NCBI GenBank assembly: GCA_900552125.1
Contig: URYK01000019.1
Location: forward strand, 1-52,054
Source: an uncultured Solobacterium sp.
GTDB taxonomy: Bacteria > Bacillota_I > Bacilli_A > Erysipelotrichales > Erysipelotrichaceae
DNA: 52,054 bases
Reading direction: 5' to 3'
Below the pieces are notes generated by a model. That model searched no databases. It saw only the letters and a list, made by a program, of their open reading frames with translations, and was not told where the DNA came from. A program made the position numbers and the translations under genes. Position 1 is the first letter of the stretch; every line of letters begins with the position of its first letter. Positions 1-52,054 of this stretch are shown piece by piece.

Positions 1-165
1 AGTTCAACCATGCCTGTACATGTTTGAACTATAGCGACTGCCTGTCGCACAAAAGAATCCCTATGAGGGAATAGGGATTCAGCATGAAGGCAGGTAATGG
101 AAATATTTTTTTCATGATAGCTGTTTTATAGGGATGGGGAATTTCCATTACCGAGTTTTTGCTAC
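1..165 (+). ncRNA. possible 3' part of a structured RNA (cut by window edge)
   Basis: No open frame is convincing here, but five inverted repeats follow one another. They are AGTTCAA/TTGAACT (1-7 with 24-30), GCGAC/GTCGC (34-38 with 44-48), a perfect 10-bp stem GAATCCCTAT/ATAGGGATTC (55-64 with 71-80), a perfect 12-bp stem GGTAATGGAAAT/ATTTCCATTACC (93-104 with 141-152), then a short T-run at 156-160. The loop TGCCT (39-43) is complementary to AGGCA (88-92), which could give a pseudoknot. The strand is uncertain because stems read both ways. I recognise no Rfam family. It could also be stacked terminators or a regulatory leader. Confidence 0.35.
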
Positions 166-252
166 AAGCAATCTTTGCTTGTACTTATATAATAGACCTC
201 TATTGTGAATACTGTGTGAAGTTTATATGAAAAAAATAAAAATTTTATTTTT

Positions 253-282
253 TTTACTTTATCACTTATATCGTGATAGAAT
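253..282 (+). promoter_or_regulatory. promoter with embedded dyad upstream of the DUF5662 gene
   Basis: A -35-like TTTACT (253-258) and a -10-like TAGAAT (277-282) are 18 bp apart. A perfect dyad TATCAC-N7-GTGATA (260-265 and 273-278) fills the spacer and touches the -10. A bound repressor would block polymerase, but the regulator is unknown. Confidence 0.45.
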
Positions 283-306
283 AATAACATATGGAGGGTG
301 TTAATT

Positions 307-837
307 GTGAACAAATTATGGGGACACTTCAAAACCATTACTTTACACAAAATTGCAGTCACAAAATTATGCTTTCGATGTGGTTTGTATAAACAAGGTA
401 TTTTACATGATTTATCTAAGTATTCCCCTGTTGAGTTTTGTGCTGGAGTAAAGTATTTTCAAGGTAATCGAAGTCCAATTGATTATGAGAAAGAAGTAAA
501 AGGCTATTCCTTAGGCTGGCTACATCATAAAGGTAGAAATAAACATCATTGGGAATACTGGTTAGATAATTCTAAAGATGGAATCAAACCTATAAAAATG
601 CCAATAAATTATTTAGTTGAAATGTATTGTGATCGTACAGCTGCATCAAAAATTTATATGAAAGAAAACTATCATGATGGCAGTGCTTACGAGTATTTTA
701 TGAATGGATATCATTATGTTATCATGCATGAAGATACAAAGGCATTGTTGAAATTAATCTTAGAATATCAACGTGATCATGGCACAGATGCCACTATTTC
801 ATACATAAGAAAAGAGATTCTGAAAAATAAAGCTTAG
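307..837 (+). CDS. DUF5662 family protein of unknown function
   Basis: This 176-residue soluble protein resembles the DUF5662 family, whose function is unknown to me. It has conserved-looking HD and HH motifs (LHDLSKYSP early, WLHHKGRNKHHWEYW in the middle, and a late histidine in YHYVIMHED). These recall a metal-binding helical fold, but catalysis is not shown. I chose the GTG at 307 because GGAGG at 293-297 sits 9 bp upstream. An in-frame GTG at 298 overlaps that site. The gene stands alone behind its own promoter and converges on deoC with a shared terminator region. Confidence 0.7.
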   Translation: MNKLWGHFKTITLHKIAVTKLCFRCGLYKQGILHDLSKYSPVEFCAGVKYFQGNRSPIDYEKEVKGYSLGWLHHKGRNKHHWEYWLDNSKDGIKPIKMPINYLVEMYCDRTAASKIYMKENYHDGSAYEYFMNGYHYVIMHEDTKALLKLILEYQRDHGTDATISYIRKEILKNKA

Positions 838-855
838 TTTTCAAATCTCTTTTTT
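811..855 (+). terminator. intrinsic terminator of the DUF5662 gene
   Basis: AAAGAGATT near the stop codon pairs with AAATCTCTTTT, followed by a T-run at 849-855. The hairpin includes the stop codon. The A-rich 5' arm may let it serve deoC on the other strand too. Confidence 0.7.
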
Positions 856-860
856 CATTT

Positions 861-1571
861 CTATAATTCTATAAATTCTACATTATCTTTCTGCATTTTT
901 TCTTTTAATTCTTCTATAATCGCTATACCAGCACTTGTACCAATTCTTTCAGCCCCACAGCGAATCATATCTAGGAAAGTCTCTGCATTTCTTATTCCGC
1001 CAGCTGCTTTTACTTTAACCGCTTTTCCTACATGTTCCTTCATTAATTTTACATCTTCCAACGTAGCTCCGCCAGTTCCAAATCCAGTACTTGTCTTAAT
1101 GAAGTCTGGCTCCACTTTTTTCGCAATTTCAGCTAGTTTAACAATTTCTTCTTCATTTAAATAACAATTTTCAAAAATTACCTTGCAAGTAACACTATGT
1201 TTTCTACAAACTTCCACTATTCTTTTCATTTCATCTTCAATATAGTCCCAGTTTTGATTCTTAACTTCAGTTAAATTCACAACATAATCAATCTCTGTAG
1301 CACCAATGGAAATAGCATTTTCTGTATCAAATACTTTTGATTCAATTGTTGTTTGACCTAAAGGAAAAGAAATCGCCGCCCCCACATGAATATCTGTCCC
1401 CTTTAAATATTCTGCACAGCGTTTTGATTGAACCTGATTGATCGCAACCATTTTGAAGTGATACTTTTTAGCTTCTTCACATAACTTTTTCATGTCAGCA
1501 TTACTAGCATCCGCATGCAAATTAGTATGATCAATCATCTGTGAGAAATCATCTAATGTAAACTTTTTCAT
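861..1571 (-). CDS. deoC: deoxyribose-phosphate aldolase
   Basis: DeoC cleaves 2-deoxyribose-5-phosphate to glyceraldehyde-3-phosphate and acetaldehyde in deoxynucleoside catabolism (cytoplasm). The 236-residue product has the TIM-barrel class I aldolase signatures: IDHTNL near the N-terminus, the Schiff-base region [10 protein letters not shown], the second lysine in KVKAAGGIR, and the phosphate-binding ERIGTSAG. I chose the ATG at 1571 because AGGAGG lies just upstream; a 12-residue upstream extension lacks a ribosome site. No other deo or nup gene is nearby, so it looks monocistronic. Family assignment is secure. Confidence 0.95.
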
Positions 1572-1723
1572 CTTATATCCTCCTGCTTTATATTTAAAAT
1601 ATACCACTAATTATCTATTTATATCAATACATAATATGCAATTACTTATTACATAATCAGTTAGAAATACGAAGAGGGATATAAATTAATTAGGTTACTA
1701 TTCTCAAAAAATCTGTCATAACT

Positions 1724-1762
1724 AAAAAGCAGCAAATCCCTTTTTAGGATCTGCTGTTTTTT
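1724..1762 (-). terminator. terminator of the NrdI-like gene
   Basis: CAGCA-ATCC pairs with GGAT-TGCTG around a CTTTTTA loop, flanked by A5 on one side and T7 on the other, so it may act in both directions. Confidence 0.7.
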
Positions 1763-2112
1763 TATTTTATTAACTTACGAATAGCTTCTACATCTTCATC
1801 TGTACCAGAGCCATCAACTTTATACAGACAAGGTACATTGTATTCTTTTGCGATAATATCTCCTGCAAAACAATATGTGTCCGCATGACGTTCCATGCTC
1901 CCGGATACTACAACACCCTTAAGATACTTGTGATTGTTCTTTAAAAACTCTACAACGATTTCAGGAACAATTCCTTTTCCATCTGTATAAGTGAAAAGAA
2001 TATAATCTTCCTTTGCCTGTTCATTAGTTGATTCAATTTTAATTGCATCTTCTGCAACTGTCTTCGCAAGTTTTTCAACTTTTCCCATTCTTGATGCATA
2101 ATATATTTTCAT
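1762..2112 (-). CDS. nrdI: NrdI-like flavodoxin
   Basis: This 116-residue protein has the NrdI flavodoxin pattern: IYYASRMGKVEKL (FMN-phosphate loop region), a central LFTYTDGKGIVP, GVVVSGSMERHADTYC and a C-terminal YKVDGSGTDEDVE. NrdI reduces NrdF during assembly of the manganese cofactor of class Ib ribonucleotide reductase. No nrdE, nrdF or nrdH is nearby, so it is an orphan and its partner is unproved. The ATG at 2112 has GGAGG 6 bp upstream; an upstream TTG overlaps that site and was not used. It lies between deoC and the parB operon. Confidence 0.75.
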   Translation of the reverse strand: MKIYYASRMGKVEKLAKTVAEDAIKIESTNEQAKEDYILFTYTDGKGIVPEIVVEFLKNNHKYLKGVVVSGSMERHADTYCFAGDIIAKEYNVPCLYKVDGSGTDEDVEAIRKLIK

Positions 2113-2194
2113 AAATACCTCCAAATATTAGTTTAATCTAACTTTATGACTGTATTCTCTCATACTTCTCTATTTGAGTCAAAATATATGCTCA

Positions 2195-2221
2195 CAAAAA
2201 AGCTAGTATCTTAACTAGCTC
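2195..2221 (-). terminator. terminator of the rsmG-noc-parA-parB operon
   Basis: On the minus strand AGCTAG and CTAGCT form a stem immediately after the parB stop, followed by six Ts. Confidence 0.75.
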
Positions 2222-2223
2222 AA

Positions 2224-3108
2224 TTACTCTTCTTCCAATCCGCCTAATAATTCCAATAAGCGGTTTAAATCATCGTTTCCTTCATAACGAATGGTTATTT
2301 GTTTATCATCAATTTTAACTTTAGTCTGGAAACGGCTTTGTAGGCGTTCCTGAACTTTTTCTAAATGAATATCTTTTTCTTTCTTAACTGGCTCTGGCTT
2401 TGGTTCATTCATATTCTTTACCAAAGTTTCTACAGCTCGTACACTTAAGTGTAATTGAATAGCTTTTTTCGCAACATCTTCGATTAAAGAAGAGTCTTTT
2501 AATCCTAATAATGCACGAACATGTCCCATGCTTAATTGTTTGTCAATTACATATTGCTGAACAGATTTTGGCAGTTTAAGTAAACGTAGCATATTTGCTA
2601 CATGCTCTCTTGATTTACCAATTCTTTTCGCAAGTTCTTCTTGTGTATAGCCAAGCTTTTTAATTAGTTTCTCATAGCCTTGAGCTTCTTCTATCGCATT
2701 TAAGTCTTCTCTTTGGATATTTTCCAACAGAGCAATTTCCATCATCTGCTGATCATCAAAATCCATCAAAATAGCTGGAATTGTTTTTAGACCTGCTAAT
2801 TTACTTGCGCGCAAACGACGTTCCCCAGCAATCAGTTCATAACCCTTTACGGCTTTTTTTACTAGGATAGGAGTAAATACTCCATGTAATTTAATAGAAT
2901 CTGCTAATTCCTGAATTTTACTATCATCAAAGTTTTTACGTGGCTGATAAGGATTTGGTTTTACTTCACTTACCTCTACTTCAAACTTAGAATCCTCATG
3001 TATCTCTGCTTTCCCATGTTGAATGTCTTCTAGAACATCACTAACATCTTCACCAAAGATTGCGGATAAACCTTTTCCAAGTCTGGCACTATTATCTTTT
3101 TTTGGCAT
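2224..3108 (-). CDS. parB: chromosome partitioning protein ParB (Spo0J)
   Basis: ParB loads at parS sites, spreads as a CTP-dependent clamp, and works with ParA in origin segregation and SMC loading. The 294-residue protein starts with the short basic segment that activates ParA (MPKKDNSARLGKGLSAIF). It carries the CTP-binding LIAGERRLRA box, the ENIQRED motif and a helix-turn-helix (TQEELAKRIGKSREHVANML), then a linker and a C-terminal dimerisation domain. Start at 3108 with GGAGG upstream. It is the last gene of the operon, 11 bp after parA. The parallel noc gene upstream is a paralogue. I saw no canonical parS in the window. Confidence 0.95.
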   Translation of the reverse strand: MPKKDNSARLGKGLSAIFGEDVSDVLEDIQHGKAEIHEDSKFEVEVSEVKPNPYQPRKNFDDSKIQELADSIKLHGVFTPILVKKAVKGYELIAGERRLRASKLAGLKTIPAILMDFDDQQMMEIALLENIQREDLNAIEEAQGYEKLIKKLGYTQEELAKRIGKSREHVANMLRLLKLPKSVQQYVIDKQLSMGHVRALLGLKDSSLIEDVAKKAIQLHLSVRAVETLVKNMNEPKPEPVKKEKDIHLEKVQERLQSRFQTKVKIDDKQITIRYEGNDDLNRLLELLGGLEEE

Positions 3109-3119
3109 TCTTTACCTCC

Positions 3120-3902
3120 TTATCTAGCTTTTGCTTTCTTATTCATTTTTACGACTTCATTAGATAATCCTGCATAAGCTTTTGCCCCTTCACATCTTAC
3201 ATCATATTCAAAAATTGACATACCTCTTGATGGAGCTTCACTTAGCTTAACATTTCTAGGAATATAATTTTTATATACTCGATCTTTGAAATGCTGACGC
3301 ACTTCCTGCTGTACTTCTACACTTAGTTTTGTACGAGCATCATACATTGTTAGTACTACGCCCTCAATCATCAGATTACGATTAAACAACTGCTGAACAA
3401 GACGTATTGTTAATAATAGCTGTGTAACACCTTCTAATGCATAATATTCGCATTGAACTGGTATAATTACAGAATCTGCAGCTGTAAGAGCATTTGTATT
3501 TAATAAACCTAAAGAAGGTGGACAATCAATAATAATGAAATCATATTCATCTTTAATTGGATCCAATTTCTTTTTTAATAATTCTTCTTTTCCAACTTCA
3601 AATTTAACCATTTGCAGATCTGCACCTGCTAAAGCAATGCTTGCAGGAATAATATCAATTGGTGGAGAAGTTAATTTTTTTCGTATATCCTGAACACTAT
3701 AATCTTCCATGATTAGATTATAAATAGATAGTTTATCTTCTCCAACTTCTGCACCTACTCCTTGTGTAGCATTCCCCTGCGGGTCGAAATCTACCAATAA
3801 TACTTTATTTCCTAGGTATCCAAGCCCTGCCGCAAGATTAATAGACGTCGTTGTTTTTCCAACTCCGCCTTTCTGATTGGATACCGCTATGATTTTACCC
3901 AT
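3120..3902 (-). CDS. parA: chromosome partitioning ATPase ParA (Soj)
   Basis: This 260-residue ATPase has the deviant Walker A motif KGGVGKTTT at the N-terminus, the switch region VDFDPQGNAT and the Walker B-like IIIDCPPSLG. ATP-bound ParA binds nucleoid DNA non-specifically; ParB stimulates hydrolysis, and in Bacillus Soj also regulates DnaA. Length matches chromosomal Soj. The ATG at 3902 follows an AAAGGAT ribosome site. It sits between noc and parB, as in Bacillus subtilis. Assignment is secure. Confidence 0.95.
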   Translation of the reverse strand: MGKIIAVSNQKGGVGKTTTSINLAAGLGYLGNKVLLVDFDPQGNATQGVGAEVGEDKLSIYNLIMEDYSVQDIRKKLTSPPIDIIPASIALAGADLQMVKFEVGKEELLKKKLDPIKDEYDFIIIDCPPSLGLLNTNALTAADSVIIPVQCEYYALEGVTQLLLTIRLVQQLFNRNLMIEGVVLTMYDARTKLSVEVQQEVRQHFKDRVYKNYIPRNVKLSEAPSRGMSIFEYDVRCEGAKAYAGLSNEVVKMNKKAKAR

Positions 3903-3916
3903 ATGATCTATCCTTT

Positions 3917-4681
3917 CTATTTTGGAATGCGAATAGTAATAACTACTTCATCCTCAAATTCCTGTTCACTGACATTTGCCTCTGTACCAGCACGATTTAC
4001 CATACTGACAGCTTGATGTATCGTATTAATTGCAATTTTAATATTCTTACTAATACCCTTTAAGAACACTTTTTTCTTTTCTTTTTTAGGCATTGCCTGT
4101 TGTTTTAACATTTTCTCAGTTTGTGCTACAGTTAATCCTTTTTTCACTATTGTATGTAATGCATCCTGCTGTTTTTTCCCATCTAAACCAATTAATGCTC
4201 TCGCATGACGCTCTGTAATTTTTTTAGTACTAACTGCTTCCTGCACATCTTTATCTAGATTTAATAGACGTATTTTATTAGCAATCGAAGATTGGCTTTT
4301 CCCAACTCGCAAAGCCAATTGACTCTGATTTAAGCCTGAATATTTCATGATTTCAACATAAGATTTCGCTTCTTCAATCGCACTTAAATTTTCTCGCTGA
4401 ATATTTTCTACCAATGCCATTTCTGCCATTTGCAATTCATCAGCATCCATGACCATGACAGGAACATCAACTGCCCCATTTAATTTTAAAGCACGAAATC
4501 TACGTTCTCCTGCGATAATCTGATATTTCCCATCAAGTTCTCGAACAGTAATTGGCTGAATCAAACCATTTTCACGGATGGATTGAGCTAAATCCATCAA
4601 TGCATCATCATCAAATTCTAAACGAGGCTGATATGGATTCGGTTCTACCAAATCTATATCAACAATTTTGGTTTCTCTCAT
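3917..4681 (-). CDS. noc: nucleoid occlusion protein Noc
   Basis: Noc is a ParB paralogue that binds its own sites, uses CTP, attaches DNA to the membrane and blocks FtsZ assembly over the nucleoid. The 254-residue product has the IIAGERRFRAL CTP box, VENIQREN, a helix-turn-helix (NQSQLALRVGKSQSSIANKI) and the family's typical end (IAINTIHQAVSMV, ending TIRIPK). It sits between rsmG and parA, the Noc position in Bacillus. It begins almost directly at the ParB fold (MRETKIVDIDLVEPNPYQPR), so it lacks the N-terminal amphipathic membrane helix of Bacillus Noc. The start is fixed by AAGGAGG upstream of 4681. The name rests on synteny and the C-terminus. Confidence 0.85.
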   Translation of the reverse strand: MRETKIVDIDLVEPNPYQPRLEFDDDALMDLAQSIRENGLIQPITVRELDGKYQIIAGERRFRALKLNGAVDVPVMVMDADELQMAEMALVENIQRENLSAIEEAKSYVEIMKYSGLNQSQLALRVGKSQSSIANKIRLLNLDKDVQEAVSTKKITERHARALIGLDGKKQQDALHTIVKKGLTVAQTEKMLKQQAMPKKEKKKVFLKGISKNIKIAINTIHQAVSMVNRAGTEANVSEQEFEDEVVITIRIPK

Positions 4682-4692
4682 AATATTCCTCC

Positions 4693-5403
4693 TTAAAGGG
4701 GATGTTTCTTCATCTGTGCAAATTGTCGTGGATATTTTTTAGGAGTTAATTTAGTTTTTTCATATACATAATTAATACGCTGAGATCCATCTGACAGTTT
4801 ATGCACATCTCTTTGTTTCATTTCACACCCTAAGATACGAATTGCATTCTTTGCTAATTCATGTTCTTCATCTCCATTAGCACCTTTCAATGCTAGAAAA
4901 TAGCCATGAAGCTTCACAAGCGGTATACACAATTCACTTAATAGCGGTAAATTTGCAACTGCTCTAGCACTAACAATATCAAAGCTTTCTCTATGATCTT
5001 TCGCATAATCTTCCGCTCGAGCATGAACGCATGTCACATTATCCAATTGTAATTTCTCACATAAAGCATTTAAAAAAGTTACTCTTTTTCCTAAAGTTTC
5101 CACAATTGTAAGCTCTAATTCAGGATATACTATTTTTAAAGGTATTCCTGGAAATCCTGCGCCAGCACCCACATCACAGAAACTTCCCTGTATCTTCATG
5201 TCAAAAGAAGGTAATATTGAGTCCAGAAAGTGCTTTTCATAAATTTCATCAATATCAGTTATTGCTGTTAGATTCATCTTCTGATTCCACTCTATCAGCA
5301 TATTGGCATAATCTTCAAATTGTTTAATTTGATGTTCTTGTAAATGAATTCCGTGTTCATTTAATATCTTTACAAAGTCTTCTTTATGAAATATTTTGGA
5401 CAT
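4693..5403 (-). CDS. rsmG: 16S rRNA (guanine527-N7)-methyltransferase
   Basis: RsmG (GidB) methylates G527 of 16S rRNA using SAM; its loss gives low-level streptomycin resistance. The 236-residue protein shows the SAM-binding loop DVGAGAGFPGIPLKI, the acidic end of beta-2 (TIVETLGKRVTFLNAL) and VSARAVANLPLL. It is first in the rsmG-noc-parA-parB operon, 11 bp before noc. In many bacteria mnmG lies directly upstream, but here a divergent MATE gene does. The ATG at 5403 has GGAGGG upstream. Confidence 0.95.
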   Translation of the reverse strand: MSKIFHKEDFVKILNEHGIHLQEHQIKQFEDYANMLIEWNQKMNLTAITDIDEIYEKHFLDSILPSFDMKIQGSFCDVGAGAGFPGIPLKIVYPELELTIVETLGKRVTFLNALCEKLQLDNVTCVHARAEDYAKDHRESFDIVSARAVANLPLLSELCIPLVKLHGYFLALKGANGDEEHELAKNAIRILGCEMKQRDVHKLSDGSQRINYVYEKTKLTPKKYPRQFAQMKKHPL

Positions 5404-5424
5404 AGTATCCCTCCAGCACCTACT

Positions 5425-5456
5425 ATTATATCAAAGAAACCCTTTGAACTAAACAT
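5425..5456 (-). promoter_or_regulatory. extended -10 promoter of rsmG
   Basis: On the minus strand TGATATAAT (TATAAT at 5430-5425) is an extended -10 element about 22 bp before the rsmG start. The -35 (TTTAGT or TTAGTT) is weak, as is usual for extended -10 promoters. Confidence 0.6.
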
Positions 5457-5626
5457 TTACTTTATGATTTTTATAATACAAACCAACAATTCAATCATCT
5501 GACTTATATGATTATTATTTAAATCAACTTTTAATGCTTATATATTTATTCTTTTATTTTTTAAATATACTTAGCTTTTTTTAATCATTTCATGTAAAAT
5601 TAGCTAGGATGAAATGAGGGATATAT

Positions 5627-6976
5627 TTGAAAAAGGATTTAGGAAAAGATTCCATATTAAAGCTTGTGTTCTCTTTGGCTATTCCTGCCATGATTGCACA
5701 GCTTGTCAATGTTTTATACAGTATTGTTGACCGTATGTTTGTAGGACAAATTCCTGAGATAGGAAATCAGGCATTAGCTGCAGTAGGAGTTTGTGGTCCT
5801 ATTGTTACACTGTTATCTTCCTTTGGTACCCTAATAGGGATTGGTGGTTCTATTCTTATGTCAATTAAGATGGGGCAAAAGAAAATGGAAGATGCTAAAC
5901 AGATTTTATATACCAGCTTTATTATGCTGATATGTGTTTCTATTGTACTTACCGTGTTATTTCTATTCTTAAGAAGGCCTATGATTTATTGGTTTGGAGG
6001 AAGTGATGCATTATATCAATATGCAAATACTTATTTAACAATCTATACTGCGGGAACTTTCTTCGCCCTAATGGCAATTGGAATGAATTATTTTATTACT
6101 TGCCAAGGATTTGCATCTATGGCAATGTTTAGCGTTATTATTGGAGCTATCACAAATATTATATTAGATGCATTATTTATCAGAGTATTTCATATGCAGA
6201 TTGCAGGTGCCGCAATCGCAACTGTCATTGCTCAGATTATGTCTTCCCTATTTGTAGTTGGTTTTTTAATTAGTAAACATTCACAGGTGCGATTAAAGAA
6301 AAATACTTTTCAGATTCACTTTGCGAAAACAATATTAAAGTTAGGTTTTTCTCCATTTATCATCATTGCCAGTGATTCCATTATCATTATATTAATGAAT
6401 ACGATTCTACAAAAAGTTGGCGGTTCCGGTTATGGAGATGTACTAATTTCTGCCGCAACGATTGCCCAAAGCTGTTTCTTATTGATAACCGGTCCTTTAC
6501 TTGGAATAACCAGCGGAACACAAACAATTATCAGTTATAACTTTGGCGCAAAGAATCGTAAACGTATAGAAAAAGCATTTAAAACAATTATCACTATGGC
6601 TCTTTGCTTTTGTACCTTTATGTTTATCACTATTATGATCTTCTCTGATTCATTTGTTTCTATGTTTACAAATGATGCGACAACAACTCCTATCGCAATC
6701 CGAGCTATTCGTATCTTTATTTTAGGTATAATTCCAATGGCAATACAATATGCCTTAGTTGATGGTATTACTGCACTATCCAATGTTAAAATTTCTCTTG
6801 CCCTATCTATGACAAGAAAAACTATTTATATTGTATCACTGCTTATACTTCCAATGATTTTTATGGCTGAAAGCATCTTTTTCGCACAGCCGATTGCAGA
6901 TGTTCTTGCGACTATGATCACATCTTTTGTATTTATCAAAACATTCCCTAGTTTCATGAGAAACAATGGCATGTAG
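5627..6976 (+). CDS. MATE family efflux transporter
   Basis: This 449-residue integral membrane protein has about 12 hydrophobic segments in two pseudo-symmetric halves, and the MATE start LAIPAMIAQLVNVLYSIVDRMFVGQ. MATE proteins export cationic drugs or metabolites using Na+ or H+ gradients; the substrate cannot be read from sequence. The start is TTG at 5627, six bases after GAGGG. A -10-like TAAAAT lies at 5595-5600. It is divergent from rsmG and ends in a strong terminator shared with the opposing RNA locus. A second MATE gene nearby (8578-9918) is broken. Confidence 0.9.
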   Translation: MKKDLGKDSILKLVFSLAIPAMIAQLVNVLYSIVDRMFVGQIPEIGNQALAAVGVCGPIVTLLSSFGTLIGIGGSILMSIKMGQKKMEDAKQILYTSFIMLICVSIVLTVLFLFLRRPMIYWFGGSDALYQYANTYLTIYTAGTFFALMAIGMNYFITCQGFASMAMFSVIIGAITNIILDALFIRVFHMQIAGAAIATVIAQIMSSLFVVGFLISKHSQVRLKKNTFQIHFAKTILKLGFSPFIIIASDSIIIILMNTILQKVGGSGYGDVLISAATIAQSCFLLITGPLLGITSGTQTIISYNFGAKNRKRIEKAFKTIITMALCFCTFMFITIMIFSDSFVSMFTNDATTTPIAIRAIRIFILGIIPMAIQYALVDGITALSNVKISLALSMTRKTIYIVSLLILPMIFMAESIFFAQPIADVLATMITSFVFIKTFPSFMRNNGM

Positions 6977-6989
6977 TATACTTTACATA

Positions 6990-7703
6990 ACGAAACAAAC
7001 CTCCAGCTATTACTCTTATTAACTGGAGGTTTTTATATATTCAATTGTATTTTATCACGTCCATTTCTTATCTATGTTGATGTCTTTGTATAAGATATAT
7101 TAGTCAAATTACAATACATTACTGATAAACTTTGAACGTTGCATTTTGAATACTATATGGACTCTGTTTATGTCTATTTCTTTCTTACCTATGTATGCGT
7201 AGGTTGTCAAATGCTTATCCCTACTATTTAATTGTCGCAACAGATTTCCTATTATCATAGCTTAATTTTTATAAGTGCTTCATACTTACATTCTTATTAA
7301 GCTCTGATATCACTTATGACATCTTCCCATATTTATCTTCATTAAGATAAATTATTGCTTTTACATATCACTATGTTCCAGCCGTTCATAAGCTTTTTAT
7401 ATAGCTTCTCATGCTTTTTGGAGTTTCTAGTTTTACCTAGTAGATATAATCACTTATATCTTTTCCTAATACCTTGATCCCTGTCACCAATCTTCTTTAG
7501 GCTTAAACTTCCGATGATCCACACCGTATTTTCCGAATTATGTTAGTTATTAATGGTATCTCTCTAACTTTTCTCCTACTGATAAGTTCCTCTACAAGAA
7601 ACCCTTTCACGCACCAGTATTATGAACAAGTTCCATTAATCTAACTAGCTAACGTTCCCATCTTCTCACCGCTCTCTTTTTTATTGCTATTTCTTTTTAC
7701 ACC
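6990..7703 (-). ncRNA. large structured non-coding RNA candidate (~0.65-0.7 kb)
   Basis: There is no ORF, yet on the minus strand the block folds densely. Nine or more helices are visible. A long-range closing helix pairs GAACGTT-A-GC (7657-7648) with GCAACGTTC (7142-7134). A 13-bp helix pairs GTTAG/ATTAATGG (7645-7633) with CCATTAAT-AA-CTAAC (7556-7542) and encloses GTTTCT/AGGAAC (7602-7586). The central hairpins are AGATATAA-GTGA-TTATATCT (7461-7442), AAGCT/AGCTT with CAT/ATG (7413-7387), ACATA-GTGA-TATGT (7376-7363), ATTTATCTT-AATG-AAGATAAAT (7352-7331), GATGTCA/TGATATC (7323-7306) and AGCTTAAT/ATTAAGCT (7303-7259) with an inner TGTAAGT/ACTTATA. GNRA (GTGA) loops recur. A near-consensus promoter precedes it and a terminator follows. 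Size and style recall the ornate large RNAs (ROOL, GOLLD, OLE), but family membership is not established. No protein gene is associated. Confidence 0.7.
6999..7034 (+). terminator. terminator of the MATE gene, possibly bidirectional
   Basis: ACCTCCAG (6999-7006) pairs with CTGGAGGT (7023-7030), then five Ts. Read from the other side the stem is followed by TTTGTTTCGTT, so it could also end the minus-strand RNA arriving from 7703. Confidence 0.8.
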
Positions 7704-7706
7704 TTT

Positions 7707-7734
7707 ATTATAACTAGTCTATCCTATATGTAAA
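7707..7734 (-). promoter_or_regulatory. promoter of the large structured RNA
   Basis: On the minus strand TTTACA (7734-7729), a 16-bp spacer and TATAAT (7712-7707) predict a start near 7700-7703. The promoter points into DNA with no reading frame. An 18-bp perfect dyad, ATATTATTGGAATAATAT (7734-7751), abuts the -35 and may be an operator. Confidence 0.7.
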
Positions 7735-7772
7735 TATTATTGGAATAATATGCAATAAACTGGAATTTTTTG

Positions 7773-8459
7773 TTATTTCTTTTCTATATAGCTGTGGAAA
7801 GTATCTATCATTTTAGCTTTCTTTGCCCTAGAAACAGGTAAGGATATCTTAGGTAAAATAACGGTATCATTTTCAATCTTTAAAATATACTCCATATTCA
7901 CAAGATAGCTAGCATGAATCCACAGAAAATCATAAGGTTCAAAAAAGGCAAAAGCATCTTTCATATTTTTTCTTTCTCTGAATTCTCCACGTTTTGTATG
8001 ATATACTAACATCTTATCTTCTTTCTCTATATAGTAAATATCACTGATTTTTAGTGGTACTTTAACATTATTATAGGAAAATAGATATTCATCCTGATGA
8101 TGAATCAGTTTCTTTAGATAAGGCAATATTTTTAACATTTCCTGGGAAATCTCTTTACGTTGGATATAAAATATTCTTGCGAATGGCAGTATTTCTTTCT
8201 CCGTTTCTGTCAATTTTGATTTTATATAAATCACGATTCTTTGTGGTTTATTTAACACAAATGTCTGAGTGACTCTTGGTACTTCCATTTTCTCATGGAA
8301 AAAGACAACTTGAAAATCCTTTTCTGCTTCTACTTTTGCGAATTGTGATATTTTCTGAAAACAATAACAGCTACAATCCTCCTGTTGAAATTGCTTCGCA
8401 AATACATATAGAATCTGTTTGGCAATTTCCTCTGTTTCTAGTATCGCGATCCGTAACAT
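7773..8459 (-). CDS. LytTR-family transcriptional regulator with a degenerate receiver
   Basis: This 228-residue protein ends in a LytTR DNA-binding domain (about residues 125-225: ISDIYYIEKEDKML, then the WIHASYLVNM and LPVSRAKK motifs). The first ~110 residues look like a receiver fold without its acids: the start reads ILETEE, and the phosphoacceptor position lies in VVFFHEKM with no aspartate. It probably responds to something other than phosphorylation, which is inference. The start at 8459 has GAGGTGATG upstream. No histidine kinase is adjacent. It ends only 33 bp before the -35 of the structured RNA on the same strand, so it may regulate or read into that locus. Confidence 0.75.
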   Translation of the reverse strand: MLRIAILETEEIAKQILYVFAKQFQQEDCSCYCFQKISQFAKVEAEKDFQVVFFHEKMEVPRVTQTFVLNKPQRIVIYIKSKLTETEKEILPFARIFYIQRKEISQEMLKILPYLKKLIHHQDEYLFSYNNVKVPLKISDIYYIEKEDKMLVYHTKRGEFRERKNMKDAFAFFEPYDFLWIHASYLVNMEYILKIENDTVILPKISLPVSRAKKAKMIDTFHSYIEKK

Positions 8460-8546
8460 GATTCATCACCTCTTTTTCTACAATAATATGCTTTTCACTT
8501 ATATTATAACGCTAGTATTTCTTTGCGTATAGTTTATATTCTTAAT

Positions 8547-8570
8547 AAAAAATGACTGCATAATGCAGTC
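8547..8570 (-). terminator. terminator of the MATE pseudogene
   Basis: A near-perfect palindrome, GACTGCAT/ATGCAGTC (8554-8570), is followed on the minus strand by ATTTTTT just after the pseudogene stop at 8578. Confidence 0.7.
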
Positions 8571-8577
8571 TAAATCG

Positions 8578-9918
8578 TTACATAGTTGCTTGCTTTTTAC
8601 GAAACATAAATTCTTTAGTAAATTTAGCCATCATATAAATAGCATATACCGCAACGATTAATTCTGTTAGAGGCATTGCGAACCATAATGCATCTGCACT
8701 AAATACAATTGGTAAGATGTAGATAATCCGCTTATTATTAAACCACGTGCTACAGAAACAATAAATGCTACATTAGGTTTCATAATAGCTTGGAAATAAT
8801 AAGTAGAAAAGATATTGATTGGCAACAATAAGAATGATAAACCATAAGTAGAAATAATAGATGGAGCTATTTCTAATACTTCTTTTGTTGGTGTCATAAA
8901 AATATGAATGAATTGATTTGGTATCGTTAAACAAAGAACTGTCCATAATATTGCAAAGAATCCTGCTGTATATAAGGCGTATTTTAAGGTTTCCTTTACT
9001 CTGTCCCATTTTCCAGCACCATAGTTTGTTGAGAATATAGGCTGTGATGCTTGTCCAACACTATATGCACAACATTGAACAAATGTACTGACATTAACAA
9101 TAACCCCGTAAATAGATAAGGCATTTGTTCCTAAATATGTCATAATCTGTCGATTGAATAATATAGTCAATATTCCATCGCAATATCAATAAAGAAAGTT
9201 GAAAATCCTGTTATGCATATCTTTTTAAATTGTTGTAAAGGCTGTGAAGGTTTTACAAGACGTAATGTATTTTTCTTTGTTAAGAAATGACTACACATTA
9301 CTAAGATAGAGATAATAGAACCTATGGCAGTAGCTAATCCTGCTCCCATAGCACCCATATTACATGTAAAGACAAAGAAATAATCTCCAAAAACATTGAA
9401 AACTCCTCCTGCTAAAACAGCTGCTGTTGCTAAAGCAGGATTTTTATCATTTCTTAAATAAGCGTCCATAGCCTGTGTAAATAAGAAACATGGTATTACA
9501 AATTTAATTGGATATACATATTCACGTGCTAATGTTAATGTTGATTCATCAGCACCAAATAACATCAATAATTCTTTATCAAAGAAAATAATAACGAACC
9601 AGGCAATTAAAGAAAATACAATAGCTCCTAATATGGAAACTGTAAAGTATTCATTTGAACTATCCTCTTTATCTTTGGACTGCCCTCGAATCGTACTAAA
9701 AATAACGGATCCACCAATTCCCATAAGAAGTCCTAAACTATAAATAATATTCCAGATAGGGGCTACAACAGCTAGAGCCGCGGTTCCTGCTGGACCGTGA
9801 TACTGTCCTACCATTGCCATGTCCACAATCGAATAAATGGAAGTAATCAAGGCACTTCCAAATGCAGCTAATAAATATTTAAAGTATAGTGTTTTTATTT
9901 TTCCTGTTAAAAATCCAT
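8578..9918 (-). pseudogene. MATE family efflux transporter, broken by three frameshifts
   Basis: Conceptual translation gives a complete MATE protein (SALITSIYSIVDMAMVGQ, then KPNVAFIVSVARG, ending in KKQATM), but three indels break it. The proper start (ATG at 9918, AAGGAG 7 bp upstream) runs into TAA after three codons and needs one more T in the run near 9909 to read on. A missing G near 9170 breaks the frame after FIDIAM, where the family continues GILTILFNRQIM. A third shift near 8727 diverts the last ~60 residues. Neighbouring genes are intact, so general sequencing error is unlikely, although two of the three are homopolymer events. The upstream leader and promoter remain intact. Confidence 0.85.
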
Positions 9919-9931
9919 TTCTTTTCTCCTT

Positions 9932-10028
9932 CCAAAACAAAAAAATGCCGGATAAGATTTCAGGCATCTCAGCCCGTGCTCTTATCCAGCTCATCATTTC
10001 TAATGAATGACTTACCCTCCGTGCAAGT
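9932..10028 (-). promoter_or_regulatory. structured 5' leader / candidate attenuator of the MATE pseudogene
   Basis: From the predicted start near 10028 the RNA contains GGAGGG, a small hairpin TCATT/AATGA, then GGATAAGA (9983-9976) pairing with TCTTATCC. A competing stem ATGCC/GGCAT is followed at once by seven Ts, like an attenuator. The leader also keeps an open frame (MMSWIRARAEMPEIL and on) that runs into the MATE frame. This could be a leader peptide or a ligand-binding RNA. I recognise no known riboswitch class. Confidence 0.45.
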
Positions 10029-10034
10029 ACTATT

Positions 10035-10063
10035 ATTTTATTGATAATTCACGAATTTGTCAA
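10035..10063 (-). promoter_or_regulatory. promoter of the MATE leader
   Basis: On the minus strand a consensus TTGACA (10063-10058), a 17-bp spacer and TAAAAT (10040-10035). Confidence 0.75.
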
Positions 10064-10131
10064 TAAATCAAACTAAAATGTATGATATCTTTTTCATAAT
10101 TTTATATATTTTATAAGACCTATTTCAAAAT

Positions 10132-10159
10132 AGAAAAGAGTCAATTTTTTACTGACTCT
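10132..10159 (-). terminator. murA terminator
   Basis: On the minus strand AGAGTCA pairs with TGACTCT around an A/T loop, followed by TTTTC. It starts almost at the murA stop codon. Confidence 0.7.
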
Positions 10160-10160
10160 A

Positions 10161-11423
10161 TTATTCCACTGTTTCTCTCCAGATTTTAGCTCCTAAAGCT
10201 GTTAGTTTATCATCTAAATGCTCATAACCACGTTCAATATGATAAATATTATGAATCGTAGTTACTCCATCCGCAATCAATCCCGCTATAACTAAACAAG
10301 CTCCACAGCGTAAATCTGTCGCATATACCTCTGCTCCTGATAATGGTGTTGGCCCATTAATAAAGGAACTTGGAATCATAACATTGATATTGGCTCCCAT
10401 TTTGTTTAATTCCTGACAATGTTTAAATCGCTCAGTATATATAGTTTCAGTCACGATAGATTGTCCTTCTACCTGCGTTAATAGTGCAGTCAAAGGCTGT
10501 TGTATATCTGTTGCGAAACCAGGGTATGGTAATGTCTTTATATCGGTAGCCTTTAAGTTTTTGGAAGAACGTATTACTACATTATCTACATCAATCTCCA
10601 TATTGCATCCTATTTCTTTTAATTTAGATAATAGTGCTTCTAAATGATGCGGAATAATGTTTTCTATACGTACCTCTTTAGCCGCAGCTGCAGCTAAAAC
10701 AATATAGGTTGCTGCCTCAATACGATCAGGAATAATTTCATGGAAACAGCCGCCTAAGCTGTCTACACCATCAATCGTAATAACATTTGTCCCAGCACCT
10801 CGAATATTTGCGCCCATTTTATTCAACAAGGTCGCAACATCAATAATTTCTGGTTCTTTTGCTGCATTTTCAATGGTTGTTCTTCCTTTGGCATATACTG
10901 CTGCCATCATAATATTAATCGTAGCACCTACGCTTGCGATATCTAAAAAGATTTTAGTACCTACTAATTCCTTCGCATCTAAAATATAACTGCCATGGTC
11001 ATAACGAATTTCTGCACCTAATGCTTCAAATCCCTTTAAATGCAAGTCAATCGGTCTAGGCCCTAAATAACAACCTCCAGGCATCTTTATCTCAACATGT
11101 CCATATTTTCCTAGCAATGCGCCCATAAAATAATAAGAAGCACGTAGTTTATTAACTGCATCTTGAATTAATGGACGATTTTCCATTGTGGTAGGATCTA
11201 TTACTATAGTGTCACTAGATCGTATATCAACCATAACACCTAAGCTCTTCAACAAATCAGACAATGATTGTACATCAGATATATCAGGAACGCCACAAAT
11301 AGTAACTGGACCATTCGCCAATATTGCTGCAGGAATCAAGGCAACTGTAGCATTTTTTGATCCGCTTATTCTTACTGTTCCCTCTAATTCGTGCTTACCT
11401 TCAATTTTTATTACTTCTTCCAT
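10161..11423 (-). CDS. murA: UDP-N-acetylglucosamine 1-carboxyvinyltransferase
   Basis: MurA transfers enolpyruvate from PEP to UDP-GlcNAc, the first committed step of peptidoglycan synthesis, and is the fosfomycin target. The 420-residue protein has the substrate-binding [13 protein letters not shown] near residue 20, the catalytic-loop cysteine in [16 protein letters not shown] (fosfomycin-sensitive type), and two EPT-fold domains. The start at 11423 follows GGAAGGAG. Firmicutes often carry two MurA paralogues, and which one this is cannot be told. It is monocistronic with its own terminator and divergent from the DUF1846 gene. Confidence 0.95.
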
Positions 11424-11754
11424 GACAATTCTCCTTCCAGTATTACTATTTTATTGTATTTGTTTATTCTTGTGATTCTTTAATGTGCAAAATCGCATTA
11501 TTATTATAAAGCATTTCAAGGCAGATATCTATATAAAATAAGAATTCTTAAAAACTCTTTGTTTTTTTATTGATTTTCAATTGAAATATATCTCTTTTCT
11601 ACAAAATTTTTACATTTATTCTCAATTTTTATAGAATTGATAGAGTTTATACCTATGAATATAAAATTTCATTTTTTTACTTTTTTAATTAGTAAATATT
11701 CATCTTTTTTGGTATAATACGTTATTGTAAATAAATTGAGATAGGAGTGATAAT
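11424..11754. other. AT-rich divergent intergenic region
   Basis: This 331-bp spacer between murA (minus) and the DUF1846 gene (plus) holds no reading frame. The clear signal is an extended -10 (TGGTATAAT, TATAAT at 11713-11718) about 37 bp before the DUF1846 start, with a weak TTAGTA 18 bp upstream. A possible murA promoter lies on the other strand but is poor. I see no strong hairpin. Confidence 0.5.
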
Positions 11755-13239
11755 ATGCAAGAGCTGGCATTTGATAATGATCAGTATTTAAAACTACAAT
11801 CAAAACACATTTTGGAACGAATTAGTCAATTTGACAACAAATTATACCTTGAATTTGGTGGCAAGTTATTTGATGACCATCATGCTTCAAGAGTATTGCC
11901 TGGATTTCAGCCTGACAGTAAACTTAAAATGCTTCTTGAGTTAAAGGACAAAGTTGAAATCGTAATTGCGGTTTCCGCAAATGATATTGAGAAAAACAAA
12001 ATACGCAGTGATATGGGAATTACCTACGATGTGGAAGTATTACGTTTAATTGATGCTTTCCGTGGAACTGGTTTATATGTAGGCAGTGTTGTTATTACAC
12101 AATATGCTAATCAGACATCTGCTGATACATTTAAAGCCCATTTAGAGCATTTAGGTGTAAGCGTATATCTACACTACCCTATTGCTGGATATCCAAATAA
12201 TATCCCACACATTGTATCTGATGAAGGTTACGGAAAAAATGATTATATTGAAACTAGTAAACCATTGATTGTAGTAACCGCTCCTGGACCAGGTTCTGGT
12301 AAAATGGCTACTTGTTTATCTCAGCTATATCATGAACATAAACGTGGTATTAAAGCTGGATATGCAAAGTTTGAAACATTCCCAATCTGGAATCTTCCTC
12401 TAAAACATCCTGTTAATCTAGCTTATGAAGCTGCAACTGCAGACTTAAATGATATTAACATGATTGACCCTTTCCATTTAGAAGCTTATGGCGAAACTAC
12501 TGTAAATTATAATCGAGATGTTGAAATTTTCCCTGTATTAAACGCTATGTTTGAACAGATTTTAGGAACTAGTCCTTATAAATCACCTACTGATATGGGA
12601 GTAAACATGGCTGGTTACTGTATTATAAATGATGATGCAGCACGTCGTGCCAGCAATGACGAAATAATTCGTCGTTATTATAAAGCAAAAGTAGACTTTA
12701 AAAAAGGATATACAACAGAAGATACAATTGGTAAAATTGAAATCATTATGTCACAGGCTAACATTCAAGCCAGTGATCGTAGAGTAGTTGCTCCTGCCCT
12801 TGAAAAAGCAGAAACTACTGGAGCTCCAGCAGTCGCAATTGAATTAAGCGATGGAAGAATTGTAACAGGAAAGACTACGTCATTACTAGGAGCTAGCTCT
12901 GCAGCTTTATTAAACGCATTGAAAGCACTTGGTAATATTAATGATGAAATACCATTAATTTCTCCAAATATCATTGAGCCAATTCAAAAGCTAAAAGTTA
13001 ACTCTCTTGGAAATCATAATCCTAGATTACATACTGATGAAGTATTAATAGCTCTTGCGATTAGTGCTACAACAAATCCAGTTTCTCATCTTGCTATGCA
13101 GCAACTTGATAAACTTAAAAATTGTGAAGCACATAGTACAGTCATTCTTTCTCAAGTAGATGCAAATACATTTAGAAAACTAAAAGTAAATCTGACTTGT
13201 GAAGATAAATATCAGACTAAAAAGCTATATCATAGATAA
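11755..13239 (+). CDS. DUF1846 (UPF0371) family protein
   Basis: This 494-residue protein belongs to DUF1846/UPF0371, a family widespread in Firmicutes with solved structures but no firmly established function as far as I know. It has a nucleotide-loop-like segment ([19 protein letters not shown], about residues 178-196), an early [20 protein letters not shown] typical of the family, and a C-terminal half with [11 protein letters not shown]. No signal peptide or membrane span is seen. The start at 11755 has AGGAG upstream, and an extended -10 promoter drives it. It is monocistronic. Confidence 0.85.
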
Positions 13240-13257
13240 ACGATAAGAAAAAGTAGA

Positions 13258-13294
13258 AAAACGAGGTTTCTTTCATGGAAATCTCGTTTTTATA
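13258..13294 (+). terminator. terminator of the DUF1846 gene
   Basis: AACGAG..TTTC pairs with GAAA..CTCGTT around TTTCAT, followed by a T-run. Confidence 0.75.
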
Positions 13295-13303
13295 TGTAAT
13301 TAA

Positions 13304-13714
13304 CTATGTCCGATTCTTTAATAAATCATTTATTGTATTAATATCTTTACGATATATAAAGTAAATATAAATCTGTAATAAAAAATAAATACCTAAACAC
13401 ACAAAAGTATTGGAAATAATGTTAACTAGAATGAATGGGATACCTTGTATCAGAAATATATCAATATATAGTAAACTTAAATAAATAATCCATTTAGTAA
13501 CATAATAAGTTATACTATATTTAAATGAGATAAAAGAGAATATATATTCTATTAATGCAAATAAAGGCCCTATTATCAGTATATTTAAAATATAATTGAA
13601 TGAAGTGGTTAAACCCAAATTATTAATTGCATTCCATAGTAAACAAATAACACTGCCATAACATCCAAATGGCAAATAATCTTTAAGATATCTTTTTACA
13701 TATATATTTTTCAT
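13304..13714 (-). CDS. DUF3021 family membrane protein
   Basis: This 136-residue protein has four predicted membrane helices, a basic N-terminus (MKNIYVKRYLKDYL) and a charged C-terminal tail (YRKDINTINDLLKN). It fits DUF3021, membrane proteins encoded next to LytTR regulators. Its ATG overlaps the TGA of the LytTR gene (ATGA), so the two are translationally coupled. In Streptococcus mutans such pairs (HdrRM, BrsRM) work as regulator plus membrane-bound inhibitor. The same role here is inference from gene order and topology. Confidence 0.75.
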   Translation of the reverse strand: MKNIYVKRYLKDYLPFGCYGSVICLLWNAINNLGLTTSFNYILNILIIGPLFALIEYIFSFISFKYSITYYVTKWIIYLSLLYIDIFLIQGIPFILVNIISNTFVCLGIYFLLQIYIYFIYRKDINTINDLLKNRT

Positions 13715-14157
13715 AAGCCCTCCCTAATAAGCTTTTCTTTCAAAACTTTCAAATAAGCACGACTTGTCAGTAGCTTTTCTCCGTTTGTTAATGTTAATAA
13801 TAAACGATGGTTTTTATACGATTCTACGTTCTTTAAATATTGAATATTAACTAAAGCATTTTTACGTATTCGGCAAAATGATGTACCTGATAATTCTTTT
13901 TCAATAGAAGATAACGAAGATTTGTATATAAATGTATCCTTTTCTGTATTAATTAAAGTTTTACCATCAATGGATTCTATGTACCATATATCTCTTAAAT
14001 TAATATAATAATCTCTATCTTCTTGGTATGCTAATAGTTTTCGATCAAATTGTTCAATATAACAAACTAATGGATTTAACCATTTTTCATATTTCTTAAC
14101 TCTAATTATCACCTCATTCCCGTTATAAAATTGATTTTCTTCAATATGTACATTCAT
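13711..14157 (-). CDS. LytTR-family transcriptional regulator (LRS type)
   Basis: The 148-residue protein has a short N-terminal segment (residues 1-45) and a single LytTR DNA-binding domain: INLRDIWYIESIDGKTL, then the SFCRIRKNALVNIQYL core and RAYLKVLKE. There is no receiver, the layout of LytTR regulatory systems in which a coupled membrane protein replaces the kinase. The start at 14157 has GGGAGGAG upstream. It overlaps the DUF3021 gene by 4 bp. A perfect dyad (14255-14275) lies about 100 bp upstream between it and the divergent reductase gene. Confidence 0.85.
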   Translation of the reverse strand: MNVHIEENQFYNGNEVIIRVKKYEKWLNPLVCYIEQFDRKLLAYQEDRDYYINLRDIWYIESIDGKTLINTEKDTFIYKSSLSSIEKELSGTSFCRIRKNALVNIQYLKNVESYKNHRLLLTLTNGEKLLTSRAYLKVLKEKLIREGL

Positions 14158-14254
14158 ATGACTCCTCCCTTCTTGACTATAGATTACAGTATTTACTTTC
14201 TTATTTCATTATTTTCTTTTCAAAATGCATTTTTTACATTATGACATACCAATT

Positions 14255-14275
14255 TTATGCAATCTAATTGCATAA
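14255..14275. promoter_or_regulatory. perfect 9-bp dyad operator candidate
   Basis: TTATGCAAT-CTA-ATTGCATAA is a perfect inverted repeat between divergent genes. It lies directly upstream of a possible plus-strand promoter (TTACAA at 14277-14282, TATAGT 16 bp further) for the Spx-like/MntR-like pair. A dimeric repressor or activator is likely; which protein binds is unknown. Confidence 0.55.
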
Positions 14276-14335
14276 ATTACAATTTAAAGTTATGATTATA
14301 TAGTATACACAATTAAAGAAGGCAGGTGTAAATTT

Positions 14336-14692
14336 ATGTTATTTATTGAATATCCACCCTGTTCGACATGTAAGAAAGCTAAAAAGTTTCTTATTGAACA
14401 TGGAGCAGAATTTACTGCTAGACACATTGTAGAAGACACTCCGTCAAAGGAAGAGCTTCGTACATGGTGGAAACAAAGCAACCTGGAATTGAAGAAATTT
14501 TTCAATACATCTGGAAAGCTTTATAAAGAAATGCAATTAAAAGATCGCTTAAAAGATATGAGTGATGAAGAACTGTTAACTTTGCTAAGCGAAAATGGAA
14601 TGTTAATTAAGCGTCCTATTTTAGTTTCTAAAAAAGGAATTTTAGTTGGTTTTCAGGAAGATAGTTATAAAAAACTATGTTCAGAAGAATAA
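14336..14692 (+). CDS. ArsC/Spx-family thioredoxin-fold reductase
   Basis: The 118-residue protein is full length for the ArsC/Spx/YffB family. It has a redox CxxC near the N-terminus (YPPCSTCKKAKKFL), NTSGKLYKE in the middle and the KRPILV substrate/thiol region near the end. Members are either glutathione/thioredoxin-linked reductases or RNA polymerase-binding regulators (Spx). Spx itself normally starts with a CTSC motif and has other conserved residues, so I keep a family-level call. It is followed after 39 bp by a MntR-like regulator on the same strand and probably cotranscribed. Confidence 0.8.
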   Translation: MLFIEYPPCSTCKKAKKFLIEHGAEFTARHIVEDTPSKEELRTWWKQSNLELKKFFNTSGKLYKEMQLKDRLKDMSDEELLTLLSENGMLIKRPILVSKKGILVGFQEDSYKKLCSEE

Positions 14693-14731
14693 ATATATGT
14701 TATATTGATAATTGATTTAGAGGTGAAATGT

Positions 14732-15115
14732 ATGATCTTAGGTGAATCTTTAGAGGACTACTTAGAAACTTTGTTAATTCTAGGCAAAGAAAATGAAAAA
14801 ATTCGCTGTGTTGATGTTGCAAAAAGAATGAATGTTTCTAAACCAAGCGTTAATAAAGCAATGAATGTTTTAAAAGAAAAGGGATACGTTCAACAAGAAA
14901 CATATGGGGATATTCATTTTACACCCGAAGGAAAAGAACTTGCGGAAAAAGTTTATCAACGCCATACTACCGTTCAATCTTTTTTACAGCATGTTTTAGG
15001 TGTAGATGAAGAAACTGCTGAGGAAGAAGCTTGTCATATAGAACATGTTATTAGCGAAGATACTTTTATAAAAATTAAAGACTTTTTAGAAAATTATACT
15101 TCTAATAAAGACTAA
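14732..15115 (+). CDS. MntR/DtxR-family metal-dependent regulator
   Basis: The 127-residue protein has the N-terminal winged helix of DtxR/MntR regulators (SLEDYLETLLIL, DVAKRMNVSKPSVNKAMNVL, YGDIHFTPEG) and the metal-binding dimerisation domain (RHTTVQSFL and EEEACHIEH). Ligand positions match MntR (acidic pair in helix 1, the histidine of RHTT, ExxxH). It lacks a C-terminal SH3 domain, as in MntR. Mn2+ control of transport genes is likely but no transporter is nearby. The ATG at 14732 has GAGGTG upstream; an in-frame upstream ATG at 14705 has no good ribosome site. Confidence 0.85.
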   Translation: MILGESLEDYLETLLILGKENEKIRCVDVAKRMNVSKPSVNKAMNVLKEKGYVQQETYGDIHFTPEGKELAEKVYQRHTTVQSFLQHVLGVDEETAEEEACHIEHVISEDTFIKIKDFLENYTSNKD

Positions 15116-15150
15116 AAAAACATATTTATTCGTTTTTGATACAGTAAGTA

Positions 15151-15199
15151 AAAGAGATATACATTACTATTCATAGTTAGTGTATATCTCTTTCTTTTA
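15151..15199. terminator. bidirectional terminator between the MntR-like gene and tatD
   Basis: A long near-perfect stem, AAAGAGATATACA pairing with TGTATATCTCTTT, lies between convergent genes with A- and T-tracts on its flanks. Confidence 0.8.
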
Positions 15200-15964
15200 T
15201 ACATTAAATAATTTCTTATAGTTTTCTCGTAACTGTTCTGCAGCCATTTTACGATCTACATTTTTAATTTCACAAAGCTTTTCAAATGTATATCGTACAT
15301 AGCTAGGTTCATTTTGTTTTCCACGATATGGATGTGGTGTTAGATATGGACTATCTGTTTCCACAAAGATATGTTCCAAATCAATTGCTTCCGCAACAGC
15401 TGGGGCATGTCTAGAATTTTTAAATGTCAGTGGTCCTCCAAATGAAATATAAAATCCCATTTTTACAAATTGTTTAGCAACTTCAACACTTCCGCTAAAA
15501 CAATGAATAATACCTTTATGTCCACTATACTTGTCTAAAACATCTAAAGTATCCTGAGTAGCTTCACGCATATGAATCAATACTGGTTTATCATACTTTT
15601 TCGCTAACTCTAGCTGACGGATAAAACCTTGTATCTGGTCTTCTGGTTTTACATCATCCCAGTGATAATCTAATCCAATTTCTCCTACTGCGATGAGCTT
15701 ATCTTCTTCCAGCAGTTCTTCCAATCGTTTAAAATCACTTTCTTCTACCTCATATAAATCATTAGGATGAAATCCTAAGGCAATATCAAATAAATTAGGA
15801 TACTGGATTTTTAATTGAGCTGCTCTTTCATATTCTTCTAAGTTTGTACAAATAATTAGCATTCTCTCAATATTTTCTTTTTTTGCTTTTTCAATAATTT
15901 CTTCAATGTGATCAAATAAAGAATCACATGTAACATGACAATGTGTATCAATTAAACGAAACAT
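15197..15964 (-). CDS. tatD: TatD family metal-dependent DNase
   Basis: This 255-residue TIM-barrel hydrolase shows all TatD motifs: IDTHCHV at the N-terminus, GFHPND, AVGEIGLDYHW, IHMREA, IHCFSGS and VETDSPYLTP. TatD proteins are 3'-5' exonucleases or D-aminoacyl hydrolases acting on damaged DNA, among proposed roles. The start at 15964 lies 10 bp after the mnmE stop, so the two form an operon. In Bacillus tatD sits with metG and rnmV-rsmA, so its location beside mnmE is a local rearrangement. Confidence 0.93.
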   Translation of the reverse strand: MFRLIDTHCHVTCDSLFDHIEEIIEKAKKENIERMLIICTNLEEYERAAQLKIQYPNLFDIALGFHPNDLYEVEESDFKRLEELLEEDKLIAVGEIGLDYHWDDVKPEDQIQGFIRQLELAKKYDKPVLIHMREATQDTLDVLDKYSGHKGIIHCFSGSVEVAKQFVKMGFYISFGGPLTFKNSRHAPAVAEAIDLEHIFVETDSPYLTPHPYRGKQNEPSYVRYTFEKLCEIKNVDRKMAAEQLRENYKKLFNV

Positions 15965-15973
15965 AATATCTCC

Positions 15974-17305
15974 TTATTTTCCTAAACAGAAGTTTGAGAA
16001 GAGAGTATCTAATAAATCTTCTCTATGAACTTCTCCTAATATTTCTTTTAATGATGTATAAGCTTCCTGTATATCAATTTCTACAATGTCAAGCTCCATT
16101 CCATATTCCATAGAGCGTAATGCTTGTTTCATGCTATTTTCTGCTTTCATCATTAAAGAAATCTGTCGCTCATTATTTAATAGCGGTTCTTCTAAAACAA
16201 TTTTATGCACATCAAATAATCGATGAATTTCTTGTATAAGAGCATCAATATCTTTTTGATAAGCAGAAATACAAATTCCTTCATTTACTGAAGATATATC
16301 TGCTTTATTATGTACAATAATCCGTGTTTTATCTTTTGTTAAGTCTAATAATTCCTGATCTTGAGCATCTAATTCTCTACTGCTATCTAGTACTACTATG
16401 ACTAACTGGGCTTCATTAATGGCCTGAAGACTCCGCTGTATTCCAATTTTTTCAACAACATCATCAGTTTCTCGAATTCCCGCTGTATCTATTAATCTTA
16501 ATGTTAAACCTTGTAGATGTATCTGTCCTTCTACAATATCTCTAGTCGTTCCCGCAATGTCTGTCACAATTGCTTTTTCTTCTTCTAAAAGCGCATTTAG
16601 TAAACTGCTTTTTCCTACATTGGGCTTTCCGACAATAGCAGTTTTAATCCCTTCTTTCATTAGCTGTCCACTTTGCGCATGATCTAAGATATTAGAAATT
16701 TTATCAAGCCATTGTTTAGCTTTAGGCTGAATAATATCTGTAGTCAGCTGTTCAACATCATCATATTCTGGATAGTCAATATTTACCTCTATATTTGCGA
16801 TAATATCTAAAAGGTCTTGAATTAGCGGGTCTAAAAGTTTCTTAACACTTCCCTTTATTCCTTGCATAGCCATTTTCGCATTTTCATTCGTATTAGCTAA
16901 TATCATATCATTTATCGCTTCAGCCTGCGTTAAATCGATTCTACCATTTAAAAAGGCACGCTGTGTAAATTCACCTGGGTTCGCTAAACGAGCTCCATAA
17001 GCTAGACATAAGCGAAGAATTTTCTTTGTGATAAATCTTCCTCCGTGGCAATTAATTTCTACGATATCCTCACAAGTAAAAGTTTTAGGTGCATGAAAAA
17101 CGCTTACTAAAACCTCATCTATTGTCTCATCATTTTCAGGATCAATAATATAACCATAACTAATCGTATTGCTTTTTTTCTTCATTATATCAAAGCTTAC
17201 TATCCGATTCGCAATTGCTAGGGCATCACTTCCACTCATACGAATGATGGAAATAGCTCCATCAACCGCTGCAGTAGATATTGCCGCTATTGTGTCATTC
17301 AACAT
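15974..17305 (-). CDS. mnmE: tRNA uridine-5-carboxymethylaminomethyl GTPase
   Basis: MnmE, with MnmG, modifies the wobble uridine of certain tRNAs. The 443-residue protein has the N-terminal folate-binding domain (LNDTIAAISTA, CHGGRF, GEFTQRAFLNGRIDL), an inserted G domain (GKPNVGKSSLLNALL, DIAGTTRD, DTAGIRE, NKAD) and the invariant cysteine near the end (FSNFCLGK). I start at 17305, where AGGTGG precedes the ATG; an ATG five codons upstream lacks a ribosome site. Its usual neighbour mnmG is not in the window. tatD follows in the same operon. Confidence 0.95.
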   Translation of the reverse strand: MLNDTIAAISTAAVDGAISIIRMSGSDALAIANRIVSFDIMKKKSNTISYGYIIDPENDETIDEVLVSVFHAPKTFTCEDIVEINCHGGRFITKKILRLCLAYGARLANPGEFTQRAFLNGRIDLTQAEAINDMILANTNENAKMAMQGIKGSVKKLLDPLIQDLLDIIANIEVNIDYPEYDDVEQLTTDIIQPKAKQWLDKISNILDHAQSGQLMKEGIKTAIVGKPNVGKSSLLNALLEEEKAIVTDIAGTTRDIVEGQIHLQGLTLRLIDTAGIRETDDVVEKIGIQRSLQAINEAQLVIVVLDSSRELDAQDQELLDLTKDKTRIIVHNKADISSVNEGICISAYQKDIDALIQEIHRLFDVHKIVLEEPLLNNERQISLMMKAENSMKQALRSMEYGMELDIVEIDIQEAYTSLKEILGEVHREDLLDTLFSNFCLGK

Positions 17306-17349
17306 AAAACCACCTGCCATTCTACGTTATTGTATCATATATTACTGAT

Positions 17350-17381
17350 AAAAAAAGGTTAACATTAAGAAACCTTTTTAT
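17350..17381 (-). terminator. terminator of the LuxR-type regulator
   Basis: On the minus strand AAAAAGGTT pairs with AACCTTTTT and continues into a T-run just after the stop codon. Confidence 0.75.
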
Positions 17382-17873
17382 CTAATTATTCTCATTCTCT
17401 TCCGTTATAGATTCTTGTTTTTCTTCTTGCAGTACATTGTCACATATACCAATCTGATGTTCTTCCATTCTCTCTAACGCTAGCTCATATAATGCAAGAA
17501 ATATCTTTGCCTGTCTTGCTTTTTCACGAAAAACAAACCGCTGATGTCGTACCGTAGAAGCACTCGTATTTGTTAGTGCCGCAATCTCTTTATCATTTTT
17601 CCCTTCATATATATATTGTAAAAGTGTTTTCTGTACCTCTGTCATTCCACTTTCTTTTTTATCTAACTGCAATAATTTCTCAAAAACAGATCGATGTTCT
17701 TTCTGAATATGAATTTGTACTGCTTTTTCTGCCCGATAAAAATGTCCATCAATTGGAAAGATTTCACCATCTTCAAAAACAGCATCGCAATAGTTACAAC
17801 AATATCTCTTATGTTTATCTTTTGTATAACCATTTTTTATATCCTCAAAACATTTTTCTTTAATAAACTTCAT
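17382..17873 (-). CDS. LuxR-type HTH regulator with zinc-ribbon-like N-terminus
   Basis: This 163-residue protein has a cysteine/histidine-rich N-terminal module (CCNYCDAVF, a later His and HIQKEH), which could bind zinc. A LuxR/GerE-type helix-turn-helix follows at about residues 75-130 (MTEVQKTLLQYIYEGKNDKE, then STVRHQRFVFREKARQ). The glutamate-rich tail is probably disordered. The ATG at 17873 has AGGTGAT upstream; an in-frame GTG three codons earlier is less likely. No partner kinase lies nearby. Target genes are unknown. Confidence 0.7.
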   Translation of the reverse strand: MKFIKEKCFEDIKNGYTKDKHKRYCCNYCDAVFEDGEIFPIDGHFYRAEKAVQIHIQKEHRSVFEKLLQLDKKESGMTEVQKTLLQYIYEGKNDKEIAALTNTSASTVRHQRFVFREKARQAKIFLALYELALERMEEHQIGICDNVLQEEKQESITEENENN

Positions 17874-17990
17874 GTTAATCACCTATCCGCCAATAAGAAA
17901 TACGTTAGTCATTATAGCATATTTTTTGAGATAGTCATATCATAAAGCTTTTATTCCATAAATGTCAATTAAAGATTTCTTAAGTTATTA

Positions 17991-18743
17991 CTAATTCGCA
18001 ATCTGATGGTGAAAAACTGCTGATGAAGTATCAATAACCTGAAACTCATATCCTTGTGATATCATACTTTTTAAAATAATAGGAAGAGCTTCAACTGTAT
18101 TTTTATTTCCTGTTCCATCATGCATTAAAATCATAACTTCATTTTTCCCTCGAATTTCCTTTAACGCTGTATTAATCAATGATGCTGTACTCATATTACT
18201 GTTTCCATCTCCATTAGAAGCATTCCAATCAAAGTACAAATATCCTTTTTCTGTAACTGCATCAGTTAATACTTTCATAATACCCGCACTATAATTTTTT
18301 GAAACTGTATTACTGCTTCCTCCTGGAAAACGTAAAATCATAGATAACTGACCTGTCTGTTTGACAATAATATCTTGAATCATGTCAATATCCTCAAAGT
18401 ATGCTTCTTCACTTGAATAAATTGACTCATAATCATGAGAAAACGTATGTATGCCAATTATATGCCCTGCATCTTTTTCTTTTTTTATCATATCGTAATA
18501 CTCTTTATTTAATCCTGTTACAAAAAAAGTTGCTTTTACCTTATAAGTATCTAAAATATTTAAGATTTCTTCTGTATTCTTACTGGGACCATCATCAAAT
18601 GTCAGATAAGCAACCTTTTTTTCAGTATTTACCAGTATTGAATCTTCTGGTATATAAGTATTTATATATGCGAATAAACACCAGACAGTTCCTAGAAAAG
18701 CTAAACAAGAGATTACTACATACTTCCATACTTCTTTTTTCAT
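17991..18743 (-). CDS. membrane-anchored polysaccharide deacetylase (NodB domain)
   Basis: The 250-residue protein has an N-terminal membrane anchor or signal (residues 8-27) and a full NodB domain: TFDDGPS (metal Asp pair), HTFSHDY (metal His pair), RFPGGSSN, DWNASNGD and ILMHDG. Such enzymes remove acetyl groups from peptidoglycan GlcNAc/MurNAc or other polysaccharides at the cell surface. Peptidoglycan is the likely substrate but not proved. It is divergent from the next gene, with GGAG before the ATG. Confidence 0.88.
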   Translation of the reverse strand: MKKEVWKYVVISCLAFLGTVWCLFAYINTYIPEDSILVNTEKKVAYLTFDDGPSKNTEEILNILDTYKVKATFFVTGLNKEYYDMIKKEKDAGHIIGIHTFSHDYESIYSSEEAYFEDIDMIQDIIVKQTGQLSMILRFPGGSSNTVSKNYSAGIMKVLTDAVTEKGYLYFDWNASNGDGNSNMSTASLINTALKEIRGKNEVMILMHDGTGNKNTVEALPIILKSMISQGYEFQVIDTSSAVFHHQIAN

Positions 18744-18859
18744 AATATCACTCCTTACGACTTAGTTTACCCTAATCCTTACTTCCTATAAGCCTTCTCG
18801 AAATCATTATCATAAGTATAAGAATCATGATATAATTGAAAAACAAAGGAGGCATTTAC

Positions 18860-19624
18860 ATGCAGTACAATAATTCAATAATTTCAGCCTTTCTTAATGG
18901 CACAGACATAACAAATGAAAAATGCTTTTGTCTTTTAAAGAACTATAAAGCACCTGATATCAAAAGAAAAGACATTGTCAAAGAGCTTGATTATCAGTTA
19001 AAAATGATTATAGATGAATTTCCTACCTTTAATAAAGATTTATTAAATAAAATATTTCCAGACATGAAAAAAGAGCTAAACAATCTTTGTATTCTAACTG
19101 TTGTTGGAACAGAACAAAATTGTATAGTAGAAAAAGAAGATACAGTTTATATCTTAATCGATTTAATACTTATTGCGAATTATACTCGTATTGTTTCTCA
19201 AATGGTATACATTATGCAAAATTATCTAACTTTAGAAATTACAAAATATCTAATCACAAGACAATATCCACTTATCTCAAATAATTACATAGATATTTTA
19301 AATCACTTGTCATTTACAAATGGCCTTGCAAATTATCTTGCTTGGAATGAATCTTGTGATAATTACATTTTCTATACACCAAAGTATGACACTTATAAAG
19401 AAAAAAGTTTTGGTTTATTAGCCCAGGCATTGCAGATAGAGGATATCTCTTTACAACACAAAATATTAGAAAGTATTCCATCTACAGATTTTTGGAATCA
19501 ATTTCCTATCATTGCAGGCATGTTCTTTTTTGATGATGTATATAGAGAAAAAGGTTATGATGGTATCCTTGAGCTTTATAATCATGGTCCTAAAGATTTT
19601 ATTCATAATATTTATTTCAGTTAG
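18860..19624 (+). CDS. metallopeptidase-like protein lacking the HExxH site
   Basis: This 254-residue protein has no signal peptide. Its centre resembles a zinc-peptidase helix, but the expected HExxH reads LEITK (in YLTLEITKYLI). It is followed by the family-like FTNGLANYLAWNE and the C-terminal FPIIAGMFFFDDVYREKGYDGILELYNHGP. I believe it belongs to a group related to DUF5700-type putative peptidases in Erysipelotrichia, from memory. Without the histidines it is probably not a zinc protease. The start at 18860 has AAGGAGG upstream. An extended -10 (TGATATAAT, near 18830) drives it. Monocistronic. Confidence 0.6.
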   Translation: MQYNNSIISAFLNGTDITNEKCFCLLKNYKAPDIKRKDIVKELDYQLKMIIDEFPTFNKDLLNKIFPDMKKELNNLCILTVVGTEQNCIVEKEDTVYILIDLILIANYTRIVSQMVYIMQNYLTLEITKYLITRQYPLISNNYIDILNHLSFTNGLANYLAWNESCDNYIFYTPKYDTYKEKSFGLLAQALQIEDISLQHKILESIPSTDFWNQFPIIAGMFFFDDVYREKGYDGILELYNHGPKDFIHNIYFS

Positions 19625-19629
19625 TAGTA

Positions 19630-19678
19630 AAGCCAATGATCAGGTAAGAGAATTACTTTCTTCATTGGCTTTATTTTT
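19630..19678 (+). terminator. terminator of the metallopeptidase-like gene
   Basis: AAGCCAATGA pairs with TCATTGGCTT, followed by TATTTTT. Confidence 0.75.
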
Positions 19679-19701
19679 AGAGTTAATATACAAATATAAG
19701 T

Positions 19702-19735
19702 AAAACAGCAGCATCTATCATTAGATACTGCTGTT
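19702..19735 (-). terminator. terminator of the glmU-prs-DUF1622 operon
   Basis: AACAGCAG.ATCTA pairs with TAGAT.CTGCTGTT; on the minus strand the stem ends in TTTTAC. Confidence 0.7.
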
Positions 19736-19743
19736 TATGCTTA

Positions 19744-20100
19744 TTAATAATTATTAGGAGATGCCTCACTAGGCTTTCCATGTTCTTTTTCTGCCTTCAT
19801 TTCATAATGAATCATTAATGATAATAGAGCACGTAATAAGATAATTGCTCCTAATACATATATTTCTGTAATGTTTCTGACAAGAACAGTTTTTAGAATC
19901 TCAGCACCCATTTTAAATTCTAAACCTAATGCCAGAGCATTTGCTAATTCAATACGAATAGGATATTGTTTTCGGTTAATAAGCGTTAGTACATAATGAA
20001 TAAACGCTTTTAATGATCCAATAGTAACAACTATGATACCTACAGTCTCGATGAAAGAGATAATTTCAGGTAACATAACTTCAATTAAATGTTCTAGCAT
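19744..20100 (-). CDS. DUF1622 family membrane protein
   Basis: The 118-residue protein has three hydrophobic segments (about residues 13-35, 50-75 and 78-97) and the DUF1622 pattern (ETVGIIVVTIGSLKAF, RIELANALALGLEFKMGAEI). Its function is unknown. It ends in a charged tail (EMKAEKEHGKPSEASPNNY). It starts 21 bp after prs and shares the glmU-prs operon and its terminator, so it is coexpressed with nucleotide and cell-wall precursor synthesis, without implying a role there. Confidence 0.8.
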   Translation of the reverse strand: MLEHLIEVMLPEIISFIETVGIIVVTIGSLKAFIHYVLTLINRKQYPIRIELANALALGLEFKMGAEILKTVLVRNITEIYVLGAIILLRALLSLMIHYEMKAEKEHGKPSEASPNNY

Positions 20101-20121
20101 GATGCTTCCTTTCTACAACTC

Positions 20122-21075
20122 TTATTCTGCGTATTTTGAAACAACTTCGCTAACTGGTCTGCTTTCTTCAACAGCTTTAATTACTTGTCCTAACACTGGT
20201 CCAACAGATAAAACTTTCATTTTAGGATATTGTGCTGCTTTTTCAGTTTGATCAATTGTATTTGTACATACAAATCCTTCTAAACGACTATTATTTAATC
20301 GTTCAATTGCAGGGCCTGATAAAACTCCATGTACACAAGATGCATATACTGCAGTAGCACCTTTTTCATACAGCATATCAATACCAGCAGTTAATGTACC
20401 TGCTGTATCTACAATATCATCTACAATGACAGCAGTTTTTCCATTAACGTCACCTATAATATTCATTGCTTCCGCAACATTTGGTCTTGGACGACGTTTG
20501 TCAATAATTGCAAGTGGTGCATGAAGAATTTCCGCAAGTCTTCTTGCTCGAGTAGTACCTCCATGATCAGGTGATACAACAACAATATCTTTTAGATTCA
20601 AGCTCTTGAAATATTTTCCAATAATGCAGATAGCAGAAATATCATCTGCAGGAATATTAAAGAATCCCTGAATCTGAGTTGCGTGAAGTTCCATCGTAAT
20701 AACACGATTTGCTCCAGCTTTTTCTAATAAATCTGCAACTAACTTTGATGTTATTGGCTGTCTTGGCTTAGCCTTACGATCCTGACGTGCATAGCCAAAA
20801 TATGGCATCACGACAGAGATATGACCGGCGCTAGCACGTTTACAGGCATCAATGGCAATCAGTACTTCCATGATGTTGCTAGAGACAGGTGCACATGTAG
20901 ATTGTACAATATACACATTTTTACCGCGCACAGACTCCCCTAATTCTACCATGATCTCCCCGTCAGAGAAGTGCTTTACATCACATTGACCTAAAGGTAT
21001 CCCTAATTCTCCAACGATTTCATTTGCTAATTCAACACTTGAAGTTAGCGCAAAGACTACTGTTTTGTTTTCCAT
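20122..21075 (-). CDS. prs: ribose-phosphate pyrophosphokinase (PRPP synthetase)
   Basis: Prs makes PRPP from ribose-5-phosphate and ATP for nucleotide, His, Trp and NAD synthesis. The 317-residue class I enzyme shows the flexible ATP loop (YARQDRKAKPRQPITSK), the metal/ribose-5-phosphate region (VVSPDHGG) and the PRPP motif VIVDDIVDTAGTL. It follows glmU by 24 bp, as in Bacillus. The glmU-prs pairing is a conserved Firmicute arrangement. Assignment is secure. Confidence 0.96.
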   Translation of the reverse strand: MENKTVVFALTSSVELANEIVGELGIPLGQCDVKHFSDGEIMVELGESVRGKNVYIVQSTCAPVSSNIMEVLIAIDACKRASAGHISVVMPYFGYARQDRKAKPRQPITSKLVADLLEKAGANRVITMELHATQIQGFFNIPADDISAICIIGKYFKSLNLKDIVVVSPDHGGTTRARRLAEILHAPLAIIDKRRPRPNVAEAMNIIGDVNGKTAVIVDDIVDTAGTLTAGIDMLYEKGATAVYASCVHGVLSGPAIERLNNSRLEGFVCTNTIDQTEKAAQYPKMKVLSVGPVLGQVIKAVEESRPVSEVVSKYAE

Positions 21076-21099
21076 TGTTTTTAATTCCCTGTTCCTTTC

Positions 21100-22455
21100 C
21101 TACTTATTTTTATACTTTGTTCCAAATCCTTTTTTTATGGACTGTCGTGCTCTGGCAATTCCCATATCACCATCTTCTACAGAATCGGTTATGGTTGACC
21201 CTGCCGCCAGTAAGGCATTCTCACCAATCGTTACTGGTGCAATTAAATTACAATTGCTTCCAATAAAGGCTCCATCATGTACAACGGTACGGAATTTATT
21301 TTTACCATCATAGTTAACAGTAACAACTCCACAACCTACATTTATTTTCTTACCAAAGTCAGAATCTCCGATGTAAGTTAAATGTGCACACTTACTGCCA
21401 TCACCAAAGTGAGAGTTTTTAAATTCTACAAAGTTTCCAATTCGGCAATCTTCCATGATTTCTGTATTGTTTCTTAAGTGTGACATTGGTCCAACAGTAG
21501 AACGAGCTCCAACACTGCTTTCTACCACTTTGCTGCTGTCAATCACTACATCATCATGAATTGTCGCATTACGTAAAAATGAATTCGGAAGAATAGTTAC
21601 ATTCTTTCCAATTACCGATTTACCTTGAATATGAACATTTGGATAAATCGTAGTATCTTCACCAATTACAACATCTTTATCAATATACGTATTCTCAGGA
21701 TCAATAATAGTTACTCCATTACGCATATGCAATTCATTTACATGATGTTTCATATAAGCATTAGCTTTTGCTAAATCCACACGATCATTTACCCCCATTG
21801 TTTCATCTGGATCTTCTACGATCATAGCATTTACCTTTTGACCTTTTTTATTAAATGTTTCCACAAGATCAGTAAGATAATACTCATTCTGTGCATTATC
21901 GTTGGTAATTTCTTTTAATCCCTCAAATAATGCTTGATTGTTAAAGCAGAAAATTCCAGTGTTGATTTCCTTAATTTTTAATTCTTCATCACTGCAGTCC
22001 TTTGCTTCAACGATTTTCTCAACCATACCATCTTCATTTCGTACAATACGACCATATTGCGCCCCACTTTCCAATACACTCGTTAATACTGTACAAGCAT
22101 GATTTGCATTGCTTTCAAAAGCTTTTAGAATAGTTTCTTTTTGAATACATGGTCCATCTCCATTTAATACAATCGTATCTCCAGATAGACCTTCTAGCAT
22201 AGTAGCCTGCATAACTGCATGACCTGTGCCAAGCTGTGGTTCCTGTACTGCATATTCTACACGATCCTGCAGATATTCTTTAACACTATCTGCACCATGC
22301 CCTACAACAACTACAATACGCTCTACTCCACATTCCTGTAAAGTATCTACGATATGTCCTATCATAGGTTTGTTTAATACAGGATGCATTACTTTATTCA
22401 ATGCTGACTTCATTCTTGTGCCTTTTCCAGCAGCTAAAACAATAGCAGATTTCAT
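21100..22455 (-). CDS. glmU: bifunctional GlmU (uridyltransferase / acetyltransferase)
   Basis: GlmU acetylates glucosamine-1-phosphate and then makes UDP-GlcNAc for wall synthesis. The 451-residue protein has the N-terminal nucleotidyltransferase (VLAAGKGTRMKSALNKVMHP, GTGHAVMQA, NGDGPC) and a C-terminal left-handed beta-helix acetyltransferase (RSTVGPMSHLRNN, EFKNSHFG). The normal GlmU uridyltransferase motif NGDxP is present. The start at 22455 has GGAGG nine bases upstream. It leads the glmU-prs-DUF1622 operon. Confidence 0.96.
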   Translation of the reverse strand: MKSAIVLAAGKGTRMKSALNKVMHPVLNKPMIGHIVDTLQECGVERIVVVVGHGADSVKEYLQDRVEYAVQEPQLGTGHAVMQATMLEGLSGDTIVLNGDGPCIQKETILKAFESNANHACTVLTSVLESGAQYGRIVRNEDGMVEKIVEAKDCSDEELKIKEINTGIFCFNNQALFEGLKEITNDNAQNEYYLTDLVETFNKKGQKVNAMIVEDPDETMGVNDRVDLAKANAYMKHHVNELHMRNGVTIIDPENTYIDKDVVIGEDTTIYPNVHIQGKSVIGKNVTILPNSFLRNATIHDDVVIDSSKVVESSVGARSTVGPMSHLRNNTEIMEDCRIGNFVEFKNSHFGDGSKCAHLTYIGDSDFGKKINVGCGVVTVNYDGKNKFRTVVHDGAFIGSNCNLIAPVTIGENALLAAGSTITDSVEDGDMGIARARQSIKKGFGTKYKNK

Positions 22456-22634
22456 AAAAACATACCTCCAGTACTATTCTATCAAAAAGTGAGGCTAAAA
22501 AAAAGGTTATCCAGCCAATTCCTCAATAATTTTGATAGGAATTAAATACTATATCTTTAAAAAAACTAAATATTCTATTTCTTCCCCTTTTTCTAACTCT
22601 ATGATATGATTACCATAAAGTTAGGAGGAAATCT

Positions 22635-23411
22635 ATGGAGAAACAAATCTTCTTTTTTGATATCGATGGAACACTTGTAGATAGTACTACACATATTGTT
22701 CCTGAATCTACTAAACTTGCACTAAAAGCATTGAAACAGCAAGGCCATATTATCTGTATCTCAACAGGCCGATCCCTGCAATCCGTATGTGATAGCAAAT
22801 TTGATCAGCTTGCAGATTGGGATATATTTTTATGTAATAATGGACAGGCAATATATAATGCAGAAAAAGAGCTTCTCTTTTCTAAACCAATTACACAACA
22901 GAGTGTTAATGCCTGTATTGATGTCGCCAACAAACAAAATGTACCACTTTTCATAATGACAGAAAACGATCAGCTATTAACTAAACAGCCAAATGATCAC
23001 GTTATAATATCTTCCGCATTCTTTAAGGAGCAAATTCCTGAAGTTAAGCCATACCACCAGGAACCTGTAATTATGATGATTGCATATGGACCAATGGGAT
23101 ATGCATATGATGAATACAAAGCAATTGATGGCATTGATATTCTACCTGGCCAATCTACTTATGCCGATGTGGTATTAAAAGGATTTCATAAGGGAATTGG
23201 CATTCAATTCATATTGGAACACTTTCATATGAAAGAATATATTGCCTTTGGTGATAGTTTAAACGATGTAGAAATGTTAAAAAATGCTCGTATCGGAATT
23301 GCGATGGGCAACGGAGATGAAGAAGTAAAAAAACATGGAGATTATATCACAGAAGATGTATCAGATGATGGTATATATAAAGCTCTTCAGCACTTCCAGA
23401 TACTACCTTAA
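22635..23411 (+). CDS. Cof-type HAD-IIB phosphatase
   Basis: The 258-residue protein has the HAD motifs: FFDIDGTLVDS (motif I), STGRS (II), a C2 cap, and the C-terminal FGDSLNDVEML (IV). Cof-type members dephosphorylate sugar phosphates, pyridoxal phosphate or flavin intermediates; the substrate here is unknown. The start at 22635 follows TTAGGAGG. It ends in its own terminator, and a dehydrogenase gene follows on the same strand. Confidence 0.88.
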   Translation: MEKQIFFFDIDGTLVDSTTHIVPESTKLALKALKQQGHIICISTGRSLQSVCDSKFDQLADWDIFLCNNGQAIYNAEKELLFSKPITQQSVNACIDVANKQNVPLFIMTENDQLLTKQPNDHVIISSAFFKEQIPEVKPYHQEPVIMMIAYGPMGYAYDEYKAIDGIDILPGQSTYADVVLKGFHKGIGIQFILEHFHMKEYIAFGDSLNDVEMLKNARIGIAMGNGDEEVKKHGDYITEDVSDDGIYKALQHFQILP

Positions 23412-23422
23412 TGAATTAAATT

Positions 23423-23446
23423 GTATCCTAATTAGGGATACTTTTT
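23423..23446 (+). terminator. terminator of the HAD phosphatase gene
   Basis: GTATCC (23423-23428) pairs with GGATAC (23436-23441), followed by five Ts. Confidence 0.75.
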
Positions 23447-23497
23447 CGTCATTTATTACTAAAGATTTTATACATTATGATTAGAAAGGATATTATT

Positions 23498-24613
23498 ATG
23501 AGACTTTTTCAACAACCTACTGAAATACTACATTATAATGATGTTACTGAATTTATAAGTGAATTTTCTTTTAGTGAAGATGATTATATACTTGCCAGTA
23601 AAACTATCTACGAACACTTCTTCACGAACGAAAATCTTCCTTGTACTGTTGCATTCCATAGTGACTATGGAAAAGGTGAGCCTACCGATAAAATGTTAGA
23701 TGCTATGTTAGCGGATATGCGAAAAGCAAACCCCAAACGTATCATTGCGATTGGCGGAGGAAGTGTGATTGATTGTGCCAAGTTATTTGTATTTGATAGT
23801 AACGCTAATGCTGAAGATATGTTTCTTCAAAAATGTGAGCTCAAGAAAACAAGAAAGCTCATCGCAATTCCTACAACCTGTGGTTCAGGTTCTGAAGTAA
23901 GTAAAATATCAATATGCGAATTAACCTCTTTACATACAAAACTAGGTCTTGCGATTGATGAGTTATTTCCAGATCAGGCAATTCTAATTCCTCAGCTTCT
24001 TTCTAAATTACCTTATTTCTATTTTATTACAAGTGCTATTGATGCATTGATTCACGCAAGCGAATCATTATTGTCACCAAAATCAAATTCCTATACTTCC
24101 TTTTTTAGTAAGAATGCCATTCAACTACTAATTAAAGGATTTATAAACCTTAACAAATATGGTGAAGATTATCGTTTTCAAGATTTAGATTCTTTTCTAA
24201 TAGCTAGTAATTATGCAGGCATTGCTTTTGGTAATACAGGAACAGGTGCAGTTCATGCATTAAGTTATCCACTATCTGGTAAATATCATGTAACTCATGG
24301 TGAAGCTAATTATCAGTTTTTTATTGCTGTATTACACAAGTATGAAGAGCTTCAGCCACAGGGAAATATCTTACTTCTTAAACAAGAATTAGCACAAGCG
24401 TTATCATGTCCAATTGACTCTGTATTTGATGAATTAGACAACCTTCTTTCAGCGCTCTTATTTAAGAAAAGATTACAGGAATACGGCATGAAGTATAATG
24501 AAATTGAAGAGTTCACACAAAGTGTCCTACAATCTCAACAGCGTTTACTATCAAACACTCCAATAACTCTAACAGAAACCGATATATTATCTATCTATAA
24601 ACAGTTATTCTAA
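23498..24613 (+). CDS. iron-containing alcohol dehydrogenase, 4-hydroxybutyrate dehydrogenase-like
   Basis: The 371-residue enzyme has the group III Fe-ADH NAD(P) loop IAIGGGSVIDCAKL and PTTCGSGSEV. The metal-binding histidines lie in DALIHASESLLS, GAVHALSYPL and VTHGEANY. This local pattern most resembles 4-hydroxybutyrate dehydrogenases, which reduce succinate semialdehyde; substrate is inferred from resemblance. I start at 23498 (AGAAAGGA upstream); an ATG at 23477 lacks a ribosome site. No other 4-hydroxybutyrate or butyrate genes are adjacent. It ends in a long terminator hairpin. Confidence 0.8.
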   Translation: MRLFQQPTEILHYNDVTEFISEFSFSEDDYILASKTIYEHFFTNENLPCTVAFHSDYGKGEPTDKMLDAMLADMRKANPKRIIAIGGGSVIDCAKLFVFDSNANAEDMFLQKCELKKTRKLIAIPTTCGSGSEVSKISICELTSLHTKLGLAIDELFPDQAILIPQLLSKLPYFYFITSAIDALIHASESLLSPKSNSYTSFFSKNAIQLLIKGFINLNKYGEDYRFQDLDSFLIASNYAGIAFGNTGTGAVHALSYPLSGKYHVTHGEANYQFFIAVLHKYEELQPQGNILLLKQELAQALSCPIDSVFDELDNLLSALLFKKRLQEYGMKYNEIEEFTQSVLQSQQRLLSNTPITLTETDILSIYKQLF

Positions 24614-24618
24614 TATTT

Positions 24619-24666
24619 AAAAAGCTATAGTGTATGTGATCATTACTCATACGTTACAGCTTTTTT
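24619..24666 (+). terminator. terminator of the Fe-ADH gene
   Basis: AAAAAGCT..TGTATG pairs with CATAC..AGCTTTTTT. Its T-run overlaps the end of the decayed gene on the other strand. Confidence 0.75.
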
Positions 24667-25011
24667 AATTATTATTCCTGTTATCACGAAGTCTTTCGTC
24701 TACTTTTAATAAATCCATTGCTTTATAAAAATCTAAAATAGGAAATTCTTCATTAAGCTTTTCACATGATGGATCATACTGTGTAACATTCCTTCTTCCC
24801 GTACACCTAAGCTTAAGTTACACATTTCTTCCACCACTGCTTTGAATTCATCTACTAATAATAGACCTTATTGTTCTTCTAGGATTTTGTACTCTTCACT
24901 TTTGTCAATAAATTGGGACGTAATAATACATTTAAAAAATTTGATAAGTTTATTTCTGATGCAACATCTACTGGTTCACTCAATATTTCATTTGTAAAAA
25001 AAGAAGAATGT
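24665..25011 (-). pseudogene. decayed Rpn-type (PD-(D/E)XK) transposase/nuclease fragment
   Basis: The minus strand gives protein-like pieces in shifting frames: EYKILEEQ-stop, then GLLLVDEFKAVVEEMCNLSL, then GVREEGM, then after a frameshift CEKLNEEFPILDFYKAMDLL and KVDERLRDNRNNN-stop. The EEMCNLS...EEGM stretch resembles the C-terminal region of Rpn-family recombination-promoting nucleases common in gut Firmicutes, from memory. At least one stop and two frameshifts break it and the nuclease domain is gone. No flanking repeats were seen. Confidence 0.5.
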
Positions 25012-25036
25012 TAACTGTTCAACAGTAAAACATCCT
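24995..25036 (-). terminator. terminator of the two-component operon
   Basis: On the minus strand ATGTT..ACTGTT pairs with ACAGT..AACAT, followed by TTCTTTTTTT, a few bases after the kinase stop codon. Confidence 0.7.
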
Positions 25037-25046
25037 TCCTTAATAC

Positions 25047-26381
25047 CTAACAATTGTAGTTTTCTATCTTAACTGGGAATGCTAATTCTACAATAAACTC
25101 TTCATCATTTTGTTCATATTGAAAACTGCCATTTAAACCTTTCATCAATTTACCCACACTTTTTAGCCCAATCTGTGTTCCTTTTTCAAGTGAGGCAGAT
25201 TTCTTTTTACGGTTTGTTATACGCAATATCATATTATTTTGTTCAAACTGCAGTGTGATAGTCACAATACTTCTTTCTGCGTATTTCATAATATTAGAAA
25301 AAATATTATCAAAAACCCGTTGAAGAATAGCTTCATCTCCCATCATTTTCCATTGTTTATTCTCGATTTTTGTTAGAACTTCAAATTTATTTTCCTTTAA
25401 ATCATCCTGATAAAAGCTCAATATCTGGATAAATTCATCATTAGAAATCAGATGTAACTGTAATTCCTCATCTTTTGAGTATACCAAGAAATGATTAAAT
25501 AATTTATCAGAAAGTTCTTTGATTTGTTCTGCTTTACGTTTGCTTTTCTCTATATATTCATCCCTTGCCTCATCACTTTTATAGATTTTCATTGAGAGTA
25601 TATCTAAATAACCTAATAATGAAGTCAAGGGAGTTCTTAAATCATGAGACATCGCGGTTACTAGTTCATAATTTGCGGTTCTTGCTTCTTCTTCTTTTAT
25701 CATATTATCATACAAAGCATTTCGTAAATGATTTAATTGTCTAGCAAGATCTGTAATTTCATCATTTCCTTTATAAGGAATCGTATGATGGAAATCTCCT
25801 GTTTTTATGTATTCCATTTCTTCTTCAATGGATAATATATACTTCATCTTTTGATGTATAAACGACATAATCAAGAAAATAAACAACAAAATAGATAATA
25901 TAAGCACTATAATTACATAACGAATAATAAAGGTAATACCAATAAAAGAAGATACGATTAGATATGCATCTCCATCACTGAATTCAAGAGTAAAATTCAT
26001 AAAGATTGGATCATAAACATACACCCAAAATGAAGTAGTTCCTACAATTGCCTGTTCTTCTTTTGCGCTTAATGATATTTCATCAAGAGTTGCCTCATCA
26101 TCATATAACTGTAATGTTAAGTCTTTATACTTTCTTAATTCCTTTCGTATAGCTTCTGAGTCTTTCTTTGATAATCCTTGTTCAGTAATCGTATTTTGTA
26201 ATTCTTCTATCTGATGAATTGTAGCTTCCTCGATGGTTTCCTCTCCTACAAACCAATCAAAAATTTTATAACGACTTAAAAACAATAATCCAAATGTTAG
26301 AAAAGATATTATAGCAGATGAAAATACAACACTAAGAAACTTAATCCCTAATTTAGAAACAGGTTTTCTCTTTCTAATCAA
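25047..26381 (-). CDS. sensor histidine kinase (VanS-like topology)
   Basis: The 444-residue kinase has a first membrane helix (about 15-33), an extracellular domain of ~110 residues, a second helix (about 150-172) and HAMP. Its HisKA domain carries the phosphoacceptor in MSHDLRTPLTSLLGYLDIL; the ATPase domain has the N-box (FDNIFSNIMKYAE) and a late G-box (GTQIGLKSVGKLM). Its start overlaps the response regulator stop by 8 bp. The signal is unknown. VanS/YcbM-like kinases often sense cell-wall antibiotics, which is only an analogy. Confidence 0.88.
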   Translation of the reverse strand: MIRKRKPVSKLGIKFLSVVFSSAIISFLTFGLLFLSRYKIFDWFVGEETIEEATIHQIEELQNTITEQGLSKKDSEAIRKELRKYKDLTLQLYDDEATLDEISLSAKEEQAIVGTTSFWVYVYDPIFMNFTLEFSDGDAYLIVSSFIGITFIIRYVIIVLILSILLFIFLIMSFIHQKMKYILSIEEEMEYIKTGDFHHTIPYKGNDEITDLARQLNHLRNALYDNMIKEEEARTANYELVTAMSHDLRTPLTSLLGYLDILSMKIYKSDEARDEYIEKSKRKAEQIKELSDKLFNHFLVYSKDEELQLHLISNDEFIQILSFYQDDLKENKFEVLTKIENKQWKMMGDEAILQRVFDNIFSNIMKYAERSIVTITLQFEQNNMILRITNRKKKSASLEKGTQIGLKSVGKLMKGLNGSFQYEQNDEEFIVELAFPVKIENYNC

Positions 26382-27060
26382 ATCGATACCCCTTTCCCCA
26401 GACTGTTTTTATGTAACTCGGGTTTTGTGTGTCAACACTTAGTTTTTTTCTAAGATTTCGAACATGTACCATAATTGTATTATTTGCTGAGTACATGTAA
26501 GGAGATTCCCATATTGTTTCATATAATTCCTGATTAGAATATATTTTCTTTGGATGTTTTGCCAACAACAATAATATCTGGTATTCCATTTCCGTAAGAT
26601 TTACTATTTCTCCATTCTTTGTCACATAATTCTTAGTTGTATCTATATATAAATCATGTACTATTATCTTATCTTCTTTAGATTCTTCTTTTCCTTTATA
26701 TACAAAATATCTACGTAATAGTGCTTTTACTCGAGATAATAATTCATTATAGGAAAAAGGTTTTGCCAAATAATCATCCCCACCACTTAAAAAACCTTGT
26801 TCCTTATCCTGTTCCATCGATTTGGCAGTTAGAAATAAAATAGGCGCATTACTTACTTCACGAATTTTTCGACAAGCTTCATAGCCATCAAGCTTAGGCA
26901 TCATGACATCTAAAATGATTAAATCCATATCGATTGCTTTAGCAATTGCAGTTTCCCCATCTTCTGCTTCTTCTACAATAAAACCTTCATTTTCTAGTAA
27001 AACACGAATTACTTCACGGATCTCTACATTGTCATCTACAACTAATATCTTTCTTTCCAT
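26374..27060 (-). CDS. OmpR-family response regulator
   Basis: The 228-residue regulator has a receiver (ILVVDDNVEIR with the acidic pair, LIILDVMMPKLDG with the phosphoacceptor Asp, LFLTAK and YLAKPFSYNELLSRV) and a C-terminal winged helix (EIVNLTEMEYQILLLLAKHP, TIMVHVRNLRKKL, VWGKGYRF). I chose the ATG at 27060 because GGAGGT precedes it; the frame stays open 14 codons upstream without a ribosome site. Operon with the kinase. No target gene is evident next to it. Confidence 0.93.
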   Translation of the reverse strand: MERKILVVDDNVEIREVIRVLLENEGFIVEEAEDGETAIAKAIDMDLIILDVMMPKLDGYEACRKIREVSNAPILFLTAKSMEQDKEQGFLSGGDDYLAKPFSYNELLSRVKALLRRYFVYKGKEESKEDKIIVHDLYIDTTKNYVTKNGEIVNLTEMEYQILLLLAKHPKKIYSNQELYETIWESPYMYSANNTIMVHVRNLRKKLSVDTQNPSYIKTVWGKGYRFD

Positions 27061-27141
27061 AACCGACCTCCATGTATTTTCATTATATATCAAAAGCAGC
27101 ATAGAAACACTATATTTAAGATTTCTTTATAAATTTATACT

Positions 27142-27170
27142 AAAAAAAGAGGATATTATAAGAATCCTCC
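27142..27170 (-). terminator. terminator after ispE
   Basis: On the minus strand GAGGAT pairs with ATCCTC, followed by seven Ts, separating the housekeeping operon from the two-component genes. Confidence 0.75.
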
Positions 27171-27180
27171 TTCAGTTCAA

Positions 27181-28023
27181 CTATCCTTCTTTTATCTTTG
27201 TTTTACAAAGGAAATATAATTTGTTCTGTAGCTGATTTATCGCAGAATCTACTAATGATTCATCCTTTGTTAGGGCAAATACTGTACTTCCACTGCCACT
27301 CATTAATGAAACAGAGAATCCCATATTCTTTAACTGATCCTTAATTTCATTAATTTCTGGAACGATTTGAAATGCACTATATTCTAATGAGTTAGAAATA
27401 ACAGAAGATAATTTATCAAGATTTCCTTCTTTAAGTACCTCAATCACTTCGTCACAATCTGGATGATCACATTTATCAAAATCAAGCATTGAAAAAGCTT
27501 TTCCTGTAGGTACACCAAGTGATGGTTTTACTAATAGAACATAAAAATCAGTAGGCATAGAAAATGGTGTTATTTTCTCTCCTATACCTTTTACTAGTGC
27601 ACAAGTTTCCACGATACAGAAAGGCACATCAGCTCCAACTTGTTTTCCTAACTGAGACAATTCTTCAATTGTGATATTAATATGAAGCAGTTCTCTTATT
27701 CCCTTCATAACAGCTGCCGCATCAGCGCTTCCTCCAGCTAAGCCAGCTTGTGCAGGTATTTCTTTTTGTATATGAATTTTAAAATGTTCCTTTATATCAA
27801 ATGCTTTTCTCATCAGTTCTACAGCTTTTACAACTGTATTAGATGAATCCATAGGTAATGACTGGTCACTGCATGCATACTCATCATTATCAGATAATTC
27901 AATATGAATCGTATCATGCAACATCAATGGCACCATGATCATTTCTAATTCATGATAACCATCCTCTCTTTTACCTACTACATTAAGACATAGATTAATC
28001 TTTGCATGAGCCTTTACTTTCAT
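27181..28023 (-). CDS. ispE: 4-diphosphocytidyl-2-C-methyl-D-erythritol kinase
   Basis: IspE phosphorylates CDP-methylerythritol in the MEP isoprenoid pathway. The 280-residue GHMP kinase has AHAKINLCLNV at the N-terminus, the ATP loop PAQAGLAGGSADAAAV and LMSGSGSTVFAL near the C-terminus. The ATG at 28023 follows GAGGTG, so it overlaps the end of rsmA by 29 bp and is probably translationally coupled. The rsmA-ispE order resembles Bacillus, where a few small genes lie between. Confidence 0.94.
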   Translation of the reverse strand: MKVKAHAKINLCLNVVGKREDGYHELEMIMVPLMLHDTIHIELSDNDEYACSDQSLPMDSSNTVVKAVELMRKAFDIKEHFKIHIQKEIPAQAGLAGGSADAAAVMKGIRELLHINITIEELSQLGKQVGADVPFCIVETCALVKGIGEKITPFSMPTDFYVLLVKPSLGVPTGKAFSMLDFDKCDHPDCDEVIEVLKEGNLDKLSSVISNSLEYSAFQIVPEINEIKDQLKNMGFSVSLMSGSGSTVFALTKDESLVDSAINQLQNKLYFLCKTKIKEG

Positions 28024-28870
28024 GTATATGCACCTCATATAATCGTATAAATTCTTCTAATGTTACACTTTCTGCACGTCGTTTTACATCAATACCACTT
28101 AGTTCTAATTCCTTGCGTGCTAGATCTTTATCTTCACAATATTCACTATAATTATTTAATATCGTCTTTCTTCTTTGACGAAAACACGCTTTGACAAGTG
28201 GAAAGAAAATAGATTCATCAATAGTAGGATCTGTTTCTTTAAAACGGAACTGTAAGACTGCACTATCTACATTTGGTTTAGGTAAAAACACATTCTTCGG
28301 TACTTTCATTACAGGAATAACATCACATCGATATTGAGTAATAATACTTAGAGCATTATAATCCTTCGTATTTACTACTGCAGAGAATCGATCTGCCACC
28401 TCTTTCTGCATCATTACAGTTATGGCAGAAATATCTGCATTAGATTCAAAAATCTTAAATAGGATAGGAGTAGTAATATAGTATGGAAGATTAGCCGCAA
28501 TAACAACGTCATATCCTTCTTTTCTATAACAATCACACCATGCCTTTAAATCTATCTCTAAAAAATCCTGCATTACTAATTCGAAATTATCGTATTCCTG
28601 TAAAGTATCAGCTAAGACAGAAGGCAGACGTTCATCTATCTCAAAAGAAACGACCTTTTTAGCATATTCACATAAATATTGAGTTAATGCCCCAATTCCT
28701 GGTCCAATTTCAAATACTACACAATGATCAGATACAATAGCATGACGAGCTATTTTATCTACAATTCCAGATTCTACTAGAAAGTTTTGTCCATAGTTCT
28801 TTTTAGCAAACATTCCATGTGTTTCTAAAATTTCTTTGGTTCTAGATGGGGTTGCGATTGGTTTTTTCAT
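27995..28870 (-). CDS. rsmA: 16S rRNA (A1518/A1519-N6)-dimethyltransferase
   Basis: RsmA (KsgA) dimethylates two adjacent adenines in helix 45 of 16S rRNA late in 30S assembly. The 291-residue protein has QNFLVESGIVDKI, the SAM loop EIGPGIGALTQYL, the catalytic NLPY motif (VIAANLPYYITTPIL) and FLPKPNVDSAVL. The start at 28870 has AAAGGA upstream. It sits between a DUF2812 gene and ispE. Loss confers kasugamycin resistance in other species. Confidence 0.95.
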   Translation of the reverse strand: MKKPIATPSRTKEILETHGMFAKKNYGQNFLVESGIVDKIARHAIVSDHCVVFEIGPGIGALTQYLCEYAKKVVSFEIDERLPSVLADTLQEYDNFELVMQDFLEIDLKAWCDCYRKEGYDVVIAANLPYYITTPILFKIFESNADISAITVMMQKEVADRFSAVVNTKDYNALSIITQYRCDVIPVMKVPKNVFLPKPNVDSAVLQFRFKETDPTIDESIFFPLVKACFRQRRKTILNNYSEYCEDKDLARKELELSGIDVKRRAESVTLEEFIRLYEVHIHESKGSCKD

Positions 28871-28883
28871 ATACTAATCCTTT

Positions 28884-29474
28884 CTAAAACAGTTTATAAA
28901 AACTGGAAATAATTAATTCTAATAATAGATATACAAATCCGCTTACAATTAAAGCATAGCATATATTAAGAAGAATTCGTATCAGATTACTGTATTTACG
29001 AGTTGATTTTATATCAAACAATAAAGGAAGGCTAAATAATATTAATGTGGATAAATATAGCCATGGCTGTCGAATAGCCTCATTTTCTTCTCTAACACAA
29101 TACAATAAAGAAAACAAGTATAAAAGATTACAGCTCATCTTAAAAAATCTTCGTTTTGTATATAGCCTCATATCTAATAGTGGAAGCGGCTGGTTCAAAT
29201 TTTCATGATAAAAAATAACGCTCTGTCCATTTCTACATAAGACTTTCCAATTTTCTTCAAGAAAGATTGCTTCATCTACATCATATTTGACATCATAAAA
29301 ACATACTTTAACATGCTGTTTCTTTCCTTCCACAAAGCGAAAGTTCATAAGAGCACCTAACATGACATAACGAAATGATACTAATTCCCAGCCTTCTTGA
29401 AGAATGTCAGATAACCATGCCTCTAATTTTTCTTTTTTCTGAAGAGCATATGTTACTTTTATTAATTCACTCAT
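28884..29474 (-). CDS. DUF2812-like membrane protein
   Basis: The 196-residue protein has an N-terminal soluble part of ~110 residues that looks like DUF2812 (LEAWLSDILQEGWELVSFRY, a tryptophan/aromatic pattern, FVEGKKQHVKVCFY). Three or four hydrophobic helices follow (about residues 113-127, 140-155, 168-190). Its function is unknown. DUF2812 genes often sit beside PadR-type regulators, but none is here. It overlaps rnmV by 8 bp and precedes rsmA by 13 bp, so it is an insertion into the conserved rnmV-rsmA pair. Confidence 0.65.
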   Translation of the reverse strand: MSELIKVTYALQKKEKLEAWLSDILQEGWELVSFRYVMLGALMNFRFVEGKKQHVKVCFYDVKYDVDEAIFLEENWKVLCRNGQSVIFYHENLNQPLPLLDMRLYTKRRFFKMSCNLLYLFSLLYCVREENEAIRQPWLYLSTLILFSLPLLFDIKSTRKYSNLIRILLNICYALIVSGFVYLLLELIISSFYKLF

Positions 29475-30006
29475 GATAATTTTTCAGCAATTCCTCTACA
29501 TCCTGCTTTTTCAGCTGCAGCATGTTTAATCGTTTAAATAAAGTTTTAGCATTAGGTTTACCTAAATGCAGTTTATATCCTAAATATGCTCTTTTTTCTG
29601 CGCTATTATCTCGTCCATTTAAACCAAGCTCTAAAAAATCATCATAAGAAATGGTATCCTGAAGAGTTTCATCATATGTCATTAAATGTGATAGTGCTTC
29701 TATGATATCTTCACGTTTTGCGTGTTCAACACCAACTTTTTTCTTTGTCTTTGCTTTATTTTTCGCAATAAATGCATTTTTACAACCAGGCACTGCCTGA
29801 TTGATAGTGTTACGAATTTTTTCACCAGGATAATCAGGATCTGTGAAGATAATGACCCCTCTTGTTTTCTGTGCCAACGCAATCTGTCTAAGAATCTCTT
29901 TTCCTAGATGTGTGCCATGCGTTTCAATAGTATCACAGTCCAAATAGCTCTTTAATACATTCGTATCGTTTTTACCTTCTACAACAAGTATTTCTTTCAT
30001 CTTCAC
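29467..30006 (-). CDS. rnmV: ribonuclease M5
   Basis: RNase M5 is the Toprim enzyme that makes the final cuts of 5S rRNA precursors in low-GC Gram-positives. The 179-residue protein has the Toprim motifs ILVVEGKNDTNVL and IFTDPDYPGEKIR, then GVEHAKREDI. The start is GTG at 30006 or ATG two codons later; the AAAGG site favours the GTG. It is followed by the DUF2812 gene and rsmA. The rnmV-rsmA linkage is conserved in Firmicutes. Confidence 0.93.
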   Translation of the reverse strand: MKMKEILVVEGKNDTNVLKSYLDCDTIETHGTHLGKEILRQIALAQKTRGVIIFTDPDYPGEKIRNTINQAVPGCKNAFIAKNKAKTKKKVGVEHAKREDIIEALSHLMTYDETLQDTISYDDFLELGLNGRDNSAEKRAYLGYKLHLGKPNAKTLFKRLNMLQLKKQDVEELLKNYHE

Positions 30007-30099
30007 AAAACATCAGCCTTTCGCCTTTATTTTACCACAAGTTTTCATAATGCAAAAGAATAGAAAAAGAAGATAGTATTTCTATCCTCCGTTTCTACC

Positions 30100-30900
30100 T
30101 TATAACGCACAGCTTCTTGCCCCAGATTGTCCCCCATATCGAAGAATTTGCGCATTCGCCTGTGTTTGCTGTACCGGGATAATCGCATTTGAACTCTCAC
30201 TACCAATGTATAAATCCAAGTGACTTCCTTGAATTGCTCCTCCACGATCTAAGACAATCGCATAATATGGCTCATTAGGTGAGATTCCGCTACCACTTAA
30301 CCCATGATTACTGATTTTCAAAATCGAACAGAAAGGAATACTAGGATCTGCGGCTACTATGTAGTAATTCCCGTATTTAATCCCCTGTTGCCAAGAACCA
30401 TCGGGCATCAACACTCCCATTGATGTATCTAATTTGACACCAAAAGCTGTATTTCCACTGCCGCTTTCACCACCACATCCATAACAATCCACACCATAGG
30501 TTGTAATTCTAGGCTGGAAAGTTTCAGTTGTAGTTTCTTCCAATTCCTTTAAACGAGCTTTCTCTTCTTCAGCCTTTAACTGTTTCTCAAGTCGTTCTCT
30601 TTCTTGTTTAATTTTGGTTTTCATTTTTTTCGCATATGTATCCATATCCAGCTCTAATTTAATTCCTGTATCAACCTTAACTACCACACTTTCCTCTTTC
30701 TCAATAGGCATCATTTGTGTTAAGTCGCTAAGCATGTTAACTGGCTGAATCACAGTGCTTGTATATATGACATCATTTGATGTCCTAGTCTTGTTGCTAT
30801 CTGTATTCAAAGTACCTTGTAAAATAGTACTGCTTGAAGTACAGCCATATAAAACGAAAACACAGATGAATAAAGCGAATTTAATTCGTCTTACGTCCAT
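30100..30900 (-). CDS. 3D-domain (YabE/MltA-like) lipoprotein
   Basis: The 266-residue protein has a lipoprotein signal (lipobox VLYGC, Cys at about 20), a spacer, a charged coiled coil (about residues 86-125: KKMKTKIKQERERLEKQLKA) and a C-terminal 3D domain (YIVAADPSIPF, AIVLDRGGAIQG, HLDLYIG). The three aspartates name the family, which includes lytic transglycosylase-like resuscitation factors such as YabE. Unlike YabE there are no G5 or DUF348 domains. It lies upstream of rnmV as in Bacillus, with about 93 bp between. Predicted peptidoglycan hydrolysis at the cell surface. Confidence 0.85.
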   Translation of the reverse strand: MDVRRIKFALFICVFVLYGCTSSSTILQGTLNTDSNKTRTSNDVIYTSTVIQPVNMLSDLTQMMPIEKEESVVVKVDTGIKLELDMDTYAKKMKTKIKQERERLEKQLKAEEEKARLKELEETTTETFQPRITTYGVDCYGCGGESGSGNTAFGVKLDTSMGVLMPDGSWQQGIKYGNYYIVAADPSIPFCSILKISNHGLSGSGISPNEPYYAIVLDRGGAIQGSHLDLYIGSESSNAIIPVQQTQANAQILRYGGQSGARSCAL

Positions 30901-31291
30901 TTGTTCCTCCTTTTACAAAAAACAGGCTTAAGTCTATCATACTTTCTCACACTTGTCCAATAATTTGTGTTTTTAACATGTGTTCTTTCTTATTTTTAAC
31001 CATTTTATTTGTTTTATACATATGAATTTAAATGACTAATTCGCATAAAGCCTTTAAATATCGCATTTATAAATTTACTATTGTTTATCCAGTTATAAAA
31101 TCACTTGTGAAATATATTTTATTAATCACAAATTAACTCATTAATTTAATTTATCTGAAACCGCTATAAGTCCTTTGTTTATCGTATTTGTAATAGAATT
31201 TTAACTTTGTGAAGATTATATACAAAAACACTTAATATCTCATGAACCATATGAATTTAATCTATATATAAAAAGGTTAAAAAAGGTATAT
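30901..31291. other. AT-rich intergenic region upstream of the 3D-domain gene
   Basis: About 390 bp with no coding frame. A possible minus-strand promoter (TTATTG, 16 bp, TATGAT, with TATGAT around 30936-30941) precedes the 3D-domain gene. The rest is A/T-rich with only short repeats (for example two copies of AATCAC near 31107 and 31135). I see no stable fold comparable to the 7-kb block. Confidence 0.4.
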
Positions 31292-31333
31292 AAAAAGTAT
31301 CTATACGAGCCTCCAATTCCTTTGTATAGATAC
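31292..31333 (-). terminator. terminator of the Imm5-like/GNAT operon
   Basis: GTATCTATAC pairs with GTATAGATAC (10 bp); on the minus strand it is followed by five Ts. Confidence 0.8.
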
Positions 31334-31339
31334 GTCTAA

Positions 31340-31825
31340 TTAATTATTTTTTGCCAAAGATGTTAAAGTTTCTCCAGTAATACGATAAACTGTCCAATCT
31401 TTCATAGGTTCAGCACCTAATGATAGATAGAAGTCTATACTCGGCTGATTCCAATCTAAGCACCACCATTCTAATCTTCCACAGCCTCTTTCAACTGCAA
31501 TTTGAGCTAATTTTTGTAATATACATTTCCCATAACCTTTTCCTCTATACTCTTCCATAACATATAAATCTTCCAAATATATGCCGGAACGTCCTAAAAA
31601 TGTAGAAAAGTTATGAAAAAACAACGCGAATCCTATTTCCTTTTCATTTTCTAACGCAAAGATTACCTCTACTTTTTCTTTATCAAATAACCATTCTTCC
31701 AAAATTTCTTCTGTTGCCACAACTTCATTTTCTAGCTTTTCATAACGCGCTAAATCCTTAATAAATTTTAAAATTAATGATACATCTTCTCTAGATGCAT
31801 AACGATAACTTAAACCCTTTTGCAT
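31340..31825 (-). CDS. GNAT acetyltransferase, diamine/spermidine acetyltransferase-like
   Basis: The 161-residue protein has a full GNAT fold: motif A EEYRGKGYGKCILQKLAQIA (acetyl-CoA binding) and motif B LDWNQPSIDFYLSLGAEPM. Its N-terminal half (LIKFIKDLARYEKLENEV in outline, ATEEILEEWLF) resembles eukaryotic-type SSAT/thialysine acetyltransferases. The substrate could be polyamines or a small amine; this is inferred. It follows the Imm5-like gene by 10 bp in one transcript and ends in a strong terminator. Confidence 0.82.
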   Translation of the reverse strand: MQKGLSYRYASREDVSLILKFIKDLARYEKLENEVVATEEILEEWLFDKEKVEVIFALENEKEIGFALFFHNFSTFLGRSGIYLEDLYVMEEYRGKGYGKCILQKLAQIAVERGCGRLEWWCLDWNQPSIDFYLSLGAEPMKDWTVYRITGETLTSLAKNN

Positions 31826-31835
31826 ATAACTCTCC

Positions 31836-32360
31836 TTAACAATTCCATTTTACTTTAACTGGATTAGTTTCATTTTGTTTGGCATGTTGTTTTAGCGAAG
31901 ATAAAGCTTTCTGCCATTCTTTTTTAGCTGCCTTATCATATTCCGTTTGTGCCTTATCTAAATCAAATTCATCATATGCTACAGCTGCAGCTCCATAATA
32001 GATAAACCCCAATGCATTCGTAGGTGTCTGATAGATAGCACAGGCAGTTGATATAGCTCTTGCGGCTGCTTGCGCAATTGGGTCTTTTATAGTAGAAGAA
32101 TGCTGTCTTGTGTCCTTCAACAATGGCTTAACTGTTTTCCAATCTGTTTTTTCCTTAATAGTCTTTTCACAAACATCTATGACTTCTTCTATGATTTTCT
32201 CTGAGTTCTGATAATGTTTCTTATATATAGTTACATAGTTTTCTTTTACATATTCTATTCCCCATAAAGCTAGTGTTTCTTTACTTTGCGTTTCTATAAC
32301 ACTCATCATTTCTTGACATTCTTCCCAATCTATTTCCCCTAACATTTTTCTTAACTTCAT
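31836..32360 (-). CDS. putative Imm5-family immunity protein (orphan)
   Basis: This 174-residue helical protein has the alanine-rich core DPIAQAAARAISTACAIYQT followed by NALGFIYYGAAAVAYDEFDL, which I match to the Imm5 group of putative immunity proteins. Those are predicted to neutralise polymorphic toxins. No toxin, secretion gene or repeat lies next to it; its partner is a GNAT gene 10 bp downstream. The family name is from memory of the motif. It may serve as stand-alone protection or have been re-used. Confidence 0.6.
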   Translation of the reverse strand: MKLRKMLGEIDWEECQEMMSVIETQSKETLALWGIEYVKENYVTIYKKHYQNSEKIIEEVIDVCEKTIKEKTDWKTVKPLLKDTRQHSSTIKDPIAQAAARAISTACAIYQTPTNALGFIYYGAAAVAYDEFDLDKAQTEYDKAAKKEWQKALSSLKQHAKQNETNPVKVKWNC

Positions 32361-32479
32361 GATTACCTACCTCCTATTTTTATTATACATAATACTTCAG
32401 TAAAATACAGATTACATTTCTCAAAACAAGAAGATATTATATAAACTAAAAAAAGATGAATAGAAATCCACCTTTTCGT

Positions 32480-35835
<3,356 letters not shown>

Positions 35836-35843
35836 TCATTTTT

Positions 35844-36677
35844 TTACATAGATGTAATGCGATGAATATGAATCATAAGATACATAATTTCATCATTTGT
35901 CATCTGCAGATGATATTCTTTTCTAAGATACTCATACACTTTTAAAACACAGGCATATTCGTTTTTATATTGATTTTTAATCATTAGGAAGAAGCTATCT
36001 TCTTTTTCTTCAATTTCAACATTTGAAAAAACACGTTTCACAAAGAATTTTAAATGAGTTAAAAAACGATCATAATGAATAGAAGTCTCATCTAATTCAA
36101 TGTTGAAGTGATACTTAATAATATTTAATGTATTCTGTATTACTTTCATCATCTCTTTTGTCTGATCCATACCTATTGAATCAAAAGAAGCATTCACAAC
36201 ATGCAACGCAATAAAACCAGCTTCTGCATCTGGTAAACGAATACCAGCATTTGTTTCAATAATATCCAAAGCTTCCATTCCAATTTGAAATTCATGTAGA
36301 TAAAAACGTTTAATTTCAGATAAAAGAGCATTTTGAATATTGATACCATTGTTAAATCGCTCAATTGCGAAAGCAATATGATCACATAGAGTTAAATAAA
36401 TAGTATCACTTAATTCTTTTCCTAATGAAGCTTTCGCATAATCAACAATTTCATTTGTAATCTGAATGCAAGAAAGTGGAACTCTTGAAAGTATTTCTTC
36501 AAATTGATCATTTTGTTTATCATCTAGCATGGTATAAACTTTTTCTATTTTCGATTCATCAATCGAATCTCCTACTTGTTTCTTAAAACCGAGTCCACAT
36601 CCCATGACTAATATTTCCTGTTGTTTATTATTACGAGAACGTACAAGATTATTATTTATTACTTTTTCTACTACCAA
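35844..36677 (-). CDS. licT: transcriptional antiterminator LicT/BglG family
   Basis: LicT binds RAT RNA and prevents termination when beta-glucosides are present. The 277-residue protein equals LicT length and has the RNA-binding CAT domain (VVEKVINNNLVRS, ILVMGCGLGF) and two PRD domains whose regulated histidines appear in LCDHIAFAIERF, FIALHVVNA, THLKFFVK and MIHIHRI. I start at the TTG at 36677, seven bases after AGGAGG. The frame is open another 40 codons upstream across the RAT and terminator, which is not coding. A RAT/terminator precedes the gene, so it autoregulates the operon. Confidence 0.92.
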   Translation of the reverse strand: MVVEKVINNNLVRSRNNKQQEILVMGCGLGFKKQVGDSIDESKIEKVYTMLDDKQNDQFEEILSRVPLSCIQITNEIVDYAKASLGKELSDTIYLTLCDHIAFAIERFNNGINIQNALLSEIKRFYLHEFQIGMEALDIIETNAGIRLPDAEAGFIALHVVNASFDSIGMDQTKEMMKVIQNTLNIIKYHFNIELDETSIHYDRFLTHLKFFVKRVFSNVEIEEKEDSFFLMIKNQYKNEYACVLKVYEYLRKEYHLQMTNDEIMYLMIHIHRITSM

Positions 36678-36704
36678 TCTGCATCCTCCTTTCTCGAACC
36701 AGTA

Positions 36705-36765
36705 CAAAAAAAGACTATACCGGTTCACATCACGTAAAAAAGACGTATGTGTACAATCGGTATAG
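36705..36765 (-). terminator. LicT-controlled conditional terminator
   Basis: On the minus strand CGGTATAG's partner arms (CTATACCG at 36722-36715 and CGGTATAG at 36765-36758) form the stem, followed by seven Ts (36712-36706). The upstream arm overlaps the 3' end of the RAT, so RAT folding and terminator folding are mutually exclusive. Confidence 0.9.
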
Positions 36766-36787
36766 CCTGCATTACCAGTAACAATCC
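36759..36787 (-). promoter_or_regulatory. RAT ribonucleic antiterminator site
   Basis: The minus strand reads GGATTGTTACTGGTAATGCA then GGCTATACC, matching the 29-nt RAT consensus of LicT/SacY/BglG targets. It precedes licT and overlaps its terminator. Confidence 0.93.
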
Positions 36788-36801
36788 TTTTATACACGAA
36801 G

Positions 36802-36831
36802 AATATATCACAAGCGCTTTCACTTTGTCAA
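36802..36831 (-). promoter_or_regulatory. bgl operon promoter with cre-like site
   Basis: On the minus strand TTGACA (36831-36826), 18 bp, TATATT (36807-36802). The spacer holds TGAAAGCGCTTGTG, one mismatch from a CcpA cre consensus, so glucose repression by occlusion is likely. Confidence 0.75.
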
Positions 36832-36899
36832 TTAATTTGTTTCAACTTTAGTAACTACTATCATAAAAACGCTCAGATTCACAAATTCTTACTACAAAT

Positions 36900-38489
36900 T
36901 TATTCCTCTATTCCATATTCCTTCGCAAGATAGTCATCATAGCTCATACGACGATCTATAATGCCGTCATCTGTTATTTCTATGATGCGGTTGGCAATCG
37001 TCTGAATAAACTGATGGTCGTGGCTCACAAAGATTAATTCTCCGGGATATTTAATCAATGCATTATTTAATGTCTGGATGGATTCTAAATCTAAATGATT
37101 GATTGGATCATCCATCAATAATAGATTCCCTGCTTCTAACATTGTCTTTGACAACATACAGCGAGCTTTTTCACCACCAGATAGAACATTTACTGGTTTT
37201 AATGGTTCTTCGCCACTAAACAGCATCCTTCCCAAGAAACCACGAATAAATGCCATATCATCAATGTCTGTATACTGACTCAGCCAATCACAAATACTTT
37301 GTGTACCTTCAAAATATGAGCTATTGTCATCTGGTATATAAGATACTTTAATTGTTTGTCCTAATTGAATGCTTCCTTTATCCGGCTGAAGTTCATTCGC
37401 AATCAGTTTCAGCAACAAGGTAGTTTTTAGCGGATCACCAATTAGTGCTACTTTATCACCTTTCATTAAATTAAAGGAAACATTAGTTAGCTTACAGTCA
37501 TCTACCTGTTTTTCTACATCTTCAATATATAATATAGAACGACCACTTTCTCTTTCTGGTTTAAATTCAATAAATGGATATTTTCTTGTGGATGGCTGTA
37601 AATCATCTAATGTGATTTTATCTAAAATCTTCTTTCTAGATGTTGCCTGTTTTGACTTTGATGCATTGGCAGAGAAACGAGCAATAAATTCTTCCAATTC
37701 CTTAATTTTCTCTTCTTTTTTACGATTTGCGTCTTTTAACTGACGTGTAATCAATTGACTAGACTCATACCAGAAGTCATAATTTCCCGCAAATAGTTTT
37801 ATTTTCCCATAATCTACATCTGCGATATGTGTACATACTTTATTTAAAAAGTGGCGGTCATGACTAACTACAATTACCGTATTTTCATAATTCATAAGGA
37901 AATGTTCCAGCCATGCACATGCTTTAATATCTAAATGGTTCGTAGGCTCATCTAGTAAAAGCGTGTTTGGTTTCCCAAATAAAGCCTGCGCTAACAGTAC
38001 TTTGACTTTATCACTACCTGCAAGATCTTTCATATATACATCATGCAGTTCTTGTGTTATACCTAAACCATTTAATAAAGTGGCGGCATTACTTTCCGCA
38101 TTCCAACCATCCATTTCCGCAAATGCTGCTTCTAGCTCTCCTGCACGTATACCATCTTCTTCACTAAAATCTTCTTTACAATAGATTTCATCTTTTTCTT
38201 TTTTTATTTCATATAATTTAGTATTTCCCATTAAAACAGTTTCTAATACTGTATAATCATCAAACTGGAAATGATCCTGTTTTAGCGTAAATACTGTTTC
38301 ATTGGGTTTCATAATAACCGAACCTGTATCAGGCTGTAGCTCACCGCTTAATACTTTTAAAAAGGTTGATTTTCCTGCACCATTTGCACCAATCAAACCA
38401 TAACAGTTTCCATCAGTGAATTTTAAGTTTACATTATCATATAGTGTTCTCGAACCAAATCGTACACTGACATTCTGTGTTTCAATCAT
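36900..38489 (-). CDS. ABC-F ATPase, YkpA/YbiT subgroup
   Basis: The 529-residue soluble protein has two nucleotide-binding domains and no membrane span. The first has Walker A GANGAGKSTFLK and LLLDEPTNHLD but a changed signature (LAGSDKVKV). The second has a degenerate Walker A (GDPLKTTLLLK) and DDPINHLD, with a normal LSGGEKARCML. The linker KKEEKIKELEEFIARFSANA fits ABC-F. The changed motifs are, from memory, typical of the YkpA/YbiT subgroup. ABC-F proteins act on ribosomes or ribosome rescue; a resistance role here is unproved. Stands alone downstream of licT's promoter region. Confidence 0.85.
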   Translation of the reverse strand: MIETQNVSVRFGSRTLYDNVNLKFTDGNCYGLIGANGAGKSTFLKVLSGELQPDTGSVIMKPNETVFTLKQDHFQFDDYTVLETVLMGNTKLYEIKKEKDEIYCKEDFSEEDGIRAGELEAAFAEMDGWNAESNAATLLNGLGITQELHDVYMKDLAGSDKVKVLLAQALFGKPNTLLLDEPTNHLDIKACAWLEHFLMNYENTVIVVSHDRHFLNKVCTHIADVDYGKIKLFAGNYDFWYESSQLITRQLKDANRKKEEKIKELEEFIARFSANASKSKQATSRKKILDKITLDDLQPSTRKYPFIEFKPERESGRSILYIEDVEKQVDDCKLTNVSFNLMKGDKVALIGDPLKTTLLLKLIANELQPDKGSIQLGQTIKVSYIPDDNSSYFEGTQSICDWLSQYTDIDDMAFIRGFLGRMLFSGEEPLKPVNVLSGGEKARCMLSKTMLEAGNLLLMDDPINHLDLESIQTLNNALIKYPGELIFVSHDHQFIQTIANRIIEITDDGIIDRRMSYDDYLAKEYGIEE

Positions 38490-38598
38490 TTATATCTACC
38501 TCCACGCACAATTATGCATTATATCATAGAAAACTAGAAAGTGTATGAAATCTCATAAAATACAATAAGTTCACATAATTAATTATTGCTTTTTGCAC

Positions 38599-38644
38599 AA
38601 AAAAAGACCAATGAATCTAGCTTATTCACACTTCATTGATCTTT
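38599..38644 (-). terminator. terminator of the GH112/ABC operon
   Basis: AAAGA.CAATGAA pairs with TTCATTG.TCTTT; on the minus strand seven Ts follow. Confidence 0.75.
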
Positions 38645-38678
38645 ATGTTAAATTACCATTTTTTCATTATTCGAAAAT

Positions 38679-40829
38679 TTAGTCGATTTCGTACCAGCGA
38701 ATACCATTAGCCTCTAAATCAACAGTAAATGATTCTCCATTTCCTTTATAGATTTTTGTAGTTTGAGGTTCATAAGTATTATTTACAACACAATAACTGT
38801 TTGTGGAAGGATAAACATTAATATCAACATTATAATTTTCTGAATACCATTTTTTCATCTCGTTTTCTTTATGAGCTGCATAGAAGATTGTACGATACAA
38901 TAGACGTGAATTTTCAAAGCTAAAAGGCAATCCATTCAAATAAACAGAACGACCTTTTCCATATTCATTAACTGCTAAATTTATATGCTGATTATTTAAA
39001 CGAATGATTTGAGTTCCAGGAAGTGCATAGACATTGTTTACACATTCTCCCCAATTCTCGTGTTCGAGCTGTTCAGTGATGAAATGTTCCTGACATGCTT
39101 CCCAGTTATATTTATCTGTATGCATTGTAAAACCAAGTTCTTCATCAACGCCTAAAACGTCATATAATGTGAAGAATTTTCCATTTTTTGCACATGCTGT
39201 TGGCTCTCCAACACCAATAAATCCACCACCGTTATCAACATATTTACGTAATGTACTAATTATGATTGGATCAAATTCTTCTCCGCCGCTAAAGGAAGTA
39301 TATGCATCCCCAACATTCAAGACAACATCGATATCATCTAATATATTTGGATTTGCTCGTAAATCTTCAAATGATACAAAGCGAACATCAAATGGGAAAC
39401 CACTTAATGCTTCCATAACTCCTGTATAGGAATAAATCTGTTTATACCAAATGGCATGATGAACCAAATGAGTTCCCCAACGACGAAGTTCACCCCAGCT
39501 ATTTAACACTGCTACATTTAATAATGTATGAGGTGTCTGCTGATTTATATGAGAATATAGCTCTCTAAATTCATCACAGACTTCTGTAATATAGTCAATA
39601 AATTCAGGGAAATCTAAAGCAAGTTTCAAATAACCTCCATATCCTATACGATCAACAGGGGAACGTAGTATTGCACGTCGTGCTGTTACCCAGTTTTCTT
39701 TTGCCTCTTTTAAAGGATTACCTCCTTCATGGAAAGTGTCAGGGAAGAAATAAGGAAGGAAACGACCTTCTGTATATTTAACTCCTTTGATATCTGAAAT
39801 TAGACGAAGTGTTGTTCCTGAGCCAACAGATCCAACAACAGCATCTAAACCAATACTTTCAAAGTATTTCCCAAAAGGTTCTGTTCCAATCCAATGATCC
39901 CCTAAAAACATCATCGCTTCTTTTCCATACTCATGGCAAATATCTACAAACTTCTTCGCAAGCTTTGATACTTCTCGCTGCTGAAAATCCATAAAATCAC
40001 GATATTCTTTAGTTGGAACACAGAAAGTAGAGTTGTTAAATCCTTTATTAATAATAAATTCAGGACGGAAACGATAACCTACTTCTTCTTCAAACTGTTT
40101 CAAAATATAAGGAGAAACTGATGCACTATAACCAAACCAGTCAACAAATTTTTCGCGTGCCAATTCATCAAACTGCAACGTAAACTGATGGAAGAAGGTT
40201 GTAAAACGTACAACATCCACATCATCACGTTCCTGACAGAATTTTCTAAATTTTTCTATAACATATTTTTGTGTTTTTGGTTGACGAACATCAAATGTCA
40301 TCTGATGTTCCTCATCTTGCCAGTCATTTGTCAGAGAATTGTACATGTGTACAGGATCCCAGATTACAAAGGCTAAAAAACTAACAGTATATGCATGATA
40401 TGGAATGGTATCATGGATAATGACTTCACGAGTTGTTTCATCATAATCCCAATCTGTTATAACTGTGTCTGTTGTACGATCAATAACTTCCCACCATCTA
40501 TGAATATCATCAATTGTATTAGGTTTTAATTGATCTTTGTAGAAATGTTTCATGATTTCAATACGCAATTCTGTATCTTTTGCTGTGATAAAATCACTCA
40601 TAAGATACATTTGCTGAATTTCATCTGGATTAGCTTTCGCCCACTCATTGTCTTTTCGAGTTGTATAATACGTAGCATACTGTTTAATATCCATAGAACG
40701 AAGTTCTTCTGGCATGCTTGTTCCATCACAGTCGCGAATTGCATCTGCTTTCCAGCGGTGAATGATATCAATTGTTGCATCAATTACATCTATATCAGTC
40801 GGTACAGTTACATGTCCACTTTTAATCAT
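38679..40829 (-). CDS. lnpA: 1,3-beta-galactosyl-N-acetylhexosamine phosphorylase (GH112)
   Basis: This 716-residue enzyme matches GH112, which phosphorolyses galacto-N-biose (mucin core 1) and/or lacto-N-biose (milk oligosaccharides) to galactose-1-phosphate and an N-acetylhexosamine. Visible marks are MIKSGHVTVPTD, ADAIRDCDGTSMPEELR, VVRFTTFFHQFTLQFDE and AMMFLGDHWIGTEPFG, the last in the active-site region. A related GH112 branch acts on galactosyl-rhamnose, so the exact substrate is open. I start at 40829 (AAGGAGG upstream). Last gene of a dedicated importer operon. nahK, galT and galE are not in the window. Confidence 0.88.
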   Translation of the reverse strand: MIKSGHVTVPTDIDVIDATIDIIHRWKADAIRDCDGTSMPEELRSMDIKQYATYYTTRKDNEWAKANPDEIQQMYLMSDFITAKDTELRIEIMKHFYKDQLKPNTIDDIHRWWEVIDRTTDTVITDWDYDETTREVIIHDTIPYHAYTVSFLAFVIWDPVHMYNSLTNDWQDEEHQMTFDVRQPKTQKYVIEKFRKFCQERDDVDVVRFTTFFHQFTLQFDELAREKFVDWFGYSASVSPYILKQFEEEVGYRFRPEFIINKGFNNSTFCVPTKEYRDFMDFQQREVSKLAKKFVDICHEYGKEAMMFLGDHWIGTEPFGKYFESIGLDAVVGSVGSGTTLRLISDIKGVKYTEGRFLPYFFPDTFHEGGNPLKEAKENWVTARRAILRSPVDRIGYGGYLKLALDFPEFIDYITEVCDEFRELYSHINQQTPHTLLNVAVLNSWGELRRWGTHLVHHAIWYKQIYSYTGVMEALSGFPFDVRFVSFEDLRANPNILDDIDVVLNVGDAYTSFSGGEEFDPIIISTLRKYVDNGGGFIGVGEPTACAKNGKFFTLYDVLGVDEELGFTMHTDKYNWEACQEHFITEQLEHENWGECVNNVYALPGTQIIRLNNQHINLAVNEYGKGRSVYLNGLPFSFENSRLLYRTIFYAAHKENEMKKWYSENYNVDINVYPSTNSYCVVNNTYEPQTTKIYKGNGESFTVDLEANGIRWYEID

Positions 40830-40839
40830 ATAATCCTCC

Positions 40840-41931
40840 TTAATCAATACGATTTTCTGTTTCTACATCATAATAATGAACTTTGCTAAGATCCATTGTT
40901 AATGATAAATGCTTATTAGTTCCTGGTTCTAAACGAGATGCCACCTTAGCAATCATTGGCTGTCCTAATATAGAGCCATGCAAAATATATTCATGTCCTA
41001 AAAGTTCAGCAACTTCAATTTCAAAATCAAAACGAGCACTAGGATAAGTATCCGCAACAATTCCTTCTCCATATAAATCTTCAGGACGAATACCCATTAT
41101 GATTTCTTTTCCTTCATAGGAAGCTAATTTAGATACAAACATCTCAGGAAGATCAATTTTCATATCGTTAATGATAAATTGTTTATTACGATAAACACCT
41201 TTCACAAAGTTTGTCGCAGGAGAGCCTAGGAATCCAGCTACAAACATATTAGCAGGATTATTGTAAATTTCTTTTGGTGAACCAATCTGCTGAATATACC
41301 CACCCTTCATTACAACGATACGATCTGCCATTGTCATCGCTTCTGTCTGATCATGTGTTACATAAATCGTTGTAGCACCGATACGTTCATGCAACTTAAT
41401 GATTTCACTACGCATCTGCACACGTAGTTTTGCATCTAAGTTTGACAAAGGTTCGTCCATCAGGAATACTTTCGCATTACGAACGATAGCACGACCTAAG
41501 GCAACACGCTGTCTTTGTCCCCCTGATAAAGCTTTTGGCTTACGATCTAGATACTGCTCAATTTCCAGAATTCTAGCCGCTTCTTTAACACGTTTATCTA
41601 TTTCATCTTTTGGAATTTTTCTTAATTTTAAGCCAAATGCCATATTTTCATATACTGTCATGTGAGGATATAAGGCATAAGATTGAAATACCATGGCAAT
41701 ATCACGGTCTTTAGGCTCAATATCATTCATTCTTTTTCCATCAATATAGAAATCCCCTTTTGTAATATCTTCCAATCCTGCAATCATACGTAATGTAGTA
41801 GACTTACCGCAGCCAGATGGACCAACGAAAACAATAAACTCCTTATCCTTGATTTCCAAATTGAAATCAAATACCGCCTGTACATTATTATCATATACCT
41901 TATCTATATGTTGTAAAGAAATATCAGCCAT
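40840..41931 (-). CDS. sugar ABC transporter ATPase (MsmK/UgpC type)
   Basis: The 363-residue protein has Walker A GPSGCGKSTTLRMI, the signature LSGGQRQRVALGRA, Walker B VFLMDEPLSNLDAKLR and a C-terminal TOBE domain (about residues 235-363) with GIRPEDLYG. It energises the CUT1 permeases encoded upstream. Many Firmicutes use one shared MsmK for several importers; here an ATPase is within the operon. It starts 13 bp after the small membrane protein gene, with GGAGGG, and ends 10 bp before lnpA. Confidence 0.9.
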   Translation of the reverse strand: MADISLQHIDKVYDNNVQAVFDFNLEIKDKEFIVFVGPSGCGKSTTLRMIAGLEDITKGDFYIDGKRMNDIEPKDRDIAMVFQSYALYPHMTVYENMAFGLKLRKIPKDEIDKRVKEAARILEIEQYLDRKPKALSGGQRQRVALGRAIVRNAKVFLMDEPLSNLDAKLRVQMRSEIIKLHERIGATTIYVTHDQTEAMTMADRIVVMKGGYIQQIGSPKEIYNNPANMFVAGFLGSPATNFVKGVYRNKQFIINDMKIDLPEMFVSKLASYEGKEIIMGIRPEDLYGEGIVADTYPSARFDFEIEVAELLGHEYILHGSILGQPMIAKVASRLEPGTNKHLSLTMDLSKVHYYDVETENRID

Positions 41932-41944
41932 ACTTTAAACCCTC

Positions 41945-42118
41945 CTACTTGTGTTTTCTGTTGTAAAGAAACAACTGTGTTAATAAGCCAATCAATCCAA
42001 CAATTTCTATTCCTAAATTAGTTAAACTGACTGTTTTTTGTGCCCAGATGATCAATCCTAAAAAGAAAAAGAATAATATCACCATGATAATAGTCTGTAA
42101 TTTATTTGTTTCTCTCAT
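41945..42118 (-). CDS. small two-helix membrane protein inside the importer operon
   Basis: A 57-codon frame starts with ATG at 42118 nine bases after the permease stop and ends 13 bp before the ATPase start. Residues 9-25 (TIIMVILFFFFLGLIIW) and about 32-52 (TNLGIEIVGLIGLLTQLFLY) are hydrophobic, with a charged start (MRETNK) and a basic end (NRKHK). This fits a two-helix membrane protein. The upstream site (AGGGA) is modest; tight spacing on both sides supports translation. No known family. It may be an importer accessory subunit. Confidence 0.65.
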   Translation of the reverse strand: MRETNKLQTIIMVILFFFFLGLIIWAQKTVSLTNLGIEIVGLIGLLTQLFLYNRKHK

Positions 42119-42127
42119 ATATAATCC

Positions 42128-42991
42128 CTACTCTTTCATCCCGCCAAGACTCATACCTTGCGTTAATTTTTTCTGTACACAAATGTACAATATCAGCGTA
42201 GGTATCATGACAATAACAAGACCTGCATACATAACACCAAAGTTTGCTTGACTACGTGAATCAGCCATCAAATATTTAACACCGACAGCCAATGTTGCAT
42301 TTTCTTTATCCATGAACGTAAAGGCAATAACGTATTCATTCCAGAAAGCCAAGAATTGAAATAAAATAACAGTAATAATACTAGGACGAGCCATAGGAAT
42401 CATAATTTTGGTCATTGTTTTGAAATAACCACATCCGTCAATGCGTGCTGCTTCTTCATAACCTTTAGGCAATGTTTTGAAATACCCTGTTAATAAATAA
42501 ATGGTAAAAGGAAGTGCTGTTGCAGCATATACGACCGCCAACCAGAATTTATTATTTAAGAAGAAATCAGTACCTAATGCAAGGTCTGCATTAAACAACA
42601 TAAGAAAAATCGGTAAAACGATATAGTTTACATTGACAAACAGACCTGCCATAAATAATGCATTGAAGAATTTCTTTCCAACAAATGTAAAACGTGCCAG
42701 AACATAAGATGCCGGTAAGGCAACTACTAATAAGATAATCAATGCCAAAGCTGTAACAATTACAGTATTCATCAGATAATCTCCCATACGGGCTTTCTGA
42801 AAAGCATCGACAAAGTTTGACCACATTAATTGCTGAGGAAGGTCGAAAGGATTACCACTAACCAGTTCCCCTTGAGTCTTTAAGCTTGCCAGACATACCC
42901 AAATAATAGGAACAATAATTGAAATTGCTAACGTGATCAATGCCACATAGACAAAGATTCTATAAATAGAAAACTTCTTTTCTTTTTTCAT
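42128..42991 (-). CDS. sugar ABC permease, MalG-like (CUT1)
   Basis: The 287-residue protein has six predicted membrane helices and the EAA loop (GYEEAARIDGCGYFKTMTKI MIPMARPS in two parts) that docks on the ATPase. It ends in SLGGMKE, typical of MalG-type permeases. With the 293-residue partner it forms the channel for the disaccharide. 11 bp downstream of the MalF-like gene. A small-protein gene follows after 9 bp. Confidence 0.9.
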   Translation of the reverse strand: MKKEKKFSIYRIFVYVALITLAISIIVPIIWVCLASLKTQGELVSGNPFDLPQQLMWSNFVDAFQKARMGDYLMNTVIVTALALIILLVVALPASYVLARFTFVGKKFFNALFMAGLFVNVNYIVLPIFLMLFNADLALGTDFFLNNKFWLAVVYAATALPFTIYLLTGYFKTLPKGYEEAARIDGCGYFKTMTKIMIPMARPSIITVILFQFLAFWNEYVIAFTFMDKENATLAVGVKYLMADSRSQANFGVMYAGLVIVMIPTLILYICVQKKLTQGMSLGGMKE

Positions 42992-43002
42992 GTGTGCACC
43001 TC

Positions 43003-43884
43003 CTAGTATTCAAGAACTTCGCGTTCAGTTACTTTATTAATTAATGCAGATAAAGCAAAAGATACAATGAAGATCATCGCTCCGATTGCCATACCAAAGC
43101 CATATTTACCAGCAAATGCATTATTATACATATAGTTTAATACAGACTCAGAACCTAAGTTACCCTGTGTAGTCAGCTGAATAAACATAAAACTCAAGTT
43201 AATCGTTGAAATAACAAAGAATGTTAAAGTTGTACGAATATTATTCCAAATCAAAGGCAAAGTAATCATAAAGAACTGCTGAATCTTACTAGCTCCTTCA
43301 AGACTGGCTGCTTCATATAAGTTCTCTGGAATACTTGACATACTTGACATATACATAACCATATAATACCCGATAGCCTGCCATACCAATGCAGCGATAA
43401 TCGCATAATTTATTATATCTGGATTTCCCATCCACTGCTGCTGCAGACCTCCTAATCCAATCATTGCCAGAAATGAATTTAAGATACCATTTGATGGTGC
43501 ATAGATTGCGGAGAAGATACCTGCAATAACAACAATACTTAAAATGTTAGGAATATAGAATATAACACGGAAGAAGTTTTTTCCTTTAAATTCTTCACGT
43601 GTCAGTAATGTCGCAAACAATACGGCAAGTACCAAAGTGATAATTGTTATTAATACAACATATAAGATAGTATTCTGCATAGCCTCTATAAAGCGCTCAT
43701 CTGCTAATAGTGTCTTAAAGTTAAACAATCCACAGAAAGTAGCATCACTGACAAAATTTGCTTTTTGAAAAAATGCCGTTTTAAATACTTCAAATGTAGG
43801 AATGACCATAAAGATAAATACTAGAATTACTGCTGGCGCAAGACAGGCAAATATAAATCTAGACTTTGCTTTCTTTTTGTTCAT
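43003..43884 (-). CDS. sugar ABC permease, MalF-like (CUT1)
   Basis: The 293-residue protein has six predicted membrane helices and the EAA motif (NLYEAASLEGASKIQQFFMI, then TLPLIWNN). It pairs with the MalG-like permease. An unusually strong hairpin with a T-tail lies between the binding-protein gene and this one. The ATG at 43884 has AAGGGAG upstream. Confidence 0.9.
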   Translation of the reverse strand: MNKKKAKSRFIFACLAPAVILVFIFMVIPTFEVFKTAFFQKANFVSDATFCGLFNFKTLLADERFIEAMQNTILYVVLITIITLVLAVLFATLLTREEFKGKNFFRVIFYIPNILSIVVIAGIFSAIYAPSNGILNSFLAMIGLGGLQQQWMGNPDIINYAIIAALVWQAIGYYMVMYMSSMSSIPENLYEAASLEGASKIQQFFMITLPLIWNNIRTTLTFFVISTINLSFMFIQLTTQGNLGSESVLNYMYNNAFAGKYGFGMAIGAMIFIVSFALSALINKVTEREVLEY

Positions 43885-43905
43885 ATCATATTCGCTCCCT
43901 TTCTT

Positions 43906-43939
43906 CTAAAAAGCGATGAGCAATAAATCGCTCATCGCT
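43906..43939 (-). terminator. intra-operon terminator/attenuator after the binding-protein gene
   Basis: AGCGATGAGC (10 bp) pairs perfectly with GCTCATCGCT around an 8-nt loop, followed on the minus strand by TTTTT. It probably lets most transcripts stop after the binding-protein gene and stabilises that mRNA. Confidence 0.75.
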
Positions 43940-43962
43940 AATGAATCCATACTGCTTTTAAT

Positions 43963-45294
43963 TTATTTTGTTTCTAAAGGATTAGCTGCTAAAGTTTTCC
44001 AAGCTTCAGATAATGATTTCTGATAATCTTCTTTACTAATTTTACCAGTAGCTAAATCATCAATCTGCCCAAATAATGTAGCTTTTACATCGAAATCAGG
44101 TAAATTGTTTGTGTTATAAGCGCCAAATGCTCCAAATGCAGGTGTTGCATTTTCATAAATGCTGAAGAATTCTTTTGTATATCCATCTTCCATTTTTGAA
44201 ACACGATCCATCATATCAGTTGTAGGTACGATATTTCCGCTTTCCTGCATGATTTTAACTCCTTCATCAGAGTAAATAAACTCTAAGAATTTTTTTGCAT
44301 CATCTGGATTAGCTGCCTGTGCTGGAATCCAAATCTGTTCTGTCATAGAACCAACAAAGCGTTCTCCATCTTTTTCATCAGCTGGTAGTGGCATTAATCC
44401 CCAATGGAAATCTTCAGGTGTAGTTTTTGCCATTTCATTAACTACCCAGTCACCATTTGGCATAAATAAAGCTTTTCCATCAATAACTGCCTGCTGATTT
44501 ACTGTGAAGTTATCACCAGAGTTTGCATTTGATACAGTATCTGCAAATAAGTTTTCACTGCTTACTAATTGAGCAATTTTATCAATTACAGCTTTTCCTT
44601 CTTTTGTATCCCAGACACCTTCTTTATAGTTTAATACATTAAATAGGAAGTCTTCTCCACCAGCCTGTTTCAATAAAGCGTTCATTGTATTATCAAAATA
44701 TCCACTTGTTGGATAAGTAAACAATGCGATACCATCAGCTTTTGCTTGTTTTCCTAATTCCCAGAATTCATCCCAAGTTGTAGGCAATGCATATTTTTTA
44801 CCTTCACCAATCAGTTCTGTATTATAGAAGAATCCAGCTGGAGTTGTTTTTAAAGGTAATAAATAAGATTTTCCATCTCCATAATACTGAACTATACGAC
44901 TATCTTTATAAGATTTGTCTAAATCAATTTTTTCAACTACATCAGAAATATCTAACACTTGTTTAGTATTTAACTGTGTTTCTGTAAACTGACTAGGTTG
45001 TCCTAAGTTATAGTAAACAATGTCTGAATATTGCCCTGTAGCATTCTCTTTGTTTAATACGCTAGGAAGATCTTTTTCAAAACGTAGCTGTACATCTATA
45101 TCTGGATTTGCTTTTTCAAAAGCTTCCGCCAGTTTTGTAAATACTTCTTCACCATTCCCTCCAGAAAATGAATCAAACTTTAATACTCGTTTGTCCCCTT
45201 CTTTAGCAGAATCTTTCTCAGAATTTGAAGAACATCCTGCTATCATTGTTGTTGCCATCGCTAAAGTTAACGATGCCGTTAGTAATTTTTTCAT
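43963..45294 (-). CDS. sugar ABC transporter substrate-binding lipoprotein
   Basis: The 443-residue protein has a lipoprotein signal (MKKLLTASLTLAMATTMIAG then Cys at 21) and a CUT1-type binding fold (FDSFSGGNGEEVFTKLAEAF at the start, GKALFMPNGDWVVNEMAK in the second lobe). Likely ligand galacto-N-biose/lacto-N-biose, from the operon's GH112 enzyme; sequence alone does not show it. Start at 45294 after GAGGAGG. It is first in the operon, behind a cre-overlapping promoter, opposite an AraC regulator. Confidence 0.9.
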   Translation of the reverse strand: MKKLLTASLTLAMATTMIAGCSSNSEKDSAKEGDKRVLKFDSFSGGNGEEVFTKLAEAFEKANPDIDVQLRFEKDLPSVLNKENATGQYSDIVYYNLGQPSQFTETQLNTKQVLDISDVVEKIDLDKSYKDSRIVQYYGDGKSYLLPLKTTPAGFFYNTELIGEGKKYALPTTWDEFWELGKQAKADGIALFTYPTSGYFDNTMNALLKQAGGEDFLFNVLNYKEGVWDTKEGKAVIDKIAQLVSSENLFADTVSNANSGDNFTVNQQAVIDGKALFMPNGDWVVNEMAKTTPEDFHWGLMPLPADEKDGERFVGSMTEQIWIPAQAANPDDAKKFLEFIYSDEGVKIMQESGNIVPTTDMMDRVSKMEDGYTKEFFSIYENATPAFGAFGAYNTNNLPDFDVKATLFGQIDDLATGKISKEDYQKSLSEAWKTLAANPLETK

Positions 45295-45341
45295 ACTAAA
45301 TAAGCCTCCTCATCTGTCCTAGTACTTCTTTTTATAGTTTA

Positions 45342-45370
45342 AGTATAGTAAAATGTAAGCGTTTTTTCAA
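45342..45370 (-). promoter_or_regulatory. promoter of the GH112 importer operon with partial cre site
   Basis: On the minus strand TTGAAA (45370-45365), 17 bp, TATACT (45347-45342). The spacer contains AACGCTTACA, the right half of a cre site; the left half is imperfect. The AraC-family gene starts about 100 bp away on the other strand and probably acts here. Confidence 0.65.
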
Positions 45371-45472
45371 TCGTTTAATTGCGCTGAACTTTAGAAATAT
45401 TGTGCTATTAACAATATTGATAATTAAATTTGTATCATGTATACTTAAATCATAAGACAAAGGGGACATTAT

Positions 45473-46294
45473 ATGAGTACAGAACAATTTATTTATGAAC
45501 AGAAAAAATTTGAAGAATCCTGTCAGCTTCTCTATATCACACAATCCTCCTATGACCAGGAATGGAATTCAAAGCTACATACACATTCATGCGCCGAAAT
45601 TTTTTATGTAACTCGTGGAAAAGGTCATTTTTATCTAGGAACAAGATGTTATGATGTTTTTGAAGATGATCTTGTTATTGTCAATCCAAACGTAACGCAT
45701 ACTGAGCAAGGTATGAGAAATACAAATTTTGAATATATTGTTATGGGAATTGATGGATTAACCTTTACTCACAATAACGAAGACCCTCAGGAATTACAGC
45801 GATATAACTTTTATGAAAATAAACATGAATTTTTATACTACCTTAAAACCATGTTACTGGAAGTAAAAAACAAAGATCCAGAGTACCAGATTGTAGTAAA
45901 CAATCTTTTACAGATAATGATTGTCAATCTCTTTCGTCGCACTCAGGTAAAATGGCATGTTTATCAGGAAAACAATGTAAATAAGGACTGTCTTTTTATT
46001 GAAAAATATATTGATTCACATTTTAAAGAAGATATTACTTTAGATACACTAAGTAAAATCACCTATTTGAGTAAATATCATATCGTCCACGCTTTTAAAA
46101 AATATAAGGGTATTTCACCTATAAACTATGTAAATGAAAAAAGAATTCAGGAGGCATGTTTTCTATTAACAAATACAAATCTTCATATTAATGAAATATC
46201 ACAGATTGTAGGCTTTTCCAGTCCCTCCTATTTTACTCAGGCATTTAAACGTAGTTTACACCAGTCACCACTTCAATATCGCAAAACTCGCTGA
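45473..46294 (+). CDS. AraC-family transcriptional regulator
   Basis: The 273-residue protein has an N-terminal cupin sensor (LHTHSCAEIFYVTRGKGHFY) and a C-terminal double helix-turn-helix (about residues 175-273: ITLDTLSKITYLSKYHIVHA, then FKKYKGISPINY, and IVGFSSPSYFTQAFKR). It is divergent from the importer/GH112 operon, the usual position for an activator responding to the sugar. The ATG at 45473 is preceded by AAAGGGGA. The stop overlaps a weak hairpin that may terminate it. Confidence 0.92.
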   Translation: MSTEQFIYEQKKFEESCQLLYITQSSYDQEWNSKLHTHSCAEIFYVTRGKGHFYLGTRCYDVFEDDLVIVNPNVTHTEQGMRNTNFEYIVMGIDGLTFTHNNEDPQELQRYNFYENKHEFLYYLKTMLLEVKNKDPEYQIVVNNLLQIMIVNLFRRTQVKWHVYQENNVNKDCLFIEKYIDSHFKEDITLDTLSKITYLSKYHIVHAFKKYKGISPINYVNEKRIQEACFLLTNTNLHINEISQIVGFSSPSYFTQAFKRSLHQSPLQYRKTR

Positions 46295-46316
46295 TTTATG
46301 TGTAATCAGTGTCTTT
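46291..46316 (+). terminator. weak terminator of the AraC gene
   Basis: CTGATT pairs with AATCAG (46291-46296 with 46304-46309), followed by TGTCTTTA. The stem is short and the T-tract is interrupted. Confidence 0.35.
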
Positions 46317-46590
46317 ATATTTAATTTCATGTAGTATCGTTGAAATTTTCTAAAGTTAATACAAACATAGTTCTTAAGATGAATGATATTTTCTTATATT
46401 CCTGAATACAATTAACAAGATATTATTTAATAAAACATGCTATATAATATTTATTAAAATAAAGAAACTTCAGTAAAACCAAACACTGTTCCGAGTAACT
46501 TATCCACATTTTGTTTATGATAATATATGGTATCAAAATACGAGAGAACTAGTAGAATTACTAGAATATTTTCAAAAAAATCAAGATAAT

Positions 46591-46862
46591 TCACTTCCTA
46601 TGCTTCAGATTATAGTGAATTCCCACATGTTTGATCTTCTTATCTTTGATATTCAGATTTGCCAATAACATACTTTCCTTGTTCATGCTTGAATAGTTAA
46701 TAACATAAATGGTAATTTTTCCAATGGCACATCTTCAAACTCTTTCATTGTGCTTTTGATAATATAAGCTAATACTAGCTTATAGCTTATAATGATTTTT
46801 ACTTGCCAGTCATGATTTTCTCTTAGTTTTTCACCTGACTTCTTTTTTTTTAGACACCTTTT
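46591..46862 (-). pseudogene. decayed gene of unknown identity
   Basis: The minus strand reads as protein in two adjoining frames. One gives GEKLRENHDWQVKIIISYKL, VLAYIIKSTMKEFEDVPLEK and LPFMLLTIQA then stop. The second, one frame over, gives MNKESMLLANLNIKDKKIKH and VGIHYNLKHRK then stop. Together they look like the C-terminal part of one protein broken by a frameshift near 46700. I recognise no family. The remaining 46295-46590 holds no frame that I trust. Confidence 0.4.
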
Positions 46863-46937
46863 CCTTTAAACTAGATTCATATATACATACGTATAGAAAG
46901 TCGGAAACTCTTAAATATCTTTTAAAAAAAGTTAGAA

Positions 46938-46984
46938 AAAAGCTATAACTTATAGAATTATAAATTCAATAAATTATAGCTTTT
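46938..46984 (-). terminator. terminator after the PHP phosphatase gene
   Basis: AAAAGCTATAA pairs perfectly with TTATAGCTTTT (11 bp); on the minus strand Ts continue. Confidence 0.75.
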
Positions 46985-47004
46985 AAATTACTATATAGCT
47001 TGAT

Positions 47005-47781
47005 TTATTTAAACTTTAGTTCTTTACGAAATTTCAAGGGTATTCCTTCTATTATCTCATTTACTGTTTCATAACATGCAAAATCCGCATATTTATCAGG
47101 TGTATGAGCATCTAATCCATATACAACCTCTATGTCATACTGTGATACGACTTCCCAAAATTTACGATATGGGTATGTATAGCGATACTCATCACCTATT
47201 TGTCTTTTCCCATAACGCAATCCATTTAGATTTAGTTCCAGCAATGCATGATTTCGTTCAGCACTCTGACATATTTTATGTGCAGTTTTTTCACACGCTT
47301 CATTCCATTCTTCTTTGCTAAACATAAATAAATCTGGATGTGCAACAATATCTACTAGTCCATCATCGCATGCTTTCGCAACCTGTTCACCGTAAAGCAA
47401 TGTATCTTCATCTTTATGGTTCATATAGAAGTCTATTTGCTTTACCGCATATTCATGCTCTCCTAATATCATGAAATCTACTAAATTACGATATTCTTTA
47501 ATCTCATCTAAAAAATCCTCAAAATATTCAATTTCCAATCCTAACCGTATTTCAATCTGATCCTTATATTTTTCCTGTAAAAAGTGAACACTCTGTACAT
47601 AATCATTAAACTCATCCTTACGCATACGTTCTCCTTCTACATATCCGTTTTCATAAGGAGCATGATCAGAAAACCCTATGCAGGTATAACCATTTTTAAT
47701 TGCCTGTTTAACGTATTCTTCATCTTCCCCGCTTGCATGTCCGCAACGCTTCGTATGACTATGATAATTAAATCTCTGCAT
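47005..47781 (-). CDS. hisK: PHP-family histidinol-phosphatase
   Basis: The 258-residue PHP-domain protein has NYHSHTKRCGHASGE (metal His cluster), IGFSDHAPYEN, GLEIEYFED, LGEHEY, VAHPDLFMF and YGLDAHTPDKYAD, which together give the trinuclear metal site. The family hydrolyses histidinol phosphate in histidine synthesis. No other his gene is near, so another phosphoester substrate is possible. It follows the YitT gene by 11 bp, apparently one transcript. Confidence 0.83.
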   Translation of the reverse strand: MQRFNYHSHTKRCGHASGEDEEYVKQAIKNGYTCIGFSDHAPYENGYVEGERMRKDEFNDYVQSVHFLQEKYKDQIEIRLGLEIEYFEDFLDEIKEYRNLVDFMILGEHEYAVKQIDFYMNHKDEDTLLYGEQVAKACDDGLVDIVAHPDLFMFSKEEWNEACEKTAHKICQSAERNHALLELNLNGLRYGKRQIGDEYRYTYPYRKFWEVVSQYDIEVVYGLDAHTPDKYADFACYETVNEIIEGIPLKFRKELKFK

Positions 47782-47792
47782 TTTCCTCTCTC

Positions 47793-48668
47793 CTACATTT
47801 CTTCCTCATAAGTAAAACCTAATCCCTGAACTTCCTTTGCCTCCATTACTACTACAAATGCTTCTGGATCGATATGGGATACTAAATGTTCTAATTTAGG
47901 TAATTGTTTTTTTACTACGACCGCCATAATCACTGGTCTTTTCTGAGAAGAGTAACCTCCTGTTGCCTCTAGGATGGTTGTACCTCTTTCTAACACTTCA
48001 TGGATATGTTCCATAATTTCTTCATACTTATTTGAAATAATCATGACATTTCTAGCATCATGTCCACCAAGCATCATTGTCTTATTAATCATCATACTGC
48101 TTACCCAAACAGATAATATACCCGTAAGTGCAGCTTGTAATCCATACACAACTGCACCTAATAAAACAGTTAAAGCATCCGTAATTAAAACTAAGGTAGG
48201 TAGTGGTATATGTGTAAATTTATTTATGATAAGCGGAGGTATATCCATTCCACCAGTACTGGCCCCTGTACGAAATACACAGCCTATCCCTATTCCCATT
48301 AATGCTCCGCCATATATGGTTGCTAGGTATTTATCCATAATAAAAGTCTCTGGTGATATTAATGTATTTTCAATGAAGGTCATCAAAGATAACATCACTG
48401 GATAACATATGGTACAAAATATCGTTTTTGTCGCAAATTTCTTTCCTAAAATTGGTGCTCCTACTAAGAATAACACGACAGTCATTACATTAATAAACAT
48501 TTCCGGATTAACATGAATGATTGGTTCCAATGCAACTGCAACTCCCGCAAGTCCTCCTGTTAACACATCATTAGGAAGAATAAACCATGCAACACCCATT
48601 GCAAGTGTAATGTTACCCGCAAGCATCCATAAGATATCATAAAGTAATTCTTTATTTGTTAGTTTCAA
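47793..48668 (-). CDS. YitT family membrane protein (DUF161/DUF2179)
   Basis: The 291-residue protein has five or six membrane helices in the first ~190 residues, with the family's glycine-rich GLAGVAVALEP and FRTGASTGGMDI, then a cytoplasmic DUF2179 domain (about 215-291, RGTTILEATGGYSSQKRPVI). The substrate of YitT proteins is not well established. The start at 48668 follows AAGGGA. The downstream hisK-like gene is cotranscribed. Confidence 0.88.
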   Translation of the reverse strand: MKLTNKELLYDILWMLAGNITLAMGVAWFILPNDVLTGGLAGVAVALEPIIHVNPEMFINVMTVVLFLVGAPILGKKFATKTIFCTICYPVMLSLMTFIENTLISPETFIMDKYLATIYGGALMGIGIGCVFRTGASTGGMDIPPLIINKFTHIPLPTLVLITDALTVLLGAVVYGLQAALTGILSVWVSSMMINKTMMLGGHDARNVMIISNKYEEIMEHIHEVLERGTTILEATGGYSSQKRPVIMAVVVKKQLPKLEHLVSHIDPEAFVVVMEAKEVQGLGFTYEEEM

Positions 48669-48824
48669 TATATCCCTTCTCTCAATTCACATTATACCAT
48701 TTTTCTTATATTTTATATTTTATTTAATGTAAATTATCTATAAATTCATTGCTAGACTTGATTTTCTTTACACTTTCGTGTTAAATAAATTTGTAAGTCA
48801 TAAGGTGTTTATTCATTTAACGCC

Positions 48825-48859
48825 CTCCTTTTGAATAAAAATTCAAAAGGAGTTTTTTT
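48825..48859 (+). terminator. orphan plus-strand terminator
   Basis: CTCCTTTTGAAT pairs perfectly with ATTCAAAAGGAG (12 bp), followed by seven Ts. No plus-strand gene precedes it. A -35/-10-like pair (TTGATT near 48760, TAAATA near 48784) could start a ~70-nt RNA. Confidence 0.6.
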
Positions 48860-48928
48860 ATTTATCAAGTAATTCCCTTCTCATGTAAAAAAGGAATCAT
48901 CCCTAAAGATGAAACCTATTGTATAAAG

Positions 48929-49312
48929 TTAAAAGGAAAAGAATTCTTTAAGAAGTGATCTTGGCTGTACTTCTGGAATACAGACTGATTCTGTCTTCAA
49001 AGCACCACTAATCACATCACCCTTTCCATCACCCTCTGTTATATATAATGTATTATTTTTCCATTCTACTTTAAGATTATCTTTATAAGCAAAGCGCTCT
49101 TTATTATGTAATACCATCAATATGTACGATTCTTTATGAACTCCGCTAACTAACTCCTGATAAATTGATTGAATTTCTTGTTTCAAAGGATATGTCTCTT
49201 CTGTTTTTTTATCAAAGTTAATTTGATATTCTATTTCTGCTTTAGCTGTTGTCTGAATCATGGACAAAGATATGAAAAACCATAGCACCCCTATAATGTA
49301 ATATCGTTTCAT
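48929..49312 (-). CDS. small secreted protein of unknown function
   Basis: The 127-residue protein has a signal peptide (MKRYYIIGVLWFFISLSMIQ, then TTAKA with likely cleavage before EIEYQ). The mature part of ~100 residues has no recognisable domain: EIQSIYQELVSGVHKESYIL, later YITEGDGKGDVISGALKTES. It looks like an anti-sigma or sporulation-type exported factor, but I cannot assign it. I chose the ATG at 49312 because GAGG lies eight bases upstream; a GTG three codons earlier overlaps it. Monocistronic and divergent from an FAD enzyme. Confidence 0.6.
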   Translation of the reverse strand: MKRYYIIGVLWFFISLSMIQTTAKAEIEYQINFDKKTEETYPLKQEIQSIYQELVSGVHKESYILMVLHNKERFAYKDNLKVEWKNNTLYITEGDGKGDVISGALKTESVCIPEVQPRSLLKEFFSF

Positions 49313-49496
49313 TATTCTCACCTCATAACCAAAGTATGGTCAATTCATCGTATTTTATTCACATAGAATAAAGGTGTGATAACGTTTTCATAAAATTTTC
49401 ATAATTTATACTAGATTTTTTTTATTTCTGTGATAAAATACCATAGGAAATTCAAGATTTCCCTTAAAGTTATGTATATAACAATGGAGGTAACTT

Positions 49497-50867
49497 ATGG
49501 ATTTTGATTTACTGATTGTTGGGGCTGGCCCTGGTGGAATCTTTTCTGCCTATGAAGCTATGAAATTAAACCCAAGCTTAAAAATTGCATTGTTTGAGTC
49601 AGGAAACCCTTTGGATAAAAGAAAATGTCCAATTGATGGCGTTAAGATTAAATCATGTATCAACTGTAAGACTTGTGGAATCATGAATGGATTTGGTGGT
49701 GCAGGTGCATTCTCTGATGGTAAATACAATATCACAAACCAGTTCGGTGGTACTTTATACGAACACATTGGTAAAAAAGAAGCTATTGATTTAATGAATT
49801 ATGTAGATAAAATCAATGTGGAAAACGGTGGAGAAAACACTAAACTATACACAAATGAGAATACACACTTAAAGAAAATTTGTATGCAGAATGACTTGCA
49901 CTTATTAGAAGCAAGTGTACGTCATCTAGGTACAGATATTAATTATGTTGTATTAGAAAATCTATATAATCAATTAAAAGATAAAATAGAAATTCATTTC
50001 CATACACATATTGATGCTGTTGAAAAACTAGAGAATGGATATCGTTTAGTTAGTGGTGATAAAAGCTTTACTGGTGAGAAATGTATTATTTCTACTGGAC
50101 GAAGCGGAAGTAAATGGATGGGAAATATCTGTAAAAACTTAGGAATCAACACAAAAAGCAATCGAGTAGATATTGGTGTTCGTGTAGAACTTCCTTATAG
50201 TATATTCTCTACACTTACTGATGAATTATATGAAAGTAAGATTGTTTATCGTACAACTAAATTCCAGGATAAAGTTCGTACTTTCTGTATGAATCCTCGT
50301 GGGGTAGTTGTTAGTGAAAACACGAATGGCATCGTTACAGTAAATGGTCATAGTTACGAAGATCCAAGTCGCTATACAGAGAATACAAACTTTGCATTAT
50401 TAGTATCAAATCACTTTACTGAACCATTTAAAGATAGCAATGATTATGGTGAAAGCATCGCTCGTTTATCCAACATGCTTGGCGGTGGTGTTATCGTACA
50501 GCGTTTTGGAGACTTGATTCGTGGACAAAGAAGTACAGAATCTCGTATTGCGGAAAGTTTTGTGACTCCAACATTATCCGCAACTCCAGGAGATTTAAGC
50601 CTTGTAATTCCTAAACGTCAGTTAGATGATATCATCGAAATGATTTATGCATTAGATAAGGTAGCTCCAGGTACAGCTAATGATGATACCTTGTTGTATG
50701 GTGTTGAAGTTAAATTCTATAATCTTGAAGTGGAAATCGATGAAAACCTAGAAACTAAACACAAAGGTTTATTTGTCATTGGAGATTGTAGTGGAGTAAC
50801 ACACTCTCTGTCTCATGCAAGCGCTAGTGGTGTTTATGTTGCTAGATATTTATACGGAGATAAGTAA
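49497..50867 (+). CDS. FAD-dependent oxidoreductase (COG2509-like)
   Basis: The 456-residue flavoprotein has the FAD dinucleotide motif LLIVGAGPGGIFSAYEA at the start. A cysteine cluster follows at about residues 43-61 (CPIDGVKIKSCINCKTCGIM), then NGFGGAGAFSDGK and the C-terminal FAD contact LFVIGDCSGVTHSLSHASAS. It resembles uncharacterised dehydrogenases close to the GidA/thiazole-oxidase superfamily; substrate unknown. The cysteines could bind metal or act in redox. The start at 49497 has GGAGG upstream. Own terminator downstream. Confidence 0.8.
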   Translation: MDFDLLIVGAGPGGIFSAYEAMKLNPSLKIALFESGNPLDKRKCPIDGVKIKSCINCKTCGIMNGFGGAGAFSDGKYNITNQFGGTLYEHIGKKEAIDLMNYVDKINVENGGENTKLYTNENTHLKKICMQNDLHLLEASVRHLGTDINYVVLENLYNQLKDKIEIHFHTHIDAVEKLENGYRLVSGDKSFTGEKCIISTGRSGSKWMGNICKNLGINTKSNRVDIGVRVELPYSIFSTLTDELYESKIVYRTTKFQDKVRTFCMNPRGVVVSENTNGIVTVNGHSYEDPSRYTENTNFALLVSNHFTEPFKDSNDYGESIARLSNMLGGGVIVQRFGDLIRGQRSTESRIAESFVTPTLSATPGDLSLVIPKRQLDDIIEMIYALDKVAPGTANDDTLLYGVEVKFYNLEVEIDENLETKHKGLFVIGDCSGVTHSLSHASASGVYVARYLYGDK

Positions 50868-50887
50868 ACTCTAATTATAATTAAATA

Positions 50888-50936
50888 AAGGACTGCAATT
50901 CAAAAAATTATTTTCTTTGAATTACAGTCTTTTTTC
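50888..50936 (+). terminator. terminator of the FAD oxidoreductase gene
   Basis: AAAGGACTG.AATTCAAA pairs with TTTGAATT.CAGTCTTTTTT. Confidence 0.8.
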
Positions 50937-51003
50937 TTCTACATTAATCATTAATTAATGAAAATGCTATTTCGAAATAAAAAAAAGAAAAAGGAGGATA
51001 TTC

Positions 51004-51447
51004 ATGAAAATCATAGAAGTAAAAGATAAAACACCTTTACTAATTAAACAACTAACTAATGTATGGGAATCATCTGTAAAAGCTACACATCTCTTTCTAT
51101 CAGATAATGAAATAGAAAACATTAAACAATATGTTCCTCAAGCATTTGAAAGTGTTGCTCATTTATTTATTATGGAAAATGATAATAATATACCTATTGC
51201 CTTTATGGGAGTAGAAGATGGAAAACTTGAAATGTTATTTATTAAAGCTGAAGAAAGAGGAAAAGGACTAGGGAAACAGCTACTTCAATACGGAATTGAA
51301 AACTATGATGTGAAAGAACTAACAGTTAATGAACAAAATCCACAGGCAAAAGAATTTTATAAACATATGGGATTTAATGTTTATCGTAGATCTGAATTAG
51401 ATGAACAAGGAAATCCTTATCCGATTTTATATATGAAATTAAAATAA
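51004..51447 (+). CDS. GNAT family N-acetyltransferase
   Basis: The 147-residue protein has a GNAT core: VEDGKLEMLFIKAEERGKGL (start of motif A), KQLLQYGIENYDVKEL and EQNPQAKEFYKHMGFNVYRR. The N-terminal IKQLTNVWESSVKATHLFLS resembles YjaB/PhnO-like acetyltransferases. The substrate is unknown. The ATG at 51004 has AAGGAGGAT upstream. It follows the oxidoreductase terminator and is probably expressed on its own. Confidence 0.85.
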   Translation: MKIIEVKDKTPLLIKQLTNVWESSVKATHLFLSDNEIENIKQYVPQAFESVAHLFIMENDNNIPIAFMGVEDGKLEMLFIKAEERGKGLGKQLLQYGIENYDVKELTVNEQNPQAKEFYKHMGFNVYRRSELDEQGNPYPILYMKLK

Positions 51448-51565
51448 ACATATAAAAATTCACTGTTGCAAGCAATGTTTTTTTCTTTCATCATCCTCGA
51501 ACCTTCTAATTTAAACAAACTCTCAAACTCAACCATAAATACAGACATCTATATATTTTTACCGT

Positions 51566-51574
51566 TTATCCACA
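51566..51574 (+). promoter_or_regulatory. isolated DnaA box
   Basis: TTATCCACA is a perfect consensus DnaA box in the 269-bp gap between two genes; a near-match (TTATCCAAT) lies close behind at about 51588. With no cluster it is probably not an origin. Confidence 0.3.
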
Positions 51575-51651
51575 AATAACATTTCTTTATCCAATATCTG
51601 TTATTCGATAAAGCAATACTTTTCACTTTACTCTATTTTGACTCTCTCATA

Positions 51652-51697
51652 ACAAAAAACAGACTGTAAATCTAAACATAATTCAGATTACAGTCTT
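51652..51697 (-). terminator. terminator of the DHDPS-family gene
   Basis: AGACTGTAAATCT pairs with AGATTACAGTCT (one bulge); on the minus strand it is followed by GTTTTTTG. Confidence 0.75.
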
Positions 51698-51716
51698 TTC
51701 TTTAAATTCTGTTTTA

Positions 51717-52054
51717 TTAGTACAACTTATAATATTTCAACATTTCTTTTATTTTTTCATCCGCTTCTCCATTTAATTCCTGAACAGGTCTTCTTGCAGG
51801 ACCTATTTCAGCAATCCCTGCTAGTTCAGTAGCTCTTTTCATAACACTTGGAACTGTACCAAGTTTTAATACACCTCTAAGTACATCAATATCTTTTTGT
51901 AATTGTTCTGCTTTTTCTGTTTTTCCTTCTCGTAAGGCTTTATCTAACCCTACCAGAGTGTCAACTATTACATTGCTTGTTCCTGCCACTGCTCCTGTTG
52001 CACCTAATGAATACGCATATGAAATTTTTGAATCAGATCCTACTAGTAAACTAA
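51717..52054 (-). CDS. dihydrodipicolinate synthase family protein (C-terminal part, cut by window edge)
   Basis: The frame runs off the high-coordinate end. The visible ~110 residues include LVGSDSKISYAYSLGATGAV and AGTSNVIVDTLVGLDKAL, which match the last barrel strands of DapA/NanA-type class I aldolases, then EIGPARRPVQEL and a C-terminal helix. The internal GTG at 51989 is not the start. Lysine synthesis, sialic acid lysis or another pyruvate aldolase are all possible because the catalytic lysine lies outside the window. Confidence 0.75.
   Translation of the reverse strand, partial: SLLVGSDSKISYAYSLGATGAVAGTSNVIVDTLVGLDKALREGKTEKAEQLQKDIDVLRGVLKLGTVPSVMKRATELAGIAEIGPARRPVQELNGEADEKIKEMLKYYKLY

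Follow-up and report, generated by a model that had tools for sequence, protein, structure and literature searches.

Genomic context of the RNA locus

The DNA analysed here (the window, 52,054 nucleotides of contig URYK01000019.1 from an uncultured Solobacterium sp.) contains an interval limited on one side by a convergent MATE gene (5627-6976, plus strand) and on the other by a gene coding for a LytTR regulator (Table 1). An earlier note on this DNA had claimed for the interval a large, promoter-driven, terminator-ended structured RNA and no ORF. The ORF list holds nothing longer than 49 aa there, and the 49-aa and 40-aa ORFs gave best E-values of only 2.5 and 0.48 in tblastn against the relatives described below. 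The absence of ordinary genes was thus correctly noted, but a conserved ORF of 3–6 codons with a ribosome site (six codons in the window, 7661-7641) was overlooked, as were the paired upstream boxes and the link to the LytTR gene. Homologues and covariation lend strong support to the claim of a structured RNA, and we conclude that the minus strand from about 7700 to 6993 encodes a real structured RNA, for which a transcript is predicted.

Close to the RNA, the region 2224-5403 (minus strand) contains genes identified by eye as parB, soj/parA, noc, and rsmG-like, which suggests an origin-proximal position and a high gene dosage of the RNA. Upstream of the LytTR gene, a second MATE-family gene (8667-9997, minus strand) reads as two ORFs that overlap in different frames (9167-9997 and 8667-9170), a break probably due to a frameshift.

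Table 1. Features of the RNA locus and its regulator gene (window coordinates).
Feature	Position	Strand	Remarks
LytTR-family regulator, 228 aa	7773-8459	minus	Pseudo-receiver about residues 1-121, LytTR DNA-binding domain 134-217
Two LytTR-box-like direct repeats	about 7773-7761 and 7753-7741	minus	20-bp period in the window, just upstream of the -35
Promoter TTTACA-16 nt-TATAAT	7734-7707	minus	11/12 consensus positions; start expected near 7700
Predicted RNA	6993-7700	minus	~0.7 kb; both ends estimated, the 5' from the -10 box and the 3' from the terminator
Nearly invariant block GAGAGCGGTGAGAAGATG	7659-7676	minus	Read as ribosome-binding site (GGTGA) plus ATG
Mini-ORF ATG GGA ACG TTA GCT AGT TAG (MGTLAS*)	7641-7661	minus	Conserved stop position
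P1	7645-7633 with 7556-7542	minus	Right arm bulged; read by hand; left arm holds the mini-ORF stop codon
P2 hairpin CGGUG-UGGAU-CAUCG	7512-7526	minus	Paired in all, invariant in 5 type-1 copies
P3 (CCUAA...UUAGG)	7465-7501 (7501-7497 with 7469-7465)	minus	Compensatory changes
P4 hairpin GAUAUA-AGUGAU-UAUAUC	7443-7460	minus	4/6 pairs changed on both sides, 5 sequences
P5 hairpin CUAG-GUAAAA-CUAG, then AAACUCC	7427-7440	minus	Uncounted
3' box ACAAUUGAAUA	7038-7048	minus	Directly before the terminator
Intrinsic terminator (stem + T-rich tail)	about 7031-6991	minus	From fold and by eye

The near-consensus promoter had already been pointed out in the earlier note, and it is indeed the best of the 21 promoter-like sites found in 5500-9500, a number that represents no excess over the 22.5 expected from shuffles. 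Type-1 relatives show a TATAATRAARGTGTAAA-like start at the promoter. The terminator that had been proposed at the other end was also recognized, its stem being usable, together with a plus-strand T-run, to end the convergent MATE gene as well (fold and eye). It was missed by the promoter/terminator scan and by our home-made finder (it asks for a stem at or below -9 kcal/mol with a T-run behind it), which made calls at 321–875 nt in 16 of 29 sequences and none in five, window included, other terminators being assigned by eye. A AAUUGAAUA-like box often precedes the terminator in the relatives; its strict AATTGAATA or CAAYTGAA form appears in 15 of 26 loci, and variants were seen by eye in several others. 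This 3' box mostly lies just before the terminator, with one case inside the terminator stem (L051) and another well upstream of the called terminator (L053). Predicted RNA lengths range from ~350 to 900 nt across the relatives, the 3' domain being variable.

The minus strand folds at -151.8 kcal/mol compared to -117.6 for 20 dinucleotide shuffles (z -7.07, none of the 20 as good), while the plus strand gives a weaker signal (z -3.59, again 0/20 as good). Full-length folds of 11 RNAs, with ten shuffles each, had z values of -3.3 to -6.1 for the RNA strand and -2.0 to -6.3 for the other, and in L050 and L061 the reverse strand beats the RNA strand. Since reverse strands also fold better than shuffles, the RNA strand was set by the promoter, the block, and the terminator, and not by energy.

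Relatives and distribution

A search of the genome contigs with the LytTR protein confirmed no relative, and the lineage was therefore traced via rsmG, located 2 kb from the RNA, whose product is 74–75% identical to those of Longicatena and Amedibacillus. BLASTN of 272 Erysipelotrichaceae genomes gave matches in 21 (best E 1e-55, covering query positions 29-322 of 751), 17 of which carry the conserved block; the other four (G069, G122, G195, and G198) were set aside. With a pattern of the 5' block allowing one mismatch we found 52 places in 44 of the 272 genomes, against 13 places for the reversed control pattern. The surroundings of 36 of these places were read and comprised 29 RNAs and seven chance matches; the remaining 16, all with one mismatch, lay outside the reading. 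The 29 RNA places correspond to 25 genomes, three of them with a second copy and one with its locus split over two contigs. A covariance model (R1) made from the type-2 copies added one more genome (G109). In total, RNA copies are confirmed in 26 of the 272 Erysipelotrichaceae genomes, and the named carriers include Longicatena caecimuris and Amedibacillus dolichus.

Outside this set, an order-wide search of 315 genomes with R1 gave 20 genomes matching at E 0.01 or better. Fifteen were strong (best E 4e-14 or lower) and all belong to Erysipelotrichaceae, while the five weak ones (L127-L131, E 9e-4 to 0.0095) proved on reading not to be the RNA and look like ordinary gene starts or chance. A class-wide search of 395 genomes produced a single match, to a member of Erysipelotrichaceae. 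Because type-1 copies get weak scores with R1, distant relatives of the type-1 kind could have escaped this search. The plasmids searched had no match to the RNA, and the viral contigs no match of the block pattern in either type. Five Enterococcus phage records matched 7736-7674 (minus strand) with ~78% identity over 62–63 nt (E 1e-3 to 5e-3); this is the AT-rich promoter/leader part, and the matches probably reflect composition. Three related genomes (L055, L059, and L064) have a second, shorter RNA copy 1.44–1.47 kb after the first, with box-like repeats upstream, and these second copies are tandem paralogues. No description of the RNA was found in open-licence papers, an earlier report elsewhere being possible.

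Conserved hairpins and covariation

The earlier note had proposed collecting homologues by BLASTN and checking them for covariation, and the relatives found here show compensatory changes in P1–P4. P1 corresponds to the second long-range helix of 13 bp that it had described, and is kept by compensation. An automatic helix search located P1 by the stop codon in 21 of 25 loci, its right arm lying 10–15 nt ahead of P2; it did not do so in the window, L050, L060, and L062, and P1 was read by hand in the first three of these. RNAalifold run on a MAFFT alignment of 11 type-1 5' domains misaligned P1 and found no covariation, and because of this failure P1 was aligned by hand. In the hand alignment of 25 loci, which excludes L062 because its helix is interrupted, 147 of 150 cells are paired, and each of the six positions shows two to four pair types. 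The shuffle control reached a mean of 114 and a maximum of 128 of 150, but it is not an independent control, as the arms were picked for complementarity.

P2, constant in type 1, varies with compensation in type 2. P3 has double changes in both types, one pair (GC to AU) in type 1 and all five in type 2. P4, the hairpin with a GTGA loop that had been noticed from the sequence, is likewise maintained by compensation, and P5 equivalents of other sequence were seen by eye in L049-L052. For P2–P3 in 14 type-2 copies, 97.9% of the cells are paired, 26 cells have double changes, and the covariation score is 0.565, with 0/500 shuffles attaining any of these values; of the coarser measures, the number of double-change pairs (six) was reached by 43 of 500 shuffles and that of pair types by 242. 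For P2–P4 in five type-1 copies, pairing is 100%, with 11 double-change cells and a score of 0.400, again each 0/500, the two coarser measures being reached by 20 and 59 of 500 shuffles. Slid structures were only 26–53% paired, in type 1 and type 2 alike.

The long-range closing helix (7657-7648 with 7142-7134) that had been suggested did not survive this comparison. The 7-nt complement is present, yet 48 of 300 shuffles equal it, and it is not conserved: seven of nine relatives do no better than shuffles, and the two that exceed them, L050 (14/300) and L058 (2/300), have the match placed elsewhere, in L058 after the presumed terminator.

A conserved mini-ORF at the 5' end

The most conserved part of the RNA lies near its 5' end, where GAGAGCGGTGRGAANATG is nearly invariant across the relatives. 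It is read as a ribosome site and the start of an ORF of 3–6 codons, whose translation is predicted. In the window the block is found at a single place, with an exact match, 0.46 places being expected with up to three mismatches. The stop falls at codon 7 in 12 of 12 type-1 copies (nine TAG, two TGA, and one TAA), whereas in the other two frames the first stops scatter at 4–22 and 4–13. In the 14 type-2 copies the stop is at codon 4–6, while one of the other frames always stops at 1, through a TGA that overlaps the ATG, and the remaining one at 7–90. The three second copies have an ORF of 12 codons, MTIESRCVKN[HN]R. Peptides vary among the relatives (MGTLAS, MGSFRG, MTI, MTIQ, or MTRDL), differing in codons 3–6 and in length. 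These rows are not independent events, as L056/L057, L058/L060, L061/L063, and L101/L102 are closely related. Two gene starts of the same lineage (L127 and L128, genes identified by eye) bear GAGGTGAGAAGATGACAAG and also received weak R1 scores, and this favours the interpretation of the block as a ribosome site.

Upstream boxes and the LytTR regulator

When 28 promoters were aligned on the first base of the -10, two 13-bp elements became evident at -62/-50 and -41/-29, with a 21-bp period and the consensus [AG]CC[AG]AWTWT[GT]CCA, the last A being weak in the first element. These 28 come from a total of 33, after dropping three near-duplicates and two with an uncertain -10. Column autocorrelation was 0.112 at 21 bp, followed by 0.055 at 20 bp, the shuffle maximum at 21 bp being 0.009. 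A strict expression of the box found a pair at 20–22 bp in only six of the 33 promoters (shuffle maximum 0). In a leave-one-locus-out profile over 53 loci, taking the best four places per strand and locus and the best 50 overall, 29 of 31 RNA promoters are in the top 35, with L059 and L098 outside the best 50; near-duplicates stayed in the training, and some of these scores are flattered. Two promoters outside the training set, those of L178 and L179, scored 26.3 and 34.1 bits, and four unrelated places 16.0–22.3. The boxes of the window itself are weak, with 15.5 bits, the lowest among the 29 RNA promoters in that top 50. The direct-repeat pair of ~21 bp just upstream of the -35 is therefore a property of the set of 28 that is only weakly visible in the window. 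VirR boxes, as described in PMC2838878, are direct repeats immediately upstream of the -35, and the VirR motif CCAnTT-N15-CCAGTT-N3-Cac, given in PMC4963840, has the same period as the boxes found here. By their layout, we infer that the paired boxes are LytTR-type and putative regulator sites.

A LytTR-domain regulator is linked to the RNA. Its LytTR domain was recognized by Pfam (PF04397, E 4.8e-14), but no receiver match appeared at E 0.1 in any of the five regulator proteins tested. In the AF2 model (pLDDT 86.6), the N-terminal domain is predicted to adopt the (beta-alpha)5 receiver fold. The best structural match of the model is full-length ComE (4cbv, E 4e-11, TM 0.41), a TM value at which the domains fit one by one and not as a whole, and the next ones are LytTR domains including AgrA. 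The position of the receiver Asp, residue 55 at the end of beta-3, is occupied in 45 relatives by H (29), N (9), Q (6), and D (1). The regulator lacks the phospho-acceptor Asp of phosphorylated response regulators, and this suggests control by something other than a kinase.

An orthologue of this gene is found upstream of the RNA, on the same strand, in 17/17 homologous loci, in eight of nine further RNA loci, and in L180; the ninth (L100) and L099 are two halves of one locus that a contig end interrupts. None of the seven chance block matches has it. In most loci the LytTR gene is directly upstream, and in seven (L049, L052, L053, L056, L057, L058, and L060) 0.5–1.5 kb or a gene lies between. 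The orthologue gives one match per genome, in 48 of 272 genomes at E<1e-20 and 43 at E<1e-60, and all 26 RNA-bearing genomes are among these 43. The 17 others have no block. Three of them present divergent RNA candidates, with mini-ORFs recognized by eye (MVPP in L165, MGT in L178, and AQSDDY with a GTG start in L179). The remaining 14 had no block match in the pattern search and no such RNA in the 420 nt after the gene (only 124 nt in L171, and partly masked in L167), so the regulator must presumably have other duties. Downstream of LytTR, L167 and L173 have TATACTGAAGGTG promoter-like starts and short hairpin regions with no conserved block, which are possibly further diverged RNAs. In L169 and L172, a HAD hydrolase gene directly follows LytTR, resembling by eye the one that follows the RNA in L065 and L100. 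From the linkage and the boxes, the regulator is a probable activator of the RNA.

Comparison with known RNA families

In Rfam 15 at curated scores, no match was found in the window among 4227 families, and an E-value search of 6950-7800 gave just three hits, all with E above 2. In the 17 homologous loci there was none at the RNA, the loci giving only two FMN riboswitches and six tRNAs. The earlier note had compared the RNA to ROOL, GOLLD, and OLE by style and recommended checking these together with raiA and HEARO; the five covariance models gave no match in the window at curated score, and membership in ROOL, GOLLD, or OLE is not supported. Nor was RNAIII (RF00503) matched in sequence or structure in the window or at the RNA in the 17 homologous loci. 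ROOL and GOLLD are phage or prophage RNAs often near tRNAs, according to PMC12286853, a setting not seen here, where the window contains no tRNA.

A proposed regulatory RNA controlled by an orphan LytTR protein

The reading that we favour, and hold to be fairly probable, is that of a standalone structured regulatory RNA, a main output of the neighbouring orphan LytTR pseudo-response regulator, acting in trans. The regulator, with its ComE/AgrA fold and a receiver without phosphorylated Asp, would bind the boxes upstream of the -35 and recruit RNA polymerase. The resulting ~0.7-kb RNA would form a chain of conserved hairpins and end at its own terminator. A ribosome would load on the GGUGA at the 5' end and translate 3–6 codons up to the foot of P1, which may protect the 5' end or couple P1 folding and RNA activity to translation. 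Like RNAIII and VR-RNA, the RNA would then target either other transcripts or a partner protein. Action in trans is probable because the RNA has its own terminator and the downstream genes vary, including by eye a convergent MATE gene, rsmG, HAD hydrolase, sigma factor-like, and asparaginase-like genes, among others.

A tentative extension, possible although on balance unlikely, is that the RNA is ribosome-gated. Because the ORF ends at or just before the first strand of P1, a ribosome that reaches the stop codon would occlude this left arm and might hold P1 open, and in this way translation could gate the fold. If true, the fold, and with it the activity or stability of the RNA, would report the translation or charging state, while an orphan LytTR pseudo-receiver would determine its amount, and a gut lineage would possess an equivalent of RNAIII that senses translation. 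We know of no counterpart to such an RNA.

We find it unlikely that the molecule is a scaffold or particle RNA like OLE, ROOL, or GOLLD, with the LytTR gene merely setting its expression. Its size, hairpin density, and phylogenetically kept local structure would suit such a role, but there is no Rfam match, a rigid particle would sit poorly with a variable 3' domain and predicted lengths between ~350 and ~900 nt, the proposed closing helix is not conserved, and plasmids and viral contigs gave no match, those in phage records being weak and restricted to the AT-rich promoter/leader part. More improbable is a tiny-peptide gene, in which the product would be the 3–6 aa peptide and the rest a structured untranslated region. 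In its favour, nothing in the locus is better conserved than the ribosome site, ATG, and stop; however, codons 3–6 and peptide length vary while distant hairpins covary, and several hundred structured bases would be needless for a peptide alone. A marginally lower probability still is given to the possibility that the RNA acts in cis, as a leader or attenuator for the gene that follows. Attenuators do have the layout of a short ORF abutting a hairpin, and the RNA precedes same-direction genes in the L061/L063/L065/L100 group. In most loci, though, it is terminated before the next gene, which differs from locus to locus and has a convergent orientation in the window, L050, L052, and L064. In the L061/L063/L065/L100 group a HAD-hydrolase gene is found downstream of the RNA, with an additional gene before it in L061 and L063, and next comes a gene that by eye resembles the diadenylate cyclase gene cdaA.

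Two further candidates were refuted and retain a negligible probability. The 15 GGA motifs of the window RNA (7–18 per RNA in the 11 counted, window included) could make it a CsrA sponge, but PF02599 is absent from 26/26 carriers, the control being detected in E. coli, B. subtilis, and T. maritima, and frequent GGA is expected in RNAs with so many purines (63% in the window, 60–68% in the relatives); another GGA-binding protein is possible. A decayed protein gene or chance intergenic sequence would be compatible with an AT-rich region with no ORF. The compensatory base pairs, the nearly invariant 5' block, and the linkage to LytTR exclude it, and with it the decayed coding frame that the earlier note had raised against its own proposal.

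To our knowledge, bacteria have few large RNAs whose structure is kept, and the control and function of most of these are poorly understood. Here both are directly testable, as the regulator, boxes, promoter, mini-ORF, and terminator can all be read and named carriers exist.

Among known systems, ROOL, GOLLD, and OLE share with this RNA that they are large, unusually structured, and non-coding, but the window RNA has no Rfam match, is LytTR-linked and chromosomal, was found in one bacterial family only, and varies in length. The VirR-VR-RNA system of Clostridium perfringens has a LytTR regulator, paired boxes of the CCAnTT-N15-CCAGTT type upstream of the -35, and a regulatory RNA. VR-RNA is a 386-nt regulatory RNA whose protein-coding region is not the active part, as stated in PMC4963840. 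VirR, however, is paired with the kinase VirS in a two-component system whose components lie dispersed over the genome, whereas here an orphan regulator with a degenerate receiver is linked to the RNA, which carries a conserved ORF of 3–6 codons. In AgrA-RNAIII of Staphylococcus aureus, a LytTR regulator also adjoins a structured RNA with a short ORF, and AgrA structures match the LytTR fold. RNAIII has ~0.5 kb and carries the delta-haemolysin ORF of 26 codons. In our case no agrBDC, kinase, or peptide gene was seen adjacent by eye, the RNA lies downstream of the regulator on the same strand, there is no Rfam match, and the mini-ORF has just 3–6 codons. On our best reading, the RNA would work most like VirR-VR-RNA and AgrA-RNAIII, being unrelated to them by Rfam. 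It would carry their LytTR-to-RNA logic into Erysipelotrichaceae and add to it a conserved ORF of minimal size that might sense translation.
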